Source: Candidatus Cloacimonadota bacterium
Lineage (GTDB): Bacteria > Cloacimonadota > Cloacimonadia > JGIOTU-2
Reading direction: 5' to 3'
Length of the DNA stretch: 47,427 nt
Assembly: GCA_016932035.1 (NCBI GenBank)
Contig: JAFGDR010000008.1
Coordinates: 1 to 47,427, forward strand
Below are positions 1 to 47,427 of the stretch, piece by piece; the stretch's first letter is position 1, and the number at the start of each line of letters is the position of its first letter. Below the pieces are notes generated by a model. That model was not told where the DNA came from. It ran no database searches and worked only from the letters and a program-made list of their open reading frames with translations. The translations under genes were made by a program, and so were the position numbers.

Positions 1-27
1 AAAAAATGAAGTTAGTTTGAACTTTTA

Positions 28-327
28 TTAATTCTCGGTCTCAATAAATTTTTTATCTGTATGTTCAGAAGTAGGAATGCGAATTCTATGCCCTCTTCGG
101 TCAAGTTCAATTTCTTCATGCTTAGGACCGATGTTATCTTCAGGATCTTCAGGATTAATATAGAGTGAGTTGACCAGTTCGTCATAAAATGACTGCATTG
201 CTTCTTCATATAGGGCATCCTTTTCTGAAGTTGGAATAATTAAAGAATCGAATGCGGAGAGTGATGAGATAAAAAATGTACTAAGAACAAAAACTAATAT
301 ACCTGTTACATATGCTTTCTTTTTCAT
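28..327 (-). CDS. small exported protein of unknown function
   Basis: I do not recognise a family for this 99-residue protein. Residues 1-25 form a clear signal peptide: MKKK, then a hydrophobic stretch, ending near LSAFD. The mature part is short and strongly charged, rich in Glu and Asp, with no cysteines or recognisable motif; the end is HTDKKFIETEN. The ATG at 327 follows an A-rich stretch with only a weak Shine-Dalgarno. The next gene on this strand is 130 bp upstream, so it may be monocistronic. A TTGAC-like hexamer near 370-385 on the minus strand could be part of its promoter. It is probably a real gene because the signal peptide is convincing; its role is unknown. Confidence 0.6.
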   Translation of the reverse strand: MKKKAYVTGILVFVLSTFFISSLSAFDSLIIPTSEKDALYEEAMQSFYDELVNSLYINPEDPEDNIGPKHEEIELDRRGHRIRIPTSEHTDKKFIETEN

Positions 328-459
328 ATTTTTCTTTAGAAGAATTTATTTTTATGAATATATCGTCAAGAGAATTTTCCTTGTCAATAAAAAATAAAAA
401 AAAACGGATTTTTGGATAAAAACCATATAAGTTACAAAATCGTTAACTATAGGAAAAAT

Positions 460-1005
460 TTATTCCTCAACTAAAGCAATATCTTCTGCGTTAACCTCAA
501 CTGCAACTGCTTGTCTTATTAAATCTATATTGAGAACTAATTTATATGTTCCCCTTTTATAGGAAATCTTACCGATGTAATTTTTGAAAGGTCCCCGAAC
601 AATCCGTACTTTTCTTCCACGAGTAAGATATTTATGCGGAACAAGTTTTACTCCCTCATTTCGCACATTATGTATTTGTTTCAATTCACGGATGAGCAAT
701 TCCTGGTCTGGTGCAGGTATGAACGAACAGAGTAATCCTGTTCGATAAAGGTTGGTTTTTTGATCATGAGAACAATTACAAAAAATATAACTTGAGAATA
801 ATGGTTTAGTGAAAGTGATTACTCGATTCTGATAATATCGCACACTATCCTGCAAGGGTAGATAATATGAAATCCCATAGTCTATACAACTTGCAGCTAC
901 TTTCTTCTCATGCCGAGGTTTTGTATACACTGCATACCATACGCTCTCCTCGGTGAGTTTCAATTCGCCATATAACTCGCGAGTATCATTTTTATTACAT
1001 GTCAT
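460..1005 (-). CDS. NusG-family (UpxY/RfaH-like) transcription antiterminator
   Basis: This 181-residue protein is a NusG paralog. The NGN domain starts at WYAVYTKPRHEKKVA (about residues 23-37). A KOW domain follows at the C-terminus around GRKVRIVRGPFKNYIGKI (about residues 130-147). Housekeeping NusG normally sits between secE and the rplK/rplA genes; here the gene stands alone beside a small exported protein and an RRM gene, so it is more likely a specialised paralog. Such paralogs (RfaH, UpxY, LoaP) bind elongating RNA polymerase and suppress termination in chosen long operons, often for surface polysaccharides. No polysaccharide operon is visible in the window, so the target is unknown. 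The first 20 residues before the NGN domain may not all be translated; the start has a weak ribosome-binding site. Confidence 0.82.
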   Translation of the reverse strand: MTCNKNDTRELYGELKLTEESVWYAVYTKPRHEKKVAASCIDYGISYYLPLQDSVRYYQNRVITFTKPLFSSYIFCNCSHDQKTNLYRTGLLCSFIPAPDQELLIRELKQIHNVRNEGVKLVPHKYLTRGRKVRIVRGPFKNYIGKISYKRGTYKLVLNIDLIRQAVAVEVNAEDIALVEE

Positions 1006-1077
1006 ATTAGATTATCCAGCATTTAAGAATGAGAACTTTTTCCGCTTGTTTTTCTGTCAATAATTGCCTGATAATTT

Positions 1078-1115
1078 CATTAAAATACGGCATGACCAAT
1101 TCTTTGATCATGCCG
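1078..1115 (-). terminator. Rho-independent terminator after the RRM gene
   Basis: The arms CGGCATGA (1088-1095) and TCATGCCG (1108-1115) form an 8-bp stem with a 12-nt loop. Read on the minus strand it is followed by TATTTTAATG. It lies 23 bp beyond the stop of the RRM gene and separates that gene from the NusG-like gene. Confidence 0.65.
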
Positions 1116-1138
1116 CTTCTGTGACAATACGTGATTCT

Positions 1139-1399
1139 TTATCTTCTAAAGTTTCTTCGATTATCTCTTTTAGGTCGTGCTTCATCGATTTTCAGGGATC
1201 GACCTTTAAGATCTTTTCCGTTCAAATCATTCATTGCATTTTCAGCTTCAGATGATTCTGACATCTCAACGAATCCAAACCCTTTTCCGTCAATGACAGT
1301 AACCTCAACCACTTCACCAAACTCAGAAAACATTTCTGAAAGTTCGTCTTTTGTGACTGAATAATCAAGATTACCTACATAGAGTTTCTTGCCTTGCAT
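1139..1399 (-). CDS. RRM-domain RNA-binding protein
   Basis: This 86-residue protein is a single RNA recognition motif followed by a short arginine-rich tail. RNP2 is KLYVGNL (residues 5-11). RNP1 is KGFGFVEM (about residues 39-46) and carries the two aromatic residues that stack on RNA bases. The length and basic C-terminus (RRDNRRNFRR-type) match the small glycine-poor bacterial RRM proteins of cyanobacteria and the FCB group, which are often cold-induced RNA chaperones or mRNA-localisation factors. The ATG at 1399 has GGAG about 10 nt upstream. A terminator hairpin follows the gene, and no partner gene is fused or overlapping, so it is probably transcribed alone. Confidence 0.9.
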   Translation of the reverse strand: MQGKKLYVGNLDYSVTKDELSEMFSEFGEVVEVTVIDGKGFGFVEMSESSEAENAMNDLNGKDLKGRSLKIDEARPKRDNRRNFRR

Positions 1400-1569
1400 T
1401 CTTTCTATTCTCCTATGTTATTTGTTCTCATATTAAATCATGAAGAATAGATGATACAAAGATCTACTTTCACTATTATAATATGTTGAACGTATCGTAT
1501 TTTTACGATTAAGACATTCATAATTTTCCTAATAATAAAGTCAAGAAGTGTAAAAATATTATTACAAAA

Positions 1570-1661
1570 TGGCGGAGAGAGTGGGATTCGAACCCACGGT
1601 CCGCCTTGCGACGGACAACGGTTTTCGAGACCGCCCCGATCGACCGCTCCGGCATCTCTCC
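1570..1661 (-). tRNA. tRNA-Ser (anticodon CGA)
   Basis: On the minus strand a full class II tRNA folds. The acceptor pairs GGAGAGA with TCTCTCC. The anticodon stem GCGGT/ACCGT encloses loop CTCGAAA with anticodon CGA, which reads UCG. A long variable arm (CCGTCGCAAGGCGG) follows, then a TTCGAAT T-loop and an encoded CCA. The length of 92 nt including CCA fits tRNA-Ser. It lies 10 bp downstream of a second tRNA-Ser with a nearly identical acceptor and T-arm. Confidence 0.95.
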
Positions 1662-1671
1662 ATTAAAAAAA

Positions 1672-1739
<68 letters not shown>

Positions 1740-1763
<24 letters not shown>

Positions 1764-2225
1764 GTTGTTCTTTGTTCGTTTCTGTTGAAAAAATCTACTT
1801 AATATCTCCCCACACTTATCAGCTAAAATCCCACTCGTAACTTCGGGATTATGGTTCAACCGCGTATCATAAAGAATATTATATAAAGAACCGCATGCGC
1901 CATTTTTTTCATCGAATGCACCAAAAACTACTCTATCGATACGTGAAAGAACAAGTGCTCCAGCGCACATTGTGCAGGGTTCGAGGGTTACATACAGCGT
2001 GCATCCCTGTAGCCACTTACCAAAAACTCTTTGAGCACTTTCGATAGCACATTTTTCTGCATGAGCAAGTCCATCTTGCAGATGTTCGGTCGAATTATGT
2101 GCTCTGGCTATGATTTGACCATCTTTAACGATCACAGCACCAACAGGAATTTCATTCTCACGATATGCCTTTATCGCTTCTTCGAGGGCAACCCTCATCC
2201 AGTCTTCATCACTATGTGCTTTCAT
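1740..2225 (-). CDS. tadA: tRNA-specific adenosine deaminase TadA
   Basis: TadA deaminates the wobble adenosine of tRNA-Arg(ACG) to inosine. The zinc/catalytic signature of the cytidine-deaminase fold is present: HAE with H55 and the proton-shuttling E57, and PCTMC with C84 and C87. The N-terminal helix, the IPVGAVIVKDG strand and the NGACGSL segment are typical. At 161 residues the length is normal for the family. The last eight or so residues (NNGEVSEPA) are an unusual tail encoded by the first 24 nt of the downstream tRNA-Ser(GGA), with the stop TAA inside the tRNA. The gene diverges from the antiporter at 2368; the 142-bp gap probably holds both promoters. No clear Shine-Dalgarno precedes the ATG. 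Confidence 0.95.
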
Positions 2226-2367
2226 CGAATGTGCTTGTTTATTTTGAGGTGGTTTTCATTGTCAATTTTTCCTCATTCACACCAAAAACCCAACAAGCGA
2301 ATAAAGATATTGACCAATTTTAAACTCATTTTCCAAACTAACAAAAACTTTTTCAAAAGGATGTTCA

Positions 2368-3648
2368 ATGTCATCTGTATTTAACTGGCTCACCACCTCA
2401 TTTGAATTCATCATGACTGCGATCCGTAACCTGGTGAGTCACCACATCCTTTTTGCAATCGGCATCGTTCTCATCGTTGGTTACCTTCTTGGAAAATTAG
2501 CCGATAGGCTCAAACTCCCCGTTGTTACAGGATACATTATTGCTGGTATTCTCCTTGGAGAATCAATTGGGAATGTGATCGAACTGAAAATGGTTCACGC
2601 ATTGCGTCCCATAACAGAGATCGCACTCGGACTTATCGCTATAGCGATCGGAGGTGAATTCTCACGATCTAAACTAAAATCAATCGGCAAAGAAGTGATC
2701 ATCCTGACCTTTTTCCAGATAGGACTCACTTTTGCACTCGTTTCCGGTGCATTAATGCTTTTTGGTTTTAAATATGAGTTCTCACTTCTCCTTGGTGCAA
2801 TTGCAACTGCTACCGCACCGGCTGCAACCGTAGCGATCGTGCAGGCACTGCGTGTAAGAGGAAAATTCATTGATTATCTCTATGGACTTGTTGCGCTCGA
2901 TGATGCTGGTTCGGTTATTCTTTTTGGACTTGTATTTGCCTTTGTTGGTCTGACATTACCGAATATCAGTGGTATAAAAAACAATCCGATGATAATGATA
3001 TTCACTGCACTTGGTGAGATATTCCTCTCGATAATTATTGGTATCGTTGTTGGATTTATCCTTCATAAGACAACACATAAAAAACAAAATAAAAGCGAGA
3101 TCATGATTATTGCACTGGGTATCATTTTTATTGTGATCAGCCTCGCCCATCCGCTTCATATTTCTCCTTTGATAACAAACATTATTATCGGAGCGACACT
3201 TGTAAATCTCTCACCAAAAAATCAAAGAATATCCAGGATACTCGAAGGATTGACCCCGCCGATCTATGCTTTATTTTTTGCAATCGCAGGTACTGAACTC
3301 CAGCTTGGTATTTTTACCCAACCGGGTATTCTTATTCTTGGGGTTATCTTTGTAATTGCACGTATGATAGGGAAATATTTTGGTGTGTATCTCGGTGCCA
3401 TGACCTCTCATTCTGATGAACCGACAAAGAAGTATCTCGGTATATGCATGTTCCCGCAAGCCGGTGTCGCTATCGGTCTTGTTCTCATGATCCAAGCTTC
3501 TCCAATCATAGCAAATGCAACCTTTGAGATGCAGCACCTGGCCATCAATATGGTCAATATCGTTATTTTCTCGGTGTTCATAAACGAACTTATCGGACCT
3601 GTGCTTTCAAGATGGGCAATCATAAAAGGCACAGGTATAAAGTTATAG
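2368..3648 (+). CDS. CPA2-type cation:proton antiporter
   Basis: This 426-residue membrane protein has about 12-13 hydrophobic segments and exchanges Na+ or K+ for H+ across the inner membrane. Family hallmarks are visible: a KLPVVTGYIIAGILLG segment at residues 49-64, a threonine/proline-broken helix (ATATAPAAT, about residues 146-154), and an Asp-Asp pair at residues 178-179 (ALDDAGS) like the ion-binding pair of NhaA/NapA-type antiporters. No TrkA-N/RCK domain is attached, so it ends after the membrane part. The next gene starts 13 bp downstream and encodes a PTS-IIA-like protein, a likely regulatory partner. The ATG is preceded by AAAAGGA. Which ion is carried cannot be told from sequence. 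Confidence 0.88.
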   Translation: MSSVFNWLTTSFEFIMTAIRNLVSHHILFAIGIVLIVGYLLGKLADRLKLPVVTGYIIAGILLGESIGNVIELKMVHALRPITEIALGLIAIAIGGEFSRSKLKSIGKEVIILTFFQIGLTFALVSGALMLFGFKYEFSLLLGAIATATAPAATVAIVQALRVRGKFIDYLYGLVALDDAGSVILFGLVFAFVGLTLPNISGIKNNPMIMIFTALGEIFLSIIIGIVVGFILHKTTHKKQNKSEIMIIALGIIFIVISLAHPLHISPLITNIIIGATLVNLSPKNQRISRILEGLTPPIYALFFAIAGTELQLGIFTQPGILILGVIFVIARMIGKYFGVYLGAMTSHSDEPTKKYLGICMFPQAGVAIGLVLMIQASPIIANATFEMQHLAINMVNIVIFSVFINELIGPVLSRWAIIKGTGIKL

Positions 3649-3661
3649 TGTGAGGTAAAAA

Positions 3662-4486
3662 ATGTTTTTACTAAGTAAATTATGCAGAGAAAGTTGTGCA
3701 ACCTCTTTTTATACGAAAAACAAGGAGGAGGTATTGCGCGAACTCGTTGTTCTCGTTAAGAAATGCCCGAAACTAAAAGATATTGATTCGGCAAAAATAT
3801 ATACAGCATTGAAAGCGAGGGAGAAGCTTGGAAGCACAGGATTGGGCGGCGGTATTGCCATTCCACATGCTAAGATCGAAGGACTTGATGACTTTGTCCT
3901 TGCACTTGCCACATCCAAGAAGGGTGTTCCTTTTGAAGCAATTGATAACAGGAAAGTGCATATATTTTTTGTGCTGCTCGGTCCATCAAATTCACCCAAT
4001 GAACATCTTAAAATGCTCTCGGCAATTTCGCGAATGCTCAGAGATGAAGATGTGAAAAATGAACTTATCGCAGCCCGTTCCGGAGAATCCATCTATGAAA
4101 CGATCGCTATGTACAGCGGTGAAGAAGCTAGAAAGGACCTTCCCCAAGAAAAAAAGAAGCTTCTCATGATCATTCTTTACGAACAGAAATTTCTTGAAGA
4201 TATCATGGAACTCTTTCTTGAACTCGGCGTGAAAGGTTCAACGGTGATCGATTCACAGGGCATGGGTGGAATTCTCACAAAAGTCCCGCTCTTTGCCGAT
4301 TTTATAAATTTCCTTGGTGAAAATAAAAATTACAGTAAGACCATCTTTGCAATTATCAGCGAATCTGAGCTTCACACGATCATACGCAGTGTAGAAAATC
4401 TGCTTGGAGACCTTGATAAACGCGGAGGGGCATCCATCATTGCGCTTGACATTCATTTCGTCAAAGGCACGATGGAATATATGTAA
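3662..4486 (+). CDS. PTS-IIA-like domain fused to a P-II-like regulatory domain
   Basis: This is a 274-residue cytoplasmic protein. Residues about 20-155 resemble the PTS EIIA type 2 (fructose/nitrogen, PtsN) fold, with the phosphorylatable histidine in GIAIPHAK (H69) and the following strand/helix pattern up to EHLKMLSAISRMLRD. Residues about 163-274 (from KKLLMIILYEQ to GTMEYM) look like a small ferredoxin-like, P-II-type domain. Known IIA-Ntr proteins control K+ transporters by binding in one phosphorylation state. Placement directly behind a cation antiporter, without room for a promoter, suggests this protein gates that transporter; this is inference. No EI or HPr gene is in the window. 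The start at 3662 has GAGG nearby, but residues 1-18 are atypical. Confidence 0.75.
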   Translation: MFLLSKLCRESCATSFYTKNKEEVLRELVVLVKKCPKLKDIDSAKIYTALKAREKLGSTGLGGGIAIPHAKIEGLDDFVLALATSKKGVPFEAIDNRKVHIFFVLLGPSNSPNEHLKMLSAISRMLRDEDVKNELIAARSGESIYETIAMYSGEEARKDLPQEKKKLLMIILYEQKFLEDIMELFLELGVKGSTVIDSQGMGGILTKVPLFADFINFLGENKNYSKTIFAIISESELHTIIRSVENLLGDLDKRGGASIIALDIHFVKGTMEYM

Positions 4487-4504
4487 AAAAAAAATAGGAG
4501 CGTC

Positions 4505-7267
4505 ATGAAAAAATTATTTCTTATTGCAACCTTAATACTCATACTACAACCCTTGCAAGCAGATCCACCTGCAACATACGATCTTCGCGATGTGAATGGG
4601 CAAAACTATGTGACTACTGTAAAAAACCAGACCGGCGGCACGTGCTGGACACATGGTGCAATGGCATCCATCGAAGGAAATCTTTTGATAACAGGCATCT
4701 GGGCTGCACACGGTGAAGTGGGAGAACCGAATCTTGCAGAATATCATCTCGACTGGTGGAATGGATTTAATCAGTTCAATAATGATGACCTTATCCCACC
4801 ATCCGGAAGTGGATTGGAAGTGCATCAGGGTGGTGACTATCGAGTGACAGCAGCGTACCTTTCACGCGGTGAAGGGGCAGTGCGTGATATCGACGGTCAA
4901 TCCTATTCAACTGCACCGTCGCGCTCCGAACCAAGTTACCACTTCTACTACGTAAATGATATCGAATGGTATGTTGCGGGAAGCGATTTGAGTAATATCA
5001 ATACGATAAAAAATAAAGTGATGGAATATGGGGTCATGGGCACCTGTTTATGTTATGACTCACAATTCATAAGCAGTTATATACATTATCAACCTCCAAC
5101 ATCCTCTCTCGATCCGAATCATGCAGTTGCTATTGTCGGCTGGGATGATAACAAAGTAACGCAAGCTCCTCTTCCAGGTGCATGGCTGATAAAGAATAGC
5201 TGGGGTGCAAGCTGGGGACTCAGCGGCTACTTCTGGATATCCTATTATGATAAACATTGCGGACAAAATCCCGAAATGGGCGCAGTCTCACTGTACAATG
5301 CCGTACTTCAGCCATATAATAGAATTTATTATCATGACTATCACGGATGGAGAGATACGCTCACACAGTACAATCAAGCATTTAATAAATTCATAGCGCA
5401 AGATGACGAAGTACTCAAAGCTGTTTCCTTTTTCACCGCAACCGATGATGTCGATTATACGATAAAAATCTATGATGATTTTCAGAGTGGAATCCTCCAA
5501 AACGAACTCACATCTCAAATAGGAAATATCGAATATACCGGCTTTCATACTATCACATTAGACACACCAGTCATGCTCGAAGATGCTGATGATTTCTATG
5601 TTTATATCATGTTTTCAGACGGCGGACATGCTATCGACAGAACGTCAGAAGTTCCGGTTCTTCTCGGAGCAGATTACCGAACAATTGTTGAATCCTCTGC
5701 AAATCCCGATGAAAGCTATTATCATGATGGATTCAGCTGGCAGGATCTTTATAATTACAATTTTACGAATCCTTCATGGGATGAGACAGCAAACTTCTGT
5801 ATTAAAGCGCTGACAAAATCGAGAGGTATAAAAGTAATTCCCGAAGAATCATTCGACTCATCAGGTCCGGAAGGCGGTCCCTTCTCCCCTGTTGAAAAAA
5901 CATATTCTATAATAAATAATGAAGCCACAACGATCTCTATCGAAGTTACTCACGATCTCTCATGTGACTGGATAACACTTTCGGGGGACATCTTCTGCAT
6001 AGTTGCCCCAGGTGATACCGCAGAAATAACAGTTCAGATTAACACTAATGCAAACATGCTTCCGAGCGGTGTTCATTCAAAGGCACTATACTTCACGAAT
6101 CTGTCTAATCATTATGGTGATACAGAGCTCGAAGTGAAACTCGCAGTCGGTGAACCAACGCTCCGATACAGCTGGTATATGGACCTTGATCCGAATTGGA
6201 ACATGGAAAATCAGTGGGCATTCGGACAGCCAACTGGCGGCGGTGGTCAATATGGAGGACCCGATCCGACAGCAGGATATACCGGCAATTATGTGATGGG
6301 TTATAACCTCTCCGGAGACTATCCAAATAATCTCCCGGAAACAAATCTAACAACTACTGCAATTAATTGTTCGGACATGTATGGTGTGACATTGAAGTTC
6401 TGGCGATGGCTCGGCGTCGAACAGCCGCAGTATGATCATGCATACGTGCGTATCAGTAATGATGGAATGAACTGGTATACGATCTGGGAAAATGAGGAAA
6501 CGATCGAGGATGAAGCTTGGTCACAGATGGAGTTCGATATCTCCGAATATGCAGATGACCAACCAACAGTATATCTCCGCTGGGTTATGGGTCAAACAGA
6601 TGGCGGTTGGCGCTACTGCGGATGGAATATCGATGATATCGAGATATATGCGTATGATGAAGTATTTTCCCCAATAGAACTTTCATCCTTCGAAGCTGCA
6701 TATGCTGACTCAACAGGATCGGTTCATCTAACATGGGTCACACTCAGTGAAACCGATATTGTTGGCTATAATTTGTATAGATCAGTTACAGATGATTTTG
6801 CTACTGCTTACCAAATAAATACTTCCATAATTCCCGGTCATGCACCAACGACTAATCCTCATATATATGATTTCAATGATGAAACTGCAAGTATAACTAC
6901 CCTATATTATTACTGGTTGCAAGCGCTTGGTTTCGGAGGATACAACGAAATCTACGGCTCATTCATCTATGAACCAAATGTCAGTAACGATAACGAACCG
7001 GAACAGCAATATCTGAGTATGAAAAACTTCCCAAATCCCTTTTCCGGTTCAACAGAAATATCCTTTGCGCTCGCAAGAACGGAAAAAGTTCAGCTTCAAG
7101 TTTATAATCTCAAAGGACAGCTTGTTGACATAATACTTGACGAAATCAAACCAGCTGGTAATCACACATGTGTCTGGAATGCAGAGAATTCTACATCAGG
7201 CATCTATTTCATAAAGCTCTCTTCAAAAGAAGTGTCAAAGGTTCAAAAAGTAATTCTGATAAAATAA
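4505..7267 (+). CDS. secreted papain-like (C1A) cysteine peptidase with T9SS sorting domain
   Basis: A signal peptide (residues 1-19) is followed at once by a papain-like catalytic domain with no long propeptide. The nucleophile C47 lies in GGTCWTHGA, H206 in DPNHAVAIVGW and N231 in IKNSWG. A lectin-like or jelly-roll domain follows (about 270-430), then a BACON/Ig-like segment (about 450-550), a MAM-like jelly roll (about 555-720, ending WRYCGWNIDDIEIYA) and a fibronectin-like segment (about 725-815). Residues about 840-920 form a T9SS type A sorting domain: FPNPFSGSTEIS, VYNLKGQLV, SGIYFIK and a final KVILIK. It is expected to be exported by Sec, sent through the type IX system and anchored or released after removal of the C-terminus. 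TAGGAG precedes the ATG; the gene starts 18 bp after the IIA/P-II gene. Confidence 0.9.
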   Translation: MKKLFLIATLILILQPLQADPPATYDLRDVNGQNYVTTVKNQTGGTCWTHGAMASIEGNLLITGIWAAHGEVGEPNLAEYHLDWWNGFNQFNNDDLIPPSGSGLEVHQGGDYRVTAAYLSRGEGAVRDIDGQSYSTAPSRSEPSYHFYYVNDIEWYVAGSDLSNINTIKNKVMEYGVMGTCLCYDSQFISSYIHYQPPTSSLDPNHAVAIVGWDDNKVTQAPLPGAWLIKNSWGASWGLSGYFWISYYDKHCGQNPEMGAVSLYNAVLQPYNRIYYHDYHGWRDTLTQYNQAFNKFIAQDDEVLKAVSFFTATDDVDYTIKIYDDFQSGILQNELTSQIGNIEYTGFHTITLDTPVMLEDADDFYVYIMFSDGGHAIDRTSEVPVLLGADYRTIVESSANPDESYYHDGFSWQDLYNYNFTNPSWDETANFCIKALTKSRGIKVIPEESFDSSGPEGGPFSPVEKTYSIINNEATTISIEVTHDLSCDWITLSGDIFCIVAPGDTAEITVQINTNANMLPSGVHSKALYFTNLSNHYGDTELEVKLAVGEPTLRYSWYMDLDPNWNMENQWAFGQPTGGGGQYGGPDPTAGYTGNYVMGYNLSGDYPNNLPETNLTTTAINCSDMYGVTLKFWRWLGVEQPQYDHAYVRISNDGMNWYTIWENEETIEDEAWSQMEFDISEYADDQPTVYLRWVMGQTDGGWRYCGWNIDDIEIYAYDEVFSPIELSSFEAAYADSTGSVHLTWVTLSETDIVGYNLYRSVTDDFATAYQINTSIIPGHAPTTNPHIYDFNDETASITTLYYYWLQALGFGGYNEIYGSFIYEPNVSNDNEPEQQYLSMKNFPNPFSGSTEISFALARTEKVQLQVYNLKGQLVDIILDEIKPAGNHTCVWNAENSTSGIYFIKLSSKEVSKVQKVILIK

Positions 7268-7272
7268 AAAAA

Positions 7273-7292
7273 TTGCCCTCGGGCAAAAGGGG
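7273..7292 (+). promoter_or_regulatory. short hairpin abutting the ribosome-binding site of the C45 gene
   Basis: TTGCCC (7273-7278) and GGGCAA (7281-7286) form a compact stem directly before the Shine-Dalgarno AAGGGG (7287-7292) of the gene at 7297. There is no U-run, so it is not an obvious terminator. It may affect translation or mRNA processing between the two hydrolase genes. Confidence 0.35.
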
Positions 7293-7296
7293 TAAC

Positions 7297-9615
7297 ATGA
7301 ACGTTAAGAAAACAAAAGGTGGTCTTGCTTTAATTATTTTCTGTGCACTTGTTATAACAATTTCTACCACCACTCTTTGTGCAGAAAATGAAATCGTAAC
7401 TAAAATTACACGTGTCGATACCACACAAACATTGCAGAGTTTTGATCATATCGGCGAATTCCACACGATCGACTTTGTCGGTGATTATCAATATCTCCTC
7501 GATATTGTGAACAATTGGTTTGCAGACGGAAAAAATCAAAATACCAACAATTATTTCTGCAGTCTCTTCTCTGCACTCGGTAATGTAGATGAACTCCTCA
7601 TGGGCAGGAATTTCGATAATCCCTATTGTGATATTCTCGTCGGTCGATATAATCCGCCTGATGGCTATTCAAATATTGCTCTTAACCGTTTGGCAGACAT
7701 CGGGCTTCCTGCTGGAACGAATTTTCAAAATCTTTCATACAACCAAAGCCTGAGGTTGCTCTTTTCTCCCTATTTTGCTGCAGATGGCGTGAATGAAGCT
7801 GGTCTCGCCATTGGTATAGCATACGTGCCGGGTGTTCAAATCCAGGTTGATCCAACCAAGGAAAGTGTATGGGTAACTCGTGTTATTAGAGAAGTGCTAG
7901 ACTATGCAAGTACGGTCGATGAGGCACTGGCAATCGCAAACAGCTATAATGTCTTTGATACCGGAACAAATAATGACATCCTTTCACACCACTACATCGT
8001 AACCGATGCAAGCGAAGCATCATATATCCTCGAATATGTTGTCGACCAGTTCGTAGCGATCGTGCCGACAGTGGATTGGCAGGTACTGACGAACTCACAC
8101 ATCTATAACATCCCGCTATACCAGCTTTTAAATGGATGTTGGAGATACAATATCCTGTATACATCTCTTCAAAATTACGGTGGATGTGTTGATTTTCGTG
8201 AAGGTTTTGAATTGCTTTCCAATGTTTCATGGGGTAATCAAACAAACGGAACTCAGTGGTCAACAATGTACGATATCAATAATTGTGGGACATTCATCTC
8301 AACATATCGAGATTTTGAAAATCTTGTGTATGTCGACGTTGCAAATTTCGAATTTCTCAACTACAGCGGATATGATATTTTGAACTTCTCGTATCAAGAC
8401 GATAATGCTAATTACATAATCGAATCCGAAGAATCAGCAGAATTCTATCTCATGTTCGAACCTGCCTTTACAAGTACTGGCGTAACCGGTATTCTGCATA
8501 CAGATGATCCCGATGTTGACATTCTTAATGATGAAGTCGATTTTGGAACGGTCAACGCAGGTAATTTCGGATATAATGGTGGTGATCCTTTTATTATCCA
8601 GGCAGTGACTGACATGACACCGCACACCGTTGATTTTTCAATAACACTTGTAACAGATTATGATTTCGAATACGTATATGACTTCTCTGTATTCATTGGT
8701 TCAGGAAACTTACTGCTGGTAAATGATGATCCCGAAAACAACTACTCCTCATTCTATCAGGACGCACTCACTGAGCATAGCAGGACAGGTCATGAGTGGG
8801 ATACATCCTTTCTTGGAGAAATTCCTATCGCTCTTTGTGATGCCTACGGATCACTCATCTGGTTCACCGGAGATGCTAGCGAAGATATACTGAGTCCGGT
8901 TGAAAAAATGCTGCTCAAAGATTTTATGGATTCAGGTGGAAATGTATTTCTCACCGGGCAGGATGTGTGTGAGTGCATCAATGGCACTGACCTCTTTTCT
9001 GATTATTTTCATGCCCAGCTCGAACTCGAAGCATGGCCATTTTATGACGTTTCCGGATTGGATGCCGATCCGGTCGGTGACGGAATAACATTCTCTATTT
9101 CAGGAGGTAATGGCGCGAATAATCAGATTACACAAAGTGCAATTTGTGCTGACGCACAAGCAGTAACCTGTTTGACATATGATGGATGTCCGGTCAGTTG
9201 CGGTGTTCGATATGATGGATTATATAAGAGTGTACTCATGAGTTTTGGCTTTGAGGGTATTTCAACCCTTGCAGACAGAGCAGAAGTAATGAATAGGATC
9301 ATGGAATACTTTGAAGTTCCCGTCAGCAATGATCCTCAGAATCCTGAACAGGATATAGTTTCTCTTTCACCTGCTTTCCCCAATCCCTTCTCATCCTTAA
9401 CAAATATCTCTTTTTCTCTCCCCCATCCCGAAAAAGTGAAAATTCAGATATATAACTTAAAAGGACAGCTTGTCGAAACACTCCTCGATAAACAAAAACC
9501 TGCAGGAAATCATACAATGGAATGGAATGCGGAGCAAATGAGTTCAGGGATATATTTTATAAAATTAATAACAGAAGATAAACATATCATACAAAAGGTG
9601 GTTGTGATAAAATAA
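7297..9615 (+). CDS. secreted Ntn-hydrolase (C45/linear amide C-N hydrolase-like) with T9SS sorting domain
   Basis: I choose the ATG at 7297 because AAGGGG lies just upstream and a signal peptide begins at once (residues 1-29, ending TTLCAEN). The 772-residue product carries an Ntn-hydrolase domain of the acyl-CoA:6-APA acyltransferase / choloylglycine hydrolase type. The likely nucleophile is C88 (NYFCSLFSA), with GRNFD at residues 102-106 and GLAIGIAY about 70 residues later. Such enzymes cut linear amide bonds; the substrate is unknown. A central Rossmann/GATase-like segment (about 460-660, FMDSGGNVFLTGQDV) follows. The C-terminus is a T9SS type A sorting domain: FPNPFSSLTNIS, YNLKGQLVETL, SGIYFIK and KVVVIK. 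This tail closely matches that of the preceding C1A peptidase, and the gap is only 29 bp, so the two are probably co-transcribed and co-secreted. Confidence 0.8.
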   Translation: MNVKKTKGGLALIIFCALVITISTTTLCAENEIVTKITRVDTTQTLQSFDHIGEFHTIDFVGDYQYLLDIVNNWFADGKNQNTNNYFCSLFSALGNVDELLMGRNFDNPYCDILVGRYNPPDGYSNIALNRLADIGLPAGTNFQNLSYNQSLRLLFSPYFAADGVNEAGLAIGIAYVPGVQIQVDPTKESVWVTRVIREVLDYASTVDEALAIANSYNVFDTGTNNDILSHHYIVTDASEASYILEYVVDQFVAIVPTVDWQVLTNSHIYNIPLYQLLNGCWRYNILYTSLQNYGGCVDFREGFELLSNVSWGNQTNGTQWSTMYDINNCGTFISTYRDFENLVYVDVANFEFLNYSGYDILNFSYQDDNANYIIESEESAEFYLMFEPAFTSTGVTGILHTDDPDVDILNDEVDFGTVNAGNFGYNGGDPFIIQAVTDMTPHTVDFSITLVTDYDFEYVYDFSVFIGSGNLLLVNDDPENNYSSFYQDALTEHSRTGHEWDTSFLGEIPIALCDAYGSLIWFTGDASEDILSPVEKMLLKDFMDSGGNVFLTGQDVCECINGTDLFSDYFHAQLELEAWPFYDVSGLDADPVGDGITFSISGGNGANNQITQSAICADAQAVTCLTYDGCPVSCGVRYDGLYKSVLMSFGFEGISTLADRAEVMNRIMEYFEVPVSNDPQNPEQDIVSLSPAFPNPFSSLTNISFSLPHPEKVKIQIYNLKGQLVETLLDKQKPAGNHTMEWNAEQMSSGIYFIKLITEDKHIIQKVVVIK

Positions 9616-9626
9616 CATCTGCACCA

Positions 9627-9660
9627 TTACGGAGGTCTGCGACCATCCGTAAGGTTTTTA
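9627..9660 (+). terminator. bulged hairpin and U-run after the C45 gene
   Basis: TTACGGA (9627-9633) pairs with TCCGTAA (9646-9652), and GGTC (9634-9637) pairs with GACC (9641-9644) around a TGC loop, leaving one bulged A. The stem is followed by GGTTTTTA. It starts 12 bp after the stop codon at 9615 and probably ends the four-gene transcript. Confidence 0.6.
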
Positions 9661-9735
9661 ACCTTCGCAATGGTTAAGGAACGAAACCTTGCGAATGGTT
9701 ATCCGATATATCATTTTGATATACAATATATCAAT
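9651..9735. repeat. palindrome chain with imperfect 17-bp direct repeats
   Basis: AAGGTT-TTT-AACCTT is a perfect palindrome at 9651-9665. Two near-copies follow: AACCTTCGCAATGGTTA (9660-9676) and AACCTTGCGAATGGTTA (9685-9701). Their centres TTCGCAA and TTGCGAA are reverse complements, so they can also pair with each other. TATATCA-TTT-TGATATA forms a further hairpin just downstream (about 9707-9723). The arrangement resembles a repetitive extragenic palindrome or a decayed miniature element. No other copy is apparent in the window. Confidence 0.5.
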
Positions 9736-9832
9736 CAAAATAGGTAAAACACATAAATCCTACAATTTGATTTTCTGTAAATTTAAGCTAACTTACACTA
9801 TGCATGTAGATTATAGAATTTGCGGAAATTTT

Positions 9833-9848
9833 TGGCACAGAACTTGTA
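9833..9848 (+). promoter_or_regulatory. candidate sigma-54 (-24/-12) promoter
   Basis: TGGCAC (9833-9838) and TTGTA (9844-9848) match the -24/-12 consensus TGGCAC-N5-TTGCW with the exact 12-bp spacing between the two G positions; the only mismatch is T for C at -12. It would start a transcript near 9860, giving a leader of about 190 nt before the PDZ gene. A sigma-54-dependent activator is encoded 4 kb away (13926-15281). No enhancer site has been identified. Confidence 0.5.
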
Positions 9849-9883
9849 AAGTATAAAAGGAAAAAGTACATAGAGGTGTTCAC

Positions 9884-9952
9884 ATGAAGCATAGTTCAAT
9901 TATTTTAATATGGAAACATAGAAAAAAGCTATATAACCTCCCTAAGAAATAA
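9884..9952 (+). CDS. possible 22-residue leader peptide
   Basis: An ATG at 9884, preceded by GAGGTG 6 nt upstream, opens 22 codons rich in Lys, Ile and Leu (MKHSSIILIW, then a basic KHRKK stretch, ending LPKK) before TAA. It lies between the sigma-54-like promoter and the terminator-like hairpin. An inverted repeat, AAGCTAT (9926-9932) with ATAGCTT (9954-9960), brackets its 3' end. It could be a leader peptide or a chance ORF; length alone cannot decide. Confidence 0.3.
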   Translation: MKHSSIILIWKHRKKLYNLPKK

Positions 9953-9965
9953 CATAGCTTCACAT

Positions 9966-10020
9966 AGGGAAGCACCTCTTCCTCTCAAACGGAAGAGTCC
10001 CCCGCTTCCCTCCCTTTTTC
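9966..10020 (+). terminator. nested terminator-like hairpin (possible attenuator) before the PDZ gene
   Basis: The outer arms AGGGAAGC (9966-9973) and GCTTCCCT (10004-10011) are an exact 8-bp match. Inside them CTCTTCC (9976-9982) pairs with GGAAGAG (9991-9997). CCCTTTTTC follows. It ends only 32 nt before the ATG at 10053, leaving little room for another promoter, so readthrough or conditional folding seems needed for expression of the PDZ gene from upstream. Confidence 0.5.
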
Positions 10021-10052
10021 AAAAAATTCGTATTAACGAAAGGAGAAACAAG

Positions 10053-11258
10053 ATGAAAAAGTTAAGTGTTATCCTGGTTGTATTGCTCCTTGGAGCAACA
10101 ACCATACTCAATGCAGACCATCCATTTACGTATATGGTTGATGGATGGGGACAAGAAGATGTTGACATCAACATTGACCTATCTGAACTCAAGGACCTCA
10201 AGAAATTGCAGGAAGAACAAATCAAGAAATCAATCCAGATCTCAATGGGAGATTATAGTGAAGATTCACCACTTCTTGGTGTTTACCTTGCAGATTTGAC
10301 ATTCAAAGAAGCCTATGAAATGCACTATGATTATAATTATGGTGTTCTTCTTTCTGGTGTTGTTCCGGGTGGAGCAGCTCAACAAGCAGGTTTGATGAAA
10401 GGTGACATAATTATGGAATTCGCCGGTCAAAAACCACGCTATGAAGCTCAGCTTTCAACAATGATCAAGAGCCAAAAAGTCGGCGATGCAGTTGATATTG
10501 TCTTTTTCAGAAATGAACAAATTTATGAGACTGTTGCAGTTCTTCAATCACGTCAAAAACCTAAAGTTGATGAAACAACAGGCCAGATGATTATACCCCA
10601 AAAGCCAAAATTGGATGCAGGTGGAGGCGGTGGCAGCTGGATACCTATGTGGTTCGTTGACAAAAATAAATTTGAAGACGTAAACAAAATCATCAAAGCA
10701 TTCGGTTTTGCACCTCTTCGAGAAGACGGCATGTTCCTGAATGGCTTTGGTGGTAAGGGTAATATTGGCAAGAATTGGTTCCTTGGCGGCTTGGGTGAGT
10801 GGTATGATATCGACAGAAAGATGATCGATACTACTGGTGTAAAACGCATGAAATATAGTCTTGGATTTGGTGGTGTTACACTTGATAAGCGCTTAATGCT
10901 CAGCAAGAACCTTGCTACATCCCTTGGCTTTATGCTTGGCTGGGGAGGTCATACACTCGAACTTTCTCATGTTGGTGATAACTATGATTGGAACCAGCTG
11001 AACACTCAACTTGCAAGTTCTAATAATAACTATGTAAAACTTGAGAAAAATTACATTCTGTTCCAACCAAAATTTGAAGTACTATATCGCTTAACAGACT
11101 GGCTTGGTATTCGTGCAGCAGTTGGATATATGCTCAGCTACTCATACCATAGCGGCTGGAATGCAAATATCTGCGATGACATCTTTGAAGTGAAGAATTC
11201 ACCTGAAACCAAACTTGATGGCCTAACGATCAGCGTTGGTCCATGGTTCGGATTCTAA
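10053..11258 (+). CDS. exported PDZ-domain protein with a beta-barrel-like C-terminal half
   Basis: This 401-residue protein has a signal peptide (residues 1-21, ending TILNADH). An acidic/helical linker (about 35-70) leads to a PDZ domain (about 74-170), with GVVPGGAAQQAGLMKGDIIMEF as the ligand-binding core. A Gly/Pro-rich spacer (KPKLDAGGGGGSW) comes next, then about 190 residues of alternating beta-strand character ending in WFGF. The C-terminal phenylalanine is typical of outer-membrane barrels, but the barrel is short. No protease triad is present, so it is not a DegP-type peptidase. The PDZ part probably binds peptide ends in the periplasm while the C-terminal half sits in or at the outer membrane; that split is inference. 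It is preceded by an unusual leader and followed by a terminator. Confidence 0.7.
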   Translation: MKKLSVILVVLLLGATTILNADHPFTYMVDGWGQEDVDINIDLSELKDLKKLQEEQIKKSIQISMGDYSEDSPLLGVYLADLTFKEAYEMHYDYNYGVLLSGVVPGGAAQQAGLMKGDIIMEFAGQKPRYEAQLSTMIKSQKVGDAVDIVFFRNEQIYETVAVLQSRQKPKVDETTGQMIIPQKPKLDAGGGGGSWIPMWFVDKNKFEDVNKIIKAFGFAPLREDGMFLNGFGGKGNIGKNWFLGGLGEWYDIDRKMIDTTGVKRMKYSLGFGGVTLDKRLMLSKNLATSLGFMLGWGGHTLELSHVGDNYDWNQLNTQLASSNNNYVKLEKNYILFQPKFEVLYRLTDWLGIRAAVGYMLSYSYHSGWNANICDDIFEVKNSPETKLDGLTISVGPWFGF

Positions 11259-11269
11259 AAGGTTTATAT

Positions 11270-11300
11270 AAAGCCCCGCCATTATCGACGGGGCTTTTTT
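11270..11300 (+). terminator. Rho-independent terminator after the PDZ gene
   Basis: AAGCCCCG and CGGGGCTT form a GC-rich stem around an approximately 10-nt loop, followed by TTTTTT. It lies 12 bp after the PDZ stop and just before the AAGGAG of the next gene, so the lipoprotein at 11313 is likely to need readthrough or a promoter inside this short gap. Confidence 0.9.
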
Positions 11301-11312
11301 AAGGAGTCATTC

Positions 11313-12071
11313 ATGAAAATAATTAAGCTACTCATCGTACTTATACTCATTCCTCTGCTATTCGCATCCTGTGAGATCCGCTTCGATGGCGATAAAATAC
11401 GCGTGAAAGGCATTACACTTGAACATTCTCGAGTTATCACGCTTACAGATAGTAAAACATATGATACATTCACTGTTGAAGCTCACTCGGGAAATATTTC
11501 TCTTAAAGGCGATTCATCCTATCAATTAGAAGTAAAAGTATGGGAACGATATGAGAATGATGTAATGTTGTCATTAGAAAATGGTAAACTAGTTGGCGAA
11601 ACAGCTTCAGGAAAACCATTTGCCATTGCATCGATCGAAGGAATCATACCTTCAAAATCTTCTATTGATATAGAAACAGGTGCTGGAAATATCCTGATTG
11701 ATAACATCGAAGGAAAAGCCTTTGAGGTAGAATCCGGTGCAGGAAATCTGAATTTCAGTAATTGCACGTATCCGTTTATGGAGTTCTCAACGGGTGCCGG
11801 GAATATAATGGTTACCAACGCTGAAACCGATGCAATAGAAATGAATACAGGTGCTGGAAATATCCTTATTAAATCCCTTATCACAGAAAGACTTGATTGC
11901 AATACAGGAGTAGGTAATATTGATGTATATAACTCAACGGCAAAAGTGGCAGAGTGCAACTCAGGTATTGGAAATATATCCGTATCAGAATCTCAATTTG
12001 AAAAACATGACCTTAATACAGGCATTGGCAAGATTAACTATCGTAATAATGGGAGTTCTGTCGAACTATAA
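11313..12071 (+). CDS. beta-solenoid (DUF4097-like) lipoprotein with seven 19-residue repeats
   Basis: Signal peptidase II cleavage is predicted at LFAS|C (Cys about 20). The 252-residue product then has an introductory beta segment and, from about residue 115, seven tandem units of exactly 19 residues built on the pattern [E/D]-x-x-[S/T]-G-[A/V/I]-G-N-[I/L]. The cores read TGAGNI, SGAGNL, TGAGNI, TGAGNI, TGVGNI, SGIGNI and TGIGKI. Regular Gly-Asn turns at this period are expected to stack as a single-stranded beta-helix, as in DUF4097/DUF2807-type proteins. The role is unknown; a membrane-anchored scaffold or adhesin is possible. AAGGAG precedes the ATG, and a terminator follows the gene. 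Confidence 0.75.
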   Translation: MKIIKLLIVLILIPLLFASCEIRFDGDKIRVKGITLEHSRVITLTDSKTYDTFTVEAHSGNISLKGDSSYQLEVKVWERYENDVMLSLENGKLVGETASGKPFAIASIEGIIPSKSSIDIETGAGNILIDNIEGKAFEVESGAGNLNFSNCTYPFMEFSTGAGNIMVTNAETDAIEMNTGAGNILIKSLITERLDCNTGVGNIDVYNSTAKVAECNSGIGNISVSESQFEKHDLNTGIGKINYRNNGSSVEL

Positions 12072-12084
12072 ACATAGCAATTGA

Positions 12085-12122
12085 AAGAGGATAGGTTCCA
12101 ACCAAACTTATCCTCTTTTTTT
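12085..12122 (+). terminator. Rho-independent terminator after the solenoid lipoprotein
   Basis: AGAGGATA pairs with TATCCTCT, with an inner GGTT/AACC extension, and is followed by a run of seven T. It lies 15 bp past the stop at 12071 and ends that transcription unit before the DUF4390 operon. Confidence 0.85.
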
Positions 12123-12188
12123 ATTATAAACTTGCCATAATTTTATGAATAGCCAGGAATGTAAACACGTAATGTCAGGAGTATACTA

Positions 12189-12752
12189 ATGCTCGGATCT
12201 TTATCGAAAAAAATAACATCTTTAGTCATAGCCGCCAGCTCATTGTTCTCTTCGCACCTAACCCCTATATTCGAAAACTGCACCTATCGCCTGCAGGATG
12301 ATGTGTTGATATTCACAGGACAATTATCCAATTGCTATAATAAAGATATTGAACAGATCATGCAGTCCGGGCAAAGAATTTTGTTGGAATTTACCTACAG
12401 GATACATGAGCAGGGTAACAATATCCCGCTTCATGTCAACTCAGAAACACATGTCATCACCTATGATGTTGTGGACAGGGTTTATACTATTGATTTTACT
12501 GAAAATGGGGAAAGTACCATTTATCTTGATTTCCTGGAAGCAAAAAGACATTTCGTCCGGCTTGAAGAGTTAGCTATCCAGCATATTGATTTTTTTGAAG
12601 AGGGAAGAAGGTACTTTTTTGAGATCACTGCTACTCTAAAACCGGTGTATCTTGAGGAAATGGAAAATAATATCGAGTTGATGAAATACTGGAATAATTC
12701 ACCTCCCTCATATTCTTCACCATCCTTTTCCCTACGCGAACTCGAATCATGA
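12189..12752 (+). CDS. DUF4390-like exported protein
   Basis: This 187-residue protein has an N-terminal hydrophobic segment (about residues 8-24) that acts as a signal or anchor, then a single beta-rich domain with the DUF4390 flavour: ILLEFTYRI, VITYDVVDRVYTIDF and RRYFFEITATLKPVY. In other bacteria DUF4390 genes sit directly before an NtrY-type histidine kinase, as here: the stop overlaps the kinase ATG in an ATGA. It may sense or deliver an envelope signal to that kinase. The C-terminal tail is rich in Ser and Pro. AGGAG lies about 8 nt before the ATG. The family assignment is from pattern and context. Confidence 0.65.
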   Translation: MLGSLSKKITSLVIAASSLFSSHLTPIFENCTYRLQDDVLIFTGQLSNCYNKDIEQIMQSGQRILLEFTYRIHEQGNNIPLHVNSETHVITYDVVDRVYTIDFTENGESTIYLDFLEAKRHFVRLEELAIQHIDFFEEGRRYFFEITATLKPVYLEEMENNIELMKYWNNSPPSYSSPSFSLRELES

Positions 12753-13945
12753 AACTTCCTTCTTTTAAAATACAGATCATTGTTATCATGTTCATCCTTC
12801 TGGTGCTGTCCGGGCTTTTCACCAGATATTTTTTCATGACTCAATTCAATGACTATTCTAAGGATATCACCTCACTCAAACTGTATGATCAAGTACATAA
12901 TCTATACAGCAATCATAAAGATAGTATAGACAAAGAAGAAGTCTCCAAGATCCTAACTGATATTAACAAAATCGAGCTAACAACCTATCTTTTCCAAAAG
13001 GATATGACCCTTTATTCTACCCTGTATGTTGTTATATCAGGACTCGTCGTACTTATTATTATGCTCATTGTGCTTACGCTTATTACCAGACCGCTCAACC
13101 GGCTGCAGACAGGAACTAAAAAGATCGCTGGTGGAGATTTGAAAGTAAGAGTTCGTGAATCTCGTTTTTCTCCTATTAATGGACTGATCGTTTCCTTTAA
13201 CAACATGGTGGAAGAACTCGAGAGTAATAGAGATAAATTAGTCCAGGCGGAAAAAGATATGATGTGGCGTGAAATGGCTCAGGTTATGGCGCATGAAATC
13301 AAAAATCCACTTACCCCGCTTCGGCTTTCTGCCGAACGAATGGAGATGAAATATTGGGGAAAAAGTGAGAACTTTGATAAAATTTTCCAAGATTCGATGG
13401 AAGTTATCAATGAGGAAATTAACAATCTTCAGCACCTTGTGAAGGAATTCTCGCGGTTTGCCCGAATGCCCTCCGCAAATTTCGAACATTACGACATCAA
13501 TGAGCAGATACGCGACATCATCGCACCCTATCGCACAAAAGCAGATATCACACTCTCCCTCGATCCGGAGCTCCCTGAATTCTATGGAGATAGAATGCAG
13601 ATGAAGCAGGTTTTTGTGAATCTAATCCAGAATGCGATCCAGGCATCTTCCTCTCGAAGTATTATCGAAATATCTTCAAGGACTGATGGTGCTTTATTCA
13701 TATTTTCCATCAAAGATTCAGGTGAAGGTATTTCTCCAGAGGATATGGAACGTATCTTCCGCCCCTATTATACGACAAAGGAAAAAGGAACAGGACTGGG
13801 GCTTTCAATTGTGAAGAGGATGATAACCCAGCATCAGGGCACGATTGAGGTTGACAGCAAAAAGGGTGAAGGTACAACATTTACAATAAGAATTCAGATA
13901 CAAAAGAAACATAAAGAAGCAGAAAATGAAGATTTTAGTTATTGA
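12749..13945 (+). CDS. NtrY-like membrane sensor histidine kinase
   Basis: This 398-residue kinase has a first membrane helix (about 8-29), a short periplasmic part of about 60 residues, a second helix (about 91-113) and a HAMP domain (about 112-165). HisKA carries the H-box AHEIKNPLTPLRLS with H182. HATPase_c has the N-box NLIQNAIQ, DSGEGIS and GTGLGLS. The domain order and the ARMP segment after the H-box match NtrY kinases. It overlaps the upstream DUF4390 gene by 4 nt and the downstream response regulator by 20 nt, so all three are translationally coupled. The small sensor region suggests it reads a partner protein or membrane state rather than a bulky ligand. Confidence 0.9.
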   Translation: MKLPSFKIQIIVIMFILLVLSGLFTRYFFMTQFNDYSKDITSLKLYDQVHNLYSNHKDSIDKEEVSKILTDINKIELTTYLFQKDMTLYSTLYVVISGLVVLIIMLIVLTLITRPLNRLQTGTKKIAGGDLKVRVRESRFSPINGLIVSFNNMVEELESNRDKLVQAEKDMMWREMAQVMAHEIKNPLTPLRLSAERMEMKYWGKSENFDKIFQDSMEVINEEINNLQHLVKEFSRFARMPSANFEHYDINEQIRDIIAPYRTKADITLSLDPELPEFYGDRMQMKQVFVNLIQNAIQASSSRSIIEISSRTDGALFIFSIKDSGEGISPEDMERIFRPYYTTKEKGTGLGLSIVKRMITQHQGTIEVDSKKGEGTTFTIRIQIQKKHKEAENEDFSY

Positions 13946-15281
13946 CGACGAAAAAAATATTCGACGCACACTGACGGATATTCTTGAAGATGAGGGCTAT
14001 ACTGTCCTCGATGCTGTATCGGGGGAAGAGGGATTGCAGGTTCTTGCCCGGGAAAACATCGATCTCCTTCTTCTCGACGTGAAACTCTCAGGTATGGACG
14101 GCATTGAAGTGCTGAAAAAAGTACGTAAGGATTTCCCCTCTCTCGACGTGATCATGATTTCAGGTCACAGTACGATCAAAACTGCAGTTCAAGCAGTACA
14201 GATGGGTGCTTATAACTTCCTCGAAAAACCGCTTTCTCTGCATAAAATTATTGTATCAGCTCGTAATATCGCTGACAAGATCAAACTCTACAAGAAATAT
14301 AATGAAGAACAAAAGGATATTGAATCCCATTATAAGATGATCGGCATCTCACCTGAATTTGAAAGAGTGAGAAGTCTTATAGAGAAGGTCAGCAAGACGG
14401 ACAGTAAAGTCTTGATACGTGGTGAAAGCGGAACAGGTAAAGAGCTGGTTGCCTATGCAATTCATAATAAAAGCGAGCGTAAGAATGGACCGTTCGTAAA
14501 ATTTAACTCAGCTGCTATTCCAAACGAACTGGTCGAGAGTGAACTTTTCGGTCATGAGAAAGGTGCCTTCACCGGCGCTGAGGATAAGAAACTCGGAAAG
14601 CTTGAAGTTGCACATGAAGGAACCCTTTTCCTCGATGAGATCGGAGACATGAACCTGAATGCACAGGCAAAAATGCTTCGTGTGATCCAGGAAGGAAAAT
14701 TCGAGCGCATCGGGTCTAACAACATCATCGATATCGATGTACGTATCCTTGCTGCAACAAACAAAAACCTCGAGCAAATGGTGCAGGATGGTACGTTCCG
14801 GGAAGACCTTTTCTACCGACTCAATGTGATCCCCATCATCATCCCGCCGCTGCGGGAAAGAATATCGGACATCCCCGTTCTCCTTGAGTATTATCTTGAT
14901 TACTATGCAGTTGAACTAAAAGATCATCCAAAGAAATTTTCATCGCAGGCGATGCGGCTTCTGCAAAGTTATCCATTCCCGGGAAATATCAGGGAATTGA
15001 AAAATCTTATTGAGCGACTGTATATTATTTCACCAGAAAAAATTATTACCGAATCAGATGTCGCACCCCAGATAAAAATGCTTCCTGCAAAGGCAAAAGC
15101 AGAGACGCATCTTTTTGAAATCAATAATTTTACAGACGCCAAAAAACAGTTTGAAATAGATTATTTGAAAGAACAGCTTGACAAATATAATTGGAATATA
15201 AGTCTTACGGCTGAAAATATCGGTCTTCAGCAATCAAATCTTTCACGTAAATTGAAGGATCTCGGGATCGATAAAGATTAG
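13926..15281 (+). CDS. NtrC-family sigma-54-dependent response regulator
   Basis: This 451-residue protein has three domains. The receiver (residues 1-120) has the acidic pocket D7/D8, phospho-acceptor D51 (LLLLDVKLSGMDG) and K102 in LEKP. The AAA+ sigma-54 activator domain (about 140-370) has Walker A GESGTGKE, the sigma-54-contacting GAFTGA loop and Walker B GTLFLDEIGDM. A Fis-type helix-turn-helix lies at the end (SLTAENIGLQQSNLSRKLKDLGI). It is the cognate partner of the overlapping kinase. Its regulon is unknown, but a sigma-54-like promoter lies 4 kb upstream, before the PDZ gene. PlsY starts 19 bp downstream. Confidence 0.95.
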   Translation: MKILVIDDEKNIRRTLTDILEDEGYTVLDAVSGEEGLQVLARENIDLLLLDVKLSGMDGIEVLKKVRKDFPSLDVIMISGHSTIKTAVQAVQMGAYNFLEKPLSLHKIIVSARNIADKIKLYKKYNEEQKDIESHYKMIGISPEFERVRSLIEKVSKTDSKVLIRGESGTGKELVAYAIHNKSERKNGPFVKFNSAAIPNELVESELFGHEKGAFTGAEDKKLGKLEVAHEGTLFLDEIGDMNLNAQAKMLRVIQEGKFERIGSNNIIDIDVRILAATNKNLEQMVQDGTFREDLFYRLNVIPIIIPPLRERISDIPVLLEYYLDYYAVELKDHPKKFSSQAMRLLQSYPFPGNIRELKNLIERLYIISPEKIITESDVAPQIKMLPAKAKAETHLFEINNFTDAKKQFEIDYLKEQLDKYNWNISLTAENIGLQQSNLSRKLKDLGIDKD

Positions 15282-15300
15282 AGGCTATGTAGGACTATGT

Positions 15301-15903
15301 ATGAATTTTGAGATATTGAAGCTTATCTTTCTATCGATAGCTGGTTACCTGATCGGCTCTCTCTCTTTTAGCGTGATCGTCACGAAATTAGTTGCAGGAC
15401 GGGATATTCGAAATATCGATTTTAAAAATGCGGGTGCATACAATGTTTTCAAGAACATCGGCAGCGGCTGGGGATGTGTCGTCGCTGTACTGGATGGTCT
15501 CAAGGGATTTTTCCTTATCTGTATTGGTTTTCTTCTTAAAATGGATGTCCCCCACATCATAATTGCTGCATCCTTTGTGATAATCGGGCACTGTTTCCCT
15601 GTGTATTATCATTTCTATGGCGGTCGAGGTGGAGCTCCGGTCATTGGTATTTTACTTCCATTTCTGCCCATCGAGCTCGCAATCTGGTTCATACCTGCTA
15701 TCCTGCTCGGATTATTCATCAAACGGCTTGGATTCTTTCCTGTTTTCTGGCTCTTTTTCGTTTTGATGACCATGCTGATCTTTAACTGGTCGAATCAAAC
15801 ACCTGCTGCAGTTAACGCACTGCTCTATGTTATGCTCCTGACCGGTGTGCTGAATACTGTTATTATCCTCTCCCGCAGAGATGCCAGAGTCGTAGAAGAA
15901 TAA
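15301..15903 (+). CDS. plsY: PlsY-family glycerol-3-phosphate acyltransferase
   Basis: PlsY transfers the acyl group of acyl-phosphate to glycerol-3-phosphate, the first step of phospholipid synthesis, in the inner membrane. This 200-residue protein has about five hydrophobic segments and the expected motif order: YLIGSLSFSVIV (motif 1), NAGAYNVFKNIG (motif 2) and GHCFPVYYHFYGGRGGAP (motif 3). Motifs 2 and 3 deviate from the common NPGATNVLR and GGKGVAT, with Tyr for Thr, Arg for Lys, and Gly-Ala-Pro in place of Val-Ala-Thr. It may be a divergent or second PlsY copy. It lies 19 bp after the response regulator and 4 bp before the Mut7-C gene, so it is in the same operon. Confidence 0.85.
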   Translation: MNFEILKLIFLSIAGYLIGSLSFSVIVTKLVAGRDIRNIDFKNAGAYNVFKNIGSGWGCVVAVLDGLKGFFLICIGFLLKMDVPHIIIAASFVIIGHCFPVYYHFYGGRGGAPVIGILLPFLPIELAIWFIPAILLGLFIKRLGFFPVFWLFFVLMTMLIFNWSNQTPAAVNALLYVMLLTGVLNTVIILSRRDARVVEE

Positions 15904-15907
15904 CATT

Positions 15908-16642
15908 ATGCTAAGCATTCACCTTCGATTCTACGAAGAGCTGAATGATTTTCTCCCTGAAGAAAAAAGAAAAGTTAGATTTATTCACACAATTCCTATT
16001 CGAACCTCTATAGAAGACCTTATCGAATCGTTCAATATACCCCATACTCAGGTTAGTATGATACTTGTGAATGATGAACAAAAAGATTTCTCCTATCTTA
16101 TTGATGATAATGATCGAATAAGTGTGTATCCTTTCTTTCATTCTTTTAATGTAACGTCTGTAACCCGCATTCCTCATAACGTTCCTAAGAAAATTCGCTT
16201 CATCGCAGATCAGCATCTTGGAAATCTTGCCCGGCATCTCAGATTGTGTGGCATCGATACAGAATTCAATGAAGGTTTTCACGGACATGAGCTTGTTGAA
16301 ATTGCAAATAAAGGTGACAGGATTCTCCTTACAAAAAGTCATAACATCCTTAAAAGGAATGACCTCAAATTTGGTTATTTTGTTTATGCTTCTGATCTAG
16401 AAGAACAACTCGATGAGGTTATTCTACAATATAATTTGAAAGATGGTATTGTACTTTTCTCGCGATGCATTGAATGTAATACTCTTCTTATACCTATTGA
16501 TAAATCTGTAATCGAGGATCGGCTTCCTGAAAAGGTAAGAAAGCTGCATGATAATTTTACCTATTGCAAAAAATGTGATAAAATCTACTGGCAGGGCTCT
16601 CACTATCAGAAAATGAAACAGAAGATTAATACTATATTATAA
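15908..16642 (+). CDS. Mut7-C RNase-like domain protein with N-terminal ubiquitin-like domain
   Basis: This 244-residue cytoplasmic protein has two parts. Residues 1-85 form a beta-grasp, ubiquitin/MoaD-like domain (Mut7-C_Ub: MLSIHLRFYEELNDFLP at the start, then VNDEQKDFSYLIDDNDRIS and VYPFF). Residues about 92-240 form the Mut7-C PIN-like RNase domain: FIADQHLGNLARHLRLCGIDT, with an acidic D/Q/H start, then ILLTKS. It ends with a four-cysteine zinc ribbon (CIEC...CKKC) and the WQGSHY motif. Mut7-C proteins are predicted nucleases of unknown substrate. The beta-grasp part lacks a diglycine end because it is internal, so it is not a conjugated modifier. It follows plsY by 4 bp. Confidence 0.85.
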   Translation: MLSIHLRFYEELNDFLPEEKRKVRFIHTIPIRTSIEDLIESFNIPHTQVSMILVNDEQKDFSYLIDDNDRISVYPFFHSFNVTSVTRIPHNVPKKIRFIADQHLGNLARHLRLCGIDTEFNEGFHGHELVEIANKGDRILLTKSHNILKRNDLKFGYFVYASDLEEQLDEVILQYNLKDGIVLFSRCIECNTLLIPIDKSVIEDRLPEKVRKLHDNFTYCKKCDKIYWQGSHYQKMKQKINTIL

Positions 16643-16690
16643 ACCACGAAAAACATAAAATAAAACAAAGAAAGTTTTTAGGGAGGTAAA

Positions 16691-17377
16691 ATGCAAAATG
16701 CAAGTAATTTGAATATTGGAGTGGTTCTAAGTGGATCGGGATGGAAGGATGGGTCGGAGATCCATGAAGCAGTATGCACACTGCTGGCTCTTGATAAAGC
16801 ACATGCCGGAATTATCATAATGGCTCCGGATAAGGAACAACTTGATGTTGTTAATCATTGGACCAATCAACAAGTAAAGAATGAAGAAAGAAATGTCATT
16901 ATTGAATCTGCTCGAATTGCACGTGGTAATATCCGAACAATTAAAGATTTTAGTGCAGGTGAACTGGATGGGTTGATCTTACCCGGGGGTATCGGTGCAA
17001 TGAAAAATCTGTGTAACTTTGCAGTAAAAGGGATGAACATGGAAGTTGATCGTGATCTTGAAAAACTCCTCATAGAGATGCATTCTCAGAAGAAACCTCT
17101 CGGTTTTATGTGTATTGCACCAATAATCGCTGCAAAAGTGTTCGCTCAAGAGCATCCTACGTTAACTATTGGAAATGATTCCGGTACTGCAAGCAAGATC
17201 GAAGCCTTTGGAGCAAAACACGTGGATTGTCCTGTAGATGATATTGTGTTCGATGATAATACACTTATTGTAACGACTCCAGCATACATGTTAGGTCCAA
17301 GTATTTCGTATATTGCAGTCGGTATAGAAAAATTGGTTAACAAAGTTCTCGAACTTGCAGATTCAAGGAATGGATAA
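16691..17377 (+). CDS. elbB: ElbB-like DJ-1/PfpI-family glyoxalase
   Basis: This 228-residue cytoplasmic protein belongs to the DJ-1/PfpI superfamily, ElbB branch. SGSGWKDGSEIHEAV (about residues 14-28) carries the conserved Glu. The nucleophile elbow is GFMCIAP, and LILPGGIGAMKNL is the phosphate/helix motif. E. coli ElbB has weak glyoxalase III activity, removing methylglyoxal-type aldehydes, and was once linked to isoprenoid synthesis. GGGAGG precedes the ATG. The stop TAA is followed directly by the ATG of a macrodomain gene, so the two are coupled. It is about 48 bp from the Mut7-C gene, so still probably the same operon. Confidence 0.9.
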   Translation: MQNASNLNIGVVLSGSGWKDGSEIHEAVCTLLALDKAHAGIIIMAPDKEQLDVVNHWTNQQVKNEERNVIIESARIARGNIRTIKDFSAGELDGLILPGGIGAMKNLCNFAVKGMNMEVDRDLEKLLIEMHSQKKPLGFMCIAPIIAAKVFAQEHPTLTIGNDSGTASKIEAFGAKHVDCPVDDIVFDDNTLIVTTPAYMLGPSISYIAVGIEKLVNKVLELADSRNG

Positions 17378-17378
17378 T

Positions 17379-17924
17379 ATGCAGATCACAATAAACAAAA
17401 CAGCTGTAACGATACTTCAGGGAGATATTACGGTTCAGGATACGCAGGCAATTGTTAATGCAGCGAACTCTTCACTTATGGGTGGCGGAGGTGTGGATGG
17501 TGCAATTCACCGAGCCGGCGGATACGAAATACTAGAACACTGCAAACGAATTCGCAAAGAGCGTGGCAAACTACCACCAGGCAATGCAGTTATCACAACT
17601 GCAGGTAATTTGCCTGCGGAATTCGTGATACACACTGTCGGTCCAATATGGAGAGGTGGAACAAACAAAGAGTCAGAAGTTCTAAGAAATTGCTACCGGA
17701 ATGTACTCTCACTCGCTCAAAAAGAGTATATCAAAAGCATTTCATTTTCTTCGATCAGCACGGGCATCTATGGTTATCCAATCGAAAAAGCGAGTAAGAT
17801 CGCATTAACCACCGTAATCGAATACATTGAGAAACACGGTTATTTTAAAGAGATACGATTTGTGCTTTTCTCAGACAATGACCTTAAAATATATCAAGAA
17901 ACCATAAATAAATTGACATCCTGA
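17379..17924 (+). CDS. macrodomain protein (O-acetyl-ADP-ribose deacetylase type)
   Basis: I choose the ATG at 17379, one base after the ElbB stop, because AAGGA lies about 9 nt upstream; in-frame ATGs at 17355 and 17370 lie inside elbB. The product of 181 residues is one macrodomain of the YmdB/MacroD type: QAIVNAANSSLMGGGGVDGAIH (ADP-ribose loop 1 with the catalytic Asn and Asp), RAGG, then GNAVITTAGNLPAEFVIHTVGP and the SSISTGIYGYP phosphate loop. It hydrolyses O-acetyl-ADP-ribose or removes ADP-ribose from acidic residues. No sirtuin or ADP-ribosyltransferase is nearby, so the substrate source is unknown. Confidence 0.93.
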   Translation: MQITINKTAVTILQGDITVQDTQAIVNAANSSLMGGGGVDGAIHRAGGYEILEHCKRIRKERGKLPPGNAVITTAGNLPAEFVIHTVGPIWRGGTNKESEVLRNCYRNVLSLAQKEYIKSISFSSISTGIYGYPIEKASKIALTTVIEYIEKHGYFKEIRFVLFSDNDLKIYQETINKLTS

Positions 17925-17967
17925 ACCATTCATTGTGTGGTAAATTTAATTAAACAAAGGAGTATAC

Positions 17968-18702
17968 ATGTATAAAAAAAATATGAAAAAAATCGTGAAT
18001 TTATTCATTGCCGGTGTAATGATCATAAGCCTGTTCGCCTGCAGCAATGCCTATAAAAAACTGATCCCCTACACTTTTAATGACAAGACCGTGGCAGCAG
18101 TGATCACTTCAACGCCGTGGGGTAATGTTTCAACAAACAGCTATTTTACGATATCAACCGGAACCAGTAAAAAATCCAGTTCGGAAGACATATTAAGCAC
18201 GGTTCTGAATGTGGCAACAACTGTGATAAATAGTGTTGAAGCAAGTAAAGCCCAGGCAAAAATGGATAGTGCCATGAAGCATGTCGATGTGTCAAAGATC
18301 ATCAAAACTCAAACCCTGAATCAAGGTTCAGCTATTCTTCATTTTAATCCAATCGATGATACCCATACTGCAGACTTTCTTTTCAGCATCACAATAAACA
18401 GCTATGGTATCAGCGCTAATTCATGGGCATCTTCTGTAAACTTCAATATGGATGTAACTCTCAAGATCTATGACAACCATACCTCTGAATTGATCTGGAA
18501 AACAGGAGTTTCCGAGTCGGATCCTGTTTCATCTGCCTTCTTCTTTGGCAACACTGCCGCAGGAAATGTACTTACTGCATTGCAACTTTCTCAACTGAGT
18601 CAGGATCAGATGAAAGCAGGTTTCCAGCATATGGCTGAATATGCCGCAAATAAACTTGTCGAAAAATTGCAAAAGGACTATTCAAAATCCCGAAACCAAT
18701 AA
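17968..18702 (+). CDS. predicted lipoprotein of unknown function
   Basis: This 244-residue protein has a signal peptide with a lipobox (ISLFAC, Cys about 25). The first five residues (MYKKN) precede an in-frame Met6; AAAGGAG before 17968 supports the annotated start. The mature part has a small Ala/Lys-rich helical segment (about 85-110) and a two-layer, beta-rich region with LHFNPIDDTHTADF and MDVTLKIYDNHTSELIWKTG. This resembles DUF4136-like or CsgG-associated lipoproteins, but I cannot name the family. It is the last gene of the plus-strand operon and is followed 20 bp later by a terminator. It faces the convergent citrate-cycle operon. Confidence 0.6.
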   Translation: MYKKNMKKIVNLFIAGVMIISLFACSNAYKKLIPYTFNDKTVAAVITSTPWGNVSTNSYFTISTGTSKKSSSEDILSTVLNVATTVINSVEASKAQAKMDSAMKHVDVSKIIKTQTLNQGSAILHFNPIDDTHTADFLFSITINSYGISANSWASSVNFNMDVTLKIYDNHTSELIWKTGVSESDPVSSAFFFGNTAAGNVLTALQLSQLSQDQMKAGFQHMAEYAANKLVEKLQKDYSKSRNQ

Positions 18703-18722
18703 TAGATAATATTAATAGAAAG

Positions 18723-18753
18723 AAGCCCACAGATTATACTATGGGCTTTTTTT
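18723..18753 (+). terminator. Rho-independent terminator between convergent operons
   Basis: AAGCCCA (18723-18729) and TGGGCTT (18742-18748) enclose a 12-nt loop, followed by TTTTT. It lies between the lipoprotein stop (18702) and the icd stop (18765). The minus-strand side has a TTCTTTCT stretch, so it may serve both directions. Confidence 0.9.
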
Positions 18754-18764
18754 GTTATAATTAA

Positions 18765-21032
<2,268 letters not shown>

Positions 21033-22880
21033 TTATTTTACTTCTTCGGGATGATCGGGAACGTCATAAAGAATGTCATCCCAGGGATGTCTGTAAAGTG
21101 GTGTTTTCAATCTTTTCTGATCAAAGTAATGTCCCATGAATCCCATTGTTCTTCCAATAATGAAGAAGGCATTGAAGAATCCCATATCGATCATTTCCTT
21201 GATTTCATCGTCTTGGTAGTTCAAGCTCTTTAAAAGGTCTACAAAGAGTACACCGATTGTTCCGTCAACGTTCAATATCAAAGTACCTTTTTTCTTTGTA
21301 GTCACATCTTGTACAGCCAGCGCATAATCAAGAAGTGGATGTTTTGGGAAATGTTCTTTGGCAAAGTTCATCATGATCTCACATCTCTCATCAGGATTAT
21401 CGATACTGTGAATTCTGTGGCCGATTCCCTGGATCATCACATTCTTCTTTTTCATTTCAGTCACAAAATCACGTGGTTCAAGATTGTTCTGAAGTCCCCA
21501 GGTGAAATGATTTGCAGCACCATTTACCGCTCCACCAAAACGTGGACCGATCGTAACGATACCGCTGATGATCGATTCGATCAGACCTTTGCCGGCTCGT
21601 GCTGTCACAATGGTATTGTGTGCACCGGAAACAGCAGGTCCGTGATCTGCAACGATCTGAATAACCAGTTCAATGAAATCTCGAGCATACTGAGGAAGCT
21701 TCTTTTTAAACCAGAGCAGTCCCAGAACTCCACCGATACCATACCCTTCTTTGATTACCTGGTCGATCGGAACTCCACAATAATTATGAATTTCACCTGT
21801 TTCATCACAAATAGTGGAGATGAAGTTTGTTGGTTTTCTTACCAGCCCTTCTGCAACTGCCTGAGCATAATCCATTGGAATATTTGGAGTATCAGGTTCC
21901 ACGATCTCTTCGATCTTACCTTCAACTTTCAGTTTATCAAATGTTTCTTTGATCTTTTGATCGTAATCTTCAAATGAATCAGGAACGATAACTCCAGCTT
22001 CTCTAAGAGCAGCATTTTTTGCTTTGGCTGTGTCTGCTTCGCTATCTGCTTTTGCTCCGGCATGTCCAAACTGAACACCACCAGGAAGCATCTCTGCACA
22101 CGTTCCTGTTACCCACATTACCAAAGGTTTCGTGAGTTTCTTATCTTTGATGGCTTGGATGATCTGATATTCATCTTTTCCACCAACCTCACCCAGCGCA
22201 ACCATCATTTTGATGTTTGGATTCTGCTCGTAGCGCAGTAAATGATCGATGAGGGTAGTGGCCGGGTAAACATCTCCACCTACAGCGTATCCTTCGTAGA
22301 TTCCATCAGTATTTCTGGCAACAATGTTATACCCTTCGTTGGAAAGTCCACCGGAAACAGAAACGAATCCAACTGAACCAGGACGATAAAGTTTTGTGTC
22401 TCTGATGTTATCAATAGTTCCAGCAGCATTACCGATCTTGAAACAACCAGGCTTAAGCCCACCAACTGTTGCCGGTCCGATGATCCATTTGCCTTTTTCT
22501 TTGGCAATTTTCGCGATCTTGCGTACATCTCTTTGCGGAACACCTTCTGCGATCATCACGATCGTTCGAATGTTGTCTGTTTCCAGCGCTTCCATAGTAG
22601 ATTCTGCACAGGAACGCTCGGAAGCAAAATTCACCATTACATCAACTTCGGGATGATTTTCCAAACCTTCTGCAACTGTTTTGTATCTGGGAATTCTAAT
22701 CTCTTTTGTTCCCCAAAAGAGCTTGTAATAACCAGTTCCTGTAGGAGTAATAAAAGCTGCCACAGATGGAGTTTCTCTTTTGCAAAGATAATCGAAATCC
22801 AACATTCTCTGTGCTGCTTTCTGCTGTGCCCCATAAATGAAGGAGCGTGTATTTTTATCGAAGAGTTCATAGTTTTTCAT
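21033..22880 (-). CDS. aclA: ATP-citrate lyase large subunit (CoA-ligase and citrate-synthase-like domains)
   Basis: With AclB this 615-residue subunit cleaves citrate to oxaloacetate and acetyl-CoA using ATP and CoA. The N-terminal part is a succinyl-CoA-synthetase-alpha-like module (residues about 5-300) with GPATVGG and the phosphohistidine loop GGVQFGHAGAKADS (H273). The C-terminal part (about 345-600) is a citrate-synthase-like lyase domain with HGPAVSGAHNT, GPRFGGAVNGA and GIGHRIHS. Length and domain order match AclA of Chlorobium. Its ATG overlaps the aclB stop by one base, so the two are coupled. It is a hallmark enzyme of the reductive TCA cycle. Confidence 0.96.
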   Translation of the reverse strand: MKNYELFDKNTRSFIYGAQQKAAQRMLDFDYLCKRETPSVAAFITPTGTGYYKLFWGTKEIRIPRYKTVAEGLENHPEVDVMVNFASERSCAESTMEALETDNIRTIVMIAEGVPQRDVRKIAKIAKEKGKWIIGPATVGGLKPGCFKIGNAAGTIDNIRDTKLYRPGSVGFVSVSGGLSNEGYNIVARNTDGIYEGYAVGGDVYPATTLIDHLLRYEQNPNIKMMVALGEVGGKDEYQIIQAIKDKKLTKPLVMWVTGTCAEMLPGGVQFGHAGAKADSEADTAKAKNAALREAGVIVPDSFEDYDQKIKETFDKLKVEGKIEEIVEPDTPNIPMDYAQAVAEGLVRKPTNFISTICDETGEIHNYCGVPIDQVIKEGYGIGGVLGLLWFKKKLPQYARDFIELVIQIVADHGPAVSGAHNTIVTARAGKGLIESIISGIVTIGPRFGGAVNGAANHFTWGLQNNLEPRDFVTEMKKKNVMIQGIGHRIHSIDNPDERCEIMMNFAKEHFPKHPLLDYALAVQDVTTKKKGTLILNVDGTIGVLFVDLLKSLNYQDDEIKEMIDMGFFNAFFIIGRTMGFMGHYFDQKRLKTPLYRHPWDDILYDVPDHPEEVK

Positions 22881-24172
22881 TATGCACCTACCTTCTGACC
22901 AAGTGCCAGAGATACGATTTTTGTCATGTGCGTTTCAGGACCATACACCTCGATTGGAATACCGAGTTTTTCACCCAGTCTTTTCATAATGTTAAGACCT
23001 TCCACATAATTAGGTCCGCCACGACGAACATATATTTTTACGTTAGTTTCTTTTATTTTATCTTTGAATTCTGTGATCGCCTGCACGATTCCGGTAAATG
23101 TTTTTGCCACGTCGGTAAAGTTGGCAATTCCACCACCGATAAGCAGGAATTTTGGTCTGCCCTGTGGATCTTTCCTGCGGGTCATCAGATCAAGAACAGT
23201 CTTTGTGTAAACGTAAGTATCCTCGGTAGAGGGATTTCCACTATATTCCCCATAATTTGCCAGTTCCTTGTGATATCCAAGATCTACAACTGTATCAGCA
23301 TAAATAACAGAAGCACCACCACCGGCTACCAGGTTCCAGATGCGTCCTTCAGGATTGAGAATTGTAAGCTTGAGCGAAGCACCGGTTCTTTCATCGATCT
23401 CATCAATCTTCTCTTCTTCCAGAGTTTTCTCCAAGCCAAACGGACTTGGGAACTTAAGATCTCCCCAATATTCTGCACACTGATAGGACGCATAATCATC
23501 AACTTTTGCCACAGCATCCAGTGCAACCGGAACACCATCTACAAAGGTGAATGGATTAAGTTCAAGATATACAAAATGATATTCTACAACCATTTTGTAG
23601 AGGGCAGTAATGAATTCAGCAACTGTTTGCTTTCTTTCTCCAAGTTCAGCAGGAAGGAAACCTTCCACATCCTGATCTTCGATATCTTCTATAATGGGAA
23701 TATCAAGCGTAACAACTGTATCCCACACCTCTTCGATATTCACTCCACCCTTTGTGGAAAAGTGAATTGTATCATTATCGCGGGAAGTAGTGATTGCAAT
23801 GTAATACTCTTCTTCGTGCGGAACGAATTTTTCTACTAGAAACTGATTCAGTTCACCGGTAGTTTCACCTGTTGTCTGTTTTATCGTAAAGGTTTTGTTC
23901 ATGCGCTCTTTGATCCAGGATTGAACTTCTTCCCAGTTTTTGTTTACGAAAAGCAGGTTATTCAAACCTCTTTTACCAAAAAGCTGATCTGGTTTTGCCA
24001 CCAGCTTGGTTGTTTTGAGCCACTGGTTTTCGTCTGCCAGTTTCTGCAGATCTGTGTTGGGTCCGATCAAAACTTGAGAGGCTTCAAACTTGATCTTTCC
24101 ATGAGAAAATTCAGGAAGAGCTTTCGACATCATTCTTTTGGCATCGAATTCCCTGATTCCTTTTTGTGCCAT
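22880..24172 (-). CDS. aclB: ATP-citrate lyase small subunit (ATP-grasp)
   Basis: I place the start at the ATG at 24172: AGGAGA lies 8 nt upstream, whereas the in-frame GTG at 24178 is only 2 nt from it. The 430-residue product is the ATP-grasp and citrate-binding subunit: MAQKGIREFDAKRM at the start, then YLELNPFTFVDG (metal-binding Asn/Glu) and NLVAGGGASVIYADT. A succinyl-CoA-synthetase-beta-like segment, GGGIANFTDVAKTFTGI, is near the C-terminus. Together with AclA it forms the two-subunit ACL of green sulfur bacteria type. It follows aconitase with a 30-bp gap and overlaps aclA by one base. Confidence 0.95.
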   Translation of the reverse strand: MAQKGIREFDAKRMMSKALPEFSHGKIKFEASQVLIGPNTDLQKLADENQWLKTTKLVAKPDQLFGKRGLNNLLFVNKNWEEVQSWIKERMNKTFTIKQTTGETTGELNQFLVEKFVPHEEEYYIAITTSRDNDTIHFSTKGGVNIEEVWDTVVTLDIPIIEDIEDQDVEGFLPAELGERKQTVAEFITALYKMVVEYHFVYLELNPFTFVDGVPVALDAVAKVDDYASYQCAEYWGDLKFPSPFGLEKTLEEEKIDEIDERTGASLKLTILNPEGRIWNLVAGGGASVIYADTVVDLGYHKELANYGEYSGNPSTEDTYVYTKTVLDLMTRRKDPQGRPKFLLIGGGIANFTDVAKTFTGIVQAITEFKDKIKETNVKIYVRRGGPNYVEGLNIMKRLGEKLGIPIEVYGPETHMTKIVSLALGQKVGA

Positions 24173-24202
24173 TATCACGTTCTCCTATTTAATTTCTATG
24201 AA

Positions 24203-26140
24203 TTATTTTTTCATCATTGCCAAAGTACCGCCAGCCAGAAGGATCTTCTTCTGACGATCGGAAAGCGAGTATTTTGCTTCGATCTCGATACCTTTAGATA
24301 GATTTTTAACGATCAGATTTTTCCCTTCTTTCAGGGCTATCTTAATATTGGAAATTTCCAGTTCATCTGCCTGATCGATCTTGTCATAATCTGCTTCATC
24401 CACAAAGTTCAAAGGCAGAATTCCAAAGTTGATAAGATTGGCATTGTGAATTCTCTCCATCGATTTTGCCAGAACTGCTTTCACTCCCATGTACATTGGG
24501 CATAAAGCTGCGTGTTCACGGCTGGAACCTTGTCCGTAGGAAAGTCCTGCAACGATGATGTTATCTTTTCCGCTGTCCCTAATTTCTTCCGCTCTGTCGT
24601 GGAACGTAGGATCAACCACTTCAAATAGGAATTCAGAGTATTTAGGAACGTTCGAACGGTATTTCATTTTGGAGCCTGCTGGAATAATGTGATCTGTGGT
24701 GATCTTATCTTCTACTTTGAGTGTAACAACCCCACCGATTTTATCCTGCAGAGGTTTAGCTGCGGGAGGATCGCCAATGTTTGGTCCACGATAGATCTCT
24801 GTTTTCTCAGCATCCTGCGGGAAGATGAACATGGAATCATCAATGTAGAATTTTTCCGGCATTTTCACGTTGGGATATTCAATTCCCAGTTTTTCCAGAT
24901 CTCTGGGATCAGTGAATTTTCCTGTGATTACTGCTGCTGCCGCTGTTTCCGGGCTAACAAGATAGGCATTGGCAGATTTGGTTCCTGATCTTCCCAGGAA
25001 GTTACGGTTACTGGTTCTCAAAGAAACTGCATCTGTTTTGGGAGACTGACTGTTTCCAATACAGAAACCACAAGCCGATTCAGCTATACGAGCTCCGGCA
25101 GAAACGATGCTGGCAAAACCACCATCTTTCATGATGTTTTCTATAACCTGTTTGGAACCAGGAGTTACTACGAAACTTGTATTTGGATGAAGTTTTCTGC
25201 CTTTCAGGATTTCAGCAACTGTCATCATATCTGTGTAGGAAGAATTCGTACAGCTTCCTAGGCAAACCTGATCTACATCTATCTCACCGATCTCTTTTAC
25301 CGTGCTGATGTTGCCCGGACTATGAGGAGTGGCAGCCATTGGAACCAATTCAGAAAGATTTATTTCTACAACTTGATCGTACTTAGCATCTTCGTCTGCG
25401 ATTAGTTCCGACCAATCTTCTTCTCTATCTTGAGCTTTTAGAAATTCTTTGGTAATCTCATCACTGGGGAAGATAGAAGTTGTAACTCCGCATTCAGCTC
25501 CCATATTTGTGATGGTTGCTCGTTCAGGAACTGTAAGCGTTTTCACGCCAGGTCCGCCATATTCAAATATGCAGCCCACGTTTCCCTTGGTTGTGAAAAT
25601 TTCCAATACCTTAAGGATAACATCTTTTGCTGCTATCCAGGGTTGGAGTTCACCGGTCAGGTTGATCTTGATAACTTTGGGATAAGGCAGGAAAAAAGCT
25701 CCGCCAGCCATAGCTACTGCGACGTCCAAACCTCCGGCACCAATTGCCATCATTCCGATTCCTCCACCGGTTGGAGTGTGAGAATCTGAACCAAGCAAGG
25801 TTTTTCCTGGTTTACCAAATCTTTCCAGTTGAACCTGATGACAAATTCCATTTCCGGCACGAGAATATACAATGCCGTATTTGGCTGCAACAGACTGCAG
25901 ATACTTATGATCATCAGCATTTTCAAAGCCGATCTGAACTGTGTTGTGATCGACATAACTAACAGATAGTTCTGTTTGCACTTTGGGAACTCCCATGGCT
26001 TCAAACTGAAGATAAGCCATTGTTCCTGTAGCATCCTGAGTAAGTGTTTGATCAATCTTGATTCCAACCTCATGACCTTTCTCAGGTTTACCTTCCACTA
26101 TATGTGTTGAAAGAATCTTTTCAACAATATTCTTACCCAT
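24203..26140 (-). CDS. acn: aconitate hydratase (short bacterial type)
   Basis: This 645-residue [4Fe-4S] enzyme interconverts citrate and isocitrate. The three cluster ligands are visible: one Cys in LGSCTNSSYTD and two in CGFC. Substrate-binding motifs are LLGSDSHTPTGGGIGM and the C-terminal GLSYGQGSSREHAAL. The length, with a swivel domain at about 480-645, fits the short aconitase found in anaerobes and green sulfur bacteria rather than the 890-residue AcnA. It is the first gene of the operon acn-aclB-aclA-icd. AGAGG precedes the ATG at 26140, and a 460-bp repeat-bearing region lies upstream. Confidence 0.95.
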   Translation of the reverse strand: MGKNIVEKILSTHIVEGKPEKGHEVGIKIDQTLTQDATGTMAYLQFEAMGVPKVQTELSVSYVDHNTVQIGFENADDHKYLQSVAAKYGIVYSRAGNGICHQVQLERFGKPGKTLLGSDSHTPTGGGIGMMAIGAGGLDVAVAMAGGAFFLPYPKVIKINLTGELQPWIAAKDVILKVLEIFTTKGNVGCIFEYGGPGVKTLTVPERATITNMGAECGVTTSIFPSDEITKEFLKAQDREEDWSELIADEDAKYDQVVEINLSELVPMAATPHSPGNISTVKEIGEIDVDQVCLGSCTNSSYTDMMTVAEILKGRKLHPNTSFVVTPGSKQVIENIMKDGGFASIVSAGARIAESACGFCIGNSQSPKTDAVSLRTSNRNFLGRSGTKSANAYLVSPETAAAAVITGKFTDPRDLEKLGIEYPNVKMPEKFYIDDSMFIFPQDAEKTEIYRGPNIGDPPAAKPLQDKIGGVVTLKVEDKITTDHIIPAGSKMKYRSNVPKYSEFLFEVVDPTFHDRAEEIRDSGKDNIIVAGLSYGQGSSREHAALCPMYMGVKAVLAKSMERIHNANLINFGILPLNFVDEADYDKIDQADELEISNIKIALKEGKNLIVKNLSKGIEIEAKYSLSDRQKKILLAGGTLAMMKK

Positions 26141-26211
26141 TATAAACCTCTTATGATACTATTTATTTTCAAGAATATTTAAAAAGTTCATATGAATAGT
26201 CGTAATTAGTT

Positions 26212-26457
26212 TTCTAATTCTGTAAGTGTTGAATTTTAATGATATTTGTATATTTAATTTTCAATGGTACAATAGTTAAAAGGAATATGTGTTTATAAAT
26301 TATTCATGAAATTTGTGCAAAAAAAAAATCCATGCAATAGGTGTCAAAACTTTTAGTTAAATATTTATATCATCACATTCTATTTGCTAAAATTTATAAA
26401 CTTGATTTAGTCGAATATAAATGTTTATGTCAATCTTCTAATTTTCCAAGTGTTGAT
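26212..26457. repeat. 22-bp imperfect direct repeats upstream of acn
   Basis: TTCTAATTCTGTAAGTGTTG (26212-26231) and TTCTAATTTTCCAAGTGTTG (26436-26455) share 17 of the 20 bases shown and extend to 18 of 22, 224 bp apart in the same orientation. This is operator-like spacing with no coding explanation. Confidence 0.55.
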
Positions 26458-26514
26458 ATAAAGCGTAATCAGATGTGAAAGATATGTTGAAATGTTACAA
26501 AATGTTTATGTCAA
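26419..26514. repeat. exact 15-bp direct repeat AAATGTTTATGTCAA, two copies
   Basis: The copies are at 26419-26433 and 26500-26514, identical and 81 bp apart. The left copy directly precedes the second 22-bp repeat. Both lie between the citrate operon and the outer-membrane protein gene, all on the minus strand. Confidence 0.65.
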
Positions 26515-26551
26515 ATCACGTAATGAGTAACAATTAATTCTGCTAACTTAC

Positions 26552-26578
26552 AAAAAAGTCCACGAGAAATAGTGGGCT
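26552..26578 (-). terminator. terminator after the outer-membrane protein gene
   Basis: On the minus strand AGCCCAC (26578-26572) pairs with GTGGACT (26563-26557), with one mismatch, followed by a run of T. It lies 24 bp past the stop at 26602 and separates that gene from the citrate operon's control region. Confidence 0.7.
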
Positions 26579-26601
26579 TCTTTATGTTGTCATAAATTCT
26601 A

Positions 26602-27189
26602 TTAAAAACTTCCGAACATGACAGCCAGACCAACTGAAAGATTGGATAGATCATTCTTAGCAAGATAACCGCTAAAATTATTCGGGTCAATGCCAGAAAT
26701 ATACCGATAGCTGATCCCAGCATTTATTCTGATGGTTGATGAAATATTTAACACCCCATCAATACCTGGTTCCAAGATAAATATCATGTCATTCTTGCCG
26801 GTATCGTTCCCATTCCTTGTACTCACCACACCAGTTCCGATCAGCGTATTGACCTGCCAGTGAATGATATTGTCTGACATCCCGATATACTCAAGAATAA
26901 TTCCTCCGTATCCGAGATTAATAAAATTTGTGTCTGGCTGAGCAGCATTGATTGGAATATCGTTCATGAGTCCATAAGCTCCACCCCCAACAGAAAACAT
27001 ACTGTTGAAAACCCATCCTCCACGGGCACCAACAATCAGTGCATCCTCATTGTTGATCTTAGTATATTTAGCAATGGGTCCACCAAAAACTCCTGATAAT
27101 GAACCGGATGAGAAAAGTGATTCAGCATGAGCATATATCGAAAACATAAATACTAAAACAAAAACAAAACTTATAATCTTTTTATTCAT
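26602..27189 (-). CDS. small outer-membrane beta-barrel-like protein
   Basis: The start at 27189 is chosen because AGAGAGG lies just upstream and a signal peptide begins there (MNKKIISFVFVLVFMFSIYA, cleavage near AHAES). The mature protein of about 175 residues is made of alternating amphipathic strands with Gly and aromatics (GVFGGPIAKY, VGARGGWVF, SVGGGAYGLM, YRYISGID) and ends VGLAVMFGSF. The C-terminal Phe and strand pattern fit an eight- to ten-strand outer-membrane barrel. Function is unknown. It is divergently transcribed from the propeller lipoprotein at 27367, and a terminator follows. Confidence 0.7.
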   Translation of the reverse strand: MNKKIISFVFVLVFMFSIYAHAESLFSSGSLSGVFGGPIAKYTKINNEDALIVGARGGWVFNSMFSVGGGAYGLMNDIPINAAQPDTNFINLGYGGIILEYIGMSDNIIHWQVNTLIGTGVVSTRNGNDTGKNDMIFILEPGIDGVLNISSTIRINAGISYRYISGIDPNNFSGYLAKNDLSNLSVGLAVMFGSF

Positions 27190-27366
27190 GAAACCTCTCT
27201 TTTGATGTATCAATTGTACGTTGAAAAATTTTTGTAAAGAATTTATGGTTTGACTGAGAATTTCTTGACATCAATATGTATGAAATAGTCAATATTTTCT
27301 GTGGTAAGTAATTCTATCAGCATCCTCAGGACTGGATCTTCAAATATTTTAAAACTTGGAGGTTGT

Positions 27367-28728
27367 ATGGTTAAAAAAATAATAATCGTGATAAATATTC
27401 TTTTACTCGTTGCTTGCAGTTGTGTAAAAAGACCAACAAACATTACCCGAAACATTAAAGAGAAGGTCATCGCGGACCTTAATACTGATTTTTTTTCGGA
27501 ATCAATTGTGGTCAGTCCTGATGGCAGGCATATTGCGTATATTGAAGATGTCTATTCGGGTTTAAGGGTAGTCGTTAATGATAGCCCAAAGGAACGGTAT
27601 GACGACATCGGTATTGGGACACCAGTATTCAGTCCCACAAGTAAATTTGTTGCATATTTCGTGTATTATAAAGGTTATAGTGGGGGGATATTTGGATTGT
27701 TTGCAGAAGATTCCTACTGGAAAGTAGTTGTCGATTCTGATGAACATGATTACTCCAGATCGGGATTTGTAGATGCATCATTGATTATCAGTCCCGATGG
27801 AGCTCATGTTGCATATGGTGCATATCATGAATGGGGTTCTGATATGGTTTATGACTATGTGACACTACCCGGTATGATCCCTTCGGAATTGGATTCGGTT
27901 GATTCATTATATGTTTATGAGGTATGTCCTCCGTTTATCTTTAGTCCTGACTGCAAAACGTTTGTTTATGTAGGAGAAGAACTCAGCGGCGAAAGGTTTA
28001 TCGTAAAAGACCAATTTGCAGGAAAATCGTATGACTATGTGTATCCCAATTCCCTCGTTTTTAGTCCCAATGGTGAGAAGCTGGCGTATATTGTTGTAGA
28101 TTCAGGGCTTGAGAAAGTTGTGGTAAACGGGATAGAGTTAGCAGGATATACATCAATATCGGAGTCATCTATACGATTCAGTCCGGATAGTCAGCACCTT
28201 GCCTATTTTGCCTACGATGGGAACAATTGGCTCGTCATTAAAGATGGAGAGGAGAGTATGCCGTATGATGACCTCGGTCAAATCATTTTCAGTCCCGACA
28301 GCAAACACCTTGCTTATACTGCTAAGGATGGAAATAAATGGATTATCATAAAGGATGAGAAAGTAATATCCCAGCATTCAGCAATTTTAGAAAATACATT
28401 AACATTCTCACCGGATAGCAGGTATCTTGTATATGCTGTAGAAGCAGACAGCGGTATAGTGATCTATGAAAATTCAAAACCCACAGCGTATCATCAAGCT
28501 TTGGTAACGCCACCAATTTTCAGTTCTGATGGTCAATTCCTTGTATATACAGTAGAGAAAAATAAAACTCAATCAGTTGTGATAAATGGCAATATCGGCA
28601 AGCAATATCCTGCTATCATTTCACATAATGGGGGACGAGTAGCATTTGATAACAATAACTCAATCCACTATCTTGTCGTTAAAGATGATAATAACGTATA
28701 TCTTGTGGAGGAGCAGATTTTTTATTGA
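27367..28728 (+). CDS. WD40/PD40-like beta-propeller lipoprotein
   Basis: The start at 27367 is chosen for its GGAGG Shine-Dalgarno and immediate signal peptide with lipobox (LLVACS, Cys about 17). The remaining 435 residues hold about ten repeats of roughly 40 residues with the core [V/I/F]-F-S-P-[D/N]-x-[K/Q]-x-[L/V]-[A/V]-Y, for example IFSPDSKHLAYTAKDG and RFSPDSQHLAYFAYDG. Each is followed by a VVIKDG-type strand. This is the TolB/PD40 propeller pattern. It is probably an outer- or inner-membrane-anchored scaffold facing the periplasm or surface. The gene converges with a methyltransferase gene 28 bp downstream. Confidence 0.75.
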   Translation: MVKKIIIVINILLLVACSCVKRPTNITRNIKEKVIADLNTDFFSESIVVSPDGRHIAYIEDVYSGLRVVVNDSPKERYDDIGIGTPVFSPTSKFVAYFVYYKGYSGGIFGLFAEDSYWKVVVDSDEHDYSRSGFVDASLIISPDGAHVAYGAYHEWGSDMVYDYVTLPGMIPSELDSVDSLYVYEVCPPFIFSPDCKTFVYVGEELSGERFIVKDQFAGKSYDYVYPNSLVFSPNGEKLAYIVVDSGLEKVVVNGIELAGYTSISESSIRFSPDSQHLAYFAYDGNNWLVIKDGEESMPYDDLGQIIFSPDSKHLAYTAKDGNKWIIIKDEKVISQHSAILENTLTFSPDSRYLVYAVEADSGIVIYENSKPTAYHQALVTPPIFSSDGQFLVYTVEKNKTQSVVINGNIGKQYPAIISHNGGRVAFDNNNSIHYLVVKDDNNVYLVEEQIFY

Positions 28729-28756
28729 TCAACAAATAACACTTTTACAATAAATA

Positions 28757-29641
28757 TCATCTTGTCACGATCAAATGATTTTGCTCTTGTATGAGAGGTT
28801 TTTTCAGTATGTAGAAATTATCATAAATGTATTGTGTAATCTCTTTCTTCTGGTCGGCTGTATAATCGTGGACATTAGGATAAAGAAGGATCATCCAGAT
28901 CACTGCCATAAATTTCTCAAAATCATTAATAAAGAATTTCACTTTGTGAGTTTCTTGATGTATATGAGTATTTTGGAAAACAGGATTATGTCCCAACTTT
29001 TCACCGAATGCTCTCAGATCCTGATCATTGTGAACACCAAAAAACTTACCCGCAAAATGATTATATAACCAGGTAGTTGAATCCTTCTCTTCACATCGGG
29101 AAGACATCATGACAGCATGAATCGCACCTTTCTCTGACAATAAAATATCCTTTAGCGTATTGAAAAACACTTCCCAAACCGATGCGCTGCAATAGTACAA
29201 AGAGTGATGAAGAACGATCAAATCAAGTCTCTTTCCATCAAGTATATTCTTTTTAAAACTCTTTGCATCGATTTCGTGAAGAAGAGTTTTATTATAATCT
29301 GCTTCAACGGTCTGCACATGATCTATGGAAAGGTTTTTAATTCTTGCTTTAATGATCGAGAGTGGATGAGGATCGATATCCAACAAATACAATTTCCCTC
29401 GGAAAGCCGATTCAAGGATTTGGAATTGTGGCTCAGATCCTGAACCAATTGAAAGTGCTCTCAAATCATTGCCTGTAGATGAAAGTTTGAATTGTTGCCG
29501 CACCAGCTTCATAAGAACCTGGGCTATATCGACCTTATCGCTGCTATGCTGGCACCAGATCGCATTTTCCTCATTCATGTCGACATCACCAGCTGCCATA
29601 CCCTTCTGTATCAATTCCTCAACAGAGCTTGAAACACCCAT
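28757..29641 (-). CDS. class I SAM-dependent methyltransferase-like protein
   Basis: This 294-residue cytoplasmic protein has the Rossmann methyltransferase pattern: motif I LSIGSGSEPQFQ at about residue 64, motif II LYLLDIDPHP, an acidic position VEADYNK, and motif IV LDLIVLHHSLYY. An additional C-terminal helical region (about 220-294) is not typical of small-molecule methyltransferases. The substrate is unknown. It is the last gene of a minus-strand cluster whose other members are large secreted proteins, with a gap of 24 bp to the SGNH-like gene, so it is likely co-transcribed with them. Confidence 0.7.
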   Translation of the reverse strand: MGVSSSVEELIQKGMAAGDVDMNEENAIWCQHSSDKVDIAQVLMKLVRQQFKLSSTGNDLRALSIGSGSEPQFQILESAFRGKLYLLDIDPHPLSIIKARIKNLSIDHVQTVEADYNKTLLHEIDAKSFKKNILDGKRLDLIVLHHSLYYCSASVWEVFFNTLKDILLSEKGAIHAVMMSSRCEEKDSTTWLYNHFAGKFFGVHNDQDLRAFGEKLGHNPVFQNTHIHQETHKVKFFINDFEKFMAVIWMILLYPNVHDYTADQKKEITQYIYDNFYILKKPLIQEQNHLIVTR

Positions 29642-29665
29642 AAGATATCCTTACAAAGTTTTGGA

Positions 29666-30769
29666 CTATTGTAGCAGGATCATCCTTTTTGTTTCAAGAT
29701 TTTCACAATCAAGGAACAATTGATAGAAATACACACCTGACGGCATTCTTTCGCCATTTTCGTCAGTGCCATCCCAGTGCAAAACCTGTGAGAGTTGATT
29801 TCCGGAATACAAGGTTTTCACTCTCTGCCCGATGAGATTGTATACTGCTAATTCCACGTGACCTGATTGTATCAAAGAGTAAGAAATTTCTGTCGACCCA
29901 TTAAAGGGATTCGGGGTATTCTGATGGAGATACGTTTGTTCTGTTCCAATGTGTGGATCTACTGAATAGATCGGTTCGATATTCCATAGATCGAGACTGT
30001 CTAGAACTGTGTTTGTTCCCACAGTTTGAAAATTTGTTACTTCATCTTCATCGATTCCTGGATTATAATTCACCCCAATGCAGCTCTGCTGGAAAACCGT
30101 TGCAAAGATCGTACACGCCATAAGATATGAACCTCTGAGCGATGGATGATTCCAGTCACTCATATGCAGGTAATGAAGTGGAAAATTAAGATCAACCAGT
30201 ACTTTCTTCCATGACCATCCAACCGGAGCGATCTCGAAACCGATCATATTCGACCACTGAAGGGTATTATCATAAATATGATTCTGCATATCCACATACG
30301 TGTCCGTCCAACCAGGTACCCATGTCATACCATCCTCAAATGCCCATGGCATGCAAAATACCATCTTAGTGGAATCGCAGTTGTTTATGATCTTGTTCCG
30401 TAAGATCACCAACGCTGGATACACAGGATGCGCAGTATAATAATTCGGATATGCAGTTACACTTCCACACCCCTGGAGGATGACGTAATCCCAATCCTTC
30501 TCCTGTATCTTTGATTCAGTTACCATATTGTACGCATGGTCATAAAGATAGAGACCGTTGACAGCATAAATATCAAATTCAACCACAATACCAGCGCTGT
30601 CAGCAAGATTTTGAAGATGGTTTCTCAGGTTATGATAGTTAAAATAACTCGAGCCGATCAGGAGCATATCCAATGGATCCTTTTGTGACTGACCTGCAAT
30701 CGAAGCACAATTTATAAGTAGCATGAAAAGGATAATACTACTTACAAAAACCCCTTTTCGTGTTTTCAT
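29666..30769 (-). CDS. secreted SGNH-like hydrolase with T9SS sorting domain
   Basis: The ATG at 30769 is favoured over the TTG at 30772 because GGAGG is 5 nt away. The 367-residue product has a signal peptide (about 1-26, to CASIAG). The catalytic part resembles SGNH/GDSL esterases: LLIGSSYFNYHN as block I (Ser), a YVILQGCGS strand with glycine, and DWNHPSLRGS as the block V Asp-x-x-His pair. The C-terminal 85 residues are a T9SS type A sorting domain: NTPNPFNGSTEIS, YNLIGQRVKTLYSG and SGVYFYQLF. It is probably an esterase acting outside the cell; the substrate is unknown. It sits 26 bp after the 51-residue-repeat protein. Confidence 0.75.
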   Translation of the reverse strand: MKTRKGVFVSSIILFMLLINCASIAGQSQKDPLDMLLIGSSYFNYHNLRNHLQNLADSAGIVVEFDIYAVNGLYLYDHAYNMVTESKIQEKDWDYVILQGCGSVTAYPNYYTAHPVYPALVILRNKIINNCDSTKMVFCMPWAFEDGMTWVPGWTDTYVDMQNHIYDNTLQWSNMIGFEIAPVGWSWKKVLVDLNFPLHYLHMSDWNHPSLRGSYLMACTIFATVFQQSCIGVNYNPGIDEDEVTNFQTVGTNTVLDSLDLWNIEPIYSVDPHIGTEQTYLHQNTPNPFNGSTEISYSLIQSGHVELAVYNLIGQRVKTLYSGNQLSQVLHWDGTDENGERMPSGVYFYQLFLDCENLETKRMILLQ

Positions 30770-30795
30770 CAAGACCTCCGAAAATAACGATGTTT

Positions 30796-32643
30796 CTATC
30801 TCAATAGGATCAACTTCTTTGTGTCAACTGTTTTTCCATTCATAACCATCTTGTAGAAATACACTCCACTCTCAATTTCTTTTCCTTGCTCATCCTTGCC
30901 ATCCCACATAACCGTATGTTTGGATGTATTTCCTGAATAGAGTGTCTTTACGAGTTGTCCTTTGAGATTATAGATCGCAAGATCAATCAGTCCTGTTTCT
31001 GGGAGATTAAATGAAATTCGAGTTGATGAGATAACAGGATTCGGCTCATTTTGCAGCAATCCAAAATATTCTGGCTCAGCTATGCCACTATGTCCAGAAT
31101 TTCCTTCATCTGGAATAGTGAGAACTGCTACATTATTGTAATGGTGAACCATTCCACTATAATCTATAGATTCTAACCAATAATAATAAGTATCACCAAT
31201 TTCAGGATCCAGCATACTGTCTTCAAATACATAATTACTCTGTAAGGTTGTCGTACCCTGCCCCTCTATCATTTCTGAAATAACCTCTGCTGATGAAAAA
31301 TTATTTTCTTCACTTCTGTAAATAAACCAACCCATATTATCAGTTTCGGTCTGGGTTGACCAGTGAATGGTTGGAGTGTTATTGATGAATTGAGCTGTGA
31401 ACGTGGAGAGAACGATTGGCAGTGTTGTTTCAATTGTTCCTACACGAGCTGTACCATAACTTGAATTTCCCACGTCAGTATAGGTAAATATCGCATGTTT
31501 TGCATCCTGAGCAATTACATATAGATCTTCTGTTTGTCCACTATTAAAGTCACCTTGTTCTCCATAACTGATGGTAGTTCCATCAACAAAACCGACTCTT
31601 GCATATCCGGTTGTGTATCCAGGGAGTCCCTTACAAGCAACAATGAAATGAGTTGGTCCAAGACGAGCTGTTGTAGGATAATCAGTTCCTCCTGAAGGTT
31701 CTGAATGAAAAGTATACTCTGAACCGTAAGATATTGTACTTCCAGAAACGGTGCCAACTATTGAGTTTCCAGAACCATCATAATATGCTACAACGAAGGA
31801 AGTTGAGGTTAAGGCCGCTACACTAGGTTTTGAAGTGGAGCCAATATTAAAAACATATTCGCTTCCAAAAGTTATCGAATTTCCAGATATTGTTCCTATT
31901 GTTGCGGTTCCGCGTTCATAATTTCCATGATCCTTATAGGTAACAACAATGTGTGTGTCATCCAGCTTAGCAACTGATTTATCATCCGTTCTTCCTGAGT
32001 TAAATGTGGATGGTGAACCATATGAGATAGTGGTTCCAGATACAGTGCCAATTATAGCCCTACCATTACTATTATCACCATCATCTCTATAAACGATAAC
32101 AAAGTGGGTGGCATCTAATTTTGCAGTACTTGTATGAGTTGTACTGCTTGAATTAAATGTGTAAGATGAACTAAATGAAATTGTAGAACCAGAAACTGTA
32201 CCTAATACTGAAACTCCCGGATACACTCCACCCCTTTGTCTATAAGCAACAACGAAATGAGTTGCATCTAAAGCAGCTACACTCGGAAAATAAATATAAT
32301 CTTCATCAAAAACATAATTTGAACCAAATGAAATTACATTACCTGAAACTGTTCCTATTACAGCTTCTCCCCCATAATCATTGCCATTATTATAAACAAC
32401 AACAAAATGATTATCATCGAGTAATGCTGCACATATAAACATAGTGGCATCACTATGAAATACATATTCACTACCAAATGTTAAGTCACCCTCTGCTTTG
32501 CTATCATTTAAGTAATCCACAACATCTTCTGCAGTAAATGACGAATTTTGTTCTGAGGAAAAGTGATCTTTTAGAAAAGACGAATTGGCATAAAGAGTGA
32601 GCGACCAAAATATCAACAGAAAAAAAAGATAGATTTTTTTCAT
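30796..32643 (-). CDS. secreted seven-repeat propeller-like protein with T9SS sorting domain
   Basis: Signal peptide at residues 1-19. Residues about 55-405 contain seven units; the first complete ones have a period of exactly 51 residues with cores IGTVSGxxISFGSxYxFNSG, then LDATHFVVAY and a DxGNxxxG turn. This suggests a seven-bladed propeller; no known family is recognised. After this comes a fibronectin-like module starting LPIVLSTFTAQF and a T9SS type A sorting domain (NEPNPVISSTRIS, YNLKGQLVKTLYSG, SGVYFYKM). The last roughly 200 residues are nearly identical to those of the LamG protein upstream. AGGAG precedes the ATG, and a good promoter lies at 32726-32754. Confidence 0.75.
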   Translation of the reverse strand: MKKIYLFFLLIFWSLTLYANSSFLKDHFSSEQNSSFTAEDVVDYLNDSKAEGDLTFGSEYVFHSDATMFICAALLDDNHFVVVYNNGNDYGGEAVIGTVSGNVISFGSNYVFDEDYIYFPSVAALDATHFVVAYRQRGGVYPGVSVLGTVSGSTISFSSSYTFNSSSTTHTSTAKLDATHFVIVYRDDGDNSNGRAIIGTVSGTTISYGSPSTFNSGRTDDKSVAKLDDTHIVVTYKDHGNYERGTATIGTISGNSITFGSEYVFNIGSTSKPSVAALTSTSFVVAYYDGSGNSIVGTVSGSTISYGSEYTFHSEPSGGTDYPTTARLGPTHFIVACKGLPGYTTGYARVGFVDGTTISYGEQGDFNSGQTEDLYVIAQDAKHAIFTYTDVGNSSYGTARVGTIETTLPIVLSTFTAQFINNTPTIHWSTQTETDNMGWFIYRSEENNFSSAEVISEMIEGQGTTTLQSNYVFEDSMLDPEIGDTYYYWLESIDYSGMVHHYNNVAVLTIPDEGNSGHSGIAEPEYFGLLQNEPNPVISSTRISFNLPETGLIDLAIYNLKGQLVKTLYSGNTSKHTVMWDGKDEQGKEIESGVYFYKMVMNGKTVDTKKLILLR

Positions 32644-32725
32644 TTATACTCCTTTGAACCTCATAAGCAATTTTCTTCATTACTATCCAGTAGAGGATAT
32701 ACAGGAGTATCAAATACTCGAAAAA

Positions 32726-32754
32726 TTAATATTTTATTACTTAAAAACTGTCAA
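32726..32754 (-). promoter_or_regulatory. sigma-70-type promoter of the propeller-protein gene
   Basis: On the minus strand TTGACA (32754-32749), a 17-bp spacer and TATTAA (32731-32726) match -35/-10 consensus closely. It lies about 85 bp upstream of the ATG at 32643, in the only long gap of this cluster. Confidence 0.6.
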
Positions 32755-32777
32755 GAAAAATTCCCAAAAACGATATG

Positions 32778-35700
32778 TTATTTCATCAGTATTAACTTCC
32801 TAATACCTTCAATTTTTCCATTTACTATCAATCTATAGAAATACACTCCGTTCTCGAGCTTTTTCTCATCTTCATCCTTACCATCCCACATCACGGTATG
32901 TTTGGATGTCTTACCAGAATAGAGCTTTTTTACAAGCTGCCCTTTGAGATTATATATCGCAAGATCAACCTTGGCAGTTTCTGGTAAGTTAAATGCTATT
33001 CGAGTTGATGAAACAACCGGATTCGGTTCATTTTGAAAGAGTCCAAAACGTTCTGGAACCGGAACAAGATTATTATTCGAACCATGTGTATCTGGAATCG
33101 TCAGTATCGCAACTCTGTCATAATGTTGTATTATTCCGCTGTAATCTACAGATTCCAACCAGTAGTAATAGGTATCTCCCACTTCAGGATTCTCAATATC
33201 ATCTTCATAGGTATAGAACTGCTGTTGCGTGGTCGTTCCCTGTCCTTCGATCATATCAGATATCACTTCTGAGGATGAGAAATTGTTCTCTTCATTTCTA
33301 TATATGAACCATCCCATATTATCTAATTCGGACTGGGTTGACCAATGGATCGTTGGAATGTTTTCTATGAATTGTGCGGTGAAAGTAGAGAGAATAACAG
33401 GAAGTGTTCCAGAGCCCCCACTTGCAACCACAAAGTCAGAGAATGAAGTAAATCCACTTGCTGCAGCAGCATATGGTCCTGTGCCACCCCAGGATGCTGA
33501 TTTCGTTTCCCAATTCGTTCCAGAACCAAGATAGCGCCCCATTACAAGTTGATTTTCTATGTCAAAGTTACCACCTGTTTCTCCACCATTCCACTGAAGC
33601 ATAAGTAATGCATCCGACCAGCCTGCAACATCTTCGGTGATCGTCCATGTTCGATTGACCACTCGCGTTGCATCTACGATACTACTTGGCGTTCCATCTG
33701 TAACTTTTACCGAGAAATTGTCTGGAATTCCACCGTTATTGATAATAACTGGATTGTAGGCAGCATTTCCAATCGGGAAGGTCACATTGCTTCCTCCAAC
33801 GCTCTTTCTTTTCAGCACTCCTGTACTATTTGTAACAATATAACTATCCGCATCATAATTAGTAATAGAACCCGATGATCCAATGGTGAGTGTATTGCTG
33901 CCAAGAGTGACCTTTGAATCATTATTTAAATCTAGGGTGTGATTTACAGTATTAGAATTTCCGAGAACGACTCCGCTCGTATTGGTAACAGTCATATCAT
34001 AAAAGGTTGTAGAATTATTACCATCAATCGTCTGGCTTGCAGATCCGTCAAACGTCACTTTATGATCATTGTGAGTGAAGGTTCCGTCATTATCCCAGTT
34101 ACCACTCACGGTAATATTTCCGCTTAGTTCGAGGGTTCCATCAGCAGCTATATTTACATTCTTATAATACGATTTACTATAGAATATTCCATCAGTTACA
34201 GTAAGATTATTGTCGACTTGCAGCGATGTGGTCCACCAAGCACTCACTTTTTTATCCGAAGAAGAATTATTAATCACAAGATCATAAAAATCTAAACTCC
34301 CTACAAGAAACTGTGCGCCTGAACCTGCACAGGTGACTGTTTGACTGTTATGGGTTAGTTCTCCAAGCTCATATAAATTCCCATAGATGGAAAGACTAGA
34401 ATTCAGGATAAGTGTTTCGAGCAATCCTATTACAAGAGATTTTGCTGAAGAACTGCTTCCTATTGTTGGAGTATGTCCAAGAGTCCATTTAAAGATACCG
34501 ACATTTTCTGAATTATCCGGCACCCCTCTGCTCCAATTCTTTGAGTCACCCCATGAAGTGTCGAACCATCCGATCCAAGTATCGAATGCGGTACACTCTA
34601 CCCAGTCTGCTGTTGGGTCCATATTGTAAAGTGTTCCGTTGTTTCTATTTGTAGTAATATCATACAAGGTGGTTTGTCCATCGGTGTTGAGTTGATCAAA
34701 CCGATAGTATGCAACAAGATTATCTTCATCTCCATCAAGAGTACGGCACATATTATTCTGTATTTCTTCATCCGACCGGGCGTCATTCCAGATGCGTACT
34801 TCGTCTAAAGTTCCTGCAAAATAATCCATTGTTCCAGAAATTGTAGAACCGCCGATATGCCAATTACCGCCAAAAGATGTGGGTGAACTACACCCTACAT
34901 TATTTTGATATATACCGTTAATATAAATACTTGCTGTGCTCCCATTCCAAGCAGCTGCAATGTGTATCCACTCAGTTGTTGAGACCGTTCCTGCATCACT
35001 GTATACTTCATGCCAACTCCCGTCATGAGCAGAAAACCGTAATTTATAATCACTGGTTACCCTTAGCGCTAATGATAAATTTCCTACAGCTCCATTACCT
35101 AAAATTGGATTTTCAGCATCAGTAGCATCGGGAAGAATCCACATTTCAATTGTACCTGAAGATGATTCTGCCAGATTAGGTATCTCAACATAATTATCAC
35201 TCCCATCAAAATCAAGGCACCTTCTCGGACCGGCAAACGCTCCAGAATTTACCCACTCATCTCCGGACATATTTGTAAGTGTACCATCATTGTTCCCAGA
35301 TGTTGCATCATTCAGAGATGTTCCACTACTTTCACTGAATTTATAATAACCCGTGAGACCTTGCTCGTCTCCATTCAATTCCCTATACATATTTTGACGA
35401 ATTTCAGAAATATCTCTTACATCACTCCAGATACGCACTTCATCGATCAAACCATCAAAATATCTGCCAGTCATGTTAGTAGTATTTCCAATGTTAACCA
35501 CTTCGTTGCTTGTATGAATATTTCCACCTTGATTACCTGACACCTCAAGTCTACCATTCAAATAAATATATAAATTGCTACCGTCTGCAACACATGCAAT
35601 ATGATACCATCCATTTAAAATACTCTCACTTAATTGTATTGAACCACCCCCAGTACTAAAATTAAGAAGCCCCCCAGAAGTAAATTGGATCCTCCAAGCA

Positions 35701-35912
35701 TTATCTCCTTTTGTAACAACTCCAGTCCATTGAGATTGAACACTTTCTGCATATATCCAAGCTTCTATAGTCAAGGTTGAAGAAAAATCAAAATTTGATT
35801 CATTACTGATTGAAATATAATCATCCTCTCCATCGAAGGTAAGGCAATTATTTTGTGCGAAAATAAGAGATGTTAAAAACAAAAACAAAACAAAAGAAAT
35901 TAATCTTTTCAT
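32778..35912 (-). CDS. secreted LamG-repeat protein with T9SS sorting domain
   Basis: Start at 35912, chosen for GGAG and the signal peptide MKRLISFVLFLFLTSLIFAQ. The 1044-residue product has two concanavalin-like LamG domains: about residues 20-185 (CLTFDGEDDYI to FDGLIDEVRIWSD) and about 230-400 (CLDFDGSDNYV to GTLDEVRIWND). A beta-rich middle with NWSRGVPD and HNSQTVTCAG/HNDHKVTFDGSASQTIDG repeats follows. Next is a fibronectin-like module (LPVILSTFTAQF) and a type A sorting domain (NEPNPVVSSTRIA, YNLKGQLVKKLYSG, NGVYFYRL, KLILMK). LamG domains bind carbohydrate or act as adhesins; no catalytic domain is seen. It is the first gene of the minus-strand cluster. Confidence 0.85.
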   Translation of the reverse strand: MKRLISFVLFLFLTSLIFAQNNCLTFDGEDDYISISNESNFDFSSTLTIEAWIYAESVQSQWTGVVTKGDNAWRIQFTSGGLLNFSTGGGSIQLSESILNGWYHIACVADGSNLYIYLNGRLEVSGNQGGNIHTSNEVVNIGNTTNMTGRYFDGLIDEVRIWSDVRDISEIRQNMYRELNGDEQGLTGYYKFSESSGTSLNDATSGNNDGTLTNMSGDEWVNSGAFAGPRRCLDFDGSDNYVEIPNLAESSSGTIEMWILPDATDAENPILGNGAVGNLSLALRVTSDYKLRFSAHDGSWHEVYSDAGTVSTTEWIHIAAAWNGSTASIYINGIYQNNVGCSSPTSFGGNWHIGGSTISGTMDYFAGTLDEVRIWNDARSDEEIQNNMCRTLDGDEDNLVAYYRFDQLNTDGQTTLYDITTNRNNGTLYNMDPTADWVECTAFDTWIGWFDTSWGDSKNWSRGVPDNSENVGIFKWTLGHTPTIGSSSSAKSLVIGLLETLILNSSLSIYGNLYELGELTHNSQTVTCAGSGAQFLVGSLDFYDLVINNSSSDKKVSAWWTTSLQVDNNLTVTDGIFYSKSYYKNVNIAADGTLELSGNITVSGNWDNDGTFTHNDHKVTFDGSASQTIDGNNSTTFYDMTVTNTSGVVLGNSNTVNHTLDLNNDSKVTLGSNTLTIGSSGSITNYDADSYIVTNSTGVLKRKSVGGSNVTFPIGNAAYNPVIINNGGIPDNFSVKVTDGTPSSIVDATRVVNRTWTITEDVAGWSDALLMLQWNGGETGGNFDIENQLVMGRYLGSGTNWETKSASWGGTGPYAAAASGFTSFSDFVVASGGSGTLPVILSTFTAQFIENIPTIHWSTQSELDNMGWFIYRNEENNFSSSEVISDMIEGQGTTTQQQFYTYEDDIENPEVGDTYYYWLESVDYSGIIQHYDRVAILTIPDTHGSNNNLVPVPERFGLFQNEPNPVVSSTRIAFNLPETAKVDLAIYNLKGQLVKKLYSGKTSKHTVMWDGKDEDEKKLENGVYFYRLIVNGKIEGIRKLILMK

Positions 35913-36248
35913 GATCACTCCAGTTTTTTGCATTCTGATTGCATAATACATTATATTTTTTTATCTTCCTTTTGAACGTATAAAGATCCAATAATTTTTC
36001 GCCTTGCATGTCAAGAAAAACAGGTTGAAGAAGTATTAATCTGTAACATGTATTAGCAAATTCCAAAATTACCAATAAATTTTAATTCTTGACACAAAAT
36101 CAATGCTGCAAAATTTGGTAACCAACAAATTGCATTCACGCATAACCCGTAAGGAGATTGGATAAGTAATTTGTTATTATCTGGAAAACTTCTATACTAT
36201 AATAAATTTTAGTTAGACAAAACATCGTTATTCCACGAAAGGAACATC
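35913..36248. other. 336-bp AT-rich divergent intergenic region
   Basis: Between the LamG gene (minus) and the HEAT-repeat gene (plus). TTGACA hexamers occur at 36009-36014 (minus) and near 36089 (plus), and TATAAT lies at 36198-36203 (plus), but no pair has good spacing. No gene or strong repeat is seen. Confidence 0.5.
36198..36203 (+). promoter_or_regulatory. possible -10 element before the HEAT-repeat gene
   Basis: A perfect TATAAT lies 46 bp before the ATG at 36249. The nearest -35-like sequence, TTGTTA at 36171, is 21 bp away, longer than normal, so this is a weak call. Confidence 0.3.
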
Positions 36249-37070
36249 ATGGTTAACAAAATTGGTCGCTTAACAGATAGAGATGAGAAAGAACTCAAGC
36301 TGGAAACTGAAAAAGCTCTTGAAATTTTTATTGAAAATGAAAAAAAGGGTACAAAGAAATTAGACGATCTTGCTGCATGCAAAAATTATTTCGGTAGAGA
36401 GATCGTAGGAAAAACCCTCGCAGAATCAGAGCAAAAAGATAAGCTCAACAAACTGATGAAAGGTCTCCTTGATTCTAAGAATTATGCCAAACGGGCAACA
36501 GCATTGTTCTTTTTTCTATACTACTATAAAAAACAACCCGAAGAGATGATCGAGATCGTCAGCGATTATTATGACTCCATCAAATGGGAAGCTGAAAATA
36601 TCATGGATCAATTCTGGAAAGATTACCCGCAGCTCATGAAAAAAAACATGCTGAAATGGATTGAAAGCAAAGACGAACGCAAGCGATCCCTATCTTTCCA
36701 TGGATTGGAAAACTTTTCTACAAAAGATCCGCATTTTGTTATGGAATTCATAACTAAGATCATCGATGATGAAAGCCTTGAGGTTCAAAAGAAGATTACC
36801 CACACCCTCATACAAATAGCACGATCGCGACCTGCTGAGGTTTATCCATACGTGCAGGAACTCCTTAAGGATGCAGATGACAGGCGTGTAAAAACGATCT
36901 GGGTATCAATGAAGAAGCTGGCGAATAGTCTGAAGAGCTCAAATTCAAAAGAGAAGAACAACGATTTCGCACTCCTCACAAAAAACACAATCAAAGACTG
37001 GCGTTCCGATAAAAATAAAAAAGTCCACACAATGGGTGATAAACTCTATCACATTATCAAAAACATATAA
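36249..37070 (+). CDS. HEAT-repeat protein, probable AlkD-like DNA alkylation repair protein
   Basis: This 273-residue helical, highly charged protein is built of HEAT-like repeats, with segments such as NYAKRATALFFFLYYYKKQPEEM, RKRSLSFHGLENFSTKDPHF and EVQKKITHTLIQIARSRPAEVYPYV. The total length and repeat number resemble the AlkC/AlkD-type DNA glycosylases that remove alkylated bases. The catalytic Trp/Asp pair cannot be assigned by eye, so it could instead be a non-enzymatic HEAT protein. GAAAGGA precedes the ATG. It lies 21 bp before an MtaD-type deaminase and is probably co-transcribed with it. Confidence 0.6.
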   Translation: MVNKIGRLTDRDEKELKLETEKALEIFIENEKKGTKKLDDLAACKNYFGREIVGKTLAESEQKDKLNKLMKGLLDSKNYAKRATALFFFLYYYKKQPEEMIEIVSDYYDSIKWEAENIMDQFWKDYPQLMKKNMLKWIESKDERKRSLSFHGLENFSTKDPHFVMEFITKIIDDESLEVQKKITHTLIQIARSRPAEVYPYVQELLKDADDRRVKTIWVSMKKLANSLKSSNSKEKNNDFALLTKNTIKDWRSDKNKKVHTMGDKLYHIIKNI

Positions 37071-37091
37071 CAAAAAGCATCCGGAGTGAAT

Positions 37092-38414
37092 ATGCAACAC
37101 GTTGATATTATTATCAAAAATGGTTATATTGTAACGATTAATACAGGTATGGATATTATTGAAAATGGTGCAATTGCAATAGAAAAAGACACGATCGTTG
37201 CAATCGGGAAAACTAAAGAAATCCTCAAAGAATATACCAGTTCAAACATCATAGATGCATCGACAAAGATCGTCATGCCCGGTTTGATCAACGGGCATAC
37301 ACATATTGCAATGACCTATCTGCGTGGATTTGCAGATGATCTTTTACTGCAATCATGGCTTGAGAATCACATCTGGCCTGCAGAAGAGAAATTTGTGAGA
37401 GCACAGTTTGTGTATGATTCCTCATATCATGCTTGTGCAGAACTTATCAAGAACGGAATCACGATGATCAACGACATGTATTTTTATGAGAAGGAAGCTG
37501 CTCGAGCTGCCACAAAAGCTGGCATGAGAGCAATTTTCGGAGAAGCGATTCTCGACTTCCCTATGGCATTTCACAAAACTCCCGAGAGCATGATCAATTA
37601 TTCTGTTGAAGCTTATGAAGAATTTAAAGGGAATGAACGTATCGATTTTGCCATGATGCCTCATTCAATTTACACCTGTTCGAAAAAAAATCTGATTACT
37701 GCAGCTGAAAAAGCACGCTCACAGGGAATGCTTATTCATACACATGTTTCTGAAACCAAGAAAGAGGTCGATGACTGTTTGAAAGAACACAATATTCGTC
37801 CTGTAAACTATCTTGACTCGATCGGTTTCTTAGGAAATAATGTCTCGATTGCACACGGTGTCTGGATCGATGATGAAGAACAGAAGATACTCGCAGATAA
37901 AGACGTCGGCGTTAATATCTGCACTGAATGTAACCTTAAACTCTCTTCAGGTTTTGCACCCATCAAAGGATATAAGGAAAATGGCGTAACGATCTCGCTG
38001 GCAACGGACGGAGTAGCGAGTAATAATAACCTCAGTCTACTTGATGAGATGGATATGACCGCTAAAGTTCACAAAGCCATCAATAACGATCCGACATTTC
38101 TTAATGCCGAAGAAGTGGTTCGAATGGTTACAATCGAACCTGCAAAAATATTCAATAAGGATAAGGAAGTGGGATCGCTGGAGATTGGGAAAAAAGCCGA
38201 CATAATTCTTCTTGAAAGAAACAAGCTTGAAAACCTGCCAATGTATAATGTGTATTCACATCTAGTTTATGCAATGCACAGCGAATCCGTTCAAGATGTT
38301 ATTATTAATGGTAAAATCCTCATGAAAGACAGACAGTTGCTCCACATCGACGAAGACGAAATATTCCAGAAAGCTCGATCGTATCAAGCAAAACTTCAGG
38401 AATCACTCAAGTGA
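37092..38414 (+). CDS. mtaD: MtaD-type amidohydrolase (methylthioadenosine/S-adenosylhomocysteine deaminase)
   Basis: I choose the ATG at 37092 (GGAG 5 nt upstream) over an in-frame GTG at 37086. The 440-residue cytoplasmic enzyme has a metal-dependent TIM barrel: GHTHIAMTYLRGF with the zinc-binding HxH, HTHVSETKKEV (third His), SIAHGVWID (fourth His), and ATDGVASNNNLSLLDEM with the catalytic Asp. It deaminates 5'-methylthioadenosine or S-adenosylhomocysteine to the inosine form in SAM recycling; the exact substrate cannot be told apart from related deaminases. It follows the HEAT-repeat gene by 21 bp. Confidence 0.88.
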   Translation: MQHVDIIIKNGYIVTINTGMDIIENGAIAIEKDTIVAIGKTKEILKEYTSSNIIDASTKIVMPGLINGHTHIAMTYLRGFADDLLLQSWLENHIWPAEEKFVRAQFVYDSSYHACAELIKNGITMINDMYFYEKEAARAATKAGMRAIFGEAILDFPMAFHKTPESMINYSVEAYEEFKGNERIDFAMMPHSIYTCSKKNLITAAEKARSQGMLIHTHVSETKKEVDDCLKEHNIRPVNYLDSIGFLGNNVSIAHGVWIDDEEQKILADKDVGVNICTECNLKLSSGFAPIKGYKENGVTISLATDGVASNNNLSLLDEMDMTAKVHKAINNDPTFLNAEEVVRMVTIEPAKIFNKDKEVGSLEIGKKADIILLERNKLENLPMYNVYSHLVYAMHSESVQDVIINGKILMKDRQLLHIDEDEIFQKARSYQAKLQESLK

Positions 38415-38560
38415 ATTATTTCTTCTAACCTTATACAATTCATTCTGATTAGAATAATAACGTAATAAATAATCAATACGTTAAATTTCCGTTAATTTTG
38501 ACAAAGAAACCTCTCCAATTACATTTTAATAAAACTGAAAATTATTATTTAGGAGTATTC

Positions 38561-41500
38561 ATGTATAAATATTTTACAGCATTTCTTGGTGTATTGCTTG
38601 TAGCTTTCAGCTTTGCACATGCAGCAAATGTAAATCTAGATTTCACTTTCGATAGACCTGCTCTTGTAGATAATCACATCATAACAGATTTTACGACAGC
38701 TGAGCAGATCCCAGGGGAGCCGCTCATGCCTTTTTATGGAGCTAAGATACTTCTCCCTTACGGAGAAAAAATCATTTCAATTAAAACAACTCATTCTGAT
38801 TGGGAGCTCGTAGCAAATGATACTTACATCGACTTTGCCAGAACTCCGCAGCCAACAAGCGTGAAGGAGATCATTCCTACTCAAAGAAATGAAAAAGTAT
38901 ATTCATCAGATTCACCTTATCCTGCAATGGAATATAAACATGTCAGCACAGAAATGTACACCGGGCATTCAATCGCATTGATAAATATCTATCCGATTCG
39001 ATACATCCCCAGTTCAGGAATAGTCGAATATGCTTCTGACTGGTCACTTGAGATTGAAACAACATACCACCCAGATCATGCGGTGTACCAATCAAAGATG
39101 CTGAAAAATTCCGACAAAACACTTTCCGAGCTCGATATGATGGTTGATAATCCATACGAAACTCAATCCTATCTTGGCAAGGAAACTCCATCATATTATC
39201 GTGATGACTTGATAGACCCATCAGAGCCACATGACTATATCATCATAACATCAGAAAACTTCCTTCCGACATTTACGTCTTTTAAGAACTGGAAGATCAA
39301 CCGAGGTATGCTCGCAGAGATATACACGGTGGAAGATATTTTTGATAATTATGCCGGTTCAACCAATGCTGAGAAGATCAGAAATTTCCTCATCCTTGCA
39401 TATGCATCATGGCTTAGTACGAGCAATCCTCTTGAATATGTTCTCCTCGGTGGCGATGACGAGATCGTACCTGACGTACAGTTCTATGTTGCAGCAGGAA
39501 GCACGATCGGATATATCCCGTCAGACCTTTACTATGGTGGGTTGGACGGCAGCTGGAACGCTGACGGGGATAACAGGTATGGAGAGATGAATGACAATCC
39601 TGATTTTTATCCTGAGCTTGCAGTTGGTAGAATTCCCGGTGACACACAGCAAGATTTTGTAAATGCCATATATAAGATTCAGAGCTATACCGATGTTCCA
39701 AAACCTGCGCTTGAAAAAGCCTGTATGGTCGGTGAAAATCTTAACTGGAATCCCGTAACCTGGGGCGGTGACTACAAAGATGATGTTGCAACTCGAATCC
39801 CAACAGATAATTATCATTTCTATACACTCTATCAGCGCGAAGAAACCTATTCTGGAACTGCTGTAAAAAATGCAATTAATTCAGGAATGGGTATCATAAA
39901 TCACATGGGGCATGCCAACTACAGTATTCTCATGGGTATGAGCCCTAATACCCCGGATACTTTTACAAATGATGAATATGGATTCATCTATACACAAGGC
40001 TGCTATCCGGCTGCATTTGACGATGGAACAAGCAGTAGCAGTGAATGTGTGGGCGAACGCCTTGTTATAGCCGAACACGGGCCAATGGCATTTGTGGGAA
40101 ATACCCGTTACGGCTGGTATTCTCCCGGTTCAATTGAGGGAACTTCTCAACAATTCGACCGTACTTTTTTTGATGCACTCTTTATTGAAGATATTAGAGA
40201 ACTCGGTAAAGCTAACGATTATTCAAAAGTAGCGCTTGTCTCTACAGTAGATAATCCCTGGATGCGATGGTGTTATTATGAACTCATCCTTTTTGGAGAT
40301 CCCGGAACGGAAGTCATCATGACAGATGGCGAATATCCAAACGTTGAGGTGACTAACGTTGATTTCAATGATACCTCTGGCGATAATGACGGTATTATCA
40401 ATCCCGGCGAGCAGATCGAAATGGTAGTCGAAATCCAAAATTTACCGGACTGGCAGCTTGCTGAGAATATCATCGTTGAATTTATCTGCGACAGTAGCTT
40501 TATTTCTATTCAGAATAATACATATAATTTTGGAAATCTATCTCCAGGAAATACTATTAATAATAGCGCGAATCCATTTATTTTCTCTGTTAGTCCAAGC
40601 TGCGGATACGAACATATCGAATATCAGCTTCATGTGACTGCCAACCAATCTGCAACGTACTCATTTGATAAGACATATCATAGCACATTCAGCGTTTCTC
40701 TTCTTCAGAACAACTGGCCAACCTATCTCGGTGCAGAAGTAAAATCCTCTCCTATAGTGATAGACCTGGACAATGACGAAGTAGATGAGATCGTTGCTGT
40801 GGACAGATTGGGAAATATCTTTGCAATAACCACAGATGCGCAAACAAAACCCGGTTTCCCAATTGAGCTTGATGAAGAGATCTGGGCATCTCTTGCAGCC
40901 GGTGATCTGGATAATGATGGCGACCTCGAAATGGTTGTAGCTGGAAGAAACGGCATGGTCTATGCCTATCATCATGATGGAACACAGGCATTTTCTTATG
41001 AAATAGACGGACAGATCATAACCACACCGACACTTGCAGACCTAAATGGCGACGATTACCTTGAAACGATCATACCATGTATCGACAGTAAATTGTATGT
41101 GATCGATCATGAAGGTAATGATTATGGTTCATTCCCCTATGAGTTTTCAGCAGCACTCTGTTCTGATGTTGCAGTTGGTGATATTAATAATGATGGTGTT
41201 ATCGATATGCTGGTTGGAGGAGTCGATGGAAAAGTACATGCCATCGATAATAATATGAATATTCTTGCAGGATTCCCGGTTCAGACCGAGTCACACATCT
41301 GGGCTTCGCCAATTATATTTGATAACGACTTGATCGCATTTGGTAATAGTAGCAATAAACTTTATATCATTGATGGCACAGGTTCAGTAGTTCATTCAGA
41401 AGACCTTCCTGCCAGTTTATTCTCATCACCAATCGCTTTTTCAAAGTATCCCGGCGGTGCATTTAATCTTGGATACTCATCAATGGACGGAGGAATCGGT

Positions 41501-42181
41501 ATTCTTGATGCTAGTGGAACGATGATCGATGGATGGCCTCTGAGCATGAATTCAAATTCAAAAACTAGCCCTGTTGCTTCTGATATCAATGGTGATGGTA
41601 ATGTCGAATTATTGGCTTCCACTCAAGACGGACAAATCTTCTGTTACTCATATGATGGTACAATGCTGCCCGAATTCCCGATTTTCAATCCAACCTCGGT
41701 TACTTCTCCAATCTCCCTGCACGATCTTGACGGGGATGGCGATTATGAAATCCTTGCTGGCACAACTTCCGGAATTTCCGTCTGGGATTATAAAGGTGAA
41801 TACGGTCCATTCCACCCATGGATGATGTATCGTGGTAACATCCAACGAACAGGAAATTATGCGCACAATCAAACATATGCAGTTGAGCCAGAGATTCCTG
41901 CAAATAATTTCTCATTGAAACAGAACTTCCCGAATCCTTTCAATAATTCGACAACAATTTCATACAGTCCCGGAACCTATCATTTTGAACAAGCACAAGT
42001 AGCCATTTTCAACATCAAAGGACAGATGATCCGTCAGCTTCCTTTTGATACTGGTTCATATTCCGTGCATTGGGATGGAACTGATAGCAGCGGCAAAACC
42101 CGTGCAAATGGCGTTTATCTCTACAAATTATTGACAGAGAATTACGAGTCCGATGTAAAAAGACTCCTTTTGATCAAATAA
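38561..42181 (+). CDS. gingipain-like C25 cysteine peptidase with FG-GAP propeller and T9SS sorting domain
   Basis: The start at 38561 follows AGGAG and opens a signal peptide (about 1-21, to FAHAANV). Of 1206 residues, about 22-220 are the propeptide-like N-domain (GHSIALINIYPIRYIPSSG). Residues about 230-610 are the C25 catalytic domain with H451 (HMGHANY) and C481 (YTQGCYPAAFD). An Ig-like domain follows (about 620-715). A seven-blade propeller then has six DxDxDG-type calcium loops (DLDNDEVDE, DLDNDGDLE, DLNGDDYLE, DINNDGVID, DINGDGNVE, DLDGDGDYE). The end is a T9SS type A domain (FPNPFNNSTTIS, FNIKGQM, NGVYLYKL, LLLIK). It resembles the partial gene at 45109 but adds the propeller. The tRNA-Lys starts 9 bp after its stop. 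Confidence 0.92.
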   Translation: MYKYFTAFLGVLLVAFSFAHAANVNLDFTFDRPALVDNHIITDFTTAEQIPGEPLMPFYGAKILLPYGEKIISIKTTHSDWELVANDTYIDFARTPQPTSVKEIIPTQRNEKVYSSDSPYPAMEYKHVSTEMYTGHSIALINIYPIRYIPSSGIVEYASDWSLEIETTYHPDHAVYQSKMLKNSDKTLSELDMMVDNPYETQSYLGKETPSYYRDDLIDPSEPHDYIIITSENFLPTFTSFKNWKINRGMLAEIYTVEDIFDNYAGSTNAEKIRNFLILAYASWLSTSNPLEYVLLGGDDEIVPDVQFYVAAGSTIGYIPSDLYYGGLDGSWNADGDNRYGEMNDNPDFYPELAVGRIPGDTQQDFVNAIYKIQSYTDVPKPALEKACMVGENLNWNPVTWGGDYKDDVATRIPTDNYHFYTLYQREETYSGTAVKNAINSGMGIINHMGHANYSILMGMSPNTPDTFTNDEYGFIYTQGCYPAAFDDGTSSSSECVGERLVIAEHGPMAFVGNTRYGWYSPGSIEGTSQQFDRTFFDALFIEDIRELGKANDYSKVALVSTVDNPWMRWCYYELILFGDPGTEVIMTDGEYPNVEVTNVDFNDTSGDNDGIINPGEQIEMVVEIQNLPDWQLAENIIVEFICDSSFISIQNNTYNFGNLSPGNTINNSANPFIFSVSPSCGYEHIEYQLHVTANQSATYSFDKTYHSTFSVSLLQNNWPTYLGAEVKSSPIVIDLDNDEVDEIVAVDRLGNIFAITTDAQTKPGFPIELDEEIWASLAAGDLDNDGDLEMVVAGRNGMVYAYHHDGTQAFSYEIDGQIITTPTLADLNGDDYLETIIPCIDSKLYVIDHEGNDYGSFPYEFSAALCSDVAVGDINNDGVIDMLVGGVDGKVHAIDNNMNILAGFPVQTESHIWASPIIFDNDLIAFGNSSNKLYIIDGTGSVVHSEDLPASLFSSPIAFSKYPGGAFNLGYSSMDGGIGILDASGTMIDGWPLSMNSNSKTSPVASDINGDGNVELLASTQDGQIFCYSYDGTMLPEFPIFNPTSVTSPISLHDLDGDGDYEILAGTTSGISVWDYKGEYGPFHPWMMYRGNIQRTGNYAHNQTYAVEPEIPANNFSLKQNFPNPFNNSTTISYSPGTYHFEQAQVAIFNIKGQMIRQLPFDTGSYSVHWDGTDSSGKTRANGVYLYKLLTENYESDVKRLLLIK

Positions 42182-42190
42182 ATTTCAGGT

Positions 42191-42266
<76 letters not shown>

Positions 42267-42290
42267 TTTTTTTAATTCTTGGAGCGAATA

Positions 42291-43037
42291 ATGGAAAATG
42301 ATTTGATACAAGATTTAGAACAACTTTCCATGAATGCATGGCCGTCACTTCAAACCATGCTGTACGATGGCTGGGTACTTCGATTTGCAGAAGGTGTCGC
42401 GCGTCGATCAAATTCAGTTAGTCCCATCTTTGGATCAAGTATCGATGTTGAGAAAAAAATCTCCTTCTGTGAAAACCTGTATAAGCAGCACAATCTTCCA
42501 ACAATCTTTAAGCTTACATCTCGTGTTTTCCCAAAAGATCTCGATGATATACTCACGAAGAGTGGATATCAAAAAGAAGCGGAAACCTCTGTACAGACCT
42601 GCGATCTCACTCATGCTCAGTTTGAAACAAAACCTGAAATCATTCTGAGCAATGAACTGAAAGAGGATTGGGTACAATCCTTTGTTGAACTGAATGAATT
42701 CAATACAGAAAAATCAGAGATCTATATGAGAATATTAGAGAATATCATTCCGCAAACCGTGTACGCAAGCTACAGGATCAGCAACCAGATCGTGGGATGT
42801 GGACTCGCTGTGAAACAGGGAGATCATATCGGGCTTTATGATATTATTGTCGACAAAGAGCATCGGGGTGTGGGATTGGGATACTATATTGTGACTGCAC
42901 TTATGCAATGGGGAAAGTTAAAGGGAGCTTCAACATCATATTTGCAGGTCATGCTCAATAATGCGGTTGCACTTCATTTGTATGAGAAACTCGGTTTTAA
43001 GGAACAATATCAGTATTGGTATAGGATACAATCCTAA
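42291..43037 (+). CDS. GNAT-family N-acetyltransferase
   Basis: I choose the ATG at 42291, 5 nt after GGAG. The 248-residue cytoplasmic protein has an N-terminal divergent half and a C-terminal GNAT fold. Acetyl-CoA-binding motif A reads IIVDKEHRGVGLGYYIV with the R-G-x-G-x-G turn, and motif B reads LQVMLNNAVALHLYEKLGF. N-terminal text such as AWPSLQTMLYDGWVLRFAEGV suggests a two-domain acetyltransferase acting on an unknown amine. It directly follows tRNA-Lys and may share its promoter region. Confidence 0.88.
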   Translation: MENDLIQDLEQLSMNAWPSLQTMLYDGWVLRFAEGVARRSNSVSPIFGSSIDVEKKISFCENLYKQHNLPTIFKLTSRVFPKDLDDILTKSGYQKEAETSVQTCDLTHAQFETKPEIILSNELKEDWVQSFVELNEFNTEKSEIYMRILENIIPQTVYASYRISNQIVGCGLAVKQGDHIGLYDIIVDKEHRGVGLGYYIVTALMQWGKLKGASTSYLQVMLNNAVALHLYEKLGFKEQYQYWYRIQS

Positions 43038-43140
43038 TCGTCCGTATTATTTGTGTTCAAAAATCACATGTTGTAGAAAAAATTGACGCTCATGTGAATC
43101 ATCCATTTTAGGTTTCATCAAACAAAACAACAGGAGTATC

Positions 43141-44067
43141 ATGAAAAAGAGAACTCTTCTATCAACTTTCATTATCATCATATTAGCAATTGCTATAAAC
43201 GCAAATCTTCTTGCCGAAGAAAATATTCAAAATAACGATGCCTGCATCTGGAAAATTGAATCCGACAACAATACCGTATATCTGATGGGTTCGATCCACT
43301 TCCTACAACAATCAGATTACCCTCTTGATGAGAAATATTTCCGCTGCTTTGAGGATGCTGAAAACGTGGTCTTTGAGTTGCACTATGACAGCACACAATC
43401 TCCTGCATTTCAACAATATACGGTTCTTAAAGCATTCTGTCCTGAAGGAGAAACCTTCCAGAGTATGGTGAGTGATTCCACGTATGACATTACAAGAAAA
43501 GCATTACTCGATTTCGGAACACCTCTTGCACAGTTACAGCAATTTGAGCCATGGTTCCTTGCTATAACGATGCTCAGTCTTAAACTTCAGTCTTTGGGAT
43601 TTAACCCGGAGTTAGGTGTCGATCAGCATTTTTTCAATAGATCAAAAGAAGAGGAAAAAACCATTCTTGCATTTGAAACACCGGAACAACAGATGGACCT
43701 GCTTGAATCACTTGGTGGAGATGATCAGGAAAGTTTTCTACTCAAAACGATCGATGAACTTGATGAGATGGAAGCCGGCTTCAGTGACCTTGTGGATGCA
43801 TGGAAAGCAGGTGATCTAGAGGAATTGAATGAACTTCTTAATAAAGGATTTGAGGATTATCCGGCTCTTAAGCAGTCATTATTGATACAAAGAAACCTTA
43901 ACTGGATTGATGAGATCGAGGAATTTACTAAGGATAATGAAAATTATCTTATTATTGTCGGTGCAGGTCATCTTGCTGGTGATGAGGGACTGGTAAATCT
44001 TCTAACCGAAAAAGGATATTGTGTCGAACAGATTCAAGCAATGCATGAGGAAAATAATGAAAGATAA
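43141..44067 (+). CDS. TraB/GumN-family protein
   Basis: This 308-residue protein has a signal peptide (about 1-26) followed by the TraB/GumN fold: DNNTVYLMGSIHFLQQSDYPL with GSIH near the start, the LGVDQHFFNRSKEE segment, and near the end IIVGAGHLAGDEGLVNLL with the conserved GAGH. The family is linked to TIKI-type metalloproteases but its bacterial role is unsettled. It probably acts in the periplasm. AGGAG precedes the ATG. Its last 11 bp overlap the next gene, so the two are translationally coupled. Confidence 0.88.
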   Translation: MKKRTLLSTFIIIILAIAINANLLAEENIQNNDACIWKIESDNNTVYLMGSIHFLQQSDYPLDEKYFRCFEDAENVVFELHYDSTQSPAFQQYTVLKAFCPEGETFQSMVSDSTYDITRKALLDFGTPLAQLQQFEPWFLAITMLSLKLQSLGFNPELGVDQHFFNRSKEEEKTILAFETPEQQMDLLESLGGDDQESFLLKTIDELDEMEAGFSDLVDAWKAGDLEELNELLNKGFEDYPALKQSLLIQRNLNWIDEIEEFTKDNENYLIIVGAGHLAGDEGLVNLLTEKGYCVEQIQAMHEENNER

Positions 44068-44689
44068 GATCGAACACTATGATGAAGAATATGACCACGA
44101 AGCCGAAGCAACGGGCTGGCTTGGACCGGAAGTATCTTTTGGGCTTTTATACAAGTTCTTAAAACCCGGACAAAAAGTTCTGGATATCGGGATCGGAACC
44201 GGTTTGAGTTCAGAGCTTTTTTATAAAGCAGGATTAAAGATATATGGTATGGATTTTTCTGATAAGATGCTGGATGCAGTCAAACAGAAAGGTATTACTG
44301 AAGATCTGGCACTGCACGATCTTACCGAGTTGCCTTATCCGTATTCAGAAGACTTTTTTGATATAGCGGTATGTGCAGGTGTATTTAATTTCTTTAAAAA
44401 TCTGGGTGAAGTATTTACAGAAGTATCACGTATTTTAAAGAATAATGGGTATTTTTCTTTTGTCGTGGGACATCGACGATCAGACGAGGATTCCGCAGTA
44501 CTAATCGGCTCGGAACATACAGGTTCGGATAGAACGGTGACGATGTATCGTCACTCGAGTGAACAGATACAAAACTGGCTTACTGAAGCGTCTCTGAAGG
44601 AAATACGCAGTGTGGAATTTACCGTATTCATGGATAAAGAGAGAACGCGTCGAATTCCTGCAAAGGCATATATTGTACAAAAAATGTAG
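44057..44689 (+). CDS. class I SAM-dependent methyltransferase
   Basis: The ATG at 44057, preceded by GAGGAAA, is chosen; in-frame ATGs at 44021 and 44045 lie inside the TraB/GumN gene. The 210-residue cytoplasmic enzyme has motif I KVLDIGIGTGLSSEL, motif II IYGMDFSDKML, DLTELPYP, and motif IV FFDIAVCAGVFNF: a standard small Rossmann methyltransferase. The substrate is not evident. It overlaps the exported TraB/GumN gene by 11 bp. Confidence 0.88.
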   Translation: MKDKIEHYDEEYDHEAEATGWLGPEVSFGLLYKFLKPGQKVLDIGIGTGLSSELFYKAGLKIYGMDFSDKMLDAVKQKGITEDLALHDLTELPYPYSEDFFDIAVCAGVFNFFKNLGEVFTEVSRILKNNGYFSFVVGHRRSDEDSAVLIGSEHTGSDRTVTMYRHSSEQIQNWLTEASLKEIRSVEFTVFMDKERTRRIPAKAYIVQKM

Positions 44690-44724
44690 GGTCAATTCCC
44701 CGAACTGATTATCTTTACATCAGC

Positions 44725-44790
44725 GGTTCACGCTTCGTTGTGAACCCTTCCAAGTCATAATTTTCACCCTTAACTCTCAGTTTGTGAGAG
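44725..44790 (+). terminator. two hairpins after the methyltransferase gene
   Basis: GGTTCAC (44725-44731) pairs with GTGAACC (44740-44746), and CTCTCA (44774-44779) pairs with TGAGAG (44785-44790) around GTTTG. The second is followed by CAGTTTTA. They start 36 bp after the stop at 44689; U-runs are weak. Confidence 0.4.
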
Positions 44791-44988
44791 CAGTTTTACA
44801 AAAAGATGATTATCAGAAAAAATTATCATACATCATATTATTATTCATTCTCAATTAGATAAAAACTTATTCAAATTCTAATGATCTATTAATTTAAACG
44901 AGGAATAAACGAAATATGTTTGTAAATTAGAAATAATAACATTTGACAAAAAAATCCGAATCCCAATCGTTACAAAAATAGAAAATTT

Positions 44989-45016
44989 TTGTTAAATTGC
45001 ATAGAATATGTATAAT
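44989..45016 (+). promoter_or_regulatory. sigma-70-type promoter of the second C25 peptidase
   Basis: TTGTTA (44989-44994), a 16-bp spacer and a perfect TATAAT (45011-45016) lie about 93 bp before the ATG at 45109, giving a leader of about 85 nt. Confidence 0.55.
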
Positions 45017-45108
45017 ATAAAGTGTGAAAAGATGTATAAACATGATGTAAACATCAATATGTCTTTCTCGATTATGAAAATAAAATTCAGAAAGTTCAGG
45101 ATTATAAT

Positions 45109-47427
45109 ATGAACAAGATTATGAAAAAGACCATTTTGTTAGCAGTGCTAATATTTCTCGGTACTGCTCTGTTTGCAGGAACTGTTGAACACGTGTATCA
45201 TTTTGACACACCAGAAATATTTCAAAGTAATGAATACCACAAATTAAAGATGGGTGAACTTATATCCTTATCAAAACCTGGTGAACCCGAATTACCGTGT
45301 AAGTCCGTTACGTTGCTTCTACCCCCAGGAGAACAAGCTATCAGCATCTCAGTAATCTCTAAAATGAAAAATGATCTGCCCGGAGAATATAAGATTTATC
45401 CCAAACAAAAACCATATCCTACTAGTTATCAAGGAGAGGTTGAATTTACAGAACCATATTCGGTAATTTATAACTCTGATATGCTCTTTCCTGAAAAATT
45501 ACATACACAATTTCAAACTCAATACTTCAGGGGTCATTCGATAGCGATTTGTAATATTTTTCCTGTCCAATATATACCTTCGTCCGGACAGGTTTCTTAC
45601 TTCTCAGAAATGAAAGTTATAATTGAAACTGAAACAACTACCGAAGCAGAAAAATCATATAATAATTTCTATCGTTCTGATGGAATGACAAGAGTAAGAA
45701 ATATTGTTGATAATCCAGAACAAATTGATTTATATGCTGCACATTCAAACACTCGAGATGGTGATAACAAATATGTTATTATTACGAGTAGCACATATTC
45801 ATCAAGTTTCTCTTCTTTTGCTGAGTTCAAAACCAAACAAGGGTATAATGTTTTAATAAAAACGGTTGAGGACATATATTCTGACCCTGATTATAATGGA
45901 GTGGATAATCAAGATGAAATCAGGAATTTTATTATATATGCTTATCAAAATCTTGGAACTGATTATGTTCTTCTTGGTGGTGATGTTGAGATTGTTCCTC
46001 ACCGTGGATTCTGGATAAACACTGGTTACGGTACAGAGGATTATGACATTCCAGCAGACCTTTACTACGCAGCCCTTGATAGGGTTGGATCCGGTGCTGG
46101 ACCTGACTGGAATGTAGATAGCGATAGTAAATGGGGTGAGACTTCCGAGGCTGATTACTATGCCGAAATATATATTGGTAGAATCTCAGCTGATAGTGGA
46201 ACTGAATTTAGTGCTGCTTTAAATAAACAGATGATGTACCAGCAAGATCCGGTAGAAACGGATTTAGAGAAAGCAATTATGGTTGGTGAAGAGTTGAATG
46301 ATGATCCTCTTACCTATGGAGGAACTTATAAAGATGAAATACTAAATGGAAGTTCAAATAACGGTTATACTACAACTGGATTCTCTGGTAATTTCACAAT
46401 TCAAACCCAATATCAGCGAGATGGATCTTGGGAGTGGGATGATTTACAAGGTAAAATGAACGCAGGAACTAATATTATAAATCATCTCGGACATTCAAAC
46501 CCAAACTATAATATGAAATTTTCTCGCATTGATGTTACAAATAGTAATCTAACCTCTAATGGCATAAATCATAACTTTTATATAATCTATACACAAGGGT
46601 GTTATCCAGCAGCATTTGATAATAGATGGTCTAATGGCAGTTATGATTCACAAGATTGTATTGCAGAATATTTCACGACTATTAGTAATGGCTGTGTTGC
46701 TTTCATTGGTAACTCTCGTTATGGTTGGTACCATCCGGGGGGAACCGATTCTGGCTCTCAGTATATGGACAGGCAATTCTTTGATGCATTATTTGGTGAG
46801 AACATTTACATGCTTGGTGCGCTGAATGAAGATTCAAAGGAGGATGGGGCATCGCAATGTAATAGCGATCCCTGGTTCCGCTGGTCATATTATTGTGTTA
46901 ATTTACTCGGCGATCCATCACTTGACGTCTGGACTGATAGTCCTTCAACCCTTACACCGAGTTATGCCAGTTCTATAGATGCAACTGAAACCCAGCTGTA
47001 TGTTTCTGCTGGTGTTAGCGGAGCACTTGTTGGTTTGTCACAAAACGGAGATCATATTGGAAGAGGAATAACTGACGGAACTGGAAATATAACTATTACA
47101 TTTGAAAATCCTCTTTCAGTGGGTACAATGGATATTTATATTACTACTCACAATTATAATTTATACATAGGTTCAATAGATGTTGAATCTACTGATCCAA
47201 TATTTTACTTGAATCCAGTTTCCATTGATTATGGAATTGTCGTTGTAGGAGAAAATTCTACAGATCAATTCACAATAAAAAATAACGGTGCTGGAACTTT
47301 GACAGGTGATATTACTACTCCGAATGGATACACAGTTGCAGAAACAAGAGGAAAAATTTCTAAAGAGCAGTATTCTAAAATAAAAGATAAGGACTTTGCT
47401 AAAAACACAATCTCCTATAGTTTGACT
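45109..47427 (+). CDS. gingipain-like C25 cysteine peptidase (C-terminus cut by window edge)
   Basis: An open frame of 773 codons runs from the ATG at 45109 to the window end with no stop. The signal peptide is at about 1-24 (to LFAGTVE). The propeptide-like N-domain (GHSIAICNIFPVQYIPSSG) and the C25 catalytic domain parallel the 38561 gene, with H462 (HLGHSNPNYN) and C498 (YTQGCYPAAFD). LGDPSLDVWTD closes the catalytic domain. An Ig-like domain (about 620-700) and the start of an ASH-like domain (FYLNPVSIDYG) follow. The C-terminus is missing, but a T9SS sorting domain is expected by analogy. It has its own promoter and follows the methyltransferase by 419 bp. Confidence 0.92.
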   Translation, partial: MNKIMKKTILLAVLIFLGTALFAGTVEHVYHFDTPEIFQSNEYHKLKMGELISLSKPGEPELPCKSVTLLLPPGEQAISISVISKMKNDLPGEYKIYPKQKPYPTSYQGEVEFTEPYSVIYNSDMLFPEKLHTQFQTQYFRGHSIAICNIFPVQYIPSSGQVSYFSEMKVIIETETTTEAEKSYNNFYRSDGMTRVRNIVDNPEQIDLYAAHSNTRDGDNKYVIITSSTYSSSFSSFAEFKTKQGYNVLIKTVEDIYSDPDYNGVDNQDEIRNFIIYAYQNLGTDYVLLGGDVEIVPHRGFWINTGYGTEDYDIPADLYYAALDRVGSGAGPDWNVDSDSKWGETSEADYYAEIYIGRISADSGTEFSAALNKQMMYQQDPVETDLEKAIMVGEELNDDPLTYGGTYKDEILNGSSNNGYTTTGFSGNFTIQTQYQRDGSWEWDDLQGKMNAGTNIINHLGHSNPNYNMKFSRIDVTNSNLTSNGINHNFYIIYTQGCYPAAFDNRWSNGSYDSQDCIAEYFTTISNGCVAFIGNSRYGWYHPGGTDSGSQYMDRQFFDALFGENIYMLGALNEDSKEDGASQCNSDPWFRWSYYCVNLLGDPSLDVWTDSPSTLTPSYASSIDATETQLYVSAGVSGALVGLSQNGDHIGRGITDGTGNITITFENPLSVGTMDIYITTHNYNLYIGSIDVESTDPIFYLNPVSIDYGIVVVGENSTDQFTIKNNGAGTLTGDITTPNGYTVAETRGKISKEQYSKIKDKDFAKNTISYSLT

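Follow-up and report, generated by a model that had tools for sequence, protein, structure and literature searches.

A regulated gene unit of an uncultivated Cloacimonadota bacterium near Candidatus Celaenobacter begins in the stretch at positions 9833-10052. On balance, it would probably be transcribed under NtrX/sigma-54 control into an RNA with a tiny-protein gene as first cistron, a leaky intercistronic hairpin and, reached by read-through, the gene of a PDZ protein. An earlier note had described a regulatory leader behind a sigma-54 promoter; the leader appears to be real and sigma-54 the right factor, and the new element looks like a small conserved protein gene under a seemingly dedicated activator. 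Coordinates refer to the window, i.e. the whole analysed stretch of 47,427 nt, whose source genome comprises 2.44 Mb and has Candidatus Celaenobacter antarcticus (Cloacimonadota) as the closest named relative found. The literature search returned no paper on sigma-54 in Cloacimonadota, and the locus offers a concrete testable unit (conserved activator site, sigma-54 promoter, target, candidate activator) for a phylum in which hardly any gene regulation has been studied. The following features were assigned.

9707-9733, + strand: putative upstream activator palindrome TATATCA-TTT-TGATATA with a third half-site TATATCA (at a constant distance from the -24 box throughout the family; class-wide presence)
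9833-9848, + strand: sigma-54 (-24/-12) promoter TGGCACAGAACTTGTA (conserved before PDZ genes; rpoN present)
9872-9878, + strand: Shine-Dalgarno AGAGGTG of the small ORF (ATAGAGGTGTT invariant in 9 of 10 aligned leaders)
9884-9952, + strand: 22-codon gene MKHSSIILIWKHRKKLYNLPKK (open in 12 family leaders; unannotated)
9955-9961, + strand: invariant motif TAGCTTC (in all 12 ORF-bearing family leaders, just after the small-ORF stop, overlapping the stop in L019)
9966-10019, + strand: hairpin between the cistrons, with T5 run; it probably serves as a leaky terminator or stabilises 3' ends (folding z; alignment)
10053-11258, + strand: gene of a PDZ protein that has a signal peptide and a beta-rich C-terminal domain; the promoter's target (Pfam; structure model; orthologues)
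11270-11301, + strand: terminator-like hairpin behind the PDZ gene, GCCCCG...CGGGGC with a trailing TTTTTT (sequence)
12189-12752, + strand: DUF4390 protein, PlrP-like (Pfam PF14334, E 1.9e-7)
12749-13945, + strand: sensor histidine kinase with HAMP, HisKA and HATPase domains (Pfam; synteny with PDZ)
13926-15281, + strand: NtrX-like sigma-54 response regulator, candidate activator (Pfam; NCBIfam)

Sigma-54 promoter and putative activator palindrome

TGGCAC-N5-TTGT at 9833-9847 was the sole match to TGGCAYNNNNNTTGY within the window; 0.29 matches were expected per shuffled window, so that the single match alone is not significant. Among 38 PDZ upstream regions, a match at 10 or more of 12 positions was present in 79%, compared with 1% of dinucleotide shuffles, and the -24/-12 promoter with exact spacing that had been read from the letters of the window is thus a conserved one. 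TGGCAC-N5-TTG is kept, with only the final base of the -12 box deviating in the genus (T or A; TTGT in the window vs consensus TTGC). The site has the GG/GC boxes at -24/-12 and the fixed spacing of sigma-54-dependent, enhancer-activated promoters, and it is accompanied by the further attributes of this class, namely a predicted upstream activator site, a sigma-54 activator gene and the sigma-54 gene rpoN, which was found in the window genome and in 17 relatives searched alongside. The -24/-12 site predicts a transcription start at ~9859.

At E ≤ 0.001, 56 of 60 genomes gave an orthologue of the PDZ gene, some of these hits being other PDZ proteins. Promoter and palindrome recur before this same gene across Cloacimonadota and in some Neomarinimicrobiota, and in many other lineages the promoter lies directly before PDZ, 42-63 nt from its start. 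In family f2 (L047, ORF at ~4247-4680, upstream of PDZ), the first cistron under the same promoter encodes a PDZ-like protein of >100 aa, which replaces the tiny ORF.

The palindrome, which the earlier note had not mentioned, lies upstream of the -24 motif, its core beginning 121-125 bp away in most family f1 and f4 loci and ~80-115 bp away in more distant loci. The window genome contains 13 sites of the palindrome type, and only that at 9707-9733 precedes a well-spaced sigma-54 site; a search of this genome for a wider regulon gave no second palindrome/sigma-54 pair. Two other good sigma-54 sites of the genome, before a pilin-like ORF (L089, G000:C31:80154) and before a 428-aa dehydrogenase-like ORF (L093, G000:C43:22823), lack the palindrome.

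The 22-codon ORF as a protein gene

In sequence comparison, the 22-codon ORF behaves as a conserved gene for a predicted tiny protein. The short ORF with its Shine-Dalgarno had been recognised before and is present; its conservation at the protein level had gone unmentioned. The frame is open, at 21-24 codons, in 12 family leaders, which comprise 7 genus members (window included) and L037, L038, L019, L039 and L070. Within the genus pN/pS was 0.23; between genera, 0.58-0.86 synonymous vs 0.22-0.39 nonsynonymous differences per site were counted, with pS > pN in every pair. A test for synonymous excess on the genus changes alone gave P = 0.07, which is suggestive only. A ribosome-binding site and an open frame kept with synonymous bias, as in small-protein genes, were thus both found. 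The encoded peptide is basic, includes a conserved tryptophan and keeps the residues S5, I6, W10, R13, L16 and Y17. A profile search of 60 genomes gave strong matches (E about 1e-9 or better) solely at PDZ loci, both G015 copies included, and the ORF is absent from most of the class.

Constraint at the RNA level was also considered. Positions 9929-9964 (36 nt) do not differ among the 7 genus members, even at third codon positions. Given the rate of synonymous change in the PDZ gene, such a block has a chance of ~0.001, for a stretch that was picked after the fact, and the PDZ gene too has one invariant run, of 38 nt, in the genus; the block hints at an extra constraint on the RNA.

In family f4 (Tenebribacter and relatives) the same position is occupied by a different 24-aa ORF, MKNLxxKWxEKK..., with pN/pS of 0.30, whose end adjoins the PDZ ribosome-binding site. 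Homology of the f1 and f4 peptides was not accepted (hhalign probability 0.4%), and neither had a known family in Pfam or NCBIfam at E ≤ 1. It is possible, though doubtful, that these basic, tryptophan-bearing peptides of 21-24 aa constitute a new family and are made first within a Cloacimonadota envelope regulon under NtrX-like/sigma-54 control, having arisen or been kept at the same position in f1 and f4, with feedback on the sensor kinase or membrane and with the intercistronic hairpin setting the peptide:PDZ ratio. Such a tiny-protein family is unannotated, and its occurrence as the first cistron in both bacterial families points to a role in regulation.

Intercistronic hairpin

The hairpin consists of an outer stem (9966-9973/10004-10011) and an inner stem (9976-9982/9991-9997), followed by T5 at 10015-10019, with 33 nt left to the PDZ start. 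The folding z of the region was -3.7 in the window and -2.3 to -4.6 in ten leaders (genus, L008 and L012), L009 having the hairpin of L008; the folding signal was lost in L019, L039 and L070. The double hairpin with U-run before PDZ, as first described, is present, but only part of it is shared: the outer hairpin is kept in the genus and, in a sequence-changed version, in L008/L009 and in L012, where the small ORF has been lost, whereas the inner hairpin is by alignment an insertion unique to the window and was rejected as a functional element. The stem is stable as in an intrinsic terminator, but the U-run stands 3 nt (CCC) off and is confined to the genus, and a slipped form in which it adjoins the stem costs 0.2-5.5 kcal/mol. 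For these reasons the hairpin is plausible as a leaky terminator and less so as an efficient one. It was not flagged in the terminator scan. A short RNA of ~160 nt ending there is possible.

PDZ gene and linked signalling genes

Pfam PDZ matches of the 10053-11258 product fall just below the cut-off, and a structure model of moderate confidence predicts an HtrA-like PDZ domain; the product is classed as an outer-membrane-type protein. The gene has its own Shine-Dalgarno. In the alignment no conserved promoter was seen between the hairpin and its start, so that its expression would need read-through. Several relatives have similar GC-rich hairpins after PDZ. A short TCCCGA-N-TCGGGA-type palindrome is found repeatedly in separate species, either at the start of the PDZ gene or in frame inside that start (L049 ~2445-2464, L034 5981-6000, L019 on the minus strand, L037 5143-5160), where it reads ...NPDLSGK or ...SPDLSGK and may be an inserted palindromic element. 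Upstream, at 4505-9615, the window contains two large adjoining ORFs with C-terminal secretion sorting domains, one for a papain-like protease with a lectin-like domain and one for a choloylglycine-hydrolase-like protein.

At most loci with enough flank, Neomarinimicrobiota included, PDZ is followed within a few kb by genes for a histidine kinase and for a sigma-54 activator resembling NtrX; the Celaenobacter family and a small number of others also have a recognisable DUF4390 gene at the PDZ locus. In the window the order is DUF4390, kinase, NtrX-like regulator, the best NCBIfam matches of the last being NtrX (438 bits, cut-off 600) and then NtrC, both below their cut-offs. An NtrC-class activator gene 4 kb away had been predicted and is represented by this regulator. 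Because of its synteny with PDZ and its best matches, it is likely to be the activator of the 9833-9848 promoter. The comparison gives good support to the idea that an NtrC-type activator is in control, with rpoN present, promoter and upstream palindrome conserved and the activator gene syntenic.

Terminator-like hairpins lie after PDZ (11270-11301) and after the DUF4097 gene (12083-12119), which makes a transcript shared between PDZ and the kinase genes doubtful. The latter hairpin, strong and with a T7 run, stands between the DUF4097 and DUF4390 genes, and the DUF4390-kinase-regulator genes therefore probably have a separate promoter. The DUF4097 protein (11313-12071) has a sub-threshold match to LiaG (39.8 bits vs cut-off 285), an envelope-stress family.

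Proposed transcription unit and alternative readings

In the proposed mechanism, 9707-11301 would form one transcription unit driven by sigma-54. The NtrX-like regulator encoded 4 kb downstream would most likely bind the palindrome at 9707-9733, transcription would start at ~9859, and the first cistron (9884-9952) would give the 22-aa basic peptide with its conserved tryptophan. Between the cistrons, the 9966-10011 hairpin, whose U-run is displaced, may then either terminate leakily or stabilise 3' ends: some transcripts would end at ~10019, giving a peptide mRNA of roughly 160 nt, whereas read-through polymerases would transcribe the PDZ gene and stop at the hairpin behind it. The peptide may act in trans, with the inner membrane or the sensor kinase as conceivable targets. 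Comparison across genomes supports the promoter, the palindrome, the synteny, the coding nature of the ORF and the conservation of the hairpin. Points against the model are the P = 0.07 of the genus test, the genus-only U-run 3 nt off the stem, the hairpin signal lost in L019, L039 and L070, a peptide that is without known relative and absent from most of the class, and the 36-nt invariant block.

That block, together with the invariant TAGCTTC after the stop, would also fit a cis-acting translated leader, in which ribosomes translating the small ORF determine whether the hairpin forms or whether the PDZ ribosome-binding site is accessible, and the peptide itself is irrelevant. This is considered unlikely. 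The PDZ Shine-Dalgarno of L037/L038 pairs with CTTCTCCC, located directly behind the small-ORF stop, and the modelled accessibility of this Shine-Dalgarno about doubles upon ribosome occupancy (0.22 to 0.44-0.48), but the genus, window included, gave no consistent change in accessibility; sequestration of the PDZ ribosome-binding site, clear in L037/L038 only, was rejected as a general mechanism. The f4 ORF ending next to the PDZ ribosome-binding site and an alternative pairing GCTTC/GAAGC that competes with the hairpin in 6 of 7 genus members speak for a cis role, whereas L012 keeps the hairpin without the ORF, a run of regulatory codons is absent, and the conserved residues are not C-terminal, unlike those of arrest peptides. 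The covariance analysis of the leader in related genomes, which the earlier note had proposed, yielded RNAalifold pairs without covariation. These pairs and the accessibility calculations would be compatible with a cis role of the leader, clearest in L037/L038.

A sigma-54-dependent small RNA like GlmY, with the ORF incidental, would account for the promoter with its activator site, the short transcript ending in a hairpin, the nearby kinase and activator genes, the invariant TAGCTTC and the C-rich tail. It is a decidedly improbable reading, since the ORF is kept at the protein level, the U-run is unconserved beyond the genus, PDZ follows without a promoter of its own and the Rfam search gave no match to a known RNA family.

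The earlier note had further proposed that competing stems, AAGCTAT/ATAGCTT (9926-9932/9954-9960) versus TGAAGC/GCTTCA (9885-9890/9957-9962), decide terminator formation. Both can form in the window, and the former is part of the predicted minimum-energy fold of the leader, but they are not conserved: AAGCTAT/ATAGCTT is broken in 3 of 7 genus members (L002, L004, L006) and TGAAGC/GCTTCA in 5 of 7; each of the six members other than the window has at least one broken stem. In both cases a lysine codon that differs synonymously (AAG/AAA) causes the break, and compensatory changes are absent. The stems are absent in other genera, and neither of them includes the arms of the terminator hairpin. 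With the small ORF behaving as a protein gene and L012 keeping the hairpin without it, attenuation through these stems is unsupported and very improbable, and for the stems tested the leader would fall outside the attenuators, in which mutually exclusive stems are conserved or covary. Finally, a chance assembly of motifs without common function is barely credible: about one shuffled window in four would be expected to contain a single match to the sigma-54 consensus, but palindrome, promoter, ORF and hairpin are jointly conserved in independent genomes.

Comparison with known systems

The transcript preferred here, with a tiny-protein gene and PDZ behind one sigma-54 promoter, has partial counterparts. 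The trp, tna and mgt leader-peptide attenuators carry a short ORF, a hairpin and a U-run before the regulated gene, and the window has the same arrangement, but it differs in having neither a regulatory codon run nor conserved C-terminal arrest residues, and in proposed competing stems that are not conserved.

In the CcaF1-CcsR locus of Rhodobacter, as in the window, a small protein is the first cistron and is followed by hairpin RNA, the CcaF1-CcsR transcript being stress-induced and including four small RNAs (PMC10253847). CcaF1 has 71 aa, a DUF1127 domain and an RpoH-type promoter, whereas the window peptide has 22 aa and gave no DUF1127 match. NtrYX systems of the PlrP-PlrSR type with a DUF4390 partner occur in proteobacteria beside rsmB and resemble the window in that the DUF4390 gene stands directly before the kinase and NtrX-like regulator genes, with overlapping start (PMC13001219); in the window, however, it is a PDZ gene driven by sigma-54 that precedes the signalling genes, and the kinase, at 398 aa, is shorter.

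In the enterobacterial GlmY-QseEGF system, a sigma-54 promoter with upstream activator sites gives a short transcript beside the genes of a sensor kinase, a periplasmic accessory protein and a sigma-54 activator, with a link to envelope homeostasis (PMC6075780). GlmY is a non-coding RNA, whereas the short transcript of the window holds a conserved ORF and would run on into the PDZ gene, and gene order and protein families differ. By analogy, the window locus, in which a sigma-54 promoter with a putative activator site and a predicted short transcript likewise adjoin kinase, accessory protein and activator genes, would work most like GlmY-QseEGF.
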